Source of the DNA: Sphingosinicella sp. BN140058
Lineage (GTDB): Bacteria > Pseudomonadota > Alphaproteobacteria > Sphingomonadales > Sphingomonadaceae
Assembly (NCBI RefSeq): GCF_004135585.1
Contig: NZ_CP035501.1
Span: 4,535,501-4,599,500 of the forward strand
Reading direction: 5' to 3'
DNA: 64,000 nucleotides
Part shown: positions 1 to 64,000 of the stretch, piece by piece
Position numbering within the stretch: the first letter of the stretch is position 1
Layout of the letters: every line of letters begins with the position of its first letter
Program-made: the position numbers and the translations under genes
The notes under the pieces: generated by a model
Database searches by the model: none
What the model saw: only the letters and a program-made list of their open reading frames with translations
What the model was told of the DNA's origin: nothing

Positions 1-488
1 AGCAGCTGCACGGCGATCGGATAGACCTTGTCCGACATGCCGTCCGAGCATCCGGGCTGCACATTGCTGCGGAGTTCAAACGGCTTGCCCTGGAACGCCC
101 CGGTCCAGGTCTCGCTCTTGCCGTTCTTTTGGTAGCGCGCCCAGATGCGAGTGCCGCTTTGATTCTCGGGATCGGTGTAGGTCACGCAGCGTCCGTCCAC
201 CTGCACGTTCCAGAACGGCTCGGTGCCGACCGCCCGGATCGGCCGTACCTCAAGAGGCGCATCGTCCTGCATCCGGCAGGGATTGTCCGCCGGGGGCGCG
301 CTGGCCTTCGCGACTGCGCCGTCAACGGGAGGTTCGGCGACTGCCGTCGGTGCCTTGGTCCTTTCAACCGGACTGTGCGGCGACGGGGCGGAGCGTGCGT
401 TGCTGGCTGGAGCTGCACTGGGCTGCCCGTTGCCCCCTTCACATGCGGCAACCAAAAGGCAGGCGGCGACAATCGGCGTCAAGCGCAT
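1..488 (-). CDS. putative lipoprotein with GTEPFW motif (3' end beyond window)
   Basis: Read on the minus strand from ATG at 488, an open frame runs off the left edge of the window (at least 162 codons). The N-terminus MRLTPIVAACLLVAAC is a lipoprotein signal with lipobox LVAAC and Cys16. A Pro/Ala-rich linker follows, then a domain starting near residue 85 with the motif GTEPFWNVQV and two later cysteines. From memory, GTEPFW is typical of an uncharacterised exported/membrane family (COG3650-like). The function is unknown, and the protein is probably an inner-leaflet or outer-membrane lipoprotein. It is transcribed divergently from the DUF885 peptidase gene. Confidence 0.8.
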   Translation of the reverse strand, partial: MRLTPIVAACLLVAACEGGNGQPSAAPASNARSAPSPHSPVERTKAPTAVAEPPVDGAVAKASAPPADNPCRMQDDAPLEVRPIRAVGTEPFWNVQVDGRCVTYTDPENQSGTRIWARYQKNGKSETWTGAFQGKPFELRSNVQPGCSDGMSDKVYPIAVQL

Positions 489-654
489 GGCGTATGATCC
501 TCTCACGCTCCGTCTAGCCTCATCGCGTCCGCGACGGAAGGAGAGGGGGCGTGTTCCCGTATTGCCCCGTTGCGACGGCGGCGACGTGCACCATTTCCCG
601 CGCGCCGCCGATGCGCTAGCCAAGCCGCGATTGAACATGCGGGGAAAGACGATC

Positions 655-2490
655 ATGATCTCGAAATCGGCACTGCTGGCGACCGCCCTCGGCGCCCTTC
701 TCCTCACCGGCGGTGCGGCCGCCACGGCGGGACAGGCAGGCGGTGCGCCGCCGGCCGCCAACGCCGCTGCATCGACCCAGGCATCCCAGCGCCTGCACGC
801 CCTGTTCAGGCAAAGCGACGAGGACAATCTGCGCCGCAATCCGATCAACGCTCTGTTCCGCGGCGACATGCGCTACGCCGATCAGCTCGGCGACTATATC
901 AGCGATGCCTATTTCGCGGCGGAGCGGAAGGCGGCCGAGCAGGAATTGGCGGCTCTACGCGCGATCGATCGCAATGCGCTCTCGCCCACCGATCGCATTG
1001 CCTACGACGTGTTCAAGCGCCAGCAGGAGCTGCAGTTGCGCGGCACGTCGCCCGAGATCCTGGCGCTGACGGCCGTTCGCCCGATCGACCATTTCTCCGG
1101 GTTCCACAGTTTCTATCCCGATCTTGCCTCCGGCGAAGGCGTGGCTCCCTTCAAGACGCTCGAGGATTACGAGAACAACCTGAAGCGGCACCATCAATAT
1201 CCGGTGCTGCTCGATGGCGCGATCGCCCGCTTCCGCGAAGGCATGAAGACCGGTGTCGTCCAGCCCAAGCTCGTGGTCCGCAACGTAATCGATCAGATCG
1301 ATCTGCAGCTGGCACAGGGCGTTGAGGGCTCGACCTTCTACGGCCCGGCGCGCAAGTTCCCCGACGGGATCTCCGCGGCCGACCAGCAGCGGCTCCGCGC
1401 CGAGACTGCGGCCGTGATCCGCGACGAGATCCGGCCGGCCTACGTGCGCCTTCGCGACTTTCTGAAGAACGAATATCTGCCGGTGGCGCGCGAAGGCGTC
1501 GGCCTCTCCGACATGAAGGGAGGCGCCACGCTTTACGCCTTCCTGATCGAGCAGAATACCACGCTCCCGCTCTCCGCCGAGGAGGTGCACGCGCTCGGCC
1601 TGCGCGAAGTGGCTCGCATTCATCGCGAGATGGAAACGGTCAAGAACCAGGTCGGCTTCAAGGGCACACTCGCCCAATTCTTCGAAGACCTGCGGACCAA
1701 CAAGCGTTTCGAGCCCGCCTCGAAGGAGGCGCTTCGCGATGGCTATTACGCGATCGGCAAGCGGGTGGACGCACGGGTCGGCCAGATCTTCTCGACATTG
1801 CCCAAGGCGCCGCTCGAGATCCGCCCGGTGCCGGATTATCGGGAGAAGACTGATGCCGGCGGCAGCTACAATAGCGGCACGCCCGACGGTTCGAGGCCGG
1901 GCGTCTTCTACTATAACAGCTACGATCTGCCGTCCCGCAAGACCTGGGGCATGGAGACGCTTTACCTCCACGAGGGCGCACCCGGCCATCATTTCCAGAT
2001 CAGCCTCGCGCAGGAGAATGAGGCGCTGCCGAACTTCATGCGGTTCGGCGGCAACACAGCTTATGTCGAGGGTTGGGCCCTCTATGCCGAGACTTTGTGG
2101 GACGAGCTCGGCATGGAGACCGATCCCTATCAGCGCTTCGGCGGATTGAACGACGAGATGCTGCGCGCGATGCGGCTGGTCGTCGACAGCGGCATCCACG
2201 CCAAGGGCTGGACCCGCGATCAGGCGATCAAATACATGCTCGACAACAGTTCCATGGGCAAGACGGACGCGACTGCCGAAGTGGAACGCTACATCGCCAT
2301 TCCCGGCCAGGCGCTCGCCTACAAACTCGGCCAATTGAAGATCCTGGAGCTTCGTGCCCGCGCCGAAAAGGCACTCGGACCGAAGTTCGACCTTCGCGAA
2401 TTCCACGAGCAGGTTCTCGGGACCGGCGCATTGCCGCTGACCGTCCTCGACAGCAAGATCGACGCCTGGATCGCAGCCAAGCGCGCCTGA
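655..2490 (+). CDS. DUF885 family exported metallopeptidase-like protein
   Basis: This protein of 611 aa begins with a clear signal peptide (MISKSALLATALGALLLTGG). The ATG at 655 was chosen because GGGGA lies 9 nt upstream; an in-frame ATG at 637 and the open frame further upstream have no better support. The DUF885 signature HEGAPGHH is at residues 439-446, an HExxxGH zinc-type motif, followed by a conserved FGGNTAYVEGWALYAE block. Length fits the family (~600 aa). It is probably a periplasmic or surface peptidase; the substrate is unknown. It converges on the LOV kinase gene across a strong inverted repeat. Confidence 0.9.
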   Translation: MISKSALLATALGALLLTGGAAATAGQAGGAPPAANAAASTQASQRLHALFRQSDEDNLRRNPINALFRGDMRYADQLGDYISDAYFAAERKAAEQELAALRAIDRNALSPTDRIAYDVFKRQQELQLRGTSPEILALTAVRPIDHFSGFHSFYPDLASGEGVAPFKTLEDYENNLKRHHQYPVLLDGAIARFREGMKTGVVQPKLVVRNVIDQIDLQLAQGVEGSTFYGPARKFPDGISAADQQRLRAETAAVIRDEIRPAYVRLRDFLKNEYLPVAREGVGLSDMKGGATLYAFLIEQNTTLPLSAEEVHALGLREVARIHREMETVKNQVGFKGTLAQFFEDLRTNKRFEPASKEALRDGYYAIGKRVDARVGQIFSTLPKAPLEIRPVPDYREKTDAGGSYNSGTPDGSRPGVFYYNSYDLPSRKTWGMETLYLHEGAPGHHFQISLAQENEALPNFMRFGGNTAYVEGWALYAETLWDELGMETDPYQRFGGLNDEMLRAMRLVVDSGIHAKGWTRDQAIKYMLDNSSMGKTDATAEVERYIAIPGQALAYKLGQLKILELRARAEKALGPKFDLREFHEQVLGTGALPLTVLDSKIDAWIAAKRA

Positions 2491-2501
2491 CGCTGAGGGT
2501 G

Positions 2502-2533
2502 TCCGGACAGCGGTGGCGGCGCTGCTGTCCGGA
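2502..2533. terminator. bidirectional hairpin between convergent genes
   Basis: TCCGGACAGC (2502-2511) pairs perfectly with GCTGTCCGGA (2524-2533) in the 45 bp between the stops of the DUF885 gene and the LOV kinase gene. There is no clear T-run. The position suggests a shared terminator. Confidence 0.6.
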
Positions 2534-2535
2534 GC

Positions 2536-4275
2536 TCAGGCCTCCACCGCGCCGAAGTCCGATGCGCGCCGGCGTTCGGCCGATGCGCCGCGCTGGTTCA
2601 ACGCCTGGCGAATGCGGTCGAGCAGATCGGTTTTGCGGTACGGCTTGCCGAGAACGTCGTGGCCGACCCGCTCCGGCCCTTCGATCACCAGCTCCTCATT
2701 GTAGCCCGTCGTCATCAGCACCGCGATGTCCGGATCGAGCGCAGTCACGGCTTCCGCGAGGACGATCCCGTTCATGCCGCCTGGCATGACGAGGTCGGTG
2801 AAGAGAAGATCGATCGGATCCTCCGTCATCGCCGTCTTGAACGTCTCGAGGCCGGCATCGCCCGATGGCGCGGTGGTGACGCGATAACCGGCATCCTCCA
2901 GATTCTCGCGCGCGAGCGCCAGCACTTCGGGGCTGTCTTCCACCACGAGGATGTGCGGACGGGGTCCGTCCTTCGTGGTCGTCGCCCGCGCCGGACGGAA
3001 CGGATGCTCCTCGGGCCGCTGACTGTCGTCGCTCGCGACCGGGAAGAGCATGCGGATCGTGGTGCCGTGTCCCGGCGCGCTGTCGATCTCCAGGCGCCCC
3101 CGCGATTGCTGGACAAAGCCGCTGGCCATGGCGAGGCCGAGACCGGTGCCCTTGCCGGTCTTCTTGGTGGTGAAGAACGGCTCCACCGCGCGCGCCGCCA
3201 CCTCGGCGGTCATGCCTTCGCCCTCGTCCCGGACTTCCACCAGCACATAGTCGCCGGACGGGAGGCCACGGGCGGGAGCGTTGCCGTTCAGGTGCAGCTT
3301 TGCGGTGGAGAGGGTGACGACGCCGCCCTGCGGCATTGCGTCGCGTGCGTTGAGCGCGATGTTGAGGATCGCCATCTCGAACTGCGCCGGATCGAGCATC
3401 GCCTTGGGCAATCCTCGGCGAAGGCTGAGATGGAGCTCGGCGTGGCTGTCGAGCGCGCTCTCGACGACGTCGGCAAAGCCGCCGATACACTCGCTGACGT
3501 CCACCGGGCGGGGCGAGAGGCGCGATTTGCGGGCGAAGGCGAGCAACTGCCCGGTCAGCTTGGCGCCACGTTCCGCCGCGGTGCGCGCCCGTTCGACATA
3601 GCCGAGGCTGCGATCATCGGTGGTACGGGTGGCAAGCAGCTCGAGATTTCCGTTCACCACCTGCAGCAAATTGTTGAAGTCGTGGGCGAGACCGGCGGTG
3701 AGCTGGCCGATCGCCTCCATCTTCTGGGCCTGGTGATAGGCCTGCTCGGTCTCGCGCCGGCGCGTGACGTCGAGCTGACTCGCGAAATGATAGAGCAGCT
3801 TGCCCGACACGTCGTGGACGGGGCCGATGAACACCGCGTTCCAGAAGGGCGTGCCGTCGCGCTTGTAGTTGAGCAGTTCGAGCGCCACCGACTCGCCCGC
3901 TTTGACTGCGCGCCCGAGCTCGGCGGCAGCGTCACGATCCGTCTGCGCTCCCTGCAGGAACCGGCAGTTGCGGCCGAGCACCTCATCTTCCTCGTAGAGG
4001 GTGAGATCGAGGAAGGCCTTGTTGGCGAAGACGATCGGGTCGTCGGGCTGATTGGGATCGGTCAGCACCATCGGCATCCGGGTCATTTCGATCGCGGCAA
4101 AGAAGACGTTGCCTCGATCGTCCAGCCCGGGCCGTGTGATCGTGCTTTCGCGCCAGTGATGCCGGCCCGGGCTTTCGATCGGCTCGCGCGCGCCGATGTC
4201 CGCGCTGCCTTGCGCGGGTATGCCCCAGCTCTGCCCGCCGCCTTCGACGTCGGGCGCCTCGTCTTCGATGTTCAC
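2536..4275 (-). CDS. LOV-domain hybrid sensor histidine kinase
   Basis: This is a soluble 579 aa blue-light-type sensor kinase. A LOV/PAS domain spans about residues 55-175 with the flavin-adduct motif GRNCRFLQ (Cys104). A HisKA H-box follows (GLAHDFNNLL, His198), then HATPase_c with an N box (LNIALNARDAM) and G boxes (GEGMT, GKGTGLGLAM), and a C-terminal receiver domain (HILVVEDSPEV, phospho-acceptor in LLFTDLVMPGG). No membrane segment is visible. Flavin photochemistry and autophosphorylation are inferred from family knowledge. No separate response regulator lies beside it, so output is probably through a phosphorelay, possibly the general stress response known for LOV kinases in alphaproteobacteria. 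Confidence 0.95.
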   Translation of the reverse strand: MNIEDEAPDVEGGGQSWGIPAQGSADIGAREPIESPGRHHWRESTITRPGLDDRGNVFFAAIEMTRMPMVLTDPNQPDDPIVFANKAFLDLTLYEEDEVLGRNCRFLQGAQTDRDAAAELGRAVKAGESVALELLNYKRDGTPFWNAVFIGPVHDVSGKLLYHFASQLDVTRRRETEQAYHQAQKMEAIGQLTAGLAHDFNNLLQVVNGNLELLATRTTDDRSLGYVERARTAAERGAKLTGQLLAFARKSRLSPRPVDVSECIGGFADVVESALDSHAELHLSLRRGLPKAMLDPAQFEMAILNIALNARDAMPQGGVVTLSTAKLHLNGNAPARGLPSGDYVLVEVRDEGEGMTAEVAARAVEPFFTTKKTGKGTGLGLAMASGFVQQSRGRLEIDSAPGHGTTIRMLFPVASDDSQRPEEHPFRPARATTTKDGPRPHILVVEDSPEVLALARENLEDAGYRVTTAPSGDAGLETFKTAMTEDPIDLLFTDLVMPGGMNGIVLAEAVTALDPDIAVLMTTGYNEELVIEGPERVGHDVLGKPYRKTDLLDRIRQALNQRGASAERRRASDFGAVEA

Positions 4276-4393
4276 GTCTCTATCCTCGTCGTCGCCATCG
4301 TCGTCGGCGAAAGTACGCCGTGGCCGACGATGATGATTTTGGATCAGAAACGACGCAGTCGCCGAGTGGTTGCAGAGGCGTCACGACCATGCG

Positions 4394-4849
4394 TCACTGC
4401 CGCTTCAGTCGCACCACCGCCTCGTCGAGCACCTGCAGGAAGCGCGATCGGTCCGCCTTGGAGAACGGAGCAGGGCCGCCCCCGGGCCCGTCCATGCCGG
4501 CGCGGAGGTCCGCCATGATCGCGCGGGTTGCGATGGCCGCACCGATCGAGTTGGCGCTGAACGGCTTGCCGTTCGATCCGATCACGGTCGCACCCTTCTT
4601 CAATGCCCGGTCGGCGAGCAGGATGTCGGCGGTAATCACGATCGTCGCCCCATCGGCGGCCTCCGCGATCCAATCGTCCGCCGCGTCGAAGCCGCCGTCG
4701 ACGATCACCCGTTCGATCGCCGGGTGGGCGGGAACCCGGAATGGACTGTTGCTGACCACCTTGACCGGCACTTCGTGCCGCCAGGCAACCTTGTAGATTT
4801 CATCCTTGACGGGGCAGGCGTCGGCATCGACCAGGATCGTTGGGTTCAT
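4394..4849 (-). CDS. UPF0178 (YaiI/YqxD) family protein
   Basis: This protein of 151 aa starts MNPTILVDADACPVKDEIYKV-type, with the DADACPVK motif diagnostic of UPF0178 and a GATIVITADILLA block. The ATG at 4849 was chosen because AGAGGAG lies just upstream on the minus strand; the frame is open further 5' but there encodes only intergenic repeat. It is a PIN-like fold protein of unknown function. It lies head-to-head with ffh across a repeat-bearing spacer, and the length is normal for the family. Confidence 0.9.
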   Translation of the reverse strand: MNPTILVDADACPVKDEIYKVAWRHEVPVKVVSNSPFRVPAHPAIERVIVDGGFDAADDWIAEAADGATIVITADILLADRALKKGATVIGSNGKPFSANSIGAAIATRAIMADLRAGMDGPGGGPAPFSKADRSRFLQVLDEAVVRLKRQ

Positions 4850-4926
4850 GGCGGCTCCTCTGCCTGCCTCTGCGGGGAAGGGGAAGAGGGGCACGCGATC
4901 GGAGCGGGGCTCGATTTGCTGAACCG

Positions 4927-5048
4927 CGTTCGGGCTGAGCTCGTCGAAGTCCTCTCTTGCTCTTACGCCCGAACGGCGGAAGAGGGCTTCGACAGGCTCA
5001 GCCCGAACGGCCTTGGATACCTCCATGGATTCCCGCTTTCGCCGGGAT
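4927..5048. repeat. intergenic hairpin repeats (families A and B)
   Basis: Family A has 23 bp arms at 4927-4949 (CGTTCGGGCTGAGC...) and 4987-5009, reverse-complementary apart from a short mismatch in the middle. It is followed at 5031-5048 by the short family B hairpin TCCCGctttcgcCGGGA. Both recur through the window. They make spurious open frames that read like RAEPVEAL. These look like REP-type non-coding elements. Confidence 0.75.
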
Positions 5049-5189
5049 GACGGCGTTGGAAGAGTATCAGGAGAAACGGAACTTCGCGTCCGTACCGCGT
5101 ACCGCCTTGCTTTCCCTTGCCCCATCCTCTATCCGCGCCCACATCCCGGCTCAGGAGTCGGGTGACGCGCGTCCGATGGATGCACGCTG

Positions 5190-5217
5190 GCCGGCGAGTT
5201 TCGCCCGCCGGCGTTTT
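5190..5217 (+). terminator. hairpin plus T-run in the ffh leader
   Basis: GCCGGCG (5190-5196) and CGCCGGC (5206-5212) form a 7 bp stem immediately followed by GTTTTT, 34 nt before the ffh start codon. It has the layout of an intrinsic terminator. No gene upstream on this strand needs one, so it could attenuate ffh or end a small leader RNA. Confidence 0.5.
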
Positions 5218-5250
5218 TCGTTTGGCGGCGTCAGCACAGAGGAATATTGG

Positions 5251-6735
5251 ATGTTCGACAGCCTCAGCGATCGCCTTACCGGTGTCTTCGATCGCCTCCG
5301 CGGCCGCGGCGCTCTGGTCGAGGCCGACGTGCGCGCGGCGATGCGAGAGGTTCGTATCGCCTTGCTCGAGGCCGACGTCGCGCTGCCGGTCGTGCGCGAG
5401 TTCGTCGACAAGGTCACCGAGCAGGCGGTCGGGCAGCAGGTTCTGAAATCAGTCACGCCGGGCCAGCAGGTCGTCAAGATCGTGCATGATGCGCTAGTCG
5501 ACATGCTCGGCGCCGACGCGTCCGATCTCCACGTGGACGTCACGCCGCCGGCTGTCGTGATGATGGTCGGCCTTCAGGGCTCGGGCAAGACGACCACGAC
5601 GGCAAAGATCGCGCGCCGGCTTAGCGAGCGCGATCGCAAGAAGGTGATGATGGCGTCGCTCGACGTCGCCCGCCCGGCGGCGCAGGAGCAGCTTGCCGTG
5701 CTCGGCACCCAGGCCGACGTCGCCACCTTGCCGATCGTGCCGGGCCAGCAGCCGGTCGAGATTGCCCGCCGCGCGCTCCAGGCCGCGCGTCTGCAGGGCT
5801 ATGATGTCCTGCTGCTCGATACGGCCGGTCGTCTCCACGTCGATCAGGCGCTGATGGATGAGATGAAGGCGGTGGCCGAGGTCTCGACCCCCAACGAGAT
5901 TCTGCTCGTGGTCGACGCGCTCACCGGCCAGGATGCGGTGAACGTCGCCAAGAACTTCTCCGAGCAGGTGGCGCTCAGCGGCGTCGTGCTCACCCGTCTC
6001 GACGGCGATGCCCGTGGCGGCGCCGCCTTGTCGATGCGTGCGGTGACCGGCAAGCCGATCAAGTTCGCCGGCGTCGGCGAGGGCATTGATGCGCTCGAAG
6101 CCTTCCACCCGAGCCGGGTCGCCGGCCGTATCCTCGGCATGGGCGACGTCGTTAGCCTGGTCGAGAGAGCGCAGGAGACGATCAAGGTCGAAGAGGCCGA
6201 AGCGCTCGCCAGGAAGATGGCGAAGGGCCAGTTCGACATGAACGATCTTCGCGCGCAGCTTCAGCAGATGCAGCGCATGGGCGGCCTCACCGGCCTTGCC
6301 GGCATGCTTCCGGGCATGAAGAAGGTGCAGGGCGCGATGGCGCAGAGCGGCATGGACAACAAGATCCTCGTCCACATGGACGCGATGATCGGATCGATGA
6401 CCGCAAAGGAGCGGATCAAGCCCGAATTGCTCAACGCCAAGCGCAAGATTCGCGTCGCGAAGGGCTCCGGCACGACCGTGCAGGACGTCAACAAGCTCCT
6501 GAAGATGCATCAGGAAATGGCGAACGCGATGAAGAAGATCCGCAAGATGGGCGGCCTCGGCAAATTGGGCGCTCTGTTCGGCGGTGGCGGCGGGATGGGT
6601 GGCCTTGGAGGGCTCGGCGGCCCCGGTGGCGCCGGCCCGGCTGGCGGCTTGCCTGGACTTCCCGGCGGCGGCGGCGGCGCGGGCGGCGCGCCCTTCGGTC
6701 TCCCGCCCGGTTTTGACAAGTTCATGAAGAAATAA
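5251..6735 (+). CDS. ffh: signal recognition particle protein Ffh
   Basis: This GTPase of 494 aa binds 4.5S RNA and signal sequences for co-translational membrane targeting. The N domain is at residues 1-95. The G domain has [11 protein letters not shown] (108-118), DTAGRLHVD and [10 protein letters not shown]. The Met-rich M domain begins near residue 325 and ends in a Gly-rich low-complexity tail. ATG 5251 has AGAGGA 6 nt upstream. It is followed 26 nt later by rpsP, a common arrangement in alphaproteobacteria. Confidence 0.98.
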
Positions 6736-6761
6736 GCGATACTCTCAGAAAGGAATATAGC

Positions 6762-7277
6762 ATGGCAGTTTCCATTCGGCTTTCCCGTGGCGGCGCGAAG
6801 AAGCGTCCTTATTACAAGATCGTCGTCGCCGACGCGCGCACCGGCCGTGACGGCAAGTTCATCGAGCGCATCGGCAGCTACAATCCGATGCTCCCGAAGG
6901 ACAGCGAAGAGCGTGTGAAGCTCGACGCTGATCGTGCCCGCCACTGGCTGTCCGTCGGCGCGCAGCCGACCGACCGCGTTGCCCGCTTCCTCGACGCCGC
7001 CGGTGTCCGTGAGCGCGCCGCGCGTAGCAACCCGAACAAGGGCAAGCCGGGCGAGAAGGCGACGGAGCGCGCCGAAGAGCGTGCGGCTCGCGAGGCCGAA
7101 CTCGCCGAGGCTGCAGCGGCTGCGGAGGCCGAAGCCAACGCACCGGCACCCGAGCCGACTCCGGCCGAAGAGCCGACCCCGGCCGACGAGGCTTCCAACG
7201 AGGGCCAGTCGACCAGCGAGCCGGCCGAAGGCGCGGACGAAGCCGCTCCGGCCGACGGCGCCGAAAAGGCGGAGTAA
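6762..7277 (+). CDS. rpsP: 30S ribosomal protein S16 with long acidic tail
   Basis: Residues 1-80 are a canonical S16 ([30 protein letters not shown]). Residues ~85-171 are an Ala/Glu/Pro-rich extension that roughly doubles the usual ~80-90 aa length. AGAAAGGA precedes the ATG. It is co-oriented with ffh and rimM. Such tails are known on S16 in some alphaproteobacteria; their role is not established. Confidence 0.97.
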
Positions 7278-7419
7278 GCTGTTACCTCCCTCTCCCCTTC
7301 GGGGGAGAGGGCCGGGGAGAGGGGGAGTCCGGCCGAGCGCAAGCCTGCTTGCGTGAACTCTGGCCCCCCTCTGCCTCTCTCCCAGCCTCTCCCCTTTATG
7401 GGGAGAGGAACAAGGGCAA
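7278..7419. repeat. rpsP-rimM spacer filled with family C hairpins
   Basis: The spacer contains CCCTCTCCCCttcGGGGGAGAGGG (7282-7306) and CTCTCCCCtttatGGGGAGAG (7388-7408) with C/T-rich sequence between. The second hairpin's right arm overlaps the region that would serve as the rimM ribosome binding site, so folding could reduce rimM translation. Confidence 0.65.
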
Positions 7420-7917
7420 GTGTACGTGACCACCGATACCGATCCCCAGGTCACCCTCGCCGCAATCGCCGGCGCGCATGGCATTGCCGGCGACGTTCGC
7501 CTGAAGCTGTTCGCCGAGGGCATCGACAGCCTCAAGCGCAACGACAGGGTGCTGGTCGGCGAGCGCATGCTCACTATCACCTCGATCAAACCCGGCCCCA
7601 ATCCGATCGTCCGCTTTGCGGAGATCGTCGATCGCAATCAGGCCGAGGCCCTTCGCAGCCAATTGCTCACGGTGAAGCGGTCGGCGCTGCCGCCGCTCGA
7701 AGACGGCGAATATTATCACGCCGACCTGATCGGACTGCCCTGCGAGAGCGACGCCGGAGCACCACTCGGCAGCGTCGTCGCCGTCGAGAATTTCGGCGCT
7801 GGCGATATCCTCGAGATCGAACAGCCGGGCGGCCGTCGCACGATGGTGCCGTTCCGCGACGGAGTCGCCGATCTGAAGGATGGCCGCATCGTCGTCGATC
7901 CGGTCTTCCTCGCCTGA
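7420..7917 (+). CDS. rimM: ribosome maturation factor RimM
   Basis: This protein of 165 aa assists 30S maturation by binding S19. The RimM N-terminal barrel has IAGAHGIAGDVRLK, and the PRC-barrel half has YYHADLIGLP and VPFRDGVADL. It starts with GTG: 7420 (AGAGGA ~10 nt upstream) or 7426 (AAGGG 9 nt upstream). It lies downstream of rpsP, as usual, but is not followed directly by trmD. Confidence 0.95.
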   Translation: MYVTTDTDPQVTLAAIAGAHGIAGDVRLKLFAEGIDSLKRNDRVLVGERMLTITSIKPGPNPIVRFAEIVDRNQAEALRSQLLTVKRSALPPLEDGEYYHADLIGLPCESDAGAPLGSVVAVENFGAGDILEIEQPGGRRTMVPFRDGVADLKDGRIVVDPVFLA

Positions 7918-7960
7918 GGGCGCTTTCTGCCGCCGCCAATGTGTGGGATTGGTCGCAGCC

Positions 7961-9403
7961 ATGATCGACGATTTGAAAGCGCAGATCGCCGCCTTGCGCG
8001 CGCGCACCGCCCCGCTCGAGCCCGGCCTTGAGGAGCGTGAGGCATTGGCGCAGCGGGCACTCGCCCATGCGCAGGCCTTCCTCGAAGCCATTCCCGATGC
8101 GCCGAGCAGGCAGCCGGCCGCGGACGTCTTCCTCCATCGTCTCGAACCGGAATTTCCGGACGCCGGACGGGACCCTGCTGCCGTGCTCGACTATCTGGGC
8201 ACCTGCGTCGAGGCGCCGGGCTTTGCAACGACATCGCCGCGTTTCATGGCCTATATTCCGGGTGGCGGCGTCTTTCACGCCGCGATCGGCGATTTCCTTG
8301 CGGCCGTGTCGAACAAATATTCCGGCTTCGCCTCGGCCGCGCCCGGTGCAACCCGGCTGGAAAATGCAACCGCCGCCTGGCTTGCCGAAGCGATCGGTTA
8401 CCCCACCGGCGCCGCCGGAACGCTGACCTCGGGCGGCAGCATCGCCAATCTCAGTGCGGTCGTCGCGGCACGCGAGGCGCGTGATCCGGACGGTGGCGGC
8501 GCCGTCTACGCGACACGCTTCGCGCATCATTGCGTCGACAAGGCGCTGCACATCGCCGGGCGCGCTCGCGCGCCGCGACGGACGGTCGCGACCGACGAAC
8601 GGCACCGCATGTCGCCGGCCGCGCTGGAGCAGGCGCTCGCTGCCGACCAAGCGGCGGGGATCCGGCCCTGGCTGGTGATCGCTTCCGCCGGGACCGTCGA
8701 CACCGGTGCGGTCGACCCGCTCTCCGACATCGCCGGGATCTGCCGACGCTTCGGCGCCTGGTTCCACGTCGACGGCGCCTATGGCGGGCTGTTCGCCTTG
8801 TGCGACGAGGGGCGGGAGCGACTGCGCGGTCTCTCCCTCGCAGACAGCGTCGTCGTCGATCCGCACAAGACCCTGTTCCTGCCCTACGGCACGGGCGCGG
8901 TGCTGCTGCGGGAGGGGCAACATCTGCTCGACGCGTTCAGCGCCAGCGCCGACTACATCCGCCCGCTCGGTGACTTCGATGTCGGACCGTCGCCGGCCGA
9001 CCTGTCCCCCGAATTGACCCGTCACTTCCGTGCGCTTCGGCTCTGGCTGCCGTTGCAGCTTGCCGGTGTGGACGCGTTCCGCGCGGCCCAGAGCGAGAAG
9101 CTCGCTTTGGCGCGTTACTTCCACGCGCGGCTGAGTATGTTGGCGGGCTTCGACGCCGGTCCGCCCCCGGACCTGTCGGTGGTCGCTTTCCGCTTCTTGC
9201 CCGAAAAGGGTGATGCGGACGCGTTCAACGAACGCTTGCTGCACGCCGTGCAGGAGGAGGGCAGAGTCATGCTCAGCGGCACGCGCATCGACGGGCGCTT
9301 CACCCTACGCTGCGCGATCGTCAGCTTCCGCACCCATATCGAGCATGTCGACGAGGCAATCGATGCGCTGGCGCGCGGAGTGTCCCGATTGCAGGCGCCT
9401 TGA
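7961..9403 (+). CDS. PLP-dependent group II amino-acid decarboxylase
   Basis: This protein of 480 aa belongs to the aromatic-L-amino-acid/glutamate decarboxylase superfamily. Visible features are TSGGSIANLSA (phosphate cup), HVDGAYGG (Asp contacting the pyridine nitrogen) and VVDPHKTLF with the Schiff-base Lys303. The substrate cannot be told from sequence. It begins 43 nt after rimM. It and the two genes after it separate rimM from trmD. ATG 7961 matches the start of conserved sequence, although the ribosome site is weak. Confidence 0.92.
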   Translation: MIDDLKAQIAALRARTAPLEPGLEEREALAQRALAHAQAFLEAIPDAPSRQPAADVFLHRLEPEFPDAGRDPAAVLDYLGTCVEAPGFATTSPRFMAYIPGGGVFHAAIGDFLAAVSNKYSGFASAAPGATRLENATAAWLAEAIGYPTGAAGTLTSGGSIANLSAVVAAREARDPDGGGAVYATRFAHHCVDKALHIAGRARAPRRTVATDERHRMSPAALEQALAADQAAGIRPWLVIASAGTVDTGAVDPLSDIAGICRRFGAWFHVDGAYGGLFALCDEGRERLRGLSLADSVVVDPHKTLFLPYGTGAVLLREGQHLLDAFSASADYIRPLGDFDVGPSPADLSPELTRHFRALRLWLPLQLAGVDAFRAAQSEKLALARYFHARLSMLAGFDAGPPPDLSVVAFRFLPEKGDADAFNERLLHAVQEEGRVMLSGTRIDGRFTLRCAIVSFRTHIEHVDEAIDALARGVSRLQAP

Positions 9404-9409
9404 GGCCGC

Positions 9410-10345
9410 TCAGGACGCCTTCAACGTCTCGCGCTTGATCGGTCGCACTTTCGCCATGTCGTTGCGGATCGTTGTCGCCGCGACGCCGCCTTCGCCCATG
9501 GCATGGCTGATCTGGTCGAGACCGAGTACGACGTCGCCTGCGGCGTAGAGGCCGGGGACGCTGGTGCGCTGGTGGCTGTCGACGACGAGGACGCCCTCGT
9601 GCAGCGCCGCGCCGAGCTGCAGCGCCAGTTCGACATGGGTGTCGGATCCCAGCGCTGGATAGACGCTGTCGAACGTGTAATGGCCTTCCGCCGTGTCGAC
9701 GACGATGCAATCGTCGTGCGCGGCGACGGCCTGACACGGGCCGTCGACGGTGACGATGTCGAACTCGGCAAGCCGCGCTTGATCCTCTTCCGAGAGGCAG
9801 TGCGCCATGTCCGGCGCGATCAGGGTGACGTCTTCCGTGAAGCCGCGCAGGAACACCGCTTCGGCAACGCCGTGGCTGCCGCTGCCGATCACGCCCAGTT
9901 TCTTGTCGGTGACTTCGTAGCCGTCGCAGATCGGGCAATAGCGGATCAGCCCGCGCTGCAGCGCTTCGTCATGCAATTCCTCGTCCATCGGCGGCTTGCG
10001 GTTGGTGACTCCGGTGGCGAGCAGGATCGTGCGGGTGATCACCGATCCCTCGCCCCATTCCGCGCGAAAGCCGCCTTCGATCCGGTCGATCCGGGTCACC
10101 CGGCCGCTGACGACGGAGGCGCCGTATTTCTGCGCCTGCTCCTTCATCCGCGCCACCAGCTCCTTGCCGGAAATGCCTTCCGGATAGCCGGCATGATTGT
10201 GGGTGCAGGGGATCCAGCCGGCGCGGCTGTTGCCGGCGTCCACCACCTTCAGCGACAGGTGAAAACGGGTCAGATAGATGGCGGCGGTGAGCCCGGCGGG
10301 GCCGCCGCCGATCACCAGGCAGTCGTAACAGGGTTCTTCGCTCAT
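9410..10345 (-). CDS. thioredoxin-reductase-like FAD/NAD(P) oxidoreductase
   Basis: About 311 aa from ATG 10345 (an in-frame ATG at 10402 is also possible; neither has a strong ribosome site). An FAD-binding GGGPAGLTAA lies near the N-terminus and the NAD(P)-binding GVIGSGSHGVAEA in the middle. A redox pair CPIC in YCPICDGYE replaces the usual CATC-type TrxB motif. The C-terminal FAD motif is GLYAAGDV. It is likely a thioredoxin/peroxide-type reductase with an unknown partner. It converges with the decarboxylase gene (6 bp apart) and diverges from the serine hydrolase gene. Confidence 0.88.
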   Translation of the reverse strand: MSEEPCYDCLVIGGGPAGLTAAIYLTRFHLSLKVVDAGNSRAGWIPCTHNHAGYPEGISGKELVARMKEQAQKYGASVVSGRVTRIDRIEGGFRAEWGEGSVITRTILLATGVTNRKPPMDEELHDEALQRGLIRYCPICDGYEVTDKKLGVIGSGSHGVAEAVFLRGFTEDVTLIAPDMAHCLSEEDQARLAEFDIVTVDGPCQAVAAHDDCIVVDTAEGHYTFDSVYPALGSDTHVELALQLGAALHEGVLVVDSHQRTSVPGLYAAGDVVLGLDQISHAMGEGGVAATTIRNDMAKVRPIKRETLKAS

Positions 10346-10471
10346 GGCCGCTTGAGCGCATCGCGGAGAAGCGGGTTCCGTCGTTGCATTGCCGGTCAGC
10401 ATCGGTGCGAGACTCTAACGAGAGCTTCGGTTTAAGGATCTGGATCTGAATGGCATGAGAGGGTGGACGCA

Positions 10472-11962
10472 GTGCAAGTTACAAGGTTTGTTGTTGCGGG
10501 CCTACTCGCGCTCTTCAGCGTCCCGGCCGGTGCCGCCGATCGCGCCAAGATCGCGGCGGCCGTGCCGGAGATCGACCGGATCTTCGAAACGTTCCAGAAG
10601 GACTCGCATGCCCCCGGCCTCGTCTACGGCATCGTGGCGGACGGGCAACTCGTCCGTGTGAAGGCCTTCGGGGTCCAGGATCTCGGGGCAAAGCGGCCCG
10701 TGACTCCGGACAGCCTGTTCCGCATCGCCTCGATGTCGAAGGCGTTTACCGCGCTTGCGATCCTGAAACTGCGCGACGAGGGCAAGCTCTCGCTCGATGC
10801 CCTCGCCGAAACTTACGTGCCCGAGCTCAAGGCCTGGAAATATCCGACCGCAGATTCGCCGCGCATCCGGGTGCGAGACCTGCTCAGCCATGCGGGCGGC
10901 TTCGTCACCGACGATCCCTGGGGCGATCGCCAGCAGGTGATCACCGAGGCCGAGTTCACGGCGATGCTGAAGACGGGCGTGCCGTTCACCCGCGCACCGC
11001 AGACGGCATTCGAATATTCGAACTTCGGCTACGCCCTGCTTGGCCGGATCGTCACCAATGTCTCCGGCACGCCCTATGATGAGTATATTTCGCGGAGGAT
11101 CCAGCGGCCGCTCGGCATGGCCTCCACCAGCTACGACGTTCCCGCCTCCCCCATGGTGCGGCGGGCGATCGGCTACCGCTGGGAAAATGAGGCCTGGTCC
11201 GAGGAGCCGACCATGCGCCACGGCGTGTTCGGCGCGATGGGCGGCGTCCAGACCAGCGCCAATGATTATGCCCGCTGGTTGGCATTCCTGCTCTCGGCCT
11301 GGCCGCCGCGCGACGACAGGGACAGCGGCCCGGTGCGGCGCTCGACCGTGCGCGAGATGGCGCTCGGCTCCAACTTTGCCCGGCTGCGGCAGCGCTTCGG
11401 CTCCACATCGGCGACCCAGGCGGCGGCCTATGGCATGGGCCTGATCCAGGCCGAGGATCCGGAACTGGGTAACACGTTGAGTCACGGTGGCGGCTATCCC
11501 GGCTACGGATCGCACATGCTGCTGCTCACCGATCAGGGCGTCGGCATTTTCGTGTTCAGCAACCGCACCTACAATGGCGGCTCCGGCGCTGCGTGGGACG
11601 CCGCGATGGCGCTCCACCGCGCTGGCGCGATTCCGAAGCGGACTTTGCCGATAAGTGCCGCCCTCGCGGAGGGCTACCGCGCCGCCGGCGCGATGTTCGC
11701 CGCCGGCAGTATCGAAGCCGCCCGCGCGCAGCTTGCGATGAATTTCCTGATGGATCGCTCGCCGGCCAATTGGGAGAAGGAACTGGCGGAGGTCAAACGC
11801 CAAGTCGGCGACTGTCGCACCGACAGCGCCGTGACGCCGACCGGCGCGCTCTCCGGCACTTTCCGCTGGAGCTGCGCGCGGGGCAGCGTCGAAGGCCAGC
11901 TGCTGCTCGCGCCGACCAACCCGGCGACGATCCAGGCCTTCCGCTACACGATCATCCACTAG
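10472..11962 (+). CDS. serine beta-lactamase-like hydrolase (class C/PBP4* fold), exported
   Basis: About 496 aa with an N-terminal signal peptide ending near AGAA. The catalytic motif SMSK (SxxK), the YSN motif in [11 protein letters not shown] and HGGGYPG (KTG-equivalent) are present. The GTG at 10472 was preferred to the GTG at 10463 because GAGAGGG ends 8 nt upstream of it and overlaps the other start. Family members include D-aminopeptidases, esterases and class C-like enzymes, so antibiotic resistance should not be assumed. It lies between rimM and trmD. Confidence 0.9.
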
Positions 11963-12074
11963 CGTCGATTGCTCCCCTCCCTGGAAGGGAGGGGATGAAG
12001 AAAGAGGGTGCGCCAAGAGGCAGCGCGGACGCACCCCTCTCGCTAACCAGCCCGCCCGCCGCTACGGGAGCGGC

Positions 12075-12812
12075 ATGACCTGGGCAGCAACCATCCTCAC
12101 TCTGTATCCCGAGATGTTTCCGGGTCCGCTCGGCCACAGCCTGGCGGGAAGGGCGCTGGGGGAGGGGATCTGGTCCCTCGACGCCGTTCAGATCCGGGAC
12201 TTCGCAAGCGACAGGCATCGCTCGGTCGACGATACGCCTGCCGGTGGCGGTGCTGGGATGGTGATGCGTGCCGACGTGCTCGGTCGTGCGATCGACGATG
12301 TTCTCGCGCGCCGTCCCGACGCACCTTTGCTGGCGATGACTCCGCGCGGCGAGCCGCTGACCCAGAATCTGGTTCGTGGCCTTGCGAAAGGCCCTGGCGT
12401 GTCGATCTTGTGCGGCCGCTTCGAAGGGTTTGACGAACGCGTGTTCGAGGCACGACCCATTCTGCCGGTATCGATCGGAGATTACGTGCTTTCCGGCGGC
12501 GAGATGGGCGCCCTGTCCCTTCTCGATGCTTGCATTCGGCTGCTTCCCGGCGTAATGGGCGCGGCTCTGAGCGGTGAGGAGGAAAGCTTCGAAGGCGGCC
12601 TTCTCGAATACCCTCATTATACCCGACCTCTTGAATGGGAAGGGCGCAGGATCCCCGAAGTGCTGCGATCGGGGGATCATGCGAAGATCGCCGCTTGGCG
12701 CAAAGCCAGAGCGGTCGAGGATACACGGCTAAGGCGGCCGGACCTGATCGAACGTCACGGGGACGTTCGAAGGCGGTCGCCCTCTGGTGCGCAGCGCGAA
12801 GAAGAGAGTTGA
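12075..12812 (+). CDS. trmD: tRNA (guanine37-N1)-methyltransferase
   Basis: This SPOUT enzyme of 245 aa makes m1G37 in tRNA and prevents frameshifting. Diagnostic stretches are [28 protein letters not shown] and the trefoil-knot segment [13 protein letters not shown]. It ends with [11 protein letters not shown], as in orthologues. Five bases separate its stop from rplS. A short repeat-bearing spacer (11963-12074) precedes it. Confidence 0.98.
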
Positions 12813-12817
12813 AGACG

Positions 12818-13273
12818 ATGAACCTCATTCAGCAGCTCGAGGCCGAGCAGATCGAGCAGCTCAGCGCTGCCCGCCCGATTCCGGAATTCCGCCCGGGCGA
12901 TACGCTCCGCGTCGGCGTCCGCGTCGTCGAAGGCGACCGTACCCGTATTCAGAATTACGAAGGCGTCTGCATCGCCCGCGCCAATCGCGGCCTCGGCAGC
13001 AGCTTCACCGTTCGCAAGATCAGCTTCGGCGAAGGTGTCGAGCGGGTTTTCCCGCTCTACTCGCCGAACATCGATTCGATCGACGTCGTCCGCCGCGGCG
13101 CCGTTCGTCGTGCCAAGCTCTACTATCTGCGTGGCCGCACCGGTAAGGCCGCCCGCATCGCCGAGCGCCGCGATCCGCGCCCGCTCGCCGAAGCAAAGGC
13201 CGCTGCAGCGGCTGCCGCTGCCGCCGCTGCCGCGCCGACCCCGGCGCCGGCGACGGACACCGCCGAGAGCTGA
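12818..13273 (+). CDS. rplS: 50S ribosomal protein L19 with Ala-rich tail
   Basis: 151 aa; residues 1-115 are canonical L19 ([62 protein letters not shown]). An Ala/Pro-rich extension of ~30 residues follows. GAAGAGAG precedes the ATG. It is cotranscribed with trmD and followed by a strong intrinsic terminator. Confidence 0.98.
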
Positions 13274-13304
13274 GCTCTCGCGGCACACGGCCGAAAAGGA
13301 AACG

Positions 13305-13335
13305 AGGCGGGGAGGGCAACCTTCCCGCCTTTTTC
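13305..13335 (+). terminator. rho-independent terminator after trmD-rplS
   Basis: AGGCGGG (13305-13311) pairs with CCCGCCT (13324-13330), extended by further pairing in the loop, and is followed by TTTTTC. It lies 32 nt after the rplS stop. Confidence 0.85.
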
Positions 13336-13417
13336 GTTCCCGTCCCGTCCCGCACCGAGGTGATGCGGCAGCGTTATGCGCTTTCACCGGCGAGGCTCCG
13401 CCTCTACGACGGCGCAC

Positions 13418-15637
13418 ATGCGTAAGATCTTGATGCCGATGATTGCTGCCGCCGCGATGCCCGCACTTTCCACTCCAGGGCAGGCCGCCGAGCTGACCCT
13501 GGAGCGGCTGTTCCAGAGCCCGGCGCTTGCCGGGCCGACGCCGCGCAAACCGACCCTGTCGCCCGATGGTCGTCTCGTCACCTTGCTGCGCAATCGTGCC
13601 GACGAGAAGGATCGTTTCGATCTGTGGGCGATCGACGCTGCAACCGGTGCGGCGCGGATGCTGGTCGATTCGGCGAGGATCGGCAGCGGTGCCGAAGTCT
13701 CCGAAGAGGAGAAGATGCGTCGCGAGCGACTGCGCATCGCCGGCACCAAGGGCATCACCGATTATGCCTGGGCGCCGGACGGCAAGTCCATCCTCGTGCC
13801 GATCGATGGCGATCTCTATCTCGCAGCCCTCGACGGCAAGGTTCGCCGGATGACCGAAAGTGCGGCAACGGAGATCGACGCGAAGGTCTCGCCGAAGGGA
13901 CGCAGCCTCTCTTTCCTGCGCGACCAGAATCTCTATGTGCTCGAGCTCGCCTCCGGTACGGAAAAGGCGCTGACCAGCGATGGCGGCGGCACTCTGAGCT
14001 GGGGCGCGGCCGAGTTCGTCGCCCAAGAAGAGATGCGGCGCTACACCGGTTACTGGTGGTCGCCCGACGATCGTTACCTCGCGGTCGCACGCGTCGACGA
14101 AAGCCCGGTTGCGGTCGTCACCCGCGCCGCGATCGGTGCCGAGGGGACCAAGCTCGTCGAACAGCGTTACCCGGCCGCAGGCACCAGCAATGCGCTGGTC
14201 GATCTCTACATCTTCAAACCCGACGGCAGCGGCCGCCTGAAGGTCGACCTCGGCACCGATCCCGACGTCTACCTCACCCGGGTCGACTGGGCACGCGACG
14301 GCAAGAGTCTGTTCGTTCAGCGGATGAGCCGCGACCAGAAACGGCTCGACGTTCTGCGCGTCGATCCGGCCTCCGGCGCGTCCGAGATCGTGTTCAGCGA
14401 AACCTCGCCGACCTGGGTGAACCTGCACGACAATCTCCGCCCGCTTCCCGACGGCAGTCTGATCTGGTCCTCGGAACGGTCCGGCTTCTCCCATCTCTAT
14501 CGCTGGAAGGCGGGCGAATGGATCCAGCTCACCAGCGGCGAGTGGGCGGTGGAAGAGGTTGCCGGTATCGACGAGAAGAAGCACCTCGTCTACTTCACCG
14601 GCACGGCCGAGACGCCGATCGAGCAGCAGCTCTACCGGGTGCGCTACGACAAGCCCGGCAAGGCGGAGCGGGTGACCGAAGCCGGCTGGTGGAACGGCGT
14701 CGAAATGGACGACAAAGCGACGCGTGCGCTGGTCAGCCGCTCCAATCCGACCCAGCCGGGTCAGGTCTATCTCGCCGACGCAAACGGCAAGCGGCTGGCC
14801 TGGGTCGAACAGAACAAGCTCGACGCGGATCACCCCTACGCACCCTATCTTGCGAGTCATGTCGCGCCGCAATTCGGCACGATTAGGGGGGCGGACGGAT
14901 CGGACCTCCACTATCGCATGCTGTCGCCGCCGCCCGAGCCGGGCAAGCGATACCCCGTCTTCGTCCATGTCTATGGCGGCCCGCACGGCCAGCTCGTCAC
15001 CCGCGCCTGGTATCGCGATCTTCCACTCGAGCAATATCTGGTCGATCAGGGTTGGGTGGTGTTCACCCTGGACAATCGCGGCACCAACCGTCGCGGCACC
15101 AGGTTCGAGAACGCCATCCATCACGCGATGGGCGGTGCCGAGGTCGCGGACCAGCTTGCCGGTGTCGACTGGCTGAAGCGGCAGGACTTCGTCGATCCGG
15201 CGAAGATCTCGGTGATGGGGTGGTCCTATGGCGGCTACATGACGCTGAAGCTGCTCGAGCAGGCGCCGGGCACTTTCGCCGCCGGTGTCGCCGTGGCGCC
15301 GGTGACCCGCTGGGAGCTGTACGATACCTTCTACACCGAGCGCTACCTCGGCAATCCCGCCATCGATGCCAAGCCGTACGAAACCTCCGGTGCGCTCGAG
15401 CAATCGAGCCGGATCGCCGATCCGTTGCTGATCATCCACGGCATGGCCGACGACAACGTGGTGTTCGAGAACAGCACGGCGATCATCGCCAAGCTTCAGC
15501 GCGAGAAGAAGCCTTTCGAGCTGATGGTCTATCCCGGCGCGACCCACGCCATCGCCGGCGAAGGTCCGCAGACCCACGTCTGGCAGACGATCACCGGCTT
15601 CCTCGATCGCCGGGTGAAGGGCGAAGAGGCCAGGTAA
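13418..15637 (+). CDS. S9 family prolyl oligopeptidase / dipeptidyl peptidase IV-like, exported
   Basis: 739 aa. A signal peptide precedes a beta-propeller DPP4 N-terminal region (residues ~60-480) and an alpha/beta-hydrolase domain. The nucleophile Ser603 lies in GWSYGGYM, the acid in GMADDNV, and His710 in ATHAI. DPP4-type enzymes cut X-Pro or X-Ala dipeptides from peptide N-termini. ATG 13418 starts the signal peptide. It converges with the M28 peptidase gene, leaving 6 bp between stops. It is one of four exported peptidases in the first 24 kb. Confidence 0.95.
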   Translation: MRKILMPMIAAAAMPALSTPGQAAELTLERLFQSPALAGPTPRKPTLSPDGRLVTLLRNRADEKDRFDLWAIDAATGAARMLVDSARIGSGAEVSEEEKMRRERLRIAGTKGITDYAWAPDGKSILVPIDGDLYLAALDGKVRRMTESAATEIDAKVSPKGRSLSFLRDQNLYVLELASGTEKALTSDGGGTLSWGAAEFVAQEEMRRYTGYWWSPDDRYLAVARVDESPVAVVTRAAIGAEGTKLVEQRYPAAGTSNALVDLYIFKPDGSGRLKVDLGTDPDVYLTRVDWARDGKSLFVQRMSRDQKRLDVLRVDPASGASEIVFSETSPTWVNLHDNLRPLPDGSLIWSSERSGFSHLYRWKAGEWIQLTSGEWAVEEVAGIDEKKHLVYFTGTAETPIEQQLYRVRYDKPGKAERVTEAGWWNGVEMDDKATRALVSRSNPTQPGQVYLADANGKRLAWVEQNKLDADHPYAPYLASHVAPQFGTIRGADGSDLHYRMLSPPPEPGKRYPVFVHVYGGPHGQLVTRAWYRDLPLEQYLVDQGWVVFTLDNRGTNRRGTRFENAIHHAMGGAEVADQLAGVDWLKRQDFVDPAKISVMGWSYGGYMTLKLLEQAPGTFAAGVAVAPVTRWELYDTFYTERYLGNPAIDAKPYETSGALEQSSRIADPLLIIHGMADDNVVFENSTAIIAKLQREKKPFELMVYPGATHAIAGEGPQTHVWQTITGFLDRRVKGEEAR

Positions 15638-15643
15638 ATCTGG

Positions 15644-17854
15644 TCACACCCGGAGCTTGCGGAAGGCGAGGCTGCGATCGGGCGCATATTGCGGGGCGGC
15701 GTCGGCGGGGCGGGCATCGACCAGCCATGCCGCCCCGGCCGGCAACCCGCTGCGGGTTGAGACGGCGAGGACGTCCACCTGTTTGCGGCCGCCGATCGTG
15801 AGTTCGAACACCAGCCCGTCGCAGCTGCGCCCATTGCAGGTCAACAGATAATGTTCCTCCTTGCCGCCGGTTCCGAACCGGCTCGTTGTTCCGGCCACGG
15901 CGATGGCGTGAAGGCCGGCATCCGGGTCGGCGCGCAGGAAGAGGCTCTCCGCGCCGCCGGAATGAAGGCGTAGCCTCACGCGTCTGCCCTCGGCGGTCAT
16001 GTGCTCGGCAAGCTTTTCGAGCGACGGAGCGCCAAGTTGGACCGCGGGGGCATCGGCCGTGCGCACATGCGCCGGGGACCAAGGCAGTTTGTCGTCCCGG
16101 GTCCGGGCAGCGACACGCGCAGGAAGAGGTCCGCCGTCATGTGAGACGAGCCACTGGCCCTTTCGCGCGTCCGCATTCCATGCATAGTCGATCCGGAATT
16201 GCTGTTTGCGCTCGGGACCATAAGCAGGGGCCAGCGCGATCATCGCCCAGCCGATCCCTGCCGCGGCGGCGCAGACCAGCAATGCCGGTCCTCTTCGCGC
16301 ATCTCTCAGCAGCGGCCACAGCTCGATCAGCAGGGGCAGGAGGATGATCGCCGCCACCGGGGCGAACGCCCAGGCCATGCGGAAGTCGAGCAGCACCTCC
16401 GCGAGGTGAAGGATCGGCCCCCAGGTAAGAAGCAGGAGCAGCCAGGCGAGCAGAGCTCCGATCCGCTCGGCGTGGGGGTAGCGATGTAGGGCCATGCCGG
16501 CCGCAGCGACGGCGGGCGGCGCGAGGAAGAAGATCGCGCCGCCGGGAGCGCGCAACGCAATCAGACCGCCGATCAGGAGAAAGAGGAGCCAGAAGGCCGC
16601 GCGCAGCGGGCGCGTGGCCGCCGGCTTCAGCCATAGCAACAGCGCCGCGGCGGTTGCTGCCGCCGATATGTCGATGGCGCTCGACATCACTTCCGGGTGG
16701 GCACGCCAGAAGTATCCGCCCTTGATCGTGCCGACGAGAATGGCGCCGAGCAAGGTCACCACGACGCTGCCAACGAGCGACAGGAGGATCGCCGCGACGG
16801 CCCGTCCGATGCCGGCGCGCCGCCGCCAGGTGAGCAGCGCGAAGACGGCGGTCAGTCCGGCGAGTGCCGCCATTCCCACCCAGAGCGGGAAGTGCACCAG
16901 CAGGCGCCCGAGCAGATCGGCATAAAGGACGGTGCCGGACGCGGCCGGTGCCGTGCCGTCTGCCAGCGACAGCGTCGCCGCCAGCGCCTGGTCGCCCATA
17001 TGCTGAACGCTGCGGCGGTCCAGCCCGGCGATGCTGTCGTCGGCGCTGTGGTAGCGGCTCTCGTTGCCGATCAGCGCGAAGTTGAGCATCGTCCACGGCT
17101 TGCCCGCGAACACCGTCACGTCGGTGGCGTTGGGGATCAGGGCATAAGCGTCGGCGGTCATAGAACTCGCAACCGGACGCACGGTGCTGCGGGCGAAGGC
17201 GGTGATGGCCGGAGCATTCGGGCGGCTGGTCTCGAACATGATCGCCGGCCCGGTCACGCCGCGCGCTTCCATGTTCACTACGGCGCCGACCCGAGCCGCG
17301 AGCGGGTCGCGGTCCACGAAGAAGCGGGCGCCGAGCAGGCCTGCTTCTTCGCCATCCGTGAACAGCAAGGTGACCGGGCGCTGCAGATTCCTCGCCCGCA
17401 CCAGAGCGGCGATCTCCAGCGCCGCGGCGACGCCGATCCCGTCGTCGCCCGCGCCGGGCCCAGCCGGGGTGGAATCATAATGCGAGGCGATCAGGAGATG
17501 GCTGCCGCTCTGGTTCGGATTGATCGTCGCGCGAACGTTGCGCACCCGGGCACAGGTGACGACGCGGAACGCTCCCAGTCCGCCGCAGGCGATGCCGTCG
17601 GTGACGACCGGCGTCAGGCCAAGCGTGCGCAGTTCGGTGAGCAGCCGTTCCCGCACCGCGTCGTTGGCCGCGCTGTCGACCGGATGCGGACGCTCGTCGC
17701 CGAGGATGCGGGTGAGCCGGCCCATCGCTCGAGCGGTGTCGAACTGTCCGGCGGCGGGCGCTCTGACGGGCGGCGGCGCGAGGAGGGCTCCCTTGAACGC
17801 AAGCGCGAGCAGCGCCAGTCCCAGGATCAGTGCCGCGATCAGTCCACGCTTCAT
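15644..17854 (-). CDS. M28 family zinc peptidase with multi-pass membrane C-terminal half
   Basis: 736 aa. An N-terminal signal/anchor (MKRGLIAALILGLALLALAF) precedes the M28 domain (~40-300) with zinc ligands in SHYDSTPAGPGAGDDG, catalytic/ligand FTDGEEAGLLG and NMEARG. Residues ~320-580 hold about seven or eight hydrophobic helices, followed by a ~150 aa soluble tail. This layout resembles the eukaryotic ER Fxna/ERMP1-type M28 proteins. It is probably an aminopeptidase facing the periplasm. It diverges from asd. Confidence 0.92.
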   Translation of the reverse strand: MKRGLIAALILGLALLALAFKGALLAPPPVRAPAAGQFDTARAMGRLTRILGDERPHPVDSAANDAVRERLLTELRTLGLTPVVTDGIACGGLGAFRVVTCARVRNVRATINPNQSGSHLLIASHYDSTPAGPGAGDDGIGVAAALEIAALVRARNLQRPVTLLFTDGEEAGLLGARFFVDRDPLAARVGAVVNMEARGVTGPAIMFETSRPNAPAITAFARSTVRPVASSMTADAYALIPNATDVTVFAGKPWTMLNFALIGNESRYHSADDSIAGLDRRSVQHMGDQALAATLSLADGTAPAASGTVLYADLLGRLLVHFPLWVGMAALAGLTAVFALLTWRRRAGIGRAVAAILLSLVGSVVVTLLGAILVGTIKGGYFWRAHPEVMSSAIDISAAATAAALLLWLKPAATRPLRAAFWLLFLLIGGLIALRAPGGAIFFLAPPAVAAAGMALHRYPHAERIGALLAWLLLLLTWGPILHLAEVLLDFRMAWAFAPVAAIILLPLLIELWPLLRDARRGPALLVCAAAAGIGWAMIALAPAYGPERKQQFRIDYAWNADARKGQWLVSHDGGPLPARVAARTRDDKLPWSPAHVRTADAPAVQLGAPSLEKLAEHMTAEGRRVRLRLHSGGAESLFLRADPDAGLHAIAVAGTTSRFGTGGKEEHYLLTCNGRSCDGLVFELTIGGRKQVDVLAVSTRSGLPAGAAWLVDARPADAAPQYAPDRSLAFRKLRV

Positions 17855-18066
17855 CCTCGATCCCCTTGCCGCGCACCGATGATAGCTCTCCCTCTCCAGT
17901 CGTCAAAATCGTGCACTCCGGATCCCGAAAAGCCACATCTTCGCGGAAGATTGGGAGATGAGGACGGTTATGGGATCCCAAACCTGCTTCCGCCCTCTCA
18001 GATGGCGATTGTAAAATGCGCGAAAATGCCTAACTGGGGCGCTGCAGTTTCAGGAGATGGTTCGAG

Positions 18067-19095
18067 ATGGGTTATCGGGTGGTGGTCGTCGGCGCGACCG
18101 GCAATGTCGGGCGCGAGATGCTCAATATCCTCCACGAGCGGCAGTTTCCGCTGGACGACATCGCCGCCGTGGCCTCGCCGCGCTCGACCGGAAACGTCAT
18201 CGATTTCGGCGACAGCGGCCGCGAGCTCAAGGTCAAGAATATCGAGCATTTCGATTGGGCCGGATGGGACATCGCCCTGTTCGCGGCGGGCTCGGCGGTG
18301 TCGAAGGAATATGCGCCCAAGGCGGCTGCGGCCGGCTGCACGGTGATCGACAACAGCTCGCTCTACCGCATGGATCCGGACGTCCCGCTGATCGTACCCG
18401 AGGTCAACGCCCACGCCATCGACGGCTATACTAAGCGCAACATCATCGCCAATCCCAACTGCTCGACCGCGCAGTTGGTGGTGGCGCTGAAGCCGCTTCA
18501 TGACCGCGCGAAGATCAAGCGCGTCGTCGTCGCGACCTATCAGTCGGTCTCCGGCGCCGGCAAGAGCGGCATGGACGAACTGTTCGAGCAGAGCCGGAAC
18601 ATCTTCGTCGGCGACGCGAACGAGCCGACCTTCTTCACCAAGCAGATCGCGTTCAACGTCATCCCGCACATCGACGTCTTCCTGGACGACGGCTCAACCA
18701 AGGAAGAGTGGAAGATGGTGGTCGAGACCAAGAAGATCCTCGATCCCAAGATCAAGCTGACCGCGACCTGCGTGCGCGTGCCGGTTTTCGTCGGCCATTC
18801 GGAGGCGGTCAACATCGAGTTCGAGGACGAGATCTCGGCCGAGGAAGCCCAGAACATCCTGCGTGAAGCGCCTGGTGTGATGCTCGTCGACAAGCGCGAG
18901 GACGGCGGATACGTCACCCCGGTCGAAGCGGTCGGCGAATATGCCACCTATATCAGCCGCGTCCGTGAGGATCCGACCGTCGATAACGGCCTCAGCCTGT
19001 GGTGCGTCTCCGACAATCTCCGCAAGGGTGCCGCGCTCAACGCCGTCCAGATCGCCGAACTGCTCGGCCGCCGCCACCTGCAGAAGGCGGCGTAA
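18067..19095 (+). CDS. asd: aspartate-semialdehyde dehydrogenase
   Basis: This enzyme of 342 aa reduces aspartyl-4-phosphate to the semialdehyde for lysine/DAP, threonine and methionine synthesis. The NADP-binding VVVGATGNVGREML is at the N-terminus. Catalytic Cys132 is in NPNCST, with the conserved YQSVSGAGKSGM. Length is normal. It stands alone, with a clear hairpin after its stop. The 212 bp divergent spacer upstream probably holds promoters for asd and the M28 gene. Confidence 0.97.
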   Translation: MGYRVVVVGATGNVGREMLNILHERQFPLDDIAAVASPRSTGNVIDFGDSGRELKVKNIEHFDWAGWDIALFAAGSAVSKEYAPKAAAAGCTVIDNSSLYRMDPDVPLIVPEVNAHAIDGYTKRNIIANPNCSTAQLVVALKPLHDRAKIKRVVVATYQSVSGAGKSGMDELFEQSRNIFVGDANEPTFFTKQIAFNVIPHIDVFLDDGSTKEEWKMVVETKKILDPKIKLTATCVRVPVFVGHSEAVNIEFEDEISAEEAQNILREAPGVMLVDKREDGGYVTPVEAVGEYATYISRVREDPTVDNGLSLWCVSDNLRKGAALNAVQIAELLGRRHLQKAA

Positions 19096-19101
19096 GGAGT
19101 T

Positions 19102-19126
19102 CGCCTCGAAGTGGTACTTCGAGGCG
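19102..19126 (+). terminator. perfect hairpin after asd (family D)
   Basis: CGCCTCGAAGT / ACTTCGAGGCG, 11 bp arms with a 3 nt GGT loop, 6 nt after the asd stop. The core AAGTGGTACTT is identical to the hairpin at 23406-23430. Confidence 0.75.
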
Positions 19127-19136
19127 GTTATCTTAT

Positions 19137-19265
19137 CTCGTCATCCCAGCGAAAGCTGGGATCTCCTCGACATTGCGCACCCGCGTTTATGACAGGCGCC
19201 GGCGACCTCTCGTTCTGAGATCCCAGCTGAAGTTCACCCTGAGCGTGCCGAAGGGCTGGGATGAC
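19137..19265. repeat. family B repeats in opposite orientations
   Basis: TCATCCCAGCGAAAGCTGGGA (19141-19161) and, about 70 bp later, a split copy GAGATCCCAGC...GCTGGGATGACG (19219-19265). They lie between the asd terminator and the convergent YitT gene. Confidence 0.6.
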
Positions 19266-19282
19266 GTGTGGAGCTCGGTATC

Positions 19283-19906
19283 TCAATAGCCCGTATAGCG
19301 CCCGGGCTTGTGGTAGGCGATCAGCACCCCGCTGATCGCCGCCGCGCTCAGCACCGAGAGCAGGAACTGCCGCGGCGCCAGCACCGGCAGCGACGCGGCG
19401 AGGATGAAGGCGTCGCCGATGAGCGAGGTCCGCCCGGCATTCCAGCCGCGCTTGCGCTGCAGGGTCAGGGCGACGATGCCGAGTCCGCCGACGCCGGCAT
19501 GATGGCGGGCGAGCGCGAGGATGCCCATGCCAATGATCGTGCCGCCGAACAAAGCCGCAAACGGGCCGTTCACCTCGGTGAGCCGGAAAGCGGACGGGGC
19601 GAGCAAGGCGAGGCCGGTGATCGCGAAATTGGCGAGTGCTGTGCGCACCATGAACGCCGTTCCCATGCTGCGCTGCGCCAGCCACAGGAAGGGCAGGTTG
19701 AGCAGAGTGAACAGCATGCCCGGCGACAGCGGCACCAGGTAGGAGAGCAGGAGTGCCACCCCGGCCATGCCGCCGGTGACCAGACCGGCGCTCTTCAGCC
19801 AGACGAGGCCGAGCACGACGAACGAGCAGCCGATCGCGAAGGCGTAGACGTCCTCGACGAGGCTGTGCGGCTTGCCGGCGGTGACATGAGGTGCGGCGGG
19901 GGACAT
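19283..19906 (-). CDS. YitT family integral membrane protein
   Basis: 207 aa with five or six hydrophobic segments (for example ALLLSYLVPLSPGMLFTLL and FGGTIIGMGILALA), matching the COG1284/YitT 5-TM family but without the soluble C-terminal DUF2179 domain of the longer members. The start at 19906 begins MSPAAPHVTAGKPHSL; upstream in-frame sequence is Arg-rich and unlikely to be coding. Transport function is presumed, substrate unknown. Confidence 0.85.
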   Translation of the reverse strand: MSPAAPHVTAGKPHSLVEDVYAFAIGCSFVVLGLVWLKSAGLVTGGMAGVALLLSYLVPLSPGMLFTLLNLPFLWLAQRSMGTAFMVRTALANFAITGLALLAPSAFRLTEVNGPFAALFGGTIIGMGILALARHHAGVGGLGIVALTLQRKRGWNAGRTSLIGDAFILAASLPVLAPRQFLLSVLSAAAISGVLIAYHKPGRYTGY

Positions 19907-20057
19907 CGAAGCTCCGGTGGTGACCGGCACCCTCTCGCCCCGTCTGGCGCGGGGTCGCGGCGCGGTAGCGGCGGCCGACCGGGTCGGCAAGCGTCGAACA
20001 CGTCTTCCCTTCCGCCGCGCAGTTGGCGACAAGCACCGCAGCCACGGGAGAGTGCCG

Positions 20058-20501
20058 ATGCCGGAGACGATGACGGGCGGCTGTGCGTGCGAACGGATCC
20101 GCTTCGTTGCGCAGGTCGGCGATGACGATGCCTATCTCTGCCATTGTCGGATGTGCCAGCGCGCCACCGGCAGCGTCTCGATCGCCTACAAGGCGATCGG
20201 CAAGGCGGACGTCCGCTGGGACGCGGAGCCGGACTGGTACCGTTCGTCGCCGATCGCGGTGCGGCCATTTTGCGCGGCGTGCGGCACGTCGCTCGGATTC
20301 GCTTTCCCGGACAGCGACACGATGGATCTCACCGTCGCCGCATTCGACGATCCTTCGCGCTTCGTGCCAACGCGCCATTTCGGTGTCGAAAGCATGCACC
20401 GCGCCTGGCTCGACACCGAAGGGCTGCCGGAAATGCGGTCCGAGGAGAACCCCAACGTCGCCAGGCGTTGGAAGGCGGCGACGGGCGGAATGCCGGACTG
20501 A
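20058..20501 (+). CDS. GFA family (glutathione-dependent formaldehyde-activating-like) zinc protein
   Basis: 147 aa with the GFA zinc-cysteine pattern: GGCACERI, CHCRMCQRATG and FCAACGTSLGF. GGGAGAG precedes ATG 20058. GFA proteins use a Mss4-like fold with two zinc sites; only a few bind S-hydroxymethylglutathione, so the enzyme role is unproven. It forms a pair with the hydrolase gene starting 11 nt after its stop. A second GFA gene is at 54590. Confidence 0.92.
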   Translation: MPETMTGGCACERIRFVAQVGDDDAYLCHCRMCQRATGSVSIAYKAIGKADVRWDAEPDWYRSSPIAVRPFCAACGTSLGFAFPDSDTMDLTVAAFDDPSRFVPTRHFGVESMHRAWLDTEGLPEMRSEENPNVARRWKAATGGMPD

Positions 20502-20512
20502 AGGACAGGATA

Positions 20513-21271
20513 TTGAACGCGACCAGACATGATTTTACCGCCGCCGATGGGGTGCGGCTCAACTATGCCCAGCTCGGCGAGGCCGGCGCGCGGCCGCTGA
20601 TCCTCCTCCACGGCCTGTTTTCCGACGCGGAGACCAACTGGCTGAAGTTCGGCCATGCGGAGAAGATTGCCGCGGAGGGCTACCGCGTGATCATGCCGGA
20701 TCTGCGCGCCCACGGTCTCAGTGCGAAGCCGCACGACGCTGCCGCTTACCCTCCCGACGTGCTGGCCAATGACGGCTTCGCCCTGATCGCGCATCTCGGC
20801 CTCACCGATTACGATCTCGGCGGCTATTCGCTCGGTGCGCGCACCGCCGTCAGGATGGTGATCGGCGGAGCGAGCCCCAAGCGGCTGATCGTCAGCGGCA
20901 TGGGACTTCGCGGCCTGCTCAACACCGGCGGCCGCGCCCATCATTTCCGGAAGATCCTGACCGGCCTCGGCACATTCGAGCGCGGCTCGCCCGAATGGCT
21001 CGCCGAAGCCTTTCTCAAGACCACCGGCGGCGACCCGCAGGCGTTGCTGCCGTTGCTCGGCTCGTTCGTCGACTCGACCGAGGCGGAGGTGCGGGCGATT
21101 ACACTGCCGACTCTGGTGCTGTCCGGCGTCGACGACCAGGACAACGGCCATGCCCAAGAACTCGCGGAGGCGCTGCCGAACGCGAGCTTCGTCGAAGTGC
21201 CCGGCAACCACATGAGCGCGGTCACCAAGCCCGAGCTCGGCCGCGCGATCGCGGCGTTTCTGGGGGGCTGA
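20513..21271 (+). CDS. alpha/beta hydrolase, TTG start
   Basis: 252 aa. The oxyanion region is LILLHGLFSD, the nucleophile elbow GGYSLGA, and a terminal His lies in VPGNHMS. There is no ATG before conserved sequence. TTG 20513 with AAGGA 7 nt upstream fits the start, 11 nt after the GFA stop. The substrate is unknown; an esterase or lactonase role is typical. A long inverted repeat follows its stop. Confidence 0.88.
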   Translation: MNATRHDFTAADGVRLNYAQLGEAGARPLILLHGLFSDAETNWLKFGHAEKIAAEGYRVIMPDLRAHGLSAKPHDAAAYPPDVLANDGFALIAHLGLTDYDLGGYSLGARTAVRMVIGGASPKRLIVSGMGLRGLLNTGGRAHHFRKILTGLGTFERGSPEWLAEAFLKTTGGDPQALLPLLGSFVDSTEAEVRAITLPTLVLSGVDDQDNGHAQELAEALPNASFVEVPGNHMSAVTKPELGRAIAAFLGG

Positions 21272-21295
21272 GGCAGGAAACAACTCCTCCGATCC

Positions 21296-21380
21296 CCGTT
21301 CGGGCTGAGCCTGTCGAAGCCCTCTCTTTCCCTCCTGCCTGAAGGCTAGAAAAGGGCTTCGACAAGCTCAGCCCGAACGG
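21296..21380. repeat. long family A inverted repeat
   Basis: 27 bp arms at 21296-21322 (CCGTTCGGGCTGAGCCTGTC...) and 21354-21380 are nearly perfect reverse complements around a ~31 nt loop. This is the best-preserved family A copy. It may act as a terminator or REP element between the hydrolase and the M2 peptidase. Confidence 0.8.
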
Positions 21381-21516
21381 AATGGGAGGGACATTCGCCA
21401 GGGTGCTTCCCCGTTCTCGCGCGATCCTCTGCGAGCGGGCGAGGGAGCCTTGACGTCGCTCCGGGGGCGGGCGCAAGAACCGCGCATCGCATCGACCCCG
21501 GAGAGGATCGCTTCGC

Positions 21517-23400
21517 ATGAAAATTCAAGTCTCTACCCTTGCGCTCGCTGTTTGTCTGGCGGGCTGTGCCACCGCCTCGGCCGACACGGTCGACACTGCT
21601 TCCGCCGCGCCCACTGCGGCAGCCGAGAGCGCCGCGGCGCCGGCCGCCGCGGCCGCGCCGACGCTCGAGGACGCCCGTGCCTTCGTCGCGCGGGTCGAGA
21701 AGGAGCTTGCCGAGTTCTCGGTGGTGAACGCCAAGGCGCAATGGGTGAATGCTACCTACATCACCGACGATACCGACTCGCTCGCCGCCTATTTCGGCAC
21801 GATCGGCACCGAGATGCAGGTCAAATATGCCAATGAGGCGGCCAAATATGCGGGCCTCGAGGGTCTCGATTACGACACTGCGCGCAAGCTCAACACCTTG
21901 CGCAGCGCGCTCGTGCTGCCGGCACCGACAACCCCGGGTGCGGCGGCCGAGCTCAACACCCTCTCCACCCGCCTCTCGTCCACCTACGGCAAGGGTCGCG
22001 GGACCCTGAACGGCAAGGAGATGACGGGCAACGATCTCGAGGAGCAGATGGGCAAGGTCCGCAACCCGGCCCAGCTGCAGGAGATGTGGACGAGCTGGCA
22101 CTCCAATGTCGGCCGACCGATGCGCGCCGACTATAACCGGCTGACCGAGATCGCCAATCAGGGTGCCAAGGATCTCGGCTATCCCGACACCGGCGCGATG
22201 TGGCGTTCGCGCTACGACATGAAGCCGGACGAGTTCGCGGCGATGACCGATCGCCTGTGGGGCGAGGTCAAGCCGCTCTACGACCAGGTCCATTGCTACA
22301 CGCGCACCAAGCTCAACGAGAAATATGGCGACAAGGTGCAGCCGAAGACCGGGCCGATCCGTGCCGATCTGCTCGGCAACATGTGGGCGCAGGAATGGGG
22401 CAACATCTACGACGTGGTTGCGCCCAAGGGCGCCGGCGACGTCGGCTACGATCTCACCGATCTGCTGGTCAAGGCGAAGTACACGCCCGAGAAGATCGTC
22501 AGGACCGGCGAGAGTTTCTTCACCTCGCTCGGTTTCGCGCCGCTGCCGGCGAGCTTCTGGACCCGCTCGATGATCACCGCGCCCAGGGACCGGGACGTCA
22601 TCTGCCACGCCTCGGCCTGGGATCTCGACAATGTCGAGGACCTGCGCATCAAGATGTGCACCAAGGTCAATGGCGATGATTTCGTCACCGTCCACCACGA
22701 GCTCGGCCACAATTTCTATCAGCGTGCCTACAACAAGCAGCCCTTCCTCTATCTCGACAGCGCCAATGACGGATTCCATGAAGCGATCGGCGACACCATC
22801 GCGCTGTCGGTGACTCCGGAATATCTCGTCCAGATCGGGCTGTTGCCGCGCAACCAGGTGCCGTCGGCCGACAAGGATGTCGGGCTGCTGCTGCGCCAGG
22901 CGATGGACAAGGTCGCCTTCCTGCCGTTCGGGCTGATGGTCGACAAATATCGCTGGAAGGTGTTCAGCGGGGAGATCGCGCCGACCGCGCTCGAGGCCGG
23001 CTGGAACGACCTTCGCCTCCAGTACCAGGGCGTCGTGCCGCCGGTGGCACGGAGCGAGACGGACTTCGATCCCGGCGCAAAATACCACGTGCCGGCAAGC
23101 GTGCCCTACACCCGCTATTTCCTCGCCCGCATCCTTCAGTTCCAATTCTACCAGGCGGCGTGCAAGCAGGCGGGGTGGACCGGACCGCTCCACCGCTGCT
23201 CCTTCTACGGCAACAAGGAAGTCGGCCGGAAACTGAACGCGATGCTGGCGATGGGCGCCTCGCGGCCGTGGCCGGAAGCGCTGGAGGCGTTCACCGGCAC
23301 GCGCGAGATGTCGGGCCAGCCGATGCTCGAATATTTCCGGCCGCTGATGGGCTGGCTCGAGCAGCAGAACAAGGGCAAGCAATGCGGCTGGACCGCCTAG
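21517..23400 (+). CDS. M2 family (angiotensin-converting-enzyme-like) dicarboxypeptidase lipoprotein
   Basis: 627 aa. The signal MKIQVSTLALAVCLAGC has a lipobox (LAGC). An Ala-rich linker leads to the M2 domain with HELGH (His394-His398) and the downstream zinc ligand in DGFHEAIGD. It probably removes C-terminal dipeptides in the periplasm or at the outer membrane. GAGAGGA precedes the ATG. It is monocistronic with a perfect hairpin after the stop. Confidence 0.95.
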   Translation: MKIQVSTLALAVCLAGCATASADTVDTASAAPTAAAESAAAPAAAAAPTLEDARAFVARVEKELAEFSVVNAKAQWVNATYITDDTDSLAAYFGTIGTEMQVKYANEAAKYAGLEGLDYDTARKLNTLRSALVLPAPTTPGAAAELNTLSTRLSSTYGKGRGTLNGKEMTGNDLEEQMGKVRNPAQLQEMWTSWHSNVGRPMRADYNRLTEIANQGAKDLGYPDTGAMWRSRYDMKPDEFAAMTDRLWGEVKPLYDQVHCYTRTKLNEKYGDKVQPKTGPIRADLLGNMWAQEWGNIYDVVAPKGAGDVGYDLTDLLVKAKYTPEKIVRTGESFFTSLGFAPLPASFWTRSMITAPRDRDVICHASAWDLDNVEDLRIKMCTKVNGDDFVTVHHELGHNFYQRAYNKQPFLYLDSANDGFHEAIGDTIALSVTPEYLVQIGLLPRNQVPSADKDVGLLLRQAMDKVAFLPFGLMVDKYRWKVFSGEIAPTALEAGWNDLRLQYQGVVPPVARSETDFDPGAKYHVPASVPYTRYFLARILQFQFYQAACKQAGWTGPLHRCSFYGNKEVGRKLNAMLAMGASRPWPEALEAFTGTREMSGQPMLEYFRPLMGWLEQQNKGKQCGWTA

Positions 23401-23405
23401 CCGCT

Positions 23406-23430
23406 CGGCTCAAAGTGGTACTTTGAGCCG
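23406..23430 (+). terminator. perfect hairpin after M2 peptidase (family D)
   Basis: CGGCTCAAAGT / ACTTTGAGCCG, 11 bp arms around GGT, 5 nt after the stop. It shares the AAGTGGTACTT core with the asd hairpin although the outer stems differ. Confidence 0.75.
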
Positions 23431-23537
23431 GGTCCTCTTAGGTGATGGAAGGGGCGCCGGCGCGGCCGGCCCTCTTTGTTTTGAGGCGATGTGCGGGCTT
23501 GTCGGCAAGCGGTACGGCGGCCGAGGAACCGCTGAAA

Positions 23538-23804
23538 TCAGTCTTCGAGATCATCCTTCCCGGTGTCACGCTGGCGGGCCGCGTCCGCGGCTTCCTGGGC
23601 AGTGATCGCGGTCTTGAGGACCTGGTTGACCGGTTTGCCGTCGCAGGCGCGGCGGGCGAGGGCACGGGCGCCGAGCACGGCCCCTGCGGTGGCGGCCGCG
23701 GCGCCGACGCCGATCGCGGCGGCGGCGAAGGGACGCTCGCGCATCTCCTCGGCAAGGCGCAGGGCGGCGGATTTACGCTCGTTCGACTTGGACTGATCAG
23801 GCAA
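23538..23804 (-). CDS. small hypothetical protein with one hydrophobic segment, TTG start
   Basis: 88 aa: a charged N-terminus (PDQSKSNERKSAALRLAEEM), a Gly/Ala-rich hydrophobic stretch (residues ~27-50), then a charged tail ending KDDLED. The start is TTG with GGGAGAG 6 nt upstream. It could be a small inner-membrane or ribosome/DNA-associated stress protein resembling ElaB/DUF883 types, but the resemblance is only in layout. An overlapping frame on the other strand has unnatural composition. Confidence 0.6.
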   Translation of the reverse strand: MPDQSKSNERKSAALRLAEEMRERPFAAAAIGVGAAAATAGAVLGARALARRACDGKPVNQVLKTAITAQEAADAARQRDTGKDDLED

Positions 23805-23984
23805 CTCAACTCTCCCGCTGAATCCACTCTAACGCGCTCGGCGCGGCTGCGTTGCAGGAAAAGCACGCGAATTGGGCGGCAAGAAGGCGATTGCGGGCGC
23901 GGTGTCGCCGGCCTTCCGCGGCTCTGAGCGGGACGACCGGCAGACGGGGGCACGGTTCCCGCTCGGGATGAGAATTGTGGAGGG

Positions 23985-24045
23985 CAGGGGCTCCGGGGCC
24001 AGGCGCCGGAGCCCCTGCTTGTCCGGATCGGGCAGGCCCGATCCG
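23985..24045 (-). terminator. two tandem perfect hairpins downstream of peroxiredoxin
   Basis: Hairpin 1: CGGATCGGG (24024-24032) with CCCGATCCG (24037-24045). Hairpin 2: CAGGGGCTCCGG (23985-23996) with CCGGAGCCCCTG (24006-24017). Reading leftwards they start 8 nt after the peroxiredoxin stop. Apart from them, nothing coding was seen in 23805-24052. Confidence 0.7.
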
Positions 24046-24052
24046 ATTAGGA

Positions 24053-24535
24053 TCAGAGCCGCTCGAGCAGATAGTCGGCCGAGCTCACCGTGAATGCGCC
24101 GGGCTCTTCGACGTTGAGGCTTTCGACCTCGCCGTCGTTGATCACCATCGAGAAACGCTGGCCGCGCTGGCCGAGGCCGAACTTCGCACCATCCATGGTG
24201 AGGCCAAGCGCGCGGGCGAAATCGCCATTGCCGTCGGCGAGCATGGTCACCTTGCCCTCGGCACCGGCGCTGTCCTTCCATGCCTGCAGCACGAAGGCGT
24301 CGTTGACCGCGGTGCAGGCGATCTCGTCGATGCCCTTGGCCTTGAGCGCGTCGGCCTGCTCGACGAAGCCCGGCAGATGGCGCGCCGAGCAGGTCGGCGT
24401 GAACGCGCCCGGCACCGAGAAGAGGGCGATGCGGCGGCCGGCAAAATAATCGGTGCTGCTGATCGGCTGCGGGCCGTCGGCCGTAGCCTTGACGAGGTTG
24501 GTCTCCGGAATGCGGTCGCCGATCTGAATGGTCAT
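24053..24535 (-). CDS. Prx5-type peroxiredoxin
   Basis: 160 aa. The redoxin motif VPGAFTPTCSARHLPGF carries the peroxidatic Cys49; a second Cys74 in DEIACTAVND may serve in resolution. Glutathione- or glutaredoxin-dependent reduction of H2O2 and alkyl hydroperoxides is expected for the family. AAGGGAGAG precedes the ATG. It is monocistronic and ends in two hairpins. Confidence 0.95.
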   Translation of the reverse strand: MTIQIGDRIPETNLVKATADGPQPISSTDYFAGRRIALFSVPGAFTPTCSARHLPGFVEQADALKAKGIDEIACTAVNDAFVLQAWKDSAGAEGKVTMLADGNGDFARALGLTMDGAKFGLGQRGQRFSMVINDGEVESLNVEEPGAFTVSSADYLLERL

Positions 24536-24698
24536 TCGTCTCTCCCTTGGGTGAAGCGCGGGCCCGTGCTTCGGATCGCCGCGCTGTAATCGAATGGAGG
24601 CGGCGAGGGAACCGGGGCTTTGTTGGGCGGGGCGGGGGGCGGGGGGAATGGGAACGCGGCGACTGGTGGTCTGGTAGCGGCGGCCACTTCGTGCCCCG

Positions 24699-24841
24699 TC
24701 GTCATCCCAGCGAAAGCTGGGATCTCGTCGTAAGCGTGCGCAGGCGCCTGTGGCAGCCGACGGCGACTTCTCGTCCGGAGATCGCAGCCATCCGGTCACA
24801 TCGAAATGGCATTTCGATGGGTGCCCTGCGCTGGGATGACG
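24699..24841. repeat. composite family B repeat upstream of yqgE-like gene
   Basis: TCATCCCAGCGAAAGCTGGGA (24703-24723) and the palindrome CATCGAAATGGCATTTCGATG (24799-24819) followed by GCTGGGATGACGG. The stretch 24536-24971 holds no other recognisable gene. Confidence 0.65.
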
Positions 24842-24971
24842 GCCAAGGGCTTGGGTGACAGTCGCGAGGGCGGGGCGTGTCGAACAGCAGCCCGGTGAGG
24901 CGCCTTGTTCGGGCGTCGCTCCGCCGCGCAAGTGGTTGGCATCGCAGGACGTGTCTCGCTATGGCGGGCGC

Positions 24972-25532
24972 ATGGACCAGGCGCCCTTTCTCACCGGACA
25001 GCTTCTTCTCGCCATGCCCGGCATCGGCGATCCGCGCTTCGAGAAAGCGGTGATCGCGATGTGCGTTCATGACGAGAATGGGGCGCTCGGCATCGGCCTC
25101 GGCCGGATCGTCCCGCGGATCACCTTTCACGGGCTCTTGAAGCAGCTCGACATCGCGCCCGGCGCCGCGCCCGACGTCGCCATCCATCTCGGCGGCCCCG
25201 TCGAGCCGCAGCGCGGCTTCCTGCTTCACTCGCTCGACTGGGGCGGGCAGGAGAGCATCCAGGTCGGCCACCGCTGGGCGCTGACCGCGACGCTCGACAT
25301 CCTCAAGGCGATCGCCGAGGGCAAGGGTCCGAAGCGCTGGATCGCCGCGCTCGGCTATGCCGGCTGGGGCGCCGGCCAGCTCGAGCAGGAATTGTGCGGC
25401 AACGGCTGGTTCTCGACCGCCGGCAGCGACGACCTTCTCTACGATTGCGACGTCGACAACCGCTGGAGCGCCGGCTTCAAAAGCGCCGGCATCGACCCGC
25501 GCCTGCTCACCGTCGACTTCGGCACGGCCTGA
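24972..25532 (+). CDS. YqgE/AlgH family (UPF0301) protein
   Basis: 186 aa beginning MDQAPFLTGQLLLAMPGIGD, the family's N-terminal signature, with the conserved LHSLDW and RWIAALGYAGWGAGQLEQEL blocks. The function is not firmly known; AlgH was linked to alginate regulation in Pseudomonas. Length is typical. It is flanked on both sides by hairpin repeats. Confidence 0.93.
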   Translation: MDQAPFLTGQLLLAMPGIGDPRFEKAVIAMCVHDENGALGIGLGRIVPRITFHGLLKQLDIAPGAAPDVAIHLGGPVEPQRGFLLHSLDWGGQESIQVGHRWALTATLDILKAIAEGKGPKRWIAALGYAGWGAGQLEQELCGNGWFSTAGSDDLLYDCDVDNRWSAGFKSAGIDPRLLTVDFGTA

Positions 25533-25579
25533 GGCCGGGCCGGCCTGGGGCGCTCTCGGGGCTTCTTCAGGGGCAAGGA

Positions 25580-25660
25580 AGTGGCTTCGACAGGCCCCCT
25601 TCGGCAAGCTCAGGACAGGCTTCGACGCGCTCAGGAGAGCCTCAGCCCGAACGTACCCGG
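25580..25660. repeat. degenerate family A repeat cluster
   Basis: CTTCGACAGG, GGCAAGCTCAGGACAGG, CTTCGACGCGCTCAGGAGAG and CCTCAGCCCGAACG occur within 80 bp, a scrambled form of family A. It fills the space between the stops of the yqgE-like gene and the convergent CheW gene. Confidence 0.55.
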
Positions 25661-25694
25661 CAGGGTCGTATTCCGTTCCGCCGCTGCGGCAGCG

Positions 25695-27227
25695 TCAGGC
25701 GCGTTTCCGTGCTTCCTCGGCAAGGTCGCAGATCGTGACCGCCTTGGCGGTGCCGCCGATGCGGACGTCGAGGAAGTGGCCGGGCTCCGCGGCCGAGTGC
25801 GCCGGGCGGCGCTGCGGTGCCGCGTCGACGACCATCTCGAGCGCATCGACGATGCAGCCGGTGACCGCGCCGTCCACTTCGACGACCAGCACGGCGGCGC
25901 CCAGGGCGGCGAAATCGAGATTGCGTGGGCTGCCCTCGCTGCCGAGATCGACCAAAGGCAGCGGCCGTCCGGTGTGGCTGGCGAGTCCGAACAGCGACGA
26001 TCCCGGAACGTCGAGCCGGCTGACATTGGCCGGGAAGCCGATGATCTGGGTGACCGAGGTGAGCGGCACCGCCCGGTGCCGGTCGCCGAGGCGGAAGACC
26101 AGGAACGGGTGTTTCGCAGCGCCGCCCGTACCGCAAGTCGCCCCGTCACCCGGGGCGGCCGCCGTGCCGGCGATCCGGCTGAGCGCGGCGATCGTCCGCA
26201 GCGCGTCGCTGCGCGCGAGCGCGTCGGCGGCGAGCAGCAGGCTCTCGCGGCCGTCGCCGTCGACGATCGCCCCGCAGAACAGATCAAGGCGGGCTGCGGT
26301 GGCGGCGGGGAGCGGCCGGACGTCGGCAACCGGCACCTGCAGGATGCGGTGCACCCGGTCGATCCTGAGACCGAGCAGCCGTTCGCCGTCGGCGCGCAGG
26401 ATGACGATCGGCTCGGCGCCGCCGTCGCCGGCGCGGCCGGTGAGGCCGAACAGGGAGAGATCGTCGACCACCGGCACTTCGCGGCCGAGATAGTCGACCA
26501 CGCCGATCCACGTCGCCGACGGCACCGGCCCCGGCCGCAGCGCGCCGTTGGGAACGGTGGCGACGACAAGGGCGGCGTCGATCGCGAGCTCCGCGCCGGC
26601 GGCCGAGAGCAGAACGATCGGGCGCCGGGCACCCGCCGCCGCCCGGTCGGCAAACGCGGTCTCTCGGGCGTGGGGGATTCCGGGCAGAGCGAACACCGCC
26701 TCCGGATCGATCAGGCCGACGACTGCGTCGCCGTGGAGGAAGTTGCGGGTGACGAGCTGACCGGCGACGCCGGGGATGGCGCAGGCCTGCAGGCTGTCGC
26801 GGCGCAGCCGCGCGAGCCCCGACACCGAGTCCATCGCCAGGCCGAGCAAGGCGTCGCCGTAGCGCAGCACCACGATCACCCCGCCGGTGCCGGCCGCGGC
26901 GTCCCAGCCGGCGGACTGGAAGCCGAGCAGGGGCTCCAGATCGATTACCGGGATCACCCGGCCGCGGATCACGATCGAGCCGATCGCGCCGCCGGCGGCG
27001 AAGACCGGCTGCAAGGTCGCCGGCCGCGGCACCACTTCGCGCACGGTGTCGGCGGGCAAGGCGACGTCGCGGCCGCACAGCCGCATCAGGCCGACGTCGA
27101 GCGTCGCCGGCGCCGGTGCCGCGGCGGCAACCACGGCACCGTCCGCGGCCGCCGCCAGACCTGCCGCCGCGTCTTCCGGCACGGGCGCGGCGGCATCGGG
27201 CCGGAGGGTGCCGGCGAGGGCGTTCAT
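25695..27227 (-). CDS. chemotaxis protein with three CheW domains
   Basis: 510 aa. Three consecutive CheW-like modules lie at about residues 42-170, 200-325 and 365-505, each with a hydrophobic VIDL/VVDDL/LVDL-type strand (for example [15 protein letters not shown] and [15 protein letters not shown]). CheW couples receptors to the CheA kinase, and a triple CheW could link several receptor tips. Its ATG overlaps the stop of the upstream chemoreceptor (ATGA), so the two are translationally coupled. No cheA, cheY or cheR lies nearby. It is Ala-rich and lacks a signal peptide. Confidence 0.88.
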
Positions 27228-29791
27228 GCCGCGACGGCGCGGGTCGAGGCGGCGAGTTCCTCGATCATGCCGACGACTTGGGCCGAGACCTCTTCCTGGA
27301 CCCGGGCGGAGTCGGCGATGCCGACGATGGCGCGGGCGGTCTTCTCGACGCTGGCGACGATGCCCTCGAAGGCGTCGCGGGCGCCGCGCGAACGCTCGGT
27401 GCCGTGCTCGACGCGGTCGGTCGACTCCTCGATCAGGCGGCTGATCTGGCCGGCGGCGTCGGCGCTGCGCTCGGCCAGCTTGCGCACCTCCTCGGCGACG
27501 ACCGAGAAGCCGACGCCGTGCTCGCCGGCCCGTGCAGCCTCGATCGCGGCGTTGAAGGCGAGCAGGTTGGTCTGGCTGGCGAGCTCGCCGATCACGCCGA
27601 CGATGCTCGCGATCTGCTTGGACGAGCGATTGATGAGGTCGATCGATTCGATCGCGCCGGCGATCGCCTCGCTGCCGCGACCGGCGGCGCGCTCGGTCTC
27701 GCCGGCGAGATCGGTGGCGCCGCTCGCCCCTTCGGAAATGGCGTTGATCGCCTTGCAGAGGCGGGCGACCATACCCTGCATCTGCTCGCTCTTGGTCGCG
27801 ATCTGCTGTTCGAGCTCGACCTGGCGGGTGACGTTGAAGGCGTGCTTGATCACCCGCACCGGATTGCCGGCGAGATCGTAGACCGGGCTGTAGCTCGCCT
27901 GGATGTAGACGTCGCGGCCGTACTTGCCGATCCGGTGGAAGCGGCCGCTGTGGGTCTCGCCCTTGTTCAGGCGCAGCCAGAAATCGCCATATTCCTGGGT
28001 CTTCAGATAGTCGGCCTGGCAGAACATCGAATGGTGCTGGCCCTTGATCTCGCGGAGGGTGTAGCCCATCGTGCTCAGGAAATTCTCGTTGGCGGCGAGG
28101 ATGTTGCCTTCGAGATCGAACTCGATCGTCGCCTGGCTGCGATCGACCGCGGCGACCCGGCTCTCGAACTCGGCGTTGCGCATCTTGGCCTCGGTCACGT
28201 CCATCGCGAACTTGACGATCTTGACCGGCGTGCCGTCGAGGCCGAGGATCGGATTGTAGGTCGCCTGGATCCAGATCTCGCGGCCGCCCTTGGCGACGCG
28301 CTTATATTCGCCGCCGAAATATTCGCCGCGCGACAGGCGGTGCCAGAAATCCTGGTAGGACGCGCTGGCGACGAGATCGTCCTCGCAGAACAGGCGGTGA
28401 TGCTTGCCGCGGACCTCGTCGAGCGAATAGCCGAGCAGGGCGAGGAAATTGTCGTTGGCATCGAGCAATTGGCCGTCGAGATCGAACTCGACCACCGCCT
28501 GGGCGCGGCGGATCGCGCGCACCTTGCCCTCGTAATCCATGTTGCGCTTCTTCTGCTCGGTGACGTCGAGCGCATATTTGACGACCTTCCAGGGATTGCC
28601 GTCGAGATCCATGATCGGGCTGTAGCTGGCCTGGATCCAGACGCTCTCGCCGGACTTGGAGACCCGGCGATATTCGCCCGATTCATGCTCGCCGCGGGCC
28701 ATCTTGTGCCAGAATTGGCGATACTCCTCGGAGGCCGCATAGTCCTTGTCGCAGAACAGGCGGTGATGCTTGCCGCAAATCTCGTCGAAGGCGTAGCCCA
28801 TGCGCTGGCAGAAGGCGTCGTTGGCGGCGAGGATATTGCCGTCGAGATCGAACTCGATCACCGCGTGCGAGCGGTCGACCGCCTGGACCTTGCCCTCGGC
28901 CTCGGCCGCGGCGCGCTTGGCGTCGGTGACGTCGACGGCGAACTTGACGATGCTGACCGGACGGCCCTGGAGATCGAGGATCGGATTGTAGGTGGCCTGG
29001 ATCCAGATTTCCTTGCCGCCCTTGCCGAGCCGCTTGAACTCGCCCGACACGTAATCGCCGGCGCCGAGCTTATCCCAGAATTGCCGGTAGGCGGCGCCGC
29101 GGACCTGCTCGGGGGTGCAGAACAGCCGGTGATGCTGGCCGATCACCTCGTCTTCCCCATAGCCGGTGAGGGCGAGGAAGTTGGCATTGACCGCGATGAC
29201 GTGGCCGGCCAGATCGAACTCGATCACCGCCGAGCCGCGGCCGATCGCATCGACCAGGCTCTTGTCGCGCAGGCTCTTCAGCTTGACGTCGGTCACGTCC
29301 ATGGCGAGCTCGACGATCTTGAGCACTTCACCGGTCTCGGCGACCACCGGGAAATATTTGCTGCGCAGCCAGAGCTCGCGGCCGTTTTTGGCGATCCGCT
29401 TGTAGGTGTCCTCTTGCGGGCAGCCGGCCTGGAGATCGCCCCAGAAGGTCTCGTAGTCGGGCGAGGCGGCATAGTCTTCGGGCGAGAAGAAGCGGTGGTG
29501 GCGGCCGGTGACCTCCTCGGCGCTGTAGTTCATCAGCGCGAGGAACAGGCGGTTGGCGCGGACGATACGGCCTTCCGGCGAATATTCGATCACCGCCTGG
29601 CTGCGATCGAGCGCAACTCCGAGCGCGCACAGATCGGCGCCGTCGTCGAGCGCGTCGGCCATCGCGGTCGCCGCTTCGGCGGCCGCCGCCGCGGCGACGG
29701 CCTGCGCGCTGCGCCCGGCGGCGGCGGTGCGGCCGGGCTGGCGCGGGCTGCGATTGGGGGTGGCGTCATTCTGCTGCGTATGATCGGTCAT
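27224..29791 (-). CDS. soluble methyl-accepting chemotaxis protein with five tandem PAS domains
   Basis: 855 aa without membrane segments or HAMP. Five PAS-PAC modules repeat with a 122-residue period at about 62-168, 184-290, 306-412, 428-534 and 550-656. Modules 2-5 share GxHHxxFC; module 1 has GRHHRFFS, with Ser replacing Cys. The MCP signalling domain (~670-855) has the tip sequence [20 protein letters not shown]. It is related in layout to Aer/BdlA-type cytosolic energy or redox sensors; the ligand (haem, flavin or none) is unknown. MTDHTQQND is the chosen start; the frame upstream is Arg/Pro-rich and unlikely to be coding. Confidence 0.92.
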
Positions 29792-29900
29792 GATCGTTCG
29801 TCCCGTCTGTCCGCGGCCGCGGCGCTGCGGCCCGGAATGGAGCCGTTTCAGCATCTTATAGGAGGCTTTCGGCGCCTGCGGTGCGGCGGGCGCTACCGGC

Positions 29901-30293
29901 TTAATACGAGGTCGGGCGAGCGCTGCGGCGGCAGTCGGCGGCCGCCGCCCAGGGCCGGTCGCCGGCGAGGATCGTGCAGGTCCAGACGGTGCGCGCGAAC
30001 GGATGGATCGGCCGGCCGGGCCGATCGACGCTGCACGTCCAGCGGCCGCGATCCTGCGGACGGCAGCGGCCACCCGCCGCCGCGACCGCCCGGGCGATGT
30101 CGCCGATGCTGGGACGCAGGCCGAGCGTGCGGCTCCACGCCGCCTGATGCTCGGCGCGGGCGGCGGCGGGATCGGGGTGGTTGCTGAACAGGCCGGCGTG
30201 ACGGTTGGGAAGGGCGATGCCGCCGAGCAGGGCGAAAGCGAGCAGGGTGCGGGTCAGCACCGGCCAGGTGTGGAAGAGCGGCACGCGCGGCAT
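29901..30293 (-). CDS. hypothetical exported protein
   Basis: 130 aa. An N-terminal hydrophobic stretch ([17 protein letters not shown]) suggests a signal or anchor, followed by a Cys-containing region ([29 protein letters not shown]). It is not recognised as a known family. It lies upstream of, and in the same direction as, the chemoreceptor, ~110 bp away. It could be real because the hydrophobic/charged pattern is protein-like, but homologues were not checked. Confidence 0.5.
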
Positions 30294-30990
30294 GGCGGGG
30301 CAAGGGTGGCAAGGAACGGTTGCAGCTTCGTGACCCTGCACCAGGTTTCCGGGATGGGCGGCAGTCGCCGGGCGTGGGCGGCAAGCGGTGGCGTGGATCG
30401 GGATCTCGGATGCTCAGCGGGAGGTGAGAGGCCCCGTGTGACGGACGCACGCGCTCACTCCTGGTCGGTCGGCCCCAGCGGCGGTCGGTTTGAGGCGATG
30501 GCGGGGCGAACGGTGGCCGGGCGGCACGACGGCGGCGTTGGTCCTGTTAAAAACAGGCGAAATACAGGTGCGGCGCCTGCGCGACCCGGCCTGGTCTGGT
30601 CTCAGGCCGGGGAGGAGAAGGGAGAGCCCTCTATTGGCCTTTGCGCACTTTCGACCTGAGATCCCGGCTTTCGCCGGGATGACGGTGTTGGGAGGCGAGC
30701 AAGCGCGGTTGAACCAGGCGCGGGGCGGGGCGGATGGGAGGGCAGGCGCGGTCGGAACGCGCGGGGCAGGCGTCTGCCTGCCCCGGCGGTGGCCGCCTCG
30801 AAGGGCGGCGGGAGAGGCTGGACCCGTTCCTTCAAGGACGCCGCGCCACCGGTGGCCGGGAGCGGCTGCATGGAATGGGAGTTCGCACGATCGCCGATGG
30901 CCCGTTGGTTCGGCTGGTGCTGGAAGCGGAACGTAGCAGGAACATGTGTCTTCGTCAATCCTTCCGTGGCGCCTCGCTTACCGGGTCGCC
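30294..30990. other. gene-free stretch
   Basis: No convincing gene on either strand; open frames are Arg/Gly-rich shadows. A family B hairpin lies at 30658-30686 (GATCCCGGCTTTCGCCGGGA). A run of loosely repeated G-rich sequence follows. Confidence 0.5.
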
Positions 30991-31226
30991 GCGACCGTAT
31001 CGACCGTTATTACGGTCGATTTTCACGCACCCACCCGGACACTCCTTGCCGCCGGGTCGCGACCGTATTGACCGATATCACCGCCGATTTTCAGGTCCCG
31101 CCGCGGCTTCTGTGACACGCGGGGTCGCCGCCCTATTCACCATTGCCACGGTCACTGTTCGGCATCGCCGCCACTCTCCTGGCTGCGGGTGCGCGACCGT
31201 AATGACCGAAAATACGGTCGATTTCC
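30991..31226. repeat. four-copy ~67 bp direct repeat array with internal palindrome
   Basis: Units begin at 30991, 31059, 31127 and 31193 (spacings 68, 68, 66). The consensus starts GCGACCGTATTGACCG and continues with TACGGTCGATTTTC, so GACCGTA...TACGGTC is an inverted repeat inside each unit. Copies 1 and 4 keep both arms; copies 2 and 3 have decayed. The intervening ~33 bp differ. The spacing is not a multiple of three, so this is unlikely to be a protein repeat. Confidence 0.7.
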
Positions 31227-31405
31227 GAGAGCCCCGAACGGCTCTTCTCCTCCCTTCCAGCCGCATCCGAGTCGGCGTTCATCATGGTCTGCGTCCACGG
31301 CCGATCGCCCGCGGTTTTGCCCGGTTTCGCAGTGACAGCATCGAAATCACGGCTCCAAACACTGGGAGCGACCGCGAAAGTGGGAGTGCATAATGCATTC
31401 TCCGC

Positions 31406-31439
31406 TTGACAGATCTGTCCAAATGTTCTACTTATGTTC
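31406..31439 (+). promoter_or_regulatory. TTGACA promoter overlapping a LexA-type SOS box
   Basis: TTGACA (31406-31411) is followed by GTTCTACTTATGTTC (31425-31439), an exact GTTC-N7-GTTC, the LexA operator form of alphaproteobacteria. With a 17 bp spacer, TACTTA (31429-31434) could be the -10, placed inside the operator. The next gene downstream starts at 31554. Confidence 0.6.
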
Positions 31440-31553
31440 TTTCTTGTGCAGCGTCAAGGTGTCTTCGAGCGGCCGCGTCCTCCGGCGGTCTCGCTCGGAG
31501 GCGCCGCACCAGGCTGCCCGCAGGCTGCGGGCGGCTATGCAGGAGACGGGCAG

Positions 31554-31757
31554 ATGACGAAAGCGCAAAGGCGGGCGCGGGTGAAGGCGCTCGAGACCAA
31601 AGTTTTCACCGGCTGGCGGAAGTCCTTCATGGTCATCGACGACGAGCCGATCCCCGAGGAATTCGACGACTCGCGCGATATCCTGATCCGTTGGACGATC
31701 GTCGATCCGCCGCCCTGCTCCGACGATCCCTATCCGCGGCGGCCGGCCGATGGGTGA
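31554..31757 (+). CDS. small hypothetical protein in SOS-type unit
   Basis: 67 aa, starting MTKAQRRARVKALETKVF and ending in a Pro-rich tail. AGGAG lies 8 nt before ATG 31554. Not recognised. Its 3' end overlaps the start of the DUF5681 gene by 8 nt, which implies co-translation. It sits ~115 bp downstream of the SOS-type promoter. An open frame continues further upstream but lacks a ribosome site. Confidence 0.65.
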   Translation: MTKAQRRARVKALETKVFTGWRKSFMVIDDEPIPEEFDDSRDILIRWTIVDPPPCSDDPYPRRPADG

Positions 31758-32283
31758 TGGCGCTATGGCGATGAACGAGCGCGGCGCCGTGGACGCCCCC
31801 GGCGGCACGCGGCCCGGGCGGGCGGCGACCCAGTTCAAGCCGGGCAATCCCGGCAAGCCGCACGGCGCGCGGCACCGGACGACGCGGGCGGTGCTGAAGC
31901 TGATGGAGGACGAGCACGAGACCCTGACCCGGCGCACGATCGAGGGCGCGCTCGCCGGCGAGTGGCCGGCGATGCGGCTCTGCCTCGACCGGCTGGCGCC
32001 GCGGCCCAAGGACGGGCCGCTGGCGTTCGAGCTGCCGCCGATGGCCAGCGCCCAGGACGTCGAGCGCGCCTCGGCGGCTCTGGTCGCGGCGATGGCCGAC
32101 GGCGAGGTTACGCCGCTGGAGGCGGCGCGGGTGATGACGGTGCTGGTCGGCCACGCCACCATCCTCGATTCGAGCGAGCTCGAGCGGCGCATCCTCCAGC
32201 TCGAGGGCAAGAAGAAGGAGGAGGGGCTGTCGCCGGAGAACCAGCGCCTGCTCGAGGCGGGGCCGCGCTATCCGGAATATTGA
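31750..32283 (+). CDS. DUF5681 domain protein
   Basis: 177 aa. The conserved opening FKPGNPGKPHGARHRTTRAV and LRLCLDRLAPRPKDGPLAFELP match the DUF5681 family, small proteins often next to phage terminase genes. The second half is a helix-rich region ending in a charged coiled segment (LERRILQLEGKKKEEG). The function is unknown; DNA packaging or a DNA-binding accessory role is sometimes suggested by context. No terminase is seen here, so it may be a remnant of a prophage or a domesticated gene. Confidence 0.8.
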   Translation: MGDGAMAMNERGAVDAPGGTRPGRAATQFKPGNPGKPHGARHRTTRAVLKLMEDEHETLTRRTIEGALAGEWPAMRLCLDRLAPRPKDGPLAFELPPMASAQDVERASAALVAAMADGEVTPLEAARVMTVLVGHATILDSSELERRILQLEGKKKEEGLSPENQRLLEAGPRYPEY

Positions 32284-32455
32284 GGGAGCTGCAAAGGAGA
32301 GACTGAGTGCTTCGGCGCTACCTGAACCGCTGGCGGTCGAGAGCTGAAGCGGTCCGGATAGCTTGATCTACGAGAGGCGGTCGAGCACCGCCGAGCCCGT
32401 CAGCGGACTTTCGGGCAGGAGCTTGTGACGCCCGCCTCTCCGCAGTCTTTGCGGC

Positions 32456-33064
32456 CTATGCGCTGGCCAGGCGCCGAACGACCCAAGCCTTGGCCGACGG
32501 ATAGAGGCTGATCGCGATGTCCGCGGCGACGGCGGTCGTTGCGGCCGCGGCGATTGCGATCTGCCAAACCGCCGCTTCCGGCCGCGAGGCCAGCCCCGCC
32601 GTCAGCGCGCTGAGCCCGATCAGGAATACGCCATCAAGGATCGGCAGCATCGCCTGCAGCGCGTTCCGGGTCGGACGGGTGGATTCGCGTGAGACTTCGG
32701 GAAGGCGCTGCCGCACGTCGAGAATGTCGAGCAGCCGGCCGTCTCCGGAATAGGCCGCGCGCCGGAGATCGGAGATGATGTCTTCATAGGTGGCGAGGAC
32801 CCGGCCCGCGCCGCTGATCGCGCGCGTGAGATAGCGGTTCACCAAATAGACCAGGCCGACGAACGGGAGCAATGCGAAGAGCGTCGCGGTGGTCAGCTTG
32901 CCGTCTTTAAGGATCGTGACGACGAACCCGGCCGATGCGACGTCGACCGTGAAGAGGAAGTTCATATACTGGAGCCGTAATTGCTCCATGTGGCGGTAAT
33001 GGGTGAGGCATTCATGCGCCTCCCCGACATAGGCGCTTGCTGTCGTCTCCGCTGCGTCTGTCAT
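32456..33064 (-). CDS. hypothetical four-helix membrane protein
   Basis: 202 aa. Two hydrophobic helices lie near residues 35-75 (FLFTVDVASAGFVVTIL; TLFALLPFVGLVYLV) and two near 145-190 (LPILDGVFLIGLSALTAGL; IAIAAAATTAVAADIAISL), separated by a soluble ~70 aa region. GGGGGAGAG precedes ATG 33064. It resembles small membrane proteins of unknown role in accessory regions, and no family is recognised with confidence. Confidence 0.7.
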   Translation of the reverse strand: MTDAAETTASAYVGEAHECLTHYRHMEQLRLQYMNFLFTVDVASAGFVVTILKDGKLTTATLFALLPFVGLVYLVNRYLTRAISGAGRVLATYEDIISDLRRAAYSGDGRLLDILDVRQRLPEVSRESTRPTRNALQAMLPILDGVFLIGLSALTAGLASRPEAAVWQIAIAAAATTAVAADIAISLYPSAKAWVVRRLASA

Positions 33065-33607
33065 TGCCAATCTCTCCCCCCGGCGCCGGCGGGCCAATCC
33101 TGCCTGTGTCCCGTGAGCATTGCAAACGGGCGGCAAGGCCAGCTGTGCTGCGTGTGGGATCGTCAACCGTGAGCGGTTGTACTGCGCAGGGAAACGGGCT
33201 CGGGCTCCTCGCCGGCGTCGGTTTGAAGGCACCATGGCGGTGTGACGATTGTGGTCGGAGCGAGCAGGCGAGGCGTGTAGCGCCATGGTCATTCGGTCCG
33301 AGCGTGTCGACGCCTCCTCTTCCGCGGCCGAAGCCAACGAAAGAGGGTAGGGCTTCGACGGGCCTCCTCCGGCAAGCTCGGGACAGGCTTCAACTTTGCT
33401 CAGGAGAGACTCAGCTCGAAGAAACTGTGGTCGGTGCGCGGGGACGATTTCGCTCAGGAGAGCCTTAGCGCGCACGGACTGTGGGCGGCGCATGTGGGGT
33501 GGCATGGATGACCCATCTCGCCGAAACGGAAGGCGAGAGTGCCGCCGGGCCCAGCCCATTTGCCGGGCGGCGGCGGAAGTGGCAGATCGGGCGGGAAGGG
33601 GATGAGG
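33065..33607. other. gene-free stretch with degenerate family A repeats
   Basis: Between 33340 and 33480 there are several CTTCGACGGG / GCTCAGGAGAG / TCAGCTCGAAG fragments like those at 25580-25660. Nothing else coding is seen in these ~540 bp. Confidence 0.5.
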
Positions 33608-34408
33608 ATGGAACGGCGAACGATGTTGGTGGGGCTGGCTGCCGCCGGCGTTGCGGGGCGCTTCGGCGCGGCGCGGGCTGGCGCGCCGGAAGCGGGCCGC
33701 GGCGGATCGCCAGTCGGGCCGGCCGCGCGGCCGAGATTGCCGTATGAAGTGGTGACGGTGCCGGGCGCGGAGGCCGAGGCGGAATGGCGGCGGCTGCGCG
33801 ACGCGGGGCGCGGTTGGCCGGTGGTGATCGGCGGCGACGAGACGCTCGCGCAGATTGCCGAGATGCTCGGCGCGAACGAGGCCTCGGCACCGGCGGAGAT
33901 CCTGAAGACAGCGGCGGCCTTGCGCTTTCCGGACGCGCTCGGATCGTGGCCGGGCGCGCCTGTAGCGGCGGATCTGCGCGCGGAGGAGGGCGCCTGGCCC
34001 GGGAACATGCCAGCCGGCGGGGTCCTGCCGGGGCTGATGGTGGCCGCCGACCTGACCAGCGGCGCACCGCTGGCGCGGGTGCACATCCTGCTGATCCCGA
34101 CCGACAAGAGCTGGGAGGTTCCGGCTTATCTGCGCTGGGGCGGCTGGAACGCATGTCCGCCGCCCGAAGTGCATGTCGCCGTGCTGAAGACTTGGCACGA
34201 AGCCTATGGCGCCGAGCTGGCCGGTCTCACCGGCGACCAGCTCAACCTGCGGGTGGCCCGACGGCCGACCAAGCGCGCCGAGGCGCTAACGCTGGCGCGG
34301 GATTTCTATCGTTACTGTCCTGATATCTTCGATCAGGGCACGGCCACGCTGGCGCCGCTGGCGGCCGAGCTGATGGCGAACGACTGGTGGTATTTCTGGT
34401 GGGACTAA
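33608..34408 (+). CDS. DUF4253 domain protein, probably exported by Tat
   Basis: 266 aa. The N-terminus MERRTMLVGLAAAGVAG has twin Arg before a hydrophobic stretch. The C-terminal ~110 aa match DUF4253: IPTDKSWEVPAYLRWGGWN, CPPPEVHVAVLKTWHEAYGAE, YRYCPDIFDQG and the aromatic end WWYFWWD. ATG 33608 has GGAAGGGG 6 nt upstream; ATG 33602 lies too close to it. The function is unknown. A 10 bp perfect hairpin follows the stop. Confidence 0.85.
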   Translation: MERRTMLVGLAAAGVAGRFGAARAGAPEAGRGGSPVGPAARPRLPYEVVTVPGAEAEAEWRRLRDAGRGWPVVIGGDETLAQIAEMLGANEASAPAEILKTAAALRFPDALGSWPGAPVAADLRAEEGAWPGNMPAGGVLPGLMVAADLTSGAPLARVHILLIPTDKSWEVPAYLRWGGWNACPPPEVHVAVLKTWHEAYGAELAGLTGDQLNLRVARRPTKRAEALTLARDFYRYCPDIFDQGTATLAPLAAELMANDWWYFWWD

Positions 34409-34414
34409 ATCCAT

Positions 34415-34438
34415 CGCGTTCGGCTGGCGCCGAACGCG
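34415..34438 (+). terminator. hairpin after DUF4253 gene
   Basis: CGCGTTCGGC (34415-34424) pairs perfectly with GCCGAACGCG (34429-34438) across a 4 nt loop, 6 nt after the stop. There is no T-run. Confidence 0.55.
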
Positions 34439-34467
34439 GGGACCTGGATTGTGGTTGAGAGGTGGCG

Positions 34468-34692
34468 ATGACGGATTTCTGCTGCGAACAGATGGCCGGT
34501 GATCTGAACCGGACCTGCGACCGGCATTCGGACCGGAGCGACTGTCCGGATGCGCTTATCGCACGGCTGGGCGATGGCAGCTACGGCCTCATCATCCATG
34601 ACGGCGGCAGCAGCGTCATGGCGATCGCCTTCTGCCCCTGGTGCGGGACCAGATTGCCGGAGGGGGAAGAGGAGGTCTCAGGCGACGGGTAG
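34468..34692 (+). CDS. small zinc-ribbon-like protein (DUF6980-type)
   Basis: 74 aa: CCEQM near the N-terminus, CDRHSDRSDCPDALI, then GSYGLIIHDGGSS and FCPWCGTRLPE. The pattern CC...CD.HSD...CPD...IIHDGGSS...CPWCG matches, from memory, the DUF6980 family. Four or more paired cysteines suggest metal binding. GAGAGG sits 5 nt before ATG 34468. Function unknown. Confidence 0.75.
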   Translation: MTDFCCEQMAGDLNRTCDRHSDRSDCPDALIARLGDGSYGLIIHDGGSSVMAIAFCPWCGTRLPEGEEEVSGDG

Positions 34693-34763
34693 AGTCGGAG
34701 CCGCGAGGTCGCGTGGCGCTTGCGCCGAAGCAAGCTATGATGGCCGAAGGCTGCCAGGCCTTC

Positions 34764-35333
34764 CTATTTTGTCGCGAAGGCGCGAAGAGCACGAAGATCG
34801 CGAAGAAGAGGAAGAATAAGCGGGTGAAACCGATCCTTCAGCAACGCTTTGGCCCATAGAGCGCTGGTATCTTCCTGTCGTGCGTGGATGTCGCGGGAGC
34901 GCGGTTCCGGGTGGCAACCACGCGGCGCGAGCCAGCCGCCATTGTTGTTGCTTTGGCTGTCGACGTGGATCATGCGCGCCGACATCCAGGTCCAGTCACG
35001 ATCGGTGAGCTGGCGGAGGAGTTCTTCGCGCTCGACGGTGCTCGGGATGAGGCTCTGCTGGAATCGGCATGATGCGGTGGCGGTCGTGCCGGCTCCCCAT
35101 CGGCACGAAGCGCGTCGCACCGGGTTCCAGCCGAGCTCCGCATCCCAATAGTTTCCGGGCGTCTTTTCGAACGCGATATGCTCCTGAACTTCGTGCTGCG
35201 CGCAGGCGAGTTCGATCTGGCCGGCGGTCGGGAAAGCGTCGGCCGGCGCGCGTTCGACGCCGGACGGGAGATCGCGGTCGTGGCACCCGCTCGCGGCGGC
35301 GGCGAGGAGGGCAAGGAGGAACAGGCGCGTCAG
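34764..35333 (-). CDS. hypothetical lipoprotein, non-ATG start, repeat-derived tail
   Basis: A lipoprotein signal LTRLFLLALLAAAASGC is followed by ~110 plausible residues with cysteines (LACAQHEV; RRASCRWGAG). No ATG, GTG or TTG fits: the best start is CTG at 35333 with GAGGAG 8 nt upstream, otherwise an ATG at 35519. The last ~50 residues read through sequence that looks like intergenic repeat (HPEPRSRDIHAR...), so the true end may have been lost and the present stop supplied by the repeat. Low certainty on both ends. Confidence 0.5.
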   Translation of the reverse strand: MTRLFLLALLAAAASGCHDRDLPSGVERAPADAFPTAGQIELACAQHEVQEHIAFEKTPGNYWDAELGWNPVRRASCRWGAGTTATASCRFQQSLIPSTVEREELLRQLTDRDWTWMSARMIHVDSQSNNNGGWLAPRGCHPEPRSRDIHARQEDTSALWAKALLKDRFHPLILPLLRDLRALRAFATK

Positions 35334-35632
35334 CTTCGTGTCTCCTCGTGCGGGCCGGCGCCGGTGATCTTTCACCGGGCACAGTGACGAGGCAAGCGAA
35401 ACCGGACGACGCCGTGCCTCGAGACCGCGACGGACCCCGTGCGGTGAATGCGCCGGAGACGGGGCCGGCACTCGGAGGCAGAGTTGCTTCGCGTCGCCAG
35501 GAGCCGTGACGGCGATCACGCGCCGATCGCCGCACCCTGGATAGAATGGCGATCTTCACCGGCAATCTCGGCGGCGAGAGCGTCGCCGCGCGACCTGGAC
35601 GATATCGACGTCGAGCAATTTGGGAGGCCATC

Positions 35633-36730
35633 ATGACCGTGACCATGAAGAAGGGCTTGATCGGAGCGTTCCGCATCCTTGCCGGGGTGCTGATATTCTA
35701 CGTCTTCATCGTCGTGCTGATGGCCGCCATTTCCCAGCAGAACGTCATGATCAGGCTGAGCGCCGTCGATCAGGCGGCGAGCTACAGTTCGGGATGGAGG
35801 CGGGTGGGCGAGATTCAGGCCGATCGGGAGGAGAGGACGGCGTTGAAGGGCCAGCAAGGCCCGCTCGCCGACAATCTGGCAAAGAGCCAGCAGGCTCTCC
35901 GCGCGCGCGAGGAGGAATATCATTCCGCCTGGGCGCAGTTCCTCCCCCTTGCCCAGCGGGCCGATGGGATCGCCGCGTGCGACGTCTCTCTCGACGACCC
36001 GCGGCTCGACGAATACGCCCCGAGACTCGCGGTCTGGCGGGCCGTCGAGCAATGCGTCAGGGACGAGACCCTGCCTCAGGCGCTCCGCGATCAGTTCGCG
36101 ACGCTTGCGCAGGAGAAGATCAGTTTCCCGGCGACGTATCGCCGCGCGCTTGCTGCCAACGATGATGTGATGACGGCGACGAAAGCCATGGCCGATCTGA
36201 CGGCCAAGCTGGACGGGCTCAAGAGCGAGCCCAAGGACGCCGATCTCGAGAAAAGCTTCCAGGAAGTGGACGCCTTGCTCGGCAATTGGCTGCTCGGCGG
36301 CCGGACCTTCGTCGCTCTGCCACCCGCGCTGGTGCAGCTGATCCTGTCGGCCGCGGCGGGTGCGTTCGGGGCCTTGCTGGTGACCCTGGTGCTCATCGTC
36401 TATCCCAAGACCAACTTCACCTTGGTTTCGCGGAACAAATATGCGCCGCGCATGCTGCTGGGCGCCCTGATCGCAGTCTGCGTCTACGTCCTCCTGCAGG
36501 CAGGCACCGCCGTGCTGGGCACCGGAAGCGGATTCGAGGTCGCAAAGGCCAATTACATGACATTCTGCGCGGTCAGCATCCTCGCCGGCATGTTCTCGGA
36601 TCGCGCCGCAGCCTGGCTCTCCGCGCGGGCGATAATCTTCTTTCCGGCGGATGCGACGGCTGGAGCACGAAGTGTCGACTCACGGTCGTGGCCGGGTGTC
36701 CGGGACGGCGTGCCCGAGCATGCTTCGTGA
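35633..36730 (+). CDS. hypothetical membrane protein with coiled-coil domain
   Basis: 365 aa. The N-terminal anchor is ILAGVLIFYVFIVVLMAAI; a ~200 aa periplasmic or cytosolic helical region (REERTALKGQQGPL..., EKSFQEVDALLGNWL) follows; then three hydrophobic helices (LVQLILSAAAGAFGALLVTL, MLLGALIAVCVYVLLQAG, YMTFCAVSILAGMF). GGGAGG precedes ATG 35633. No family is recognised. The C-terminal ~20 residues are low-quality and may run past an original end. Confidence 0.7.
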   Translation: MTVTMKKGLIGAFRILAGVLIFYVFIVVLMAAISQQNVMIRLSAVDQAASYSSGWRRVGEIQADREERTALKGQQGPLADNLAKSQQALRAREEEYHSAWAQFLPLAQRADGIAACDVSLDDPRLDEYAPRLAVWRAVEQCVRDETLPQALRDQFATLAQEKISFPATYRRALAANDDVMTATKAMADLTAKLDGLKSEPKDADLEKSFQEVDALLGNWLLGGRTFVALPPALVQLILSAAAGAFGALLVTLVLIVYPKTNFTLVSRNKYAPRMLLGALIAVCVYVLLQAGTAVLGTGSGFEVAKANYMTFCAVSILAGMFSDRAAAWLSARAIIFFPADATAGARSVDSRSWPGVRDGVPEHAS

Positions 36731-36884
36731 GGGCGTGGCGAGTTGGTTGCGCGGGGCGCTGGATGATGGTGAACGGGCTCCATCGCGTTCTGCGCAGGAA
36801 GGCCATCCGGCATCCCAAGCAAGGTCCGCGACAATTTCTTGTAGTCGCATGGCTGTAGCGCCGGACCGGTTTCCACTTCTCCCG

Positions 36885-37098
36885 CGCGCAGCGAGTGGAA
36901 AGCTGCTCGACAGGAAGGTCACCAATGTCCGCAACCTGACCTCGCCTTTCTGGCGATCGTCGCTGAAGGATCCGGCGCGGCGGTGCCTGGTGCCGGTCAC
37001 CGGCTTTTGCGAGTGGGAGGGGGAGAAAGGCGCCAAACGCGAGCATTGGGTTTCGCTTCGGCTTCCGGTTTTCTTCCGAAGTTTGCCTAGCCGTTGCA
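36885..37098 (+). pseudogene. internal fragment of an SRAP (YedK/HMCES) gene
   Basis: The frame starting near 36885 encodes KVTNVRNLTSPFWRSSLKD and RCLVPVTGFCEWEGEKGAK, the conserved central core of SOS-response-associated peptidase proteins, which crosslink abasic DNA. The N-terminal MCNR start and catalytic Cys2 are missing, and downstream sequence loses similarity after SLRLPVFF. It is a decayed remnant just left of the low-GC island. Confidence 0.7.
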
Positions 37099-37212
37099 TG
37101 GGATCGACACCGTCCTGCGGTTGGGTTTCGCAAGCGGCCCGGGGGGAGATTGCCGGACATTTCTGTGCAAGACCGCGTCCAACGAGGACGAACTCGCTAA
37201 CGAGGAGAGGGC

Positions 37213-37947
37213 ATGACCAAGCTCAACAGGTTTATTCGACGTTATACGTCAATCGCCGCAACGATTGATATCCTAAGACGGAAAGAGCTTCCGCTGCTGG
37301 ATCCGCAGAGTTGGGATGATCGGAATGATCGCTACTTCATGAGCCTCTACAAAGAAGCGCAGGAGATCAACGGGCTTTACGCACTGTGCGCGGCGACCTG
37401 CTCAGAGACCTACCATCACTGGCGCGTCTTCACCGCCGCCGCAGATGGTGCCTGCATCGAGATCAAGCGAGGGCCGCTAGAAACCGCTTTGTCAGCGCTC
37501 CCCGGAGTGCGCTTTGGCAAGATCGAGTATCTACTCCTTGACGACGTGGAGCAACTCGGTCCGGCAGATCGCGTCAGATTGCCATTCATAAAGCGAGCGG
37601 GGTTTAAGCCAGAAACCGAGTACCGTATCATTGCCGAGACTAGCGATGCTCAAACTCCAGCGCTTGCTGTCGAATTCCCGATTGAGCTTATCAACAAGAT
37701 CTATCTCAATCCTTGGCTCCCAGCGTCGATTGCTGATAGCCTGACCGGAATCTTTCAGAGTATACCGGGCTGTGAAGGGCTTAGCGTCAGCCGCTCGCAC
37801 CTGATTGACAGCGGTCGATGGAAGCGGTCGGGTGACCGAGTCGTCGGAAAAAAGAAGCCGCCTAAAATCAAGCTCGTCAAACCCGCGGCAACCTCAAAAG
37901 CGAAGTCAAAGCCGGCAACGAAGCCAAAGCCAAGAGTAAAAACTTGA
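37213..37947 (+). CDS. DUF2971-like protein with Lys/Pro-rich tail
   Basis: 244 aa. MTKLNRFIRRYTSIAATIDIL, LDPQSWDDRNDRYFM and ALCAATCSETYHHWRVFTAAADGA... follow the DUF2971 layout (conserved N.W..D.ND and W..Y/F.....G). Residues ~212-244 are basic (KKKPPKIKLVKP...). DUF2971 proteins are frequent in defence islands but have no established activity. GGAGAG precedes the ATG. Base composition is clearly lower in GC than genes to the left, marking the island start. Confidence 0.75.
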   Translation: MTKLNRFIRRYTSIAATIDILRRKELPLLDPQSWDDRNDRYFMSLYKEAQEINGLYALCAATCSETYHHWRVFTAAADGACIEIKRGPLETALSALPGVRFGKIEYLLLDDVEQLGPADRVRLPFIKRAGFKPETEYRIIAETSDAQTPALAVEFPIELINKIYLNPWLPASIADSLTGIFQSIPGCEGLSVSRSHLIDSGRWKRSGDRVVGKKKPPKIKLVKPAATSKAKSKPATKPKPRVKT

Positions 37948-38193
37948 AGGGACATGCCGAGGCTGCTGAACGAGTAGTCTCGCTAGGGTGCAAGGGCGGG
38001 AATCTGGTAGCAGTGAGAGCGGGCCATGCCGGCAGCGCCTTGACCATTTCGAGCACGAGGGTCTCTTTCGCGGTAGCGGGTAATCGCGGGTGCACGGTTG
38101 AGGCTAGGTAAAGCCTCAGCCCACCCTTTGTGTCTGCCGAGTTGCGGCGCTCGGCAAAATCGCCTTTCCTGCGCACGGAAAGGGGGATGGATC

Positions 38194-38352
38194 ATGTGCA
38201 ATCGGTTCAGGATGACGGCGAAGCAGGAGGAACTGGCGTTGGCGTTCGGGATCGATCCGGAACTGACCATGCCGGAGCTGACGCCGCTGCGACCGCCGGA
38301 GATGCTCCCGGACCGGCTCGGCTGGATGATGCTGGGGGGCGCGTTTCCTTGA
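38194..38352 (+). pseudogene. N-terminal fragment of an SRAP (YedK/HMCES) gene
   Basis: ATG 38194 begins MCNRFRMTAKQEELALAFGI and continues PPEMLPDRLGW, the N-terminus of an SRAP protein with catalytic Cys2, then stops after 52 codons. It lies ~1.1 kb downstream of a central SRAP fragment, so the pieces are in reversed order. Either one gene was broken and rearranged by island insertion or two copies were lost separately. Confidence 0.7.
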
Positions 38353-38691
38353 AGCTGTTCTAGGGAAGGGGCGCACCGCAAACCGGTGGAACAGGGCATG
38401 AACATCTGGTAAGGTGGGTGGCGACGCAGTCTCGAACTGAGTCAGGACAGGAGGTGCTTCGAGCTGAACATGGGGCCCGCTCAACGGTATAGTAAGCGCC
38501 GCTGAGGCCTCGCCGCAAACTCTCGCGTGGCTCCCCGACGCTCTGTGGCCTCGATCCGGAAGCCGGCGCTGCGAGTCAAGCGCTGTTTCACTCTTGCAAC
38601 TAGGGGCAAGTTGCCTCAAGAGCACTAGAGCTTGATAGTGACCAATCCGTGTGGATCTGGCTAGCTCTACATGTAGACGGGGGATGGTAGA
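38353..38691. other. gene-free stretch before orphan methyltransferase
   Basis: No recognisable gene. The sequence is intermediate in GC and includes GTCAGGACAGGAGGTGCTTCGAG-like remnants of family A. The promoter of the methyltransferase at 38692 should lie here. Confidence 0.4.
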
Positions 38692-39888
38692 TTGGCCCTC
38701 GCCAAAGTCGACTGGTCGCGGCTATATACGATGCTTTGTTCGGGTCTCCAATGGATCTTCGATAACGTGCTGAATCTCAGAAATGACTTCCATGCAGTCC
38801 CGAGTCTCCTGGAGGCTGGACGCTCAGTGCTCGCTCACGGAAGGGCGGAGGATCTTCTTCAAGCGGTGCATTGGTCACCCGGGTTGGCCCGCTTGGTGCT
38901 AATTGATCCACCGTATAACAGACGCACGAGATTCCACCATTACGATGACAGCAGCCATAGTGAGGTATGGCTTCAGGAGCTGAGAGAGAACTGCGTACGG
39001 CTCAAGCATTGTCTAGCAGTCGACGGCAGCCTCTGGATGCATATTGACGATGCAGAGATGCCTGCGGCGAGAGTGATGCTCGACGAGATATTTGGTAACA
39101 AGAACTTTGTGGCCACGATAGTTTGGCAAAAGACTGTAAGTCGTGATAATAGAACGGCAATCTCTACGACTCACGAGTACATTCTCGTCTATGCATTTGA
39201 TAAGAAGTTATGGTCTAAGAGTCGTCATAAGCTGCCGGCAACAGAGGAGCAACGATCAAGGTACAGGAACCTTGATGGAGACCCGAGAGGCCCATGGACA
39301 TCAGGCGACCTTACTGCCAAAGCGGGTCCGGGCCGGCGCAAGGAGCAATTCTATAGTATCGAAACGCCCTCTGGCCGTGTCGTATCCCCAGCGACCGGTA
39401 CCTGCTGGCGGTTCACACGGGAGCGTCTAGACGAGCTCATTGCTGATGGCAGGATTGACTTTGGCACGGGGAACAAGATGCCGCGACTTAAAAGGTTCCT
39501 AAGCGAAATTGACCCGGGTCTCGTGCCGGATACATGGTGGGAGGGTGTGACGGTTGGCACGGCAGATAGTGCGAAGCGTCATTTGAAGTCGCTGTTTCCG
39601 AAGCTAGTTCCGTTCGAAACACCCAAGCCTGAAGAGCTTACGGCGCGGATACTTCATATCGCAACAGATCCGGGCGACCTGGTAATCGACGTTTATGGCG
39701 GATCTGGAACGACAGCTGCGGTGGCGGAGAAGATGAGCCGTCGGTGGTTGACCTCGGAGCGAGAGGAAAAAACCTTCTTCGAGTTTACGCTGCCAAGGCT
39801 CAAAATGGTTGTTGAAGGCCGCGACCCAGGAGGCGTAAGCGAGAAGTACAACTGGGCCCTTGGACGTCAATTCGAAGTCATTGTGTAA
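38692..39888 (+). CDS. beta-class (type III Mod-like) DNA methyltransferase, no partner nuclease
   Basis: 398 aa. The catalytic motif IV DPPY is at 72-75 (LVLIDPPYN), followed by the type III-like VDGSLWMHIDDAEM and DEIFGNKNFVATIVWQK. Motif I YGGSGTT is at 335-341, in the C-terminal half as expected for the beta class. It is shorter than usual Mod proteins (~600 aa), and no Res helicase is present. Starts at TTG 38692 after GGGGGA. Likely an N6-adenine or N4-cytosine methylase. Its stop overlaps the stop region of the convergent McrC-like gene by 11 bp. Confidence 0.88.
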   Translation: MALAKVDWSRLYTMLCSGLQWIFDNVLNLRNDFHAVPSLLEAGRSVLAHGRAEDLLQAVHWSPGLARLVLIDPPYNRRTRFHHYDDSSHSEVWLQELRENCVRLKHCLAVDGSLWMHIDDAEMPAARVMLDEIFGNKNFVATIVWQKTVSRDNRTAISTTHEYILVYAFDKKLWSKSRHKLPATEEQRSRYRNLDGDPRGPWTSGDLTAKAGPGRRKEQFYSIETPSGRVVSPATGTCWRFTRERLDELIADGRIDFGTGNKMPRLKRFLSEIDPGLVPDTWWEGVTVGTADSAKRHLKSLFPKLVPFETPKPEELTARILHIATDPGDLVIDVYGGSGTTAAVAEKMSRRWLTSEREEKTFFEFTLPRLKMVVEGRDPGGVSEKYNWALGRQFEVIV

Positions 39889-41131
39889 GGCAGTTCCTCA
39901 GGAATGACTGCATCTCGCTCCGTAGCATCTCAATTCCTTTCTTCGTGGAGAACGATCCTAGGCCTACCTTCGCAATTGAGACGACTTGCGGGTTGCCTTC
40001 AGCGACCGGCGTGTAAGCCCGATGCGATATGCCGTCATCTGACGTCGGATACATGAGAGCTACATGCCGCACGCTACTTACAAGGCCTGCCGATAGCACC
40101 TGATAGAAGTCGATATTCTTGGGGTGCTCACCCAGCGTTTTGTATTTGGCGTCCGCATGCAGTACATGATGCTTTCCGCGCCGAACTGTTATGTCTGGCG
40201 TCGTGCGGGTTGTCTGTATAGTGCCGGAGAATACCGTGGTTGCAAGTGGCAAACTCTCCTTTGTTACCGATAGTCCGAGAGGCCGAGCAGCCTCTGCAAA
40301 GAGACGGCGGACAGCACGCTCAAAGAGATTCTCAGAATCCCATAAGAACCCCGGCAATGTCAGCTCACCCGATTCGTAAGCCACTTGGCGATCGTCAGCG
40401 AGCATCTTCGCGATCTCAACGGCGTGAGCTAGGTGCGGATGGTGGCGACGAGCTGACGGCACGACGGCTCTCCGAGTCCAAGATGATTGTACGTTTGGTA
40501 GCTCGCCAGCCCAAGATCTAAGTTGTTGTCTTCTACCAGGATCCTCGACGGTCAGCTCTAATTGGTTGCCCGCCCACTTGAGAAGCCTGTTGGTAGGCAC
40601 ATCGCGCGTCAGCTGAGATGCCATTACACCGAGCTGTCCCGTGACCGGAAGTAGCCGCTTGTAGTCCCTTGGGTCCAATCGACCACGTAGGAAGGGGCTG
40701 CGGAACCGCCGCTCGCTGTACCCCAGCGGATAGCCACGAGCGCTGGCTCCTCTCAATGCGCCAAGAAATAGCTCCGCGATAACGTCTGCAATGCCTTCCT
40801 CGTCGGCAGATGTCCCGCTCGCGTCAGACAAGGTTTCTATGCCATGCCCATAAGCTAGGAAGCGCCACATGGCGGACCGCCAGCCCGCTCCACGCGAGGC
40901 ACGGTTTATGAATTTTGGAGCGATCTCGACGCTTAGCTTCCCGATCTTCACAAAGCCGGCAACTCCCCGAGCCGACAGGAGGTAATTGCCTGCTGGTGAG
41001 GGCAGTAGCCGAAGAGGCTCCTCTCGCAGCTTCAGCGACTTCCGCCAAAAGGCGCTTGCCTCTGCAATAGCGACTGTCTCCGAGCTCGAGAGTCTTAGCG
41101 TGACGGGCTCGCCGTTCTCTGTTAACTCCAT
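39878..41131 (-). CDS. McrC-like PD-(D/E)xK nuclease subunit of leftward operon
   Basis: 417 aa. The N-terminal half has McrC-family features (GVAGFVKIGKLSVEIAPKF, FLRGRLDPRDYKRLL). The nuclease motif is TPDITVRRGKHHVLHADAKYK (Asp, then D-x-K). McrC proteins cut DNA when activated by a McrB GTPase ring. The ATG overlaps the McrB-like stop (TAATG), so it is translationally coupled. It is divergent from the second McrC in the island, and GC is low. Confidence 0.85.
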   Translation of the reverse strand: MELTENGEPVTLRLSSSETVAIAEASAFWRKSLKLREEPLRLLPSPAGNYLLSARGVAGFVKIGKLSVEIAPKFINRASRGAGWRSAMWRFLAYGHGIETLSDASGTSADEEGIADVIAELFLGALRGASARGYPLGYSERRFRSPFLRGRLDPRDYKRLLPVTGQLGVMASQLTRDVPTNRLLKWAGNQLELTVEDPGRRQQLRSWAGELPNVQSSWTRRAVVPSARRHHPHLAHAVEIAKMLADDRQVAYESGELTLPGFLWDSENLFERAVRRLFAEAARPLGLSVTKESLPLATTVFSGTIQTTRTTPDITVRRGKHHVLHADAKYKTLGEHPKNIDFYQVLSAGLVSSVRHVALMYPTSDDGISHRAYTPVAEGNPQVVSIAKVGLGSFSTKKGIEMLRSEMQSFLRNCLTQ

Positions 41132-42321
41132 TATAGCGCAAGGCTTTGTAATACTCGAACTGCGTGAGCTTCTCCCAAGTGTCGAAGTGGCACCAGGTCT
41201 AGCGCGCCCCGAACTGGGGCATCGTCCCCGAGACGTTGCCGATCGCGGAATGCAGGTTGGGTCTCGGAGCCGGGCTCGATCTTCAAGATATCTCGTAGCG
41301 CATCCAGCCGACCAGTATACCGATCGATGATCTGGGGAAGGATGGCGGTATCCCAAGCCATGGCCAACGCGCTCCATCTGGCTTCAGGAGCGGCCCTCAC
41401 TATCGGCCACACAAGGGAATGCCCGATCTCGAAATCATCACCCAAATCCGCGGCGATGTGGCTATTTATCCGGTCCAGCATGAGGATCGTGGTCTCTTCT
41501 GGACTGAGCGTGCCTAGCTCTTCGGCTCCCTTCCTGACAGCAGAAGCCTTTTCACTCAGAGTGCCTAGGTCAACCGAAAGGCGTGACGCAAGCAGCTCTA
41601 CATTAGGTCGCATTTCGATGCGGTGGAACCTTCTTGTCAAAGCTGAGTCCAGCGGAAGTGCCGCCTTATCCACCGAGTTCATCGTTGCAAGTAAGTATAC
41701 GTGCTCAGGAAAAGTCCAATCATCAGGCAAAGAATGCGCATCTCCGCCTCTCAGCATTCTAATCTGTTCCGATCTGCCATTAGTATACTCAACTCCTGGC
41801 AAGCTTACTTTTAAAGCGCGGCTATTTATTGTGCCAGATCTGGTGGCGCGATATTCCGGATCAAGTAGAGTTATAAACTCTCCAAAGACCTGGCTTGTGT
41901 TAGCGCGATTTAATTCATCGATGATTAGCAGGCAGCCATCCGGACCATTCGGCTCATGTACACGAACTGCCAGCGTCATGAGGAGGCCAAAGTGAGGTTC
42001 AAGGACAATGCCGCTTCCCTCCGGCTTTGGTCGCCTTCCTAAAATGAACTCTTCATAAGAATAACTTTGGTGGAATGTCACCCATTCCACAGCGATATTG
42101 ATCGGTATCTCGTCTGACGTCTGGGATGCCGCCGTCCCAAACTGTTGATCAGTCGAACCGAGGCGTAGCGTTGGGCGTCCGCCGGCTGCGCCGCGCGCGG
42201 CCAGCCGGGCAATGACCTCCGAAACAACCCAAGTCTTGCCCGTGCCGGGAGGGCCAGAAAGAAGTACGTTCTTATCAATCGCCAACGCCGAGATTATCTG
42301 CTGAACGAGATCGATGCTCAT
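41131..42321 (-). CDS. McrB-like AAA+ GTPase lacking N-terminal DNA-reading domain
   Basis: 396 aa. Walker A GPPGTGKT is at 23-30, very near the N-terminus; TFHQSYSYEEFI is at 82-93; Walker B LLIIDEL is at 131-137; the McrB signature TMNSVDKAALPLDSALTRRF replaces MNTxD. Standard McrB proteins carry a 150-350 aa specificity domain before Walker A, and here it is absent. The upstream gene overlaps by 4 nt (ATGA), and the downstream McrC-like gene by 1 nt. It is inferred to be the motor of a split McrBC-type restriction system. Confidence 0.88.
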   Translation of the reverse strand: MSIDLVQQIISALAIDKNVLLSGPPGTGKTWVVSEVIARLAARGAAGGRPTLRLGSTDQQFGTAASQTSDEIPINIAVEWVTFHQSYSYEEFILGRRPKPEGSGIVLEPHFGLLMTLAVRVHEPNGPDGCLLIIDELNRANTSQVFGEFITLLDPEYRATRSGTINSRALKVSLPGVEYTNGRSEQIRMLRGGDAHSLPDDWTFPEHVYLLATMNSVDKAALPLDSALTRRFHRIEMRPNVELLASRLSVDLGTLSEKASAVRKGAEELGTLSPEETTILMLDRINSHIAADLGDDFEIGHSLVWPIVRAAPEARWSALAMAWDTAILPQIIDRYTGRLDALRDILKIEPGSETQPAFRDRQRLGDDAPVRGALDLVPLRHLGEAHAVRVLQSLAL

Positions 42322-42878
42322 CCCTTAGGCGCCTCGTATTTCCAATAGCCTCCGCGTGAAGGCCCCCACAAGATTTTTGCAAACGGGAGCTTCCGCTCCC
42401 TTTCGCTTGGTTCTCCTGTCGTAAAGCCCGCCCAAACAGTTCCGTCTTCAGCTCGGGCAAGATATATATGTAAGCCGCCAACGCTTTCCAATAGGCGCTT
42501 TGCGTCGCTTGTGGTCTCGCCGCTGTTGAGCGTTGGAAAGCCAGCGGCCGGGCTCCATGCTCGGAGGCGTGCATGTCGATGTCGATTCTGACGGGCGATC
42601 CGCATGCGCTTCGCGGATTTGGCCCAGAATTCCAGCCTCTCTGGCGATTGTTCCGGGTGAGCTCTGTTGCTGACGTTCATGATCAGTGGTGTGCCGTTTG
42701 GCGGGAAGTTAGATGCAAGGAACGTCAAGAGAGGTTCGACTAACGTGGCGGGAACTTGGATGTATAGGTGCCCCCCTCCACTTGCTGGCTTGTCAGCAAT
42801 TGATCGTTCTATGTTGTACAGATCGCTTGGATTGAGCCTTAGCGACCAGAGTTCGTCGATCTCCATCTGTCCGTGCAT
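42318..42878 (-). CDS. unknown protein between methyltransferase and McrB-like gene; candidate split specificity subunit
   Basis: 186 aa from ATG 42878 (GTGGAG 10 nt upstream); an in-frame ATG at 42959 would give 213 aa. No known family is recognised. The sequence has two similar-looking patches (GGGHLYIQVPATLVEPLL and VGGLHIYLARAEDGTVW) and a basic middle (KRMRIARQNRHRHARLRAW) suited to nucleic-acid binding. It overlaps the methyltransferase 3' end by 86 nt and the McrB-like start by 4 nt, so all four genes are likely co-translated. A role as modified-base reader is an inference from the missing McrB N-terminal domain. Confidence 0.75.
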   Translation of the reverse strand: MHGQMEIDELWSLRLNPSDLYNIERSIADKPASGGGHLYIQVPATLVEPLLTFLASNFPPNGTPLIMNVSNRAHPEQSPERLEFWAKSAKRMRIARQNRHRHARLRAWSPAAGFPTLNSGETTSDAKRLLESVGGLHIYLARAEDGTVWAGFTTGEPSERERKLPFAKILWGPSRGGYWKYEAPKG

Positions 42879-43899
42879 TTGATGATGTCTCCACGATGTA
42901 AAGGTGCTCGTGCACAGCGCCAGATTTCGCAACTCGCGCGTTGCTTCGAAATCTTTCAATTGGCGTATGAAGGCGCTTCACCGAACCGTATTTCTCAAGC
43001 AAAGACATAAGCTCCGTGCCAGAAATATGTCCATCTTCACTGTAGCTGATAAACACCCAATCAGACTTTACGTTCGACATCGTCGTCTCAAAAGCTGCCT
43101 TGGCACGACGGCGATAGCAGAAGTCAGAGGCTTGAGGGTACCAGTCACGGAGGCCGCCGTCGCCGACGGGGTCCGGTTCGTCTTCTTGAGCAATCGTCTC
43201 AAGAATATGGTAATTCCCGCCGTACTGGCGTTTGGTATATGGCGGGTCAAGGTATACTGCTGCTGCTTCTGTCCTCGCCGAAAGATCTTCGACCCTTCCT
43301 TGCATTACCTCGTGCTTATAGCGATATCGGGAGGGTTCGCTTGGTGCGATCCAAAGCGGCGCCAAGCTAGCAGGGTTCCAGGACGATCGATAGTAACCGT
43401 ATGTTCCAGCGATATTGGCTACCCGATTTACAGCTAAAATAAGATCGTGGAGAAGAAGGTCAATGTCATCGTCAGCCACGCCGCTTTCGCGCCATTCTCG
43501 TAGCTTTCGCCGGATAGCATCAATTCGGGCTGCGTTGTGGCCGGTGAAGTACATCCGCGGCTTGCATCCGTTCTGCGGCTTCCCCTCGTCGCTGTACTCT
43601 CTCCAGAAGAAGCCGCGCTCCGGAGCAAGAGCGTTTAACACCTCGATCGCACGACCGTATTCTAGTCGCGAGCCGAACGCGGTGCCATCGTGTAGCAACC
43701 TTGCGCGAGCATGCAGCGTAGGGAACCTCAGCTCATCCGACGCGATCACCCGCAGCCCGTGCTCGGCGAACGTGGCGGACATTGTCGCAGTGCCGCACAT
43801 GGGATCAGCGATCGAGGTGCCCGGGGGAAGCCTCTCCGCTACAATGGATCCGATCCAATCCGCAATGCGAGCTTTGTTGCCTAGATAACGGTACGCCAT
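42793..43899 (-). CDS. alpha-class (Dam-like, D12) N6-adenine DNA methyltransferase
   Basis: 368 aa starting MAYRYLGNKARIADWI, with the SAM motif ADPMCGTAT at 31-39 and DPPYTKRQYGGNYH with Asp218-Tyr221 as motif IV. The order (FxGxG-like motif first, DPPY later) fits the alpha class. It is the first gene of the leftward operon methyltransferase-unknown-McrB-McrC. It may protect host DNA or create the mark that the McrBC-like part reads or avoids. An ATG 12 codons upstream is also possible. Confidence 0.88.
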   Translation of the reverse strand: MAYRYLGNKARIADWIGSIVAERLPPGTSIADPMCGTATMSATFAEHGLRVIASDELRFPTLHARARLLHDGTAFGSRLEYGRAIEVLNALAPERGFFWREYSDEGKPQNGCKPRMYFTGHNAARIDAIRRKLREWRESGVADDDIDLLLHDLILAVNRVANIAGTYGYYRSSWNPASLAPLWIAPSEPSRYRYKHEVMQGRVEDLSARTEAAAVYLDPPYTKRQYGGNYHILETIAQEDEPDPVGDGGLRDWYPQASDFCYRRRAKAAFETTMSNVKSDWVFISYSEDGHISGTELMSLLEKYGSVKRLHTPIERFRSNARVAKSGAVHEHLYIVETSSNARTDGDRRTLVAKAQSKRSVQHRTINC

Positions 43900-44366
43900 A
43901 TCTCTTAGAATTTTGAATCGGGCGGGATGAGCCAATCGTTGGGTTTCGTCCTTCGGTCGGCCCGGCCGCGGGACAATGGGGGATCAAAGGCGGCTTGTCA
44001 TTACAAATCGGCACGCAGGGCGTGGCACTTTCTTGTGGGCATCGCCTGTGAGGTGCGACCTCTTCGGTTGAGCTTCGGCACGTCGTACCCAAACGTACTC
44101 GTCTGGGCGCCGATCGCCCCCCTCGATCGCTTACGGCCGTCTGGGGAGCAAAGTTTGGCAGCTCCTTTACCTGAACTCACCTCAGGAGGTGGTTGGGGGG
44201 GGGGCGGTGAGAGCCGATTGCTTCTTGATCCATATAGGCGTTTGCGCGGTGGGCCTCACTTGTCACCGCTAGCGGTCCGAGCCGACGACGAGCTGCTCGG
44301 TTGGCTTCGCTTAGCTTGACGGCACGCAACGTGTCGGAGAGACAGTTCTGAAGTGAGGGATCAGGA
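43900..44366. other. divergent intergenic region of the defence island
   Basis: About 470 bp between the leftward methyltransferase operon and rightward mrr; promoters for both should lie here. A 130-codon frame on the plus strand (43927-44319) has unconvincing composition. A run of 10 G (44195-44204) is the notable feature. Confidence 0.5.
44195..44204. repeat. poly-G tract (10 G) upstream of mrr
   Basis: Ten consecutive G, ~160 bp before the mrr start. Tracts of this length can slip during replication and alter promoter spacing or an overlapping frame. Confidence 0.6.
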
Positions 44367-45242
44367 ATGACCGTTAATCTTCCAAAATATGATGACTTTA
44401 TGCTACCCACCCTTCATGCCGTTCAGCATCTGGGAGGATCCGCATCAATTAAGGAGATTGAGGACGCACTAACGGAAGCCATGGGGCTGACGCAGGTACA
44501 GCTCGACGCCGCATATTCGAAGAGCGGCGCCCTTATCGCGCCGGATCGCATGTCTTGGGCGCGGAGCCATCTCAAAATCGCAGGCCTCCTCACGAGCGGG
44601 GGAAAGGGCATCTGGGTCCTCACGGACGCGGGACGAGACGCAGCCAACCTTACGCCGGCGCAGTTGAAGGCCGAGGTGAAGAAACGTAGCGCGTCGCACC
44701 ACGCAAAGATTGTCGCCAAACGCGAGCAGGCGCGCGCCGCTGGCATTTCGGAAGAAGACCAGGGCGATACTGCCGAACCGGAATGGAACGAACTCCTTCT
44801 CGAGCAGCTCAAAGCAATGAAGCCCGATGCGTTTGAGCGGCTTGCGCAACGGCTGCTGCGGGAGAGCGGATTCGTGAAGGTCGAGGTGACCGGCAAGTCG
44901 GGCGACGGTGGCATCGACGGCTCAGGCGTGCTGCGGATGAACCTGATTTCGTTCCAGGTTCTATTTCAGTGCAAACGCTACAAGGGCTCTGTCGCGTCGG
45001 AGGTGGTCCGCAACTTCCGCGGCGCCATGCAGGGGCGGGCGGACAAGGGGCTGATTATCACGACCGGGACGTTCACCTCCGAAGCGCGGAAGGAGGCGAC
45101 GCGTGACGGGGCGCCGGCGATCGATCTGATCGACGGGGAAGCCCTTTGTGAGTTGCTTAAGGAGAAGGGGCTCGGAGTCGTCGTGAGGCCGGTGATCACG
45201 GAGCATGTGGTCGTGGTGCCAGAGTTCTTTTCGGAAATTTAG
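44367..45242 (+). CDS. mrr: Mrr-type restriction endonuclease
   Basis: 291 aa. A winged-helix Mrr N-terminal domain (~5-95) has YDDFMLPTLHAVQHLGG. A charged linker leads to the catalytic Mrr_cat domain (~150-270) with AFERLAQRLLRESGF, GKSGDGGIDGSG (Asp) and FQCKRYKG (QxK). Mrr cuts DNA carrying methylated A or C. GC is higher than its left neighbours. It is followed after ~140 bp by mcrB in the same direction. Confidence 0.93.
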   Translation: MTVNLPKYDDFMLPTLHAVQHLGGSASIKEIEDALTEAMGLTQVQLDAAYSKSGALIAPDRMSWARSHLKIAGLLTSGGKGIWVLTDAGRDAANLTPAQLKAEVKKRSASHHAKIVAKREQARAAGISEEDQGDTAEPEWNELLLEQLKAMKPDAFERLAQRLLRESGFVKVEVTGKSGDGGIDGSGVLRMNLISFQVLFQCKRYKGSVASEVVRNFRGAMQGRADKGLIITTGTFTSEARKEATRDGAPAIDLIDGEALCELLKEKGLGVVVRPVITEHVVVVPEFFSEI

Positions 45243-45382
45243 TTCCGAGAGCTCGTAAGTCTCACGCTCGTTTGATGCGTCAATGCCTGTCCTAGTCCGC
45301 GAGCTTACTTTGCTGAGGGGCATCAATCAGCTATGAAACGACGTACGAACGATGTGGCTTCTGGCGGTTCGAGGTGAGTCCG

Positions 45383-47518
45383 ATGATTGAATCTAGAGAA
45401 CAGTACGATCTTTGGAGCGAATTCTTAGCAGCTTGGCCGCTCGAGCGGCTGCACAGAATGTCTCTCGATGAGTACACACAGGCGGGCTCCAAGGATAGCT
45501 TTACCTACTGGATTGAGTCTCGCCTCGACAAAATCGGTAGTATATGGGGTGGGTCTGCGTTTAAGTTTGGTGTATTTTCGCGCAGGGCTGCAGAGGCTAG
45601 AGATTCTGGTGACAAACTCCGCTACAGCGACTCCTACGGTTGGTACGCTTCGCTAGGTGCTACCCCAGAAGAGGCTTTTGAGAATGTACGGGCGCACGTT
45701 GTCCAAATAGCAAACCTTGCAGCGCAAGGCGATCTGCGCGGAATCGAGCGCTATCCGCATTTTGGCGAAGCAGTCAAATGGAAGATTGCTTTTCACTATC
45801 AAGACCGAAACAATCCGACGATTGTAAACATATTCAAGCGGGCACCGCTCGCGGTTTTTAGCGGTAGTGGCACTGATGACGGCATGGCAAAGCTTCAAGC
45901 GTCCGCTCTTGCACTTCGCCCGAGCAGCACAGGTATAATCGAGTTTGGTCAAAAAATCTGGACCGAATGGAGTGCAAAAAGCTTGAAGATCTGGAAGCTT
46001 TCGCATGGCGGCCAAGGCAACTTTACGGAGGAGGAGCGCCAAGGCTTTCTGGCTTCACGGATTGCTTTGATGCATCAAGACACAGGCAAGGGGCAAGGCG
46101 AGAAGTTCTCGGAGAAACACGCTGGCGAGTTATTCTTTCTTTGTCACGGTAACAGTCCGCAGCTCATTGGCCAGTTCACCTCTGAGACCAGCCCTTCCGA
46201 TAAGGGCGAGGGTTGGCTGCAACGCAGCTACAGGATCCTTAAAAGCGCCCAGCGAACTGATCGATACACGGCGAATTCGAAGCTTTGGTCTCCGCAAGGG
46301 AACTCCACCTTCTGGCGGGTGGGTGAGCACGATCTTCCAGAATTCGAAGAAACGTTACTCAAACCGTTCTTTGGAATGGATCTTGGTGAACTTGCAGCGC
46401 TTGCTGGAGTAACCACTGAAGATGCACCCGCTGCACCGATCCTTGCACAGCCGCAATCTTCTAATTTGAGGAAATTTCCCTCAGCGCCCCTTTCGACTAA
46501 CCTTATCCTCTACGGTCCACCAGGCACGGGTAAGACATACCGAACAGCATTGGAGGCAGTTCGGCTCTGCGATCGGCTCGACAAATCGGACCCACTATCT
46601 CAGCACGGGATACGACGGAGGGAGCTACGTGATCGTTATGACCAGCTCGTCGACGCAGGTCGGATAGAAATGATTACCTTCCATCAGAGCTATTCGTATG
46701 AGCAGTTCGTAGAAGGCCTTCACCCAGTCACCCAGCACAAGGCGAAACCAGATGGTGGAACTAGCGAGGTGTCTGGCCACAGTGGCGAGATAAGTTCGGG
46801 TGCCATCGGGTTTCATCTTGAGCCCAATGACGGTGTTTTCAAACGATTTGCGATTGTTGCCGAACGGAGCGAAACATCCGAACCCTACGTCCTCATAATC
46901 GACGAGATCAATCGTGGTGACATTTCCAAGATCTTTGGCGAGCTGATAACGTTACTTGAACCCGATAAGAGGCTGGGCCAGCCAAATGCGCTTACGGTGA
47001 AGCTGCCTTATTCCGGCGCTACGTTCGGTGTGCCGTCGAACCTGCACATCATTGGCACGATGAACACGACCGACCGTTCGATCGCGTTGCTGGACACCGC
47101 GCTGCGGCGCCGGTTCGAGTTCCGCGAGCTGATGCCAAGACCCGACCTTCTCGACCCAGTGGATGGGATCGATCTGGCTAAGCTGCTGACTCTCCTCAAC
47201 GAGCGGATCGAGTATCTGTTCGACCGCGAGCACCAAATCGGACACGCTTATTTTCTCGGCTGCGGATCGAAGGACGACCTTGATAAAGTGATGCGCCACA
47301 AGGTCATCCCGCTGCTCGCCGAATATTTCTACGAGGACTGGAACAAGGTCGCCGCTGTGCTCGGCGATGCGGACGAAGGCGAGGGCGACCGCACCGGCGG
47401 GTTCCTAGTGCGCAGGGCACTGCAGCCGCCCGCCGGCATCGGCGGCTTCGCGGCGTCCGGCCTCCGTTTCCGCTGGAGCGTGCGCGATGACGGGTTCGAC
47501 TACGCCAAGCTGCAATGA
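45383..47518 (+). CDS. mcrB: McrB-family GTPase with N-terminal specificity region
   Basis: 711 aa. Residues 1-330 form a low-GC-encoded N-terminal recognition region (for example SRLDKIGSIWGGSAFKFGVF). The AAA+ GTPase has GPPGTGKT at 378-385, ITFHQSYSYEQFVEGL, Walker B VLIIDEINRGD and the GTP signature GTMNTTDRSIALLDTALRRRF. GAGGTGA sits just before ATG 45383. The stop overlaps mcrC by 4 nt. Base composition shifts near 46980 from AT-richer to host-like, so the gene is probably a mosaic. It recognises modified DNA by analogy with E. coli McrB. Confidence 0.93.
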   Translation: MIESREQYDLWSEFLAAWPLERLHRMSLDEYTQAGSKDSFTYWIESRLDKIGSIWGGSAFKFGVFSRRAAEARDSGDKLRYSDSYGWYASLGATPEEAFENVRAHVVQIANLAAQGDLRGIERYPHFGEAVKWKIAFHYQDRNNPTIVNIFKRAPLAVFSGSGTDDGMAKLQASALALRPSSTGIIEFGQKIWTEWSAKSLKIWKLSHGGQGNFTEEERQGFLASRIALMHQDTGKGQGEKFSEKHAGELFFLCHGNSPQLIGQFTSETSPSDKGEGWLQRSYRILKSAQRTDRYTANSKLWSPQGNSTFWRVGEHDLPEFEETLLKPFFGMDLGELAALAGVTTEDAPAAPILAQPQSSNLRKFPSAPLSTNLILYGPPGTGKTYRTALEAVRLCDRLDKSDPLSQHGIRRRELRDRYDQLVDAGRIEMITFHQSYSYEQFVEGLHPVTQHKAKPDGGTSEVSGHSGEISSGAIGFHLEPNDGVFKRFAIVAERSETSEPYVLIIDEINRGDISKIFGELITLLEPDKRLGQPNALTVKLPYSGATFGVPSNLHIIGTMNTTDRSIALLDTALRRRFEFRELMPRPDLLDPVDGIDLAKLLTLLNERIEYLFDREHQIGHAYFLGCGSKDDLDKVMRHKVIPLLAEYFYEDWNKVAAVLGDADEGEGDRTGGFLVRRALQPPAGIGGFAASGLRFRWSVRDDGFDYAKLQ

Positions 47519-48843
47519 TCCGCCGGACCATCCTCGAGTGGCAGAGCATCGCCTATGGCGATGACGACAAGACGATACCGGAGAGCGTCGCCGACCGGAT
47601 CGCCGCCGCGGCAGCGGCTTCCCCGCTTGCCGGGCGCGGAGGCTCCGGGGTGATCGAGCATGGCCGCAAGGCGCTGCGGGCGCGTGGCGTTGTCGGCGTC
47701 ATTGCGGCGCAGGGCTGTGCGCTCGAAATTTTGCCGAAGATCGAGGGGCTCGGCGAAGGTGAGGACGAGGCGAGCCGGACATCCATTCGCGACCGGCTGA
47801 TCCACATGCTCGGCGTTGCCTATGATCTCGATATCGCTAGCGCCGATCTCACTGCACTCGGCCTGCAGAACGAGACCCTTCTCGAGGTCCTGATCGCACG
47901 GTTTGCCGGCATGCTCGCCGATGCCGTTCGGCGCGGCATGCCGCGGCGCTACGTTCCGCACGAAGAGGATCTGCCGGCGCTGCGCGGGCGGCTCGATGTC
48001 GTGCGCCAGTTCACCACGCTGGCGGCAAGCCCGCAGCGTCTCGCCTGCCGTTTCGACGCGCTCTCACCGGACATTGCGCTCAACCAGATCATGAAGGCGG
48101 CGGTGACACGCTTGTCGCGAGTGGCCGTGCGCGCCGACACCCAGCGGACGCTCGCTGAACTCGCCTTCGCCTATGCGGACATTGCCTCCGTTGCGCCACG
48201 TGCGTTGCGCTGGGACGCGGTGCAGCTCGACCGCACGAATGCACGCTGGAAGCAATTGGTGGCGCTCGCCCGGCTGCTGCTCGGCGGGCAATATCAGAGC
48301 AGCTCCGGCGGTGCGTCCGAAGGCTTCTCGCTGCTGTTCGAGATGAACGCGTTGTTCGAGACCTATGCGGCGCGCATGCTCGCGACGCTGTTCGCCGGAA
48401 CCGCTTATCGGGTGGTGGCACAGGGTGGCCGGCGCTTCTGTCTCGACGAACTTGCCGGCGAGGAGGTGATCGCGCGCCGCTTCCAGACCAAGCCGGACAT
48501 CTTGGTGATGAAGGGGCAGGACATCGCCCTGCTGATCGACACCAAGTGGAAGCGGCTGAGCGCGCGCATCGACGATCCCAAGCAGGGCGTGAGCCAGGCC
48601 GACGTGTACCAGATGATGGCCTATGGCAGGATCTACGGCTGTCCGAAGCTGATGTTGCTTTATCCGCACCATGGGGGGCTTGGGCAGGCCGGAGAGAGTG
48701 GCCGCTACCGCGTCACGGGCTGCGCCGATGAGTTGGTAACGGCTACGCTTAACATGGGGCTGCGCCAGAAAGATGTGTCGGCGGAGCTAGCGCGGCTGCC
48801 TACGATTGTGGCGTTGCTGGAGCGAGCGCAGGTGGCAGCCTGA
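47515..48843 (+). CDS. mcrC: McrC nuclease subunit
   Basis: 442 aa, encoded in host-like high-GC DNA. McrC-family N-terminal region (GVVGVIAAQGCALEILPKIEG), LRGRLDVVRQF, then the nuclease core TKPDILVMKGQDIALLIDTKWK (Asp and DTKWK, a D-x-K variant). ATGA overlap with mcrB indicates translational coupling. Together with mcrB and mrr it makes a modification-dependent restriction cluster. Confidence 0.92.
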   Translation: MIRRTILEWQSIAYGDDDKTIPESVADRIAAAAAASPLAGRGGSGVIEHGRKALRARGVVGVIAAQGCALEILPKIEGLGEGEDEASRTSIRDRLIHMLGVAYDLDIASADLTALGLQNETLLEVLIARFAGMLADAVRRGMPRRYVPHEEDLPALRGRLDVVRQFTTLAASPQRLACRFDALSPDIALNQIMKAAVTRLSRVAVRADTQRTLAELAFAYADIASVAPRALRWDAVQLDRTNARWKQLVALARLLLGGQYQSSSGGASEGFSLLFEMNALFETYAARMLATLFAGTAYRVVAQGGRRFCLDELAGEEVIARRFQTKPDILVMKGQDIALLIDTKWKRLSARIDDPKQGVSQADVYQMMAYGRIYGCPKLMLLYPHHGGLGQAGESGRYRVTGCADELVTATLNMGLRQKDVSAELARLPTIVALLERAQVAA

Positions 48844-49099
48844 TCACCGCGGCAGCCGATAGCGGATCGTAAGCGAGGCTCCCTTGCCCTCAATCGGCGC
48901 CGAGAGGATCTCGTCGCCCGCGCGTTGCGCGTCTCACATCGCCGCGCAGCAGAGCGGCATCTGATTGTCTCGCGCCGGGATAGCCGCCGAGCGGACGGTG
49001 GAGGTCTCCGGCGTTCACGTCGAGATAGGCGTCGCCGCGCAGGGCGGCTCGGCAAAGCTGGGCCTCCAGTTCGGCGCGGAACTCGTCCTTGGTGGGCAT
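48844..49099 (-). pseudogene. frameshifted small hypothetical gene
   Basis: ATG 49099 opens MPTKDEFRAELEAQLCRAAL and DVNAGDLHRPLGGYPG. Removing one A after the GGYPG-Ala codons restores ADNQMPLCCAAM, then an in-frame TGA, then DAQRAGDEILSAPIEGKGA and TIRYRLPR ending at 48844. The restored GGYPG..xMPxCC pattern belongs, from memory, to a small family of unknown function seen near HNH and restriction genes. Two lesions make it a likely pseudogene next to mcrC. Confidence 0.65.
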
Positions 49100-49325
49100 G
49101 GGCTCTCTCCCTCTGCTTCGATGTTCGAGGCGGACGTGGCGGGTTCAGGCGGCGCGTCAGCCTGCGGGAGAGTGTAGGGAAAGCCAGCGGGCGTGGCATT
49201 TGGCCAAAAGGGCAGCGCGGGTACTCTTTCGAGAGCCTCTCTCGATCGGCGATACGTCCTTTGAGGTACCCCAACAGATGGGCGGCCCCTCCCTGAGGCG
49301 GCGAGCGCGACGAGGAGAGCGTCCG

Positions 49326-49715
49326 CTACCCTGCGGCGGCCTCCTGATCGGCGAGGAACGCGGTGATTTCGCCGAGCACGGCGATGCAGTGGCGCCTTAG
49401 CTTTGCCGTTTGCTCCGGCCCTTGCGGTCCACCTTCGCGCATGCGGGCGAGTGCGTCCTTTGCTGCCGCGAGGGCTTCGAGCACATCCTGCTCTTCCTGC
49501 ACGTCCGTGTTGCGATCGTGCGGCCGGGTGGGCGCGGTGTCCGTGCCGGCAGCGCCGGCGAGATAGCGGACGGCGAGGATCGTGCGACGCTCGATCGGCT
49601 TTACGCCGCGCTCCATCATGCCGATGAATGTGCCGGTCAGGCCGAGCGCCTCGGCGAGCCCGCCTTGGCTCATCGCCATCGCCTTGCGCTGCGCCTTGAG
49701 CTCCTCGCCCGTCAT
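49326..49715 (-). CDS. HTH (XRE/Cro-like) transcriptional regulator
   Basis: 129 aa. The HTH motif spans ~4-55 (EELKAQRKAMAMSQGGLAEALGLTGTFIGMMERG). The remainder is helical and charged with a terminal LRRHCIAVLGEITAFLADQE. ATG 49715 overlaps the stop of the upstream partner gene (ATGA). Likely represses its own operon. The partner is unknown, so a toxin-antitoxin or phage-type switch cannot be excluded. Confidence 0.85.
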   Translation of the reverse strand: MTGEELKAQRKAMAMSQGGLAEALGLTGTFIGMMERGVKPIERRTILAVRYLAGAAGTDTAPTRPHDRNTDVQEEQDVLEALAAAKDALARMREGGPQGPEQTAKLRRHCIAVLGEITAFLADQEAAAG

Positions 49716-50200
49716 TCGGCGCGATCTCGCTGCTTGCCGCTCTGCTCCGCGTTCCCGCCTTCCCGCTGCAGCTCCGGCGCGAAGGGGAGCATCGAGGCAT
49801 GTTGCTTCTCCTCGTCCATGCAGAGGATGTCGAGTGCGCGTTCGACATCCGCAGTGTCGGAGAGGCCGGCCTCGACGGCGAGGGAGCCGACCACCTGGTA
49901 GGCTTCGGCGATGATCTCCTCGAGTTTGGCCTGGCGGGCGATGAGGCCGGCGAGGAAGGTGGCCGCGGCCTCGCCGTGGACGGCGAGGGTGGCGGCGGAC
50001 GGCGTTGCCGATTCCTCGTCGCCGCTGCCTGCGGTTGCGGGCGCAAGCGCGATCCGGACGCCATTGGCGAGGCGGAGGTGGGGTGCGTCGCCGGTACCGG
50101 GTTCGCAAGCATAGTCGATGTAGGCGCTGTCCAGGGCTTCGGCGATCTGGCGCTGCAGCGGGTTGGCAATGGCGGCGGCTTGGGAGGGAGTGTCGTTCAC
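49712..50200 (-). CDS. hypothetical protein coupled to HTH regulator
   Basis: 162 aa from GTG 50200 (NDTPSQAAAIANPLQRQIAEAL). It contains YACEPGTGDAPHLRLANGVRIAL and a helix-rich second half (ARQAKLEEIIAEAYQVVG). No family is recognised. The frame is open upstream but there encodes intergenic repeat; the ribosome site is weak. It forms a two-gene operon with the HTH regulator by a 4 nt overlap. Confidence 0.7.
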   Translation of the reverse strand: MNDTPSQAAAIANPLQRQIAEALDSAYIDYACEPGTGDAPHLRLANGVRIALAPATAGSGDEESATPSAATLAVHGEAAATFLAGLIARQAKLEEIIAEAYQVVGSLAVEAGLSDTADVERALDILCMDEEKQHASMLPFAPELQREGGNAEQSGKQRDRAE

Positions 50201-50572
50201 GCTGGGTCTCGGTGTGGTGCTGGTGCGCCATTGTGCCGGAAATCCGGGCGTGCGCCAGATCGAAAAGGGTTGATCGTGAGAGGAGGGAGGCAAAGCGCTC
50301 CAATGGGCGCCGAGCCAAGTCTCCTTGGGATGCCAGCTTTCGCTGGCATGACGGGGAGGAGCCGGACTGGCGAGGGGCTGGCATGAGGGGGAGGCGAAGT
50401 GCTCCATGGGCGCCGAGCCAAGTCTCGCTGAGATCCCAGCCTGCGCCATCCCATCGAAATGGCATTTCGATGGGGACCCGGTTGGATGACGAGAGGGGAG
50501 AGCTGGGATGACGGGGAGGGGGACGGAAGCGTTGTCGACGCTGGGTTTGACGGGTGACGCGGGCGCCGCGGC
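50201..50572. repeat. intergenic region with family B repeats
   Basis: GATGCCAGCTTTCGCTGGCATGACG lies at about 50331-50355 and CCATCGAAATGGCATTTCGATGG at 50451-50473, within ATCCCAGCC...TGGATGACG flanks. No gene is seen. Confidence 0.65.
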
Positions 50573-51457
50573 TCAGCCGTCCAGATGCCCGAGTTTGTCC
50601 GGGTTGCGCACCACGTAGATCGCCGTCACCCGACCCTCCTCCACCTCCAGCGCCGTCGTCTGGATCACCCCGTCGGCTTCGCGGGTGACGAAGCCGGGGA
50701 GGCCGTTGATGTAGGCGGTGCGCAGCAGGGTCGAACCGTATTTGCGGAACAGGATGCCGAGCGCCTTGTGGATCTTCAGGACATGGTCGCGGCCGAGGAT
50801 CGGGGCGGGGGCGGCGGGGCGCTTGCCGCCGCCGTCGGCGTGGCTGGTGACGTCCTCGGCGAGCATCGCGCCCAATGTCTCCATGTCGCCGCTCCGGGAG
50901 GCGTGGAAGAAGGCCTCGGCGAGGGCGAGGCCGCGCTGCTGCTCGACCTTGAAGCGCGGGCGTTCGGCGCGGACGTGGGTGCGGGCGCGGGCGGCGAGCT
51001 GGCGGCAGGCGGCGGCGTCGCGGCCGATCGTCGCCGCGACCTCGTCGAAGGGGAGGCCGAAGACGTCGTGGAGCAGGAAGGCGGCGCGCTCGAGCGGGGA
51101 GAGTCGTTCGAGCGCGAGCATCAGGGGGAGGGTGACGTCGTCGTCAGGCTCGGGCTCGGCTGCGACCACCGGCTCGGGCAGCCAGGGGCCTATGTAGGTT
51201 TCGCGGCGGTGGCGGGCGGACTTGAGCTGATCGAGGCAGAGGCGGGTGATCGTGCGGCGGAGGAACGCCTCCGGCACCGCGACCGCGGCACGATCGGCCC
51301 CCATCCAGCGCAAGAAGGCTTCCTGCACCACATCCTCGGCATCGGCGACCGAGCCGAGCATGCGGTAGGCGAGACGGGTGAGCTTCGGGCGCAAAGGCGC
51401 GAAACTGGAGACCGCATCTTCCGGAAGCTCGCAGGGGATGGGGGCCGGGGCGTCCAT
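50573..51457 (-). CDS. ECF41-type RNA polymerase sigma factor
   Basis: 294 aa. Sigma2 (YRMLGSVADAEDVVQEAFLRW) and sigma4 (LSPLERAAFLLHDVFGLPFDEV) are followed by a SnoaL-like C-terminal extension. All three ECF41 signatures are present: WLPEP (92-96), DGGGK (208-212) and NPDKL (285-289). In ECF41 the extension regulates sigma activity in place of a separate anti-sigma. Its start overlaps the upstream carboxymuconolactone-decarboxylase stop (TGATG), the partner expected for this group. Confidence 0.95.
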   Translation of the reverse strand: MDAPAPIPCELPEDAVSSFAPLRPKLTRLAYRMLGSVADAEDVVQEAFLRWMGADRAAVAVPEAFLRRTITRLCLDQLKSARHRRETYIGPWLPEPVVAAEPEPDDDVTLPLMLALERLSPLERAAFLLHDVFGLPFDEVAATIGRDAAACRQLAARARTHVRAERPRFKVEQQRGLALAEAFFHASRSGDMETLGAMLAEDVTSHADGGGKRPAAPAPILGRDHVLKIHKALGILFRKYGSTLLRTAYINGLPGFVTREADGVIQTTALEVEEGRVTAIYVVRNPDKLGHLDG

Positions 51458-51975
51458 CAGGCGAGGGCCGGCTGGGGGTTGGGAGCCGGCGCGGCGGGGG
51501 CCTGGCCCGCCTTGGCGGCGGCGGCGGCGGGCGCCTTGCCGGTCTCGTACCAGAGGTGGAAGCCGACGGCGAGGCGGTTCCAGCCGTTGATGACGTTGAT
51601 CATCAGGGTGAGCTTGACCTGCTCCTCGGGCGTGAACTCGGCCTCGAGCGCGGCGCGGGCGGCGGCGAGATCGGCGCCTTCGGAGAGGCGGGTGAGGGCC
51701 TCCGTCCAGCCGAGCGCGGCGCGCTCGCGGTCCGAATAGACCGGCGCCTCGCGCCAGGCGGCGAGGAGGTGGAGGCGCTGCTCGGTCTCGCCGGCGGCGC
51801 GCGCCTCCGCCGTGTGCATGTTGAGGCAATTGGCGCACTGGTTGATCTGCGAGCTGCGGATCTTGACCAGCTCGGTGAGGCTCGGCTCAAGGCCGGCGGC
51901 GATGTGGACGGAAGCGTCCATCCACGCCTTCATCGCGGCGGGAGCGGCGGCGAAGGGATTGAGCGTCGGGGTCAT
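51457..51975 (-). CDS. carboxymuconolactone decarboxylase/AhpD-like protein (ECF41 partner)
   Basis: 172 aa. The AhpD-like core has catalytic CANCLNMH (Cys47, Cys50, His54) preceded by LVKIRSSQIN, and the later INVINGWNRLAVGF. The C-terminal tail is Ala/Pro-rich. Family members are peroxidase-like or decarboxylases; in ECF41 loci they are the usual target gene. AGGAAAGGA lies upstream, with an ECF41-type promoter ~35-60 bp before the start. Coupled to the sigma gene. Confidence 0.93.
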   Translation of the reverse strand: MTPTLNPFAAAPAAMKAWMDASVHIAAGLEPSLTELVKIRSSQINQCANCLNMHTAEARAAGETEQRLHLLAAWREAPVYSDRERAALGWTEALTRLSEGADLAAARAALEAEFTPEEQVKLTLMINVINGWNRLAVGFHLWYETGKAPAAAAAKAGQAPAAPAPNPQPALA

Positions 51976-52008
51976 GATCGGGTCCTTTCCTGTGAGTTCC
52001 GGTGACAT

Positions 52009-52036
52009 GACGAGGCGGGCCCAAGCGGATGTGACA
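52009..52036 (-). promoter_or_regulatory. predicted ECF41 promoter
   Basis: On the minus strand TGTCACA (52036-52030) and CGTC (52012-52009) are separated by 17 bp, matching the TGTCACA-N16-CGTC type promoter described for ECF41 sigma factors to within 1 bp. It drives the AhpD-like/sigma pair, so the operon is probably autoregulated. Confidence 0.75.
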
Positions 52037-52290
52037 TGGCGGGGCGATTTTCTCGCGAGGGTGACGTGGGGCGGGGCGGGAATCAAGGGGCGCAGGGGAG
52101 GATCAGCGTGGGGATGCGGCCGGGTTCGGGTCGTGTCCTCCAGTGGCGTCTGCGCTTTTTCCGGCCTGAGATCCTCGTTTGCACGAGGATGACGGGTAGG
52201 GGAGAAGGGCCAATGGAGGCGCGGACGGGCTAGGCTGGCTTTGGGGAGGATGGTTCGGGGGTGTTTGCGCGGCTCGGGGATTTAGCCGGA

Positions 52291-52500
52291 GACGCTTTGG
52301 CGGACGACGAGTCTGCCCCGCCCCTTCGCGCGAGACAGGCTGGACGCCCCGCGTCCAGCCTGAATGGTCTCACGCCCCCTGAAGGGGAGACTCAGCGGGG
52401 AACGCTTCAGCGGATGAGGAGTCTGCCCCGCCCCTGAGCGCGAGACCGGCTGGACGCCCCGCGTTCAGCCTGAATGGTCTCACGCCCCCTGAAGGGGAGG
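52291..52500. repeat. tandem ~108 bp repeat with GGCTGGACGC hairpin
   Basis: Two copies (about 52291-52391 and 52400-52500) share GAGTCTGCCCCG..., the hairpin GGCTGGACGCcccGCGTCCAGCC, TGAATGGTCTCACGCCCCC and TGAAGGGGAG. The second copy supplies the stop codon of the DUF418 gene. A family B copy lies just before at 52163-52193. A third relative is at 54001-54060. Confidence 0.75.
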
Positions 52501-53736
52501 GGAGACGACGCGCGAGAGCCATTCGGCGGGCCCCTGGCGGAAGCGGGTGAGCCAGAGGTTGCTGAGGGTGGCGAGGGCGAGGAAGAGGGCGATCGACAAA
52601 GCGGAGAGGGCGGCGAGGTTGAAGCGATCGAGCTGGGCGAGGCCGTAGCCGTAGAAGAGCCAGCAGCCGAGCGCGCCGGAGACGAGGTAGTTGGTGAGGG
52701 TCATCCGCCCGGTTGCGGCGAGGAAGGCATGGATGCGGCCGGGGCGGGGGCGGCGGGTGAACAGCAAGGCGAAGGCGGCGAGGTAGCCGAAAGCGAGGAT
52801 CGGCACGCCGACATAGGCGGCGGTCACCGCGGCGTGGGCGGCGCCGGTGCTGCGGATGCCGAGGAAGGGCAGGCTGTTGACCACGCTGAGCGCGAGGCCG
52901 AGCGGGAGCGCGGTCGCGGCGAGGCGGCGGAGGGTGCGGCGGTGGGCCTGCGGACCGGTGAGCAGGCCGCTGCGGACCGCATAGGCGCCGAGCAGGAACA
53001 GGCCGAGCACGCCGAGATCGTAGACGAGCATGTGACCGGTGGCGAGGCCGTGCTCGCGAAGGCCGACGGCGATGTTGCGGGCGACCGCGTCGGCGTAGGA
53101 CGGGCTCGTATAGGCGGCGAGGCTGGCGGCGGCCTCGGTGGGCGGGCTGCTCTGGATCAGATTGGGGATCGGCGCGCCGGTGACCAGCTCGAAGGCGGAG
53201 GCGGCGAGCGGCGGCAGCAGGACGAGGGCGAGGCCGGCGCGGAGCAGGGTGTCGTGGGTCCAGTGCCGGGCGAAGATCAGCAGCAGGCCGAGGATCGCGT
53301 AGGTGACGAGAATGTCGCCCCAGAACAGGAAGATCTGGTTGACGACGCCGAAGCCGAGCAGAGCGAGCATGCGCCGGGCATAGAAAGCCGCGAAGGAGCC
53401 GCCGCGTGCTTCGCTGCGCAGCATGAGGATGGCGAAGCCGGCGCCGAACAGAAAGGCGAAGCAGGAGCGCGCCTTGCCCTGGAAGACGATGAGATCGAAT
53501 GCGGCGGCGGCGATGTCGGCCGGGCCGGCCGCGGCGAAAGTGGCGCGGCCGTTCACCGCCATCACCATCGACCCGATGTTCATCACGATCACGCCGAGCA
53601 GGGCGAGCGCGCGGAGGGCGTCGATATGGGCGGCGCGACGGGCGGAGACCGTGGGTGCGTCGACGCGGTGGCCGGTGGCAGTTTGTGCGTCGACGCCTGC
53701 TGCGGCGGAGGGGAAATCTTGGGGGTGGTGGTTCAT
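52480..53736 (-). CDS. DUF418 family integral membrane protein
   Basis: 418 aa with about nine hydrophobic helices. RAAHIDALRALALLGVIVMNI and the C-terminal GRMTLTNYLVSGALGCWLFYG..L motif are diagnostic of the DUF418/YeiB acyltransferase-like family. The last residues SPPLQGA and the TGA stop lie in a family C-type repeat. The function is unknown, possibly envelope acyl transfer. Confidence 0.9.
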   Translation of the reverse strand: MNHHPQDFPSAAAGVDAQTATGHRVDAPTVSARRAAHIDALRALALLGVIVMNIGSMVMAVNGRATFAAAGPADIAAAAFDLIVFQGKARSCFAFLFGAGFAILMLRSEARGGSFAAFYARRMLALLGFGVVNQIFLFWGDILVTYAILGLLLIFARHWTHDTLLRAGLALVLLPPLAASAFELVTGAPIPNLIQSSPPTEAAASLAAYTSPSYADAVARNIAVGLREHGLATGHMLVYDLGVLGLFLLGAYAVRSGLLTGPQAHRRTLRRLAATALPLGLALSVVNSLPFLGIRSTGAAHAAVTAAYVGVPILAFGYLAAFALLFTRRPRPGRIHAFLAATGRMTLTNYLVSGALGCWLFYGYGLAQLDRFNLAALSALSIALFLALATLSNLWLTRFRQGPAEWLSRVVSPPLQGA

Positions 53737-53894
53737 GCGCCGAATCTCCTTGTCGGCGCGGGGCTACAGGCCAAGCGTGTGAACCGGCGTGGTAAGCGGG
53801 CGGGCGGAGCGTGGAAAATGGGGGCGCTCGCCGTCGCAGCGCTTCGCGGCGGCGGCGAAGCCGAGGCGCCGCGGATTCGGTGCGTTTCGGGCCT

Positions 53895-54060
53895 GAGACC
53901 CAGCCATCGGGTCCCATCGAAATGGCATTTCGATGGGGCCCCTGCTGGGATGACGGGAGGGGGCGGCGCTCGATGGGTTCAAGAGGCCTGCGCCGCTTTT
54001 CGCGCGCGACAGGCTGGACGCCCCGCGTCCAGCCTGAACGGTCGCATGCCCCTGAAGGAG
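53895..54060. repeat. family B palindrome plus GGCTGGACGC hairpin
   Basis: CCCATCGAAATGG/CATTTCGATGGG (53913-53937), TGCTGGGATGACGGG, then GGCTGGACGCcccGCGTCCAGCC within 54011-54035. They lie between the DUF418 gene start and the PhnA-domain gene. Apart from repeats, 53737-54131 contains nothing recognisable. Confidence 0.65.
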
Positions 54061-54131
54061 AAGCATCGCAGATGCCTATGCGAGTGAGGACTCTGCCCCG
54101 CCCCGAACCCCTCCCCTAAAGGGGAGGGGAT

Positions 54132-54455
54132 TCAGCGTTTGCGGACGAATTCGGCGCGGAGGACGAGGCCCTTGATCGCGTCGTGGCGGCAGTCGATTTC
54201 CTGGGGATCGCCGGTGAGGCGGATGCTTTTGATCACGGTGCCGCGCTTCAAGGTCTGGCTGGTGCCCTTGACCTTCAGATCCTTGACGAGAGTCACGCTG
54301 TCGCCATCGGCAAGACGGTTGCCGACGGCGTCGCGCACCTCCACACCGCCCGCCGCGTCGGCAGCGCCCCTGTCATCCGCAGCACCCGCCTCGGCCGGGG
54401 CCGCGGCGATCCATTCGCCGGTGGCTTCGTCATAGAAATACTCTTCGTCGCGCAT
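54132..54455 (-). CDS. PhnA domain (YjdM-like) protein
   Basis: 107 aa. The C-terminal half is a PhnA domain: VRDAVGNRLADGDSVTLVKDLKVKG, TLKRGTVIKSIRLTGD and EIDCRHDAIKGLVLRAEFVRK. The N-terminal zinc ribbon of classical YjdM is replaced by an acidic/Ala-rich segment (EYFYDEATGEWIAAAP). Despite the name, such proteins are not part of the C-P lyase pathway. Confidence 0.9.
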   Translation of the reverse strand: MRDEEYFYDEATGEWIAAAPAEAGAADDRGAADAAGGVEVRDAVGNRLADGDSVTLVKDLKVKGTSQTLKRGTVIKSIRLTGDPQEIDCRHDAIKGLVLRAEFVRKR

Positions 54456-54589
54456 CCGTCTGTCCTTCCGTGCCGCGCGGCCGCGTCGGCGCGCCGGCGG
54501 AATTGGGGGAAAGCGCAGCCTCTGTCCATCCGGCTTCCGCCGGCCGTGCGCGCGTGCGATGGGACGGCCTAAGACGTGAAGAGGACGGG

Positions 54590-55009
54590 ATGGACGCGCG
54601 GATCACCGGGGGCTGCTTGTGCGGGGCGGTGCGCTACGATGCCGCCGGGCCGATCGTCGCGGCGCGCGCCTGCTGGTGCCGGGTCTGCCAGTATCTCGCC
54701 TGCGGCAGCGCCTCGATCAACGTGATCGTGCCGACCGCGGACCTCAGGGTGGAAGGTGCGCTCTCCGACTATCGCAGCGTCGCCGACAGCGGCAGCCGAA
54801 TGACGCGGCGCTTCTGCCCGAGCTGCGGCACCCACGTGTTCAGCGCGGCCGATACGCGGCCGAACCTCGTCGTGGTGCGCGCCGGCACGCTCGACGATCC
54901 GGCGCTCGGCGCACCCGCCGGCGTGATCTGGGCGAAGAGCGCGCCGGCCTGGGCCTGTTTCGACCCGGCGCTGCCGCGCGAGGACGGGCAGCCGGCGCCG
55001 GTCGGATAG
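54590..55009 (+). CDS. GFA family zinc protein
   Basis: 139 aa with GGCLCGAVRYDA, CWCRVCQYLACGS and FCPSCGTHVFS, the cysteine pattern of the GFA/CENP-V fold. GAGGACGG precedes ATG 54590. It is a second GFA protein besides 20058. The usual His in CHC is Trp (CWC) here, so metal binding or activity may differ. Divergent from the PhnA-domain gene. Confidence 0.9.
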   Translation: MDARITGGCLCGAVRYDAAGPIVAARACWCRVCQYLACGSASINVIVPTADLRVEGALSDYRSVADSGSRMTRRFCPSCGTHVFSAADTRPNLVVVRAGTLDDPALGAPAGVIWAKSAPAWACFDPALPREDGQPAPVG

Positions 55010-55157
55010 CCTTCACCCTCCCACCGCTTCGCGGCGGGCCACTCCATGGGCGGCCGCCAAGGTCCCGCCCGGGGGGCGGAACCAGGCCGCCCTTCCCTAA
55101 ACTGGGAGAGGGGCAAGGATTTCGCCGACGCATGTTATGCTGTTGGCGGAGGTGCGG

Positions 55158-56378
55158 ATGGCGGGACGCTTGGCGATGCCGGTGCTGGCGCGGATCCTGC
55201 GGGGCATGATCCGTCAGGGCGCGCTCACGATCGTCGATGCGCGCGGACGGACCCACCGTTTCGGCACGGCGGCGGACGGGTGGCCCGAGGTGACGATGCG
55301 CTTCGCCGACGGGCGCATCGCGCGCGCGATCCTGCGCGATCCGGTGATGGGCGTGGGCGAGGCGTGGATGGACGGGCGGCTGATGCTGGAGCGCGGCACG
55401 ATGCTCGATCTGCTCACCCTGGTGCGCGGCAACACGCCGTGGGAGGCGGGGCGGCGCTTCGGGCGGCGGCGGGCGCTCCGGCTCGACCGGGTCAATTGGG
55501 CGCGGCGGGCGCGGCGCAACGTCGCCCACCATTATGACCTCTCCGACCGATTGTACGAACTCTTCCTCGATCCGGACCTCACTTACAGCTGCGCTTATTT
55601 CCGCGAGCCCGAAGCGCGCCTCGAACGGGCGCAGGCGGACAAGATGGCGCATATCGCCGCCAAGCTCGCCCTGAAGCCGGGCATGCGGGTGCTCGACATC
55701 GGCTGCGGCTGGGGCGGGCTCGCACTCTATCTGCACCGCGTCGCCGGTGTCGACGTGACCGGCATCACTCTCTCCGAGCGCCAGCTGGCGATCGCACGGG
55801 CGCGGGCGGCGGCGGCGGCGGTGGGCGAGCGGGTGCGGTTCGAACTCCTCGATTACCGCGCGGTCGAGGGGCGGTTCGATCGGATCGTCTCGGTCGGCAT
55901 GTTCGAGCATGTCGGGCCGCCTTGCTACCGGCGCTTCTTCGACACGTGCCGCACTTTGCTGGCCGAGGACGGGGTGATGCTGCTGCACACGATCGGCCTC
56001 TTCGGCAGCCCGGAACCGACCGATGCCTGGCTTCGCAAATACATCTTCCCCGGCGGCCACCTGCCGGCTTTGTCGGAGATCGTCCGGGCGAGCGAGGCGG
56101 CGCGGCTGATGGTCAGCGACGTCGAGACGCTGCGGCTCCATTATGCGCTGACCATCGAACACTGGCTGGCGCGCGCCGAGGCGCACCGGGCCGAGATCGA
56201 GGCGCTCTACGATACCCGCTTCTTCCGGATGTGGACCTTCTACCTCGCCGGCGCGATCGCGATGTTCCGCCACGGGGAACTCTGCAACTACCAGATCCAA
56301 TATGTGGGCGACCGGCGGGCGCTGCCGATCACGCGCGACTACATGGCGGAGGCCGAGGCGGGGCTGCGGGGGCGGTGA
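55158..56378 (+). CDS. cfa: cyclopropane-fatty-acyl-phospholipid synthase
   Basis: 406 aa. HHYDLSDRLYELFLDPDLTYSCAYF, the SAM motif VLDIGCGWGGLALYL, GITLSERQL and GMFEHVG are CFA-synthase hallmarks, with the C-terminal HYALTIEHWLAR and RMWTFYLAGAIAMFR. It methylenates unsaturated phospholipid chains. GGAGG is 5 nt before ATG 55158; the earlier ATG at 55137 would overlap it. A small exported protein gene follows ~60 bp later. Confidence 0.95.
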   Translation: MAGRLAMPVLARILRGMIRQGALTIVDARGRTHRFGTAADGWPEVTMRFADGRIARAILRDPVMGVGEAWMDGRLMLERGTMLDLLTLVRGNTPWEAGRRFGRRRALRLDRVNWARRARRNVAHHYDLSDRLYELFLDPDLTYSCAYFREPEARLERAQADKMAHIAAKLALKPGMRVLDIGCGWGGLALYLHRVAGVDVTGITLSERQLAIARARAAAAAVGERVRFELLDYRAVEGRFDRIVSVGMFEHVGPPCYRRFFDTCRTLLAEDGVMLLHTIGLFGSPEPTDAWLRKYIFPGGHLPALSEIVRASEAARLMVSDVETLRLHYALTIEHWLARAEAHRAEIEALYDTRFFRMWTFYLAGAIAMFRHGELCNYQIQYVGDRRALPITRDYMAEAEAGLRGR

Positions 56379-56440
56379 GGCGTTGGCAGGTGCCGCCGAG
56401 CGGTGGTACACTCGAATGTCTCAGCGTCGGGAGAATGGAC

Positions 56441-56773
56441 ATGCGCATCGTGGTCGTCACCGCCCTCCTTCTGGCCACCGGCAGCGCCGCAGCGCCGCCA
56501 GGGGTTCCGGGTCCCGCGCCCGGCGCGCGAACCGAGCCCGGGCTGGTCAGCCCGGCTTGCCGTGATCCGTTCCGGGTGACGCCGGCGGACGGTCTCAAAA
56601 CGCCGCCGTCGCAGCGGCTGGGCGAGCTTCCCGACGGCGACACATTGCTGGCGGTGCACCGAATGACGCCCGACGGCTGCCTCGATCCTCTGGTCATCCG
56701 CTATGGCGAGGGGCGCGGCCCGGTACGCGCAGCGCCCGAGCCGGTGCGGCCGGAGCCGCGTGTGTATCGCTGA
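56441..56773 (+). CDS. small hypothetical exported protein
   Basis: 110 aa. The signal peptide is MRIVVVTALLLATGSAAAPP, then a Pro-rich region with two cysteines (SPACRDPF; PDGCLDPLVIRYG). ATG 56441 has GGGAGA 6-7 nt upstream; ATG 56435 abuts it. Not recognised. It is probably periplasmic, possibly with one disulfide. Confidence 0.65.
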   Translation: MRIVVVTALLLATGSAAAPPGVPGPAPGARTEPGLVSPACRDPFRVTPADGLKTPPSQRLGELPDGDTLLAVHRMTPDGCLDPLVIRYGEGRGPVRAAPEPVRPEPRVYR

Positions 56774-57232
56774 CGGGGCGGGTGGCGCGGCCGGAACGTT
56801 CACCCGGCGGGCGGAGCGCTCCGACGCTCGGCTGCGGCCCTCCTTCGACGTCGCTCAGGACAGGCCTTCGACGCCGCTCAGGACAGGCATCGAAGGACCT
56901 CAGCCGCACCCACCGCCAAATCCTCCCTGTTAGGGAGGGCAGAAAAGGAGGGGCGGGCAGCGCGGGAATGCAAGCGGTTTGTCGGCGGACCCCTCAACTG
57001 GTGCAGGCTCTGCCCCTCTCCCCGCGTGGGTACGCGGCTCAGCGCTCGGCGCTGAGCCCAGATGCGTGCCGCCTCCCATGAAGGGGAGAGGAGGGCTAGA
57101 GCGAGATGAGGTCGGCTAGGATTCGACTAAGCGGCACCCGTTCCAGAGTTTGCCCCTCTCCCTGCATGCGGCACGCGGCTCAGCGCCCCGCGCTGAGCCC
57201 AGATGCGTGCCGCATCCCCTAAAGGGGAGAGG
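56774..57232. repeat. repeat-filled intergenic region
   Basis: A family A fragment cluster lies at 56843-56912 (CTTCGACGTCGCTCAGGACAGG twice). Two copies of an ~81 bp element lie at 57011-57091 and 57151-57232, sharing TGCCCCTCTCCC, ACGCGGCTCAGCGC, GCGCTGAGCCCAGATGCGTG and AAGGGGAGAGG. The second copy contains the hmgA stop codon. Confidence 0.75.
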
Positions 57233-58520
57233 GGGGAAGCTGGGCTTTTGGAAAGCCGCCCCAGGCCTGGTCGTAGTCGCGCTGGAGGGCGGGGGTGTCG
57301 AGGGCGAAGCGGGTGGGGCGGAAGGGCCAGCAGCTTTCGACCATGAACGCCATCGTGCCTTCGATCTTGTGCGGCTTGAGGTCCGCCTCCGACGCGCCGC
57401 GCCAGCTGGCGACGTCGGGGCCGTGGCCGGCCATAAGGTTGTGCAGCGACAAGGCGCCCGGCGCGAAGCCGTCCGCCTTGGCATCGTAGGCGCCGTGGAT
57501 CAGGCCCATGCATTCGCTCATCACGTTCCGGTGGAACCAGGGCGGCCGGAACGTGTCCTCGGCAACCATCCAGCGCGGCGGGAAGATGACGAAATCGGCA
57601 TTGGCGCGGCCCGGTGTTTCGGACGGGCTGGTGAGAACGGTGAAGATCGACGGATCGGGATGGTCGAAGCTGACCGTGCCGATCGTGTTGAAGCGGGAGA
57701 GATCATATTTCCACGGCGCGAGATTGCCGTGCCAGGCGACGACGTCGAGCGGGCTGTGATCGAGCGTGGTCGTCCACAGGCTGCCCATATGCTTCTGGAC
57801 GAGCTCGATCTCGCCATCCTGGTCCTCGAAGGCGGCGACGGGGGTGAGGAAATCGCGCGGGTTGGCGAGGCCGTTGGAGCCGATCGGGCCGAGATCGGGC
57901 AGGCGGAACAGGGCGCCGTGGTTCTCGGCGACATAGCCGCGCGCCTGGCCGTCGGGGAGGCGGGCGCGGAAACGGACGCCGCGGGGGACCAAGGCGATCT
58001 CGCCGGGCGCGATGTCGAGGCGCCCCATTTCGGTGAGGAGGCTCAGCCGGCCTTCCTGTGGGATGAACAGCAATTCGCCGTCGGCGTCGAAGAAATAGCG
58101 GTCCATGTCGCGGGCGGCGCGGTAGATGTGAACGGCGACTCCGGAGAGATCGGCCGGATCCTTGTTGGCGACCATCGTCACCAGCGAGTCGAGCAGATCC
58201 TGCGGCTGCTCGGGCCAGTCGAGCGGGTTCCAGCGCAGGCGGTTGGGCGCGATCGGTTCGTCGGCGGTGCCGGGGGCGAAGAGGGCTGCGCCCTCGTAGC
58301 GGCGATAGGGCGGATGCTCGGCGGACGGGCGCAGGCGATAAAGCCAGGAGCGGCGGTTCTCGGCGCGCGGGGCGGTAAAGGCGGTGCCGGAGAGCTGCTC
58401 GGCATAGAGGCCGAAGGCGGGTTTCTGCGGCGAATTGCGCCCGACCGGCAAGGCGCCGGGCACCGCCTCGGAGGCGAAATGGTTGCCGAAGCCGCTCATG
58501 TAGCCGGGGTGACTGCTCAT
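57219..58520 (-). CDS. hmgA: homogentisate 1,2-dioxygenase
   Basis: 433 aa. It opens the ring of homogentisate to maleylacetoacetate in tyrosine and phenylalanine breakdown. [19 protein letters not shown] is the typical N-terminus. The iron-ligand region is [15 protein letters not shown] followed by [10 protein letters not shown]. Full length. The final residues and TAG come from the intergenic repeat. No other homogentisate-pathway genes (maiA, fahA, hppD) are adjacent. Confidence 0.96.
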
Positions 58521-58912
58521 CGATCCTCTCGCTGCTCGCGCCGCCGTCCGTTGACGTGCGTCGGGACGCTCATAGCGGGCAGCGCGTGACGGGCGAAGCC
58601 CTAGCTTTCGGGAGCCATAGCATACGTCCTTTCGCGAAGGCTCGGTGTGGCAACCTGACCGTATCTTGACGCGAAGGACGCGAAGGGTGCGCGGGGTGGG
58701 GACAATGTGGCTTTCGCGTGCAAATGGGCAGTCAGGGGCGCGTGCTGGACCTTAGAGTTTCGGTTCCCTGCCGTCATCCTCGCGGAAGCGAGGATCTCGT
58801 GGAGAAAAGTCGCCGAGGCTTTCATGAACGGCGGCGCGTTTCCGTCCTGAGATCCCAGCTTTCGCTGGGATGACGAAATTAGGAGAAGGCTGGGCTGTGT
58901 CGGCACCCGCCC
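58521..58912. repeat. intergenic region with two family B hairpins
   Basis: TCATCCTCGCGGAAGCGAGGAT (about 58773-58794) and GATCCCAGCTTTCGCTGGGA (58852-58871) in ~390 bp between hmgA and gor. GACGCGAAGGACGCGAAGG (58669-58687) resembles another common dispersed repeat. No gene is seen. Confidence 0.6.
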
Positions 58913-60256
58913 CTATTTCATCAGCACCAGTTCTTCGGCCATGGTCGGGTGGAGGGCGACGACCTCGTCGAACTGGCTCTTCTTCAGCTTCGCCTTGACT
59001 GCGATCGCGGCGGCCTGGAGGATTTCGGGGGCGTCGGGACCGATCATGTGGAGGCCGACGACCTCGTCGGTCTGGGCGTCGACGATCATCTTGTAGAGCG
59101 CGCGCTCGTTGCGGCCGGCGAGGACGTTCTTCATCGGGCGGAAATCGGCGGTGTAGGTCTTGATCGAGCCGATCTTGTTGCGCGCCTGCCCCTCGGTCAG
59201 GCCGACTCCGGCCATCGGCGGGTGGCTGAACACGGCCGAGGGGATATTCTCGTAATCGACCCGGGTCGGCTTGTTGCCGAACAATGTGTCGGCAAAGGCC
59301 TGGCCCTCGCGGATCGCGACCGGGGTGAGCTGGACCCGGTTGGTGACGTCGCCGACCGCGTAGATGCTGTCGACGGTCGAGCGATTGTCGGCATCGACGA
59401 CGATCGCGCCATGATCGTCGAGCTTGACCCCGGCGCTCTCCAGGCCGAGCCCGTCGGTGTTGGGGCGGCGGCCGACGGCGAACATCAGGAGATCGGCTTC
59501 GACCGGCTCGCAATTGGTCATCTGGATGCGCAAGCTGCCGTCCTCCTGCTTCTCGACCTGCTCGAAGGCGGCGTGGAACTTGAATTCGATGCCCTTCATC
59601 ATCGAGATGGTGAGCAGGCGATCGCGGATCGTCTCGTCATAGCCGCGCAGGATCACGTCGCTCCGATTGACCAGGGTGACGTGGGCGCCGAATTCGTGGA
59701 AGATGCCGGCGAATTCATTGGCGATGTAGCCGGCGCCGGCAATCACCACCCGTTTCGGCAACGCCTCCAGGTGAAAGGCGTCGTTGGAGGTGATGCCGTG
59801 CTCGGCGCCGGGGAAGTTCGGGATCACCGGGGTGGCGCCGACCGCGATCAGGATCGTCCTGGCGGTGACCGTGCGGCCGTCGGCCAGCGTCACCTGGTTG
59901 GGGCCGGAGACGGTGGCGCGCTGGCGCAGGATCTCGACCTTGTGGCGCTCGAGAGTCTCGGCATAAAGGCCGCCGATGCGGTCGACCTCGGCGAGGACGT
60001 TGTCGCGCAAGGTCGGCCAATGGAAATCGCATTTGGGCACGTCCCAGCCGAAGCGGCGGGCGTCGGCGAGATCCTCGGCGAAGTGGGCGCCGTAGACGAG
60101 CAGCTTCTTGGGGACGCAGCCCCGGATCACGCAGGTGCCGCCGACCTTGTGCTCCTCGGCGACGGCGACGCGCGCGCCATAAGCCGCGGAGACGCGCGCG
60201 GCGCGGACGCCGCCCGAGCCGGCGCCGATGACGAAGAGATCATAATCGTAGGTCAT
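58913..60256 (-). CDS. gor: glutathione-disulfide reductase
   Basis: 447 aa. The FAD motif is GAGSGGVRAA and the redox-active disulfide is Cys42-Cys47 in GGTCVIRGCVPKK. The NADPH-binding VVIAGAGYIANEFAG, a second FAD motif (YAVGDVT) and the dimer-interface HPTMAEE with the catalytic His are all present. It reduces GSSG. The substrate-specific assignment rests on overall similarity to alphaproteobacterial Gor. Followed (upstream gene) by pgi in the same direction, 55 bp apart. Confidence 0.93.
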   Translation of the reverse strand: MTYDYDLFVIGAGSGGVRAARVSAAYGARVAVAEEHKVGGTCVIRGCVPKKLLVYGAHFAEDLADARRFGWDVPKCDFHWPTLRDNVLAEVDRIGGLYAETLERHKVEILRQRATVSGPNQVTLADGRTVTARTILIAVGATPVIPNFPGAEHGITSNDAFHLEALPKRVVIAGAGYIANEFAGIFHEFGAHVTLVNRSDVILRGYDETIRDRLLTISMMKGIEFKFHAAFEQVEKQEDGSLRIQMTNCEPVEADLLMFAVGRRPNTDGLGLESAGVKLDDHGAIVVDADNRSTVDSIYAVGDVTNRVQLTPVAIREGQAFADTLFGNKPTRVDYENIPSAVFSHPPMAGVGLTEGQARNKIGSIKTYTADFRPMKNVLAGRNERALYKMIVDAQTDEVVGLHMIGPDAPEILQAAAIAVKAKLKKSQFDEVVALHPTMAEELVLMK

Positions 60257-60311
60257 GTCATACAGCTCCGGCCGCGGGCGGCGTTGATCGGAATCGGGAA
60301 TGCGTTTCGGC

Positions 60312-61805
60312 TCACTCGTCGAAGGCGCGGGCCATCAGCGCCTTGGTCGACGGATCGAAGCCGAGATCCTCGCCATTGTCGATCGCCTTGGCCATCGCCT
60401 TGCCGAGCTCGACACCGAACTGGTCGAACGGATTGATGCCGAGCAGCACCGCGTTCACGAAGGTGCGCTGCTCGTAGAAAGCGAGCAGGGCGCCGACGGT
60501 GAACGGATCGACGCGGTCGAGCAGGATCGTCGTCGACGGGCGGTCGCCGGGATAATTGCGGTGCGGATCGTCGCTGCCCTTGCCGGCCATCAGAGCCGCC
60601 CCTTGCGCGAAGCAGTTGATCAGCAGCTGGCGGTGATGCTCGTCGTCGAGCGCGTGGCCCGGCTCGACCGCGGCGACGAACTCGACCGGCACGAGATGGG
60701 TGCCCTGGTGGAGAAGCTGGAAGACGGCGTGCTGGGCATCGGTGCCGACCCCGCCCCAGGTGATCAGCGAGGTCTCGCGGCCCACGGGTGCGCCGTCGAG
60801 CGTCACCGACTTGCCGTTCGATTCCATTTCCAGCTGCTGGAGGTAGGAGGGGAGCAGGCGAAGGCGCTCGTCATAGGCGAAGACGGCGCGGGTCTGGGCC
60901 TTGCGGACGTTGGCGTAATAGCGGTCGTGGAAGGCGGCGAGGACGGGCGCGTTGCGGTGCAGCGGCGCGAGCCGGAAGTGGCGGTCCATCGCCGCCGCGC
61001 CTTCGAGCAATTGCTCGAACGCTTCCCAGCCGAGCGCGAGCGCGGCCGGAAAACCGATCGAGGACCAGAGCGAATAGCGGCCGCCGACCGTCTCGGAAAA
61101 CGGCAGGATCCGGGTCTCGTCGACGCCGAACTCGACCGCCTTCTCCGGGGCGGCGGTGAGCGCGATCACCCGGCCGTAGGGATCGGACACGCCGCCTTGC
61201 TCCATCCAGGCGAGCGCCGAGCGGGTGTTGAGCAGGGTCTCCATGGTGGTGAAGGTCTTGGACGCGACGGCGATCACGGTCGCGTGCGGATCGAAGCCGG
61301 CGACCGCTTCCTCGAGCGCGCTGCCGTCGACGTTGGAGACGATCTTCGCCTCGTAACGGTCGGCATCGCGGCCCAAAGCGTCGATCAGGAAATCGGGCCC
61401 GAGCGCCGAGCCGCCGATGCCGATGTGGAGGATGTGCCGAATGGGGCCGAACGCGTCCGCCTCGATCGCATCGATCAGCGCGCGCATGCGGGCGTGGAAC
61501 GAGGCCGACCGCGCGACGCTCTCCGGCGCGCCCTGGCCCCGCTCGGCGCTATGCTCGGCGGCGCGGCCCTCGGTCGGGTTGACCTCGGCGCCGAAAAACA
61601 GCGCTTCGCGGGCGCCGGCGAGATCCCGGGCTTCGGCGAGCCGCTCGAAGGCGGCGATCGCCTGAGTGGAGAGATGGGTCTTGGAGAAATCGAAGCGGAT
61701 GCCGGCTTCCTCGAGCGTGAAACGCTGCAGGCGATCGTCCTCGGCAGCGAACAGCGCCTTCAGCGTCTTCGCTTCGAGCTGCTCCACGGACGTCCACGCA
61801 CTCAT
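60312..61805 (-). CDS. pgi: glucose-6-phosphate isomerase
   Basis: 497 aa. Pgi signatures: LHIGIGGSALGPDFL, VASKTFTTMETLLNTRS, WSSIGFPAALALGWEAFEQLLEGA, and the C-terminal FDQFGVELGKAMA. It interconverts glucose-6-P and fructose-6-P. Divergent from lepB across ~130 bp and probably cotranscribed with gor. Confidence 0.97.
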   Translation of the reverse strand: MSAWTSVEQLEAKTLKALFAAEDDRLQRFTLEEAGIRFDFSKTHLSTQAIAAFERLAEARDLAGAREALFFGAEVNPTEGRAAEHSAERGQGAPESVARSASFHARMRALIDAIEADAFGPIRHILHIGIGGSALGPDFLIDALGRDADRYEAKIVSNVDGSALEEAVAGFDPHATVIAVASKTFTTMETLLNTRSALAWMEQGGVSDPYGRVIALTAAPEKAVEFGVDETRILPFSETVGGRYSLWSSIGFPAALALGWEAFEQLLEGAAAMDRHFRLAPLHRNAPVLAAFHDRYYANVRKAQTRAVFAYDERLRLLPSYLQQLEMESNGKSVTLDGAPVGRETSLITWGGVGTDAQHAVFQLLHQGTHLVPVEFVAAVEPGHALDDEHHRQLLINCFAQGAALMAGKGSDDPHRNYPGDRPSTTILLDRVDPFTVGALLAFYEQRTFVNAVLLGINPFDQFGVELGKAMAKAIDNGEDLGFDPSTKALMARAFDE

Positions 61806-61937
61806 AACTCGATCTCCCTTTTGGATACGCGGCGCCTATCTAGGAGCGAGGCAGGACGATGGATAGTGGGACGCGCGCGCCGCGACGGCGGCAATCGCGT
61901 CCTTGACCCGCCGGGTCGCCCAAGCGAAAGCGCCGCA

Positions 61938-62756
61938 ATGGCGACCAAGTCCAAGTCAGCGAACGGGAAAAACGGCGGCGTCGGCGAGACCACCCGCTTT
62001 CTCCTGTTGCTGTTCCTCTTCGCATTGCTGCTGCGAACCTTCGTGGTGACTCCGTTCGTCATCCCGTCGGGATCGATGCTGCCGCGGGTGATGATCGGCG
62101 AATATCTGTTCGTGGCGAAATGGCCGTACGGCTTCTCACGCTACGCGCTGCCCTTCGTCGCCCCCGATCTCAAGGGGCGGTTTCTCGGCGGCGAGCCCGA
62201 GAGGGGCGACGTGATCGTCTTCCGCTATCCCGGCAGCGACGACGATTGGGTGAAGAGGCTGATCGGTCTGCCCGGCGACACCATTCAGATGCGCGCCGGC
62301 CAGGTGATTCTCAACGGCAAGGCGGTGCCGAAGGTGCGGATCGCCGATTATCTGATGGAGCGGACCCCCAACAGCCCTTGCCGCTACGTCGTCCAGCAGG
62401 CGGAGCTGCCGACCGTCACCGAGGACGGCAGGACCTATTGCCGCTATGTGCGCTACCGCGAGACGCTGCCGGGCGGCCGCTCCTACGAAGTGCTCGACCA
62501 GTGGCGCGGCGAGGGCGACGACACCGGCGTCTATACGGTGCCGCCCGGCCATTATTTCATGATGGGCGACAATCGCGACGACAGCGCCGACAGCCGCTAC
62601 CCGCTGGCGCGCGAGGGGATCGGCTTCCTTCCGCGCGACAATCTGATCGGCCGGGCGCTGATCGTCTTCTTCTCGACCGACGGCAGCGCCTCGTGGGCAA
62701 AGCCGTGGACCTGGTTCACCGCCGCCCGCTGGGAGCGGATCGGAGGCACCTTCTGA
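61938..62756 (+). CDS. lepB: signal peptidase I
   Basis: 272 aa. One N-terminal membrane helix (21-38) is followed by the catalytic dyad: Ser46 in IPSGSMLP and Lys106 in DWVKRLIGLPGD; GDNRDDSADSR closes the active site. Its TGA overlaps the rnc ATG (TGATG). First gene of the lepB-rnc-era operon, a common order in alphaproteobacteria. Confidence 0.97.
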   Translation: MATKSKSANGKNGGVGETTRFLLLLFLFALLLRTFVVTPFVIPSGSMLPRVMIGEYLFVAKWPYGFSRYALPFVAPDLKGRFLGGEPERGDVIVFRYPGSDDDWVKRLIGLPGDTIQMRAGQVILNGKAVPKVRIADYLMERTPNSPCRYVVQQAELPTVTEDGRTYCRYVRYRETLPGGRSYEVLDQWRGEGDDTGVYTVPPGHYFMMGDNRDDSADSRYPLAREGIGFLPRDNLIGRALIVFFSTDGSASWAKPWTWFTAARWERIGGTF

Positions 62757-63418
62757 TGGAAAATGTGGCGCAATGGGTGAAACGGGTGCTCGGCCACGAC
62801 GCCAGGGATCCGGCCTTGTTCGAGCGGGCGCTGACCCATTCGAGCCTCGGCGAGGACCATTATGAGCGACTCGAATTTCTCGGCGACCGGGTGCTCGGCC
62901 TGGCGATCGCGAGCTGGCTCTACGAACTGTTTCCGAACGAGCCGGAAGGCAAATTGTCGCGGCGGCTGAACGCCCTCGTCGACCGCGACAGCTGCGCCGA
63001 AGTGGCGCGCGAACTCGGCGTCGCCAGCCAGCTTCGCCTCGGCAAGCAGGCCCGCGAGGACGGCGCGTCCGAGAGCGAGAACGTGCTCGGCGACATCACC
63101 GAGAGCCTGATCGGCGCGCTCTATCTGGAGGCCGGCTACGAAAGTGCCGCGGCGTTCGTCCGCCGCGCCTGGGACGACAAGGTCAGCACCCGCGACAAGG
63201 CGCCCAAGCATCCCAAGTCGGCGCTGCAGGAATGGGCGGCGGCGAACAACCGCAAGCCGCCGGTCTACCAGCTCGCCGATCGCCAAGGGCCGCATCATGC
63301 GCCGACCTTCGTCGTCGAGGTCGAGATACGTGGCGTCGGAACCGCAAGCGCCGAAGGAACGTCCAAGCAGGAGGCGGAGAAGGCCGCCGCCGCGAAATTG
63401 ATGGAGCAATTGAAGTGA
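62756..63418 (+). CDS. rnc: ribonuclease III
   Basis: 220 aa. The RNase III domain has the signature ERLEFLGDRVLGLAI and the catalytic DITESLIGALYLEAGY; the C-terminal dsRNA-binding domain spans ~150-220 (PKSALQEWAAANN, GTSKQEAEKAAAAKLMEQL). It processes rRNA and other structured RNAs. Overlaps lepB by 1 nt and era by 4 nt. Confidence 0.97.
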   Translation: MENVAQWVKRVLGHDARDPALFERALTHSSLGEDHYERLEFLGDRVLGLAIASWLYELFPNEPEGKLSRRLNALVDRDSCAEVARELGVASQLRLGKQAREDGASESENVLGDITESLIGALYLEAGYESAAAFVRRAWDDKVSTRDKAPKHPKSALQEWAAANNRKPPVYQLADRQGPHHAPTFVVEVEIRGVGTASAEGTSKQEAEKAAAAKLMEQLK

Positions 63419-64000
63419 CCGAGAAATGCGGCGCGATCGCCGTGGTCGGCGCGCCCAATGCGGGCAAGTCGACCCTGGTGAATGCCCTGGTCGGCCAGAA
63501 GGTGGCGATCGTCAGCCCCAAGGCGCAGACCACGCGGGTCAGGATGATGGGCATCGCCATCCACGAGCAGAGCCAGATCCTGCTGCTCGACACGCCCGGG
63601 ATCTTCGAGCCCAAGCGCCGGCTGGACCGAGCGATGGTCGCGGCCGCCTGGAACGGCGCCCAGGATGCCGATCTGATCGCCCTGGTGATCGATTCCGAGC
63701 GCGGCTTTTCCAAGCGGCTCGAAGAGATGCTCGAGCGCTTGAAGGAGCGGCGCGAGCCCAAATTCCTGGTGCTGAACAAGGTCGACGTGACCAAGAAGGA
63801 ATCGTTGCTGGCGCTCGCGGCACAGCTCAACGAGCGGCTGGCGTTCGAGGAGATCTTCTTCGTCTCGGCGACCACCGGCGACGGCGTGCCGGCCCTGAAG
63901 GCGGCGCTGGCGTCACGGATGCCGGAGGGGCCGTGGCATTTCCCCGAGGACCAGGTGTCCGACGCCACCGACCGAATGCTCGCCGCCGAAGTCACCCGCG
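63415..64000 (+). CDS. era: GTPase Era (3' end beyond window)
   Basis: GTG 63415 overlaps the rnc stop (GTGA). The first 195 codons are visible: TEKCGAIAVVGAPNAGKST (P-loop), a switch region ending TTRVRMMG, DTPGIF (G3), NKVD (G4) and VSATTGDG (G5). Era aids 30S assembly by binding 16S rRNA. The KH domain lies beyond the window. Confidence 0.95.
   Translation, partial: MTEKCGAIAVVGAPNAGKSTLVNALVGQKVAIVSPKAQTTRVRMMGIAIHEQSQILLLDTPGIFEPKRRLDRAMVAAAWNGAQDADLIALVIDSERGFSKRLEEMLERLKERREPKFLVLNKVDVTKKESLLALAAQLNERLAFEEIFFVSATTGDGVPALKAALASRMPEGPWHFPEDQVSDATDRMLAAEVTR

Follow-up and report, generated by a model that had tools for sequence, protein, structure and literature searches.

McrBC-related restriction systems with methylases

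LlaI, BsuMI, and LlaJI have been classed together as type II systems that are related to McrBC and carry a methylase pair (PMC2614495). In LlaJI of Lactococcus pNP40, an unmodified asymmetric site is read through a B3 domain, and two methylases are part of the system (PMC12707154; PMC7680126). R1 binds this site, and phage resistance requires R1 as well as R2 (PMC1459862). In LlaI and BsuMI, the McrB-like subunits are short (337 and 343 aa, respectively) and encoded in three-ORF restriction cassettes (PMC1459862). Moreover, a census from 2024 mentions a surprising, undescribed abundance of methylase-associated McrBC systems, the description of which it defers (PMC11090510). Here, we analyzed a stretch of 64,000 nucleotides from Sphingosinicella sp. 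BN140058, referred to as the window. It is quite likely that one of its loci encodes a GTP-dependent restriction-modification system similar to LlaJI, but with the sequence reader on a subunit of its own.

Gene organization of the locus

Four genes lie on the minus strand in the order D12 methylase, U186 (our label for a protein of 186 aa), short McrB, and McrC. ORF calls and coordinates confirm that they overlap by 86, 4, and 1 nt, as a first reading of the sequence alone had claimed. That reading treated them as a four-gene unit; order and overlaps hold, and the unit is incomplete, as a fifth gene encoding a second methylase (38692-39888, plus strand) had been overlooked. The fifth gene is convergent with the others, shares 11 nt with the end of mcrC, and extends past the interval 39878..43899 to which the unit had been assigned. 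The five genes are:

42793..43899, minus strand: methylase 1 (368 aa), D12-class N6-adenine DNA methyltransferase with DPPY motif (Pfam MethyltransfD12, E 1.5e-19)
42318..42878, minus strand: U186 (186 aa), predicted free-standing B3-fold protein, proposed specificity subunit (predicted fold, fused relatives)
41131..42321, minus strand: short McrB-like AAA+ GTPase (396 aa) with NxxD motif MNSVD (Pfam AAA_5)
39878..41131, minus strand: McrC-like nuclease (417 aa), PD...DxK (Pfam McrBC, PF10117, E 1.2e-27 on a longer ORF)
38692..39888, plus strand: methylase 2, N6_N4-class (type III Mod-like) with DPPY motif, start codon uncertain (Pfam N6_N4_Mtase, E 9.4e-37)

Pfam names three of the four minus-strand genes, namely as MethyltransfD12, AAA_5 (E 3.5e-15), and McrBC. 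U186, earlier described as a protein of unknown type, has no match in Pfam, PADLOC, PHROGs, or NCBIfam. The G+C content of the five genes is 54-57% compared to 68-69% in the flanks, and the gene set adjoins Mrr and a canonical McrBC (Pfam). Furthermore, a U186 profile found its own genome alone among 60 genomes examined. The low G+C content, this restricted occurrence, and the Mrr and McrBC neighbors together fit a horizontal gain into a defence island, which is probably how the genes arrived.

The short McrB and McrC

The Walker A motif (GPPGTGKT) of the short McrB (P0079, the window's own protein) begins at residue 23 of 396, just as had been noted before, and the protein lacks an N-terminal reader domain. 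It also has a DE box as well as MNSVD as its NxxD motif. In the short McrBs of 14 further loci, described below, Walker A is located at residues 22-43. A search of viral contigs with McrB gave no match. An McrC profile matched 6ut5_G in the PDB with an E-value of 1.5e-29, and an alignment of 11 McrC sequences shows no variation at D313, D327, and K329. Ten of these sequences belong to this system (from the window and the 14 loci), and one is the canonical McrC next door. The best PDB matches of the McrB profile are the McrB chains 6ut3 and 6hz4, the former of which we take to be McrB of T. gammatolerans. The N-terminal YTH domain of the T. gammatolerans protein is described to read 6mA (PMC7680126). 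This top-scoring match, together with the Mrr and the second, canonical McrBC next door, is in line with a type IV-like system, in which U186 would read a modified base (e.g., N6-methyladenine), McrBC would destroy modified foreign DNA, and the methylases would belong elsewhere. As we will focus on below, we regard such a system as unlikely, since the methylases and the predicted fold of U186 argue against it.

U186 is predicted to be a B3-type DNA reader

The U186 family comprises 270 matches at E 0.001, of which 120 were listed, and start and length of the protein are conserved across relatives. AlphaFold2 models of two relatives reached pLDDT values of 93.7 and 92.3, and B3 DNA-recognition folds rank first for both models, among them those of BfiI, UbaLAI, and the McrB homolog LlaJI.R1. 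B3-type folds fill Foldseek ranks 1-23 as well as all 23 VIA-align rows, with Foldseek E-values that are modest. U186 is thus predicted to take a B3 fold. An EVE, SRA, MspJI-like, or other DNA-binding fold had been suggested as a search target; of this, a DNA-reading fold is predicted, namely B3, and the protein ranks with sequence readers and not with the three folds named. EVE, SRA, and YTH folds are absent from the fold-search matches listed, an absence that does not exclude such folds. For a type IV-like system a reader of modified bases would be needed, whereas the folds ranked closest to the reader domain are B3 domains that read sequence.

Further searches were mostly empty. U186 had no sequence match in the PDB, and a viral fold library gave none below E 0.17; a phage search, an Rfam search, and a DNA search of E. 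coli genomes, the latter being a weak test, yielded none either. Among viral contigs, U186 found only a Roseovarius contig, which is one of the loci described below (L004). A plasmid search with U186 of the window was empty, and another member of the family, P0264, later matched three plasmids.

Among 330 McrB matches at E 1e-20 or better, 120 were listed, 32 of which are at least 500 aa long. In all 32 of these long McrBs, the U186 profile matches the segment before Walker A, with E-values from 2.6e-61 to 1.8e-18; the count omits four further proteins of the list (428-444 aa), which resemble fused forms that have been truncated. U186 therefore falls exactly where the reader of McrB itself normally sits, and on this computational evidence it shares homology with the domain at the N-terminus of the fused McrB relatives. 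The closest fused McrB among the matches listed is P0116 (54% identity). In a tree of 125 rows, built by a quick method, P0116 lies inside the short clade beside P0114 (support 98), as if neighboring genes had fused again, while the other 31 fused rows fall outside that clade (support 87). Owing to a very long outgroup branch, the root is unsure, and the tree gives no direction between split and fusion.

The gene order is conserved in several phyla

A pattern scan of genome contigs with the U186 alignment yielded 14 distinct loci from Acidobacteriota, Pseudomonadota, Actinomycetota, Bacteroidota, and Thermodesulfobacteriota. The proposed co-occurrence of the genes was borne out, as methylase, U186, short McrB, and McrC follow each other on one strand in 14 of the 14. 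Two loci, L003 and L004, are closest to the window, and the other 12 form branch B. In these 12 distant loci, identity to the window is 47-52% for the D12 methylase, 37-40% for McrB, 33-38% for U186, and 31-34% for McrC. The recurring order, together with the conserved start and length of U186, puts the arrangement beyond chance. Taken with the predicted B3 fold and the fused relatives (32 of 32 long McrBs listed), the gene order in 14/14 loci also supports the idea of the sequence-only reading that U186 is a detached specificity subunit.

The D12 relatives are 340-345 aa long from the aligned start compared to 368 aa in the window, according to the alignment, and stop about 25 residues before the copy of the window. 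This C-terminal extension accounts for the overlap of 86 nt, which from the sequence comparison is a local feature of the window, as the D12 and U186 genes of the 14 other loci, with manually assigned gene starts, are spaced by -17 to +3 nt. One could take the D12 gene continuing beyond its usual end, the presence of U186 in its own genome alone among the 60, and the location in a defence island, where Mrr and a further McrBC are also encoded, as signs that the set is decayed, or a chance assembly of unrelated overlapping defence genes. However, the same order in 14/14 loci of several phyla and the intact catalytic motifs make this extremely improbable.

Since the 14 loci were fetched through U186, they are uninformative on short McrBs without it. 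Whether homologs of the short McrB normally occur without U186 is answered in part by the McrB matches themselves: 25 of the 60 matches on contigs of at least 5 kb, from the best 82 of 330 matches examined, pair with a U186 match when contigs are matched by their length. The 35 without pairing include the window's own protein, the fused P0116, Vibrio P0155, and Pseudoalteromonas P0153; for the 33 besides the window's own and P0116, the presence of U186 is neither shown nor excluded, the U186 search being less sensitive. Vice versa, 25 of 35 branch-A U186 matches pair with an McrB match. Across 398 genomes of the phylum, the McrB profile scored 551 bits for its own gene and 75-95 bits for nine others with frames of 460-888 aa, and nothing was found at E 1e-30 in 369 genomes of another class in a search without positive control.

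Two methylases accompany the operon

The D12 gene has the same position in 14/14 loci, and its product shares 47-67% identity with that of the window; a sequence search of the PDB gave no match for this methylase. A counterpart of methylase 2 is found at the same place and in the same orientation in L003 and L004, with 67-69% identity. No N6_N4-type methylase 2 was found in the flanks examined of the 12 branch-B loci. Instead, an EcoRI-type methylase is encoded upstream of the D12 gene in all 12 (BLASTP, 59-78% identity to the copy of L013), the Pfam assignment EcoRI_methylase being checked in three of them. Hence, the window and the 14 loci all have a D12 methylase and a second methylase from one of two unrelated families.

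In a type IV-like system, two methylase genes accompanying the operon in 15 of 15 places would leave the host exposed to a nuclease that depends on methylation, unless the reader ignores their sites. For this reason, a type IV system with a modified-base reader was rejected as the main reading. The presence of two methylases, with the second one in both branches, points instead to a modification-blocked system. It is most likely that the locus encodes such a GTP-driven system of the LlaJI, LlaI, and BsuMI kind, and not a methyl-reading type IV system. The assumption of a modification-plus-restriction unit that does not match standard type IV systems is in agreement with two methylases at a fixed place and with an McrB without N-terminal reader.

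The U186-like domain is also found with another nuclease

The tblastn search with the distant U186 P0264 found three Rhodobacterales plasmids with 25-30% identity, of which two were opened (L029 and L030). Both encode a protein of 372-377 aa, the N-terminus of which resembles U186 (E 4e-32 and 1.7e-32 with the A4 profile). An HNH motif at or just above the Pfam cut-off lies at the C-terminus. In both plasmids, this gene is convergent with a D12 methylase gene. The D12 methylase of L030 is 44% identical to that of the window over 343 aligned residues, and an Eco57I/N6_Mtase-type methylase adjoins. In L029, the annotation of the stretch examined contains no further methylase. The D12 gene of L029 is annotated as two ORFs.

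Thus, the reader travels with the methylase across nuclease types. The fact that U186 keeps a related D12 methylase as its partner even where HNH replaces McrBC as the nuclease, that its gene overlaps the methylase gene, and that B3 domains occur in transcription factors too would also fit a methylase accessory or an operon regulator, in which case McrB would find its DNA by other means. This is improbable, as the U186-like domain is fused to the restriction side, namely to the McrB motor in 32/32 long relatives listed and, in two plasmids, to the HNH nuclease. Fusions to a methylase did not turn up in searches that were aimed at other targets. Tentatively, U186, the D12 methylase, and an exchangeable second methylase could be a portable cassette for recognition that has been combined with different cutting machines, with the reader being a free subunit for the McrBC motor, a domain fused to McrB, or a domain fused to an HNH nuclease. 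If this is true, the number of free readers would be uncoupled from the McrB ring, so that a hexamer might be loaded by one or few readers, and swapping of the reader would be conceivable, as for a type I specificity subunit.

Proposed mechanism and significance

By analogy with LlaJI, on which every step from DNA binding and docking to GTP use, cleavage, and protection is modeled, U186 would bind an unmethylated, probably asymmetric site and dock on the McrB ring in place of the N-terminal domain. GTP-bound McrB would then translocate DNA before McrC cuts, as in McrBC. Methylases 1 and 2 may each protect one strand of the site, and the DNA of the host would be spared because both strands are protected.

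A likely function can thereby be proposed for a protein family without match in the four family libraries searched. Moreover, the U186 family gives the methylase-associated McrBC group a concrete anatomy, i.e., a small separate reader with homologs fused to McrB or HNH. The system is a natural way to ask whether the specificity of McrBC swaps by exchanging one protein of 186 aa, and furthermore how many readers an McrB ring needs. Among the titles and abstracts examined, none describes an McrBC system with a detached B3 subunit or mentions the U186 family.

Comparison with known systems

The window shares with LlaJI an McrB-like GTPase, an McrC-like PD...D/ExK nuclease, and two methylases, and the proposed reader is predicted to have a B3-type fold like that of LlaJI. 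However, in LlaJI.R1 (585 aa) the reader is fused at the N-terminus, whereas in the window it is predicted on a separate protein. For a homolog of LlaJI.R1 in H. pylori, the structure of the N-terminal domain is available (6c5d). The methylases of LlaJI are 5mC enzymes, whereas those of the window belong to the D12 and N6_N4 classes (Pfam), so that the locus differs from LlaJI in this feature. The methylase of LlaI is an adenine enzyme, and the 5mC class is therefore not required for the wider LlaJI kind. LlaI and BsuMI have in common with the window a restriction cassette of three genes with a short McrB, which consists of U186, McrB (396 aa), and McrC in the window. A separate third restriction gene, as such, therefore has a precedent in their three-ORF cassettes.

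PcaI of Pectobacterium is likewise an McrBC-like enzyme, directed against unmethylated DNA and accompanied by a methylase, but it is described with one Dcm-like methylase and with the reader as part of the longer PcaIA (PMC8989522). E. coli McrBC, a type IV system, shares the motor and nuclease families. E. coli McrB is described with its own methylcytosine reader and with no cognate methylase (PMC11090510), whereas the locus has a predicted separate reader and two methylases. These two type IV features are thus absent from the locus, as two methylases are present at a fixed place and, with Walker A at residue 23, there is no modified-base reader at the McrB N-terminus. CoCoNuT systems are defined by an NxD GTPase motif and coiled-coil fusions (PMC11090510), and the window differs from them by its NxxD motif (MNSVD). 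The B3-type recognition fold predicted in U186 is shared with BfiI, UbaLAI, EcoRII, and R.NgoAVII, where B3 is joined to the nuclease in one protein, whereas U186 is free.

Altogether, three LlaJI-type features, namely McrB-like GTPase motifs, an adjacent PD...DxK McrC, and two methylases, are present in the window. The B3-type domain is predicted on a separate protein, yet relatives carry it as part of McrB. LlaJI, LlaI, and BsuMI already represent this general kind of system, and the new element is the predicted detached reader.

Genomic surroundings of the system

In the window, most genes between 37213 and 47518 have a G+C content of about 54-60%, compared with 68-69% in the flanks, and this low-G+C stretch is probably an acquired defence island. 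The canonical McrC gene has a G+C content of 66%. The following genes lie in this stretch or next to the system, Mrr and the canonical McrB/McrC pair being divergent from it:

37213-37947, plus strand: 244-aa protein resembling the PADLOC candidate PDC-S31 (E 3.7e-11)
within 44367-48843, plus strand: Mrr, 291 aa
within 44367-48843, plus strand: canonical McrB, 714 aa, paired with McrC
47515-48843, plus strand: canonical McrC, 442 aa, paired with McrB

A Pfam search with the 244-aa protein gave no match. The two DNA methylases of the system have nucleases of methyl-dependent type, Mrr and canonical McrBC, as neighbours, which must tolerate the marks of both.

Defence-like genes also adjoin the system in other loci that carry it:

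L003, 2938-6254: DrmE_C-like and NERD proteins
L013, 1936-5742: GmrSD_N with an AAA_15 ATPase
L012, 12238-13020: PLD-like protein

The system-bearing Roseovarius contig of 42,690 bases (L004) is also included in the viral collection IMG/VR (L028).

Relatives of McrB and U186

Among the McrB matches listed, most of the short and of the fused proteins carry a precomputed assignment to PF28529, a newer Pfam family, which is absent from our own Pfam scan of the window McrB. Domains similar to U186, the predicted B3-fold protein, are fused to HNH on two small Rhodobacterales plasmids, each convergent with a D12 methylase gene:

L029, 5992-7110: U186-like domain fused to HNH; the annotation splits the D12 gene into two ORFs
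L030, 5983-7116: U186-like domain fused to HNH

A third Rhodobacterales plasmid, H102, gave a similar match.
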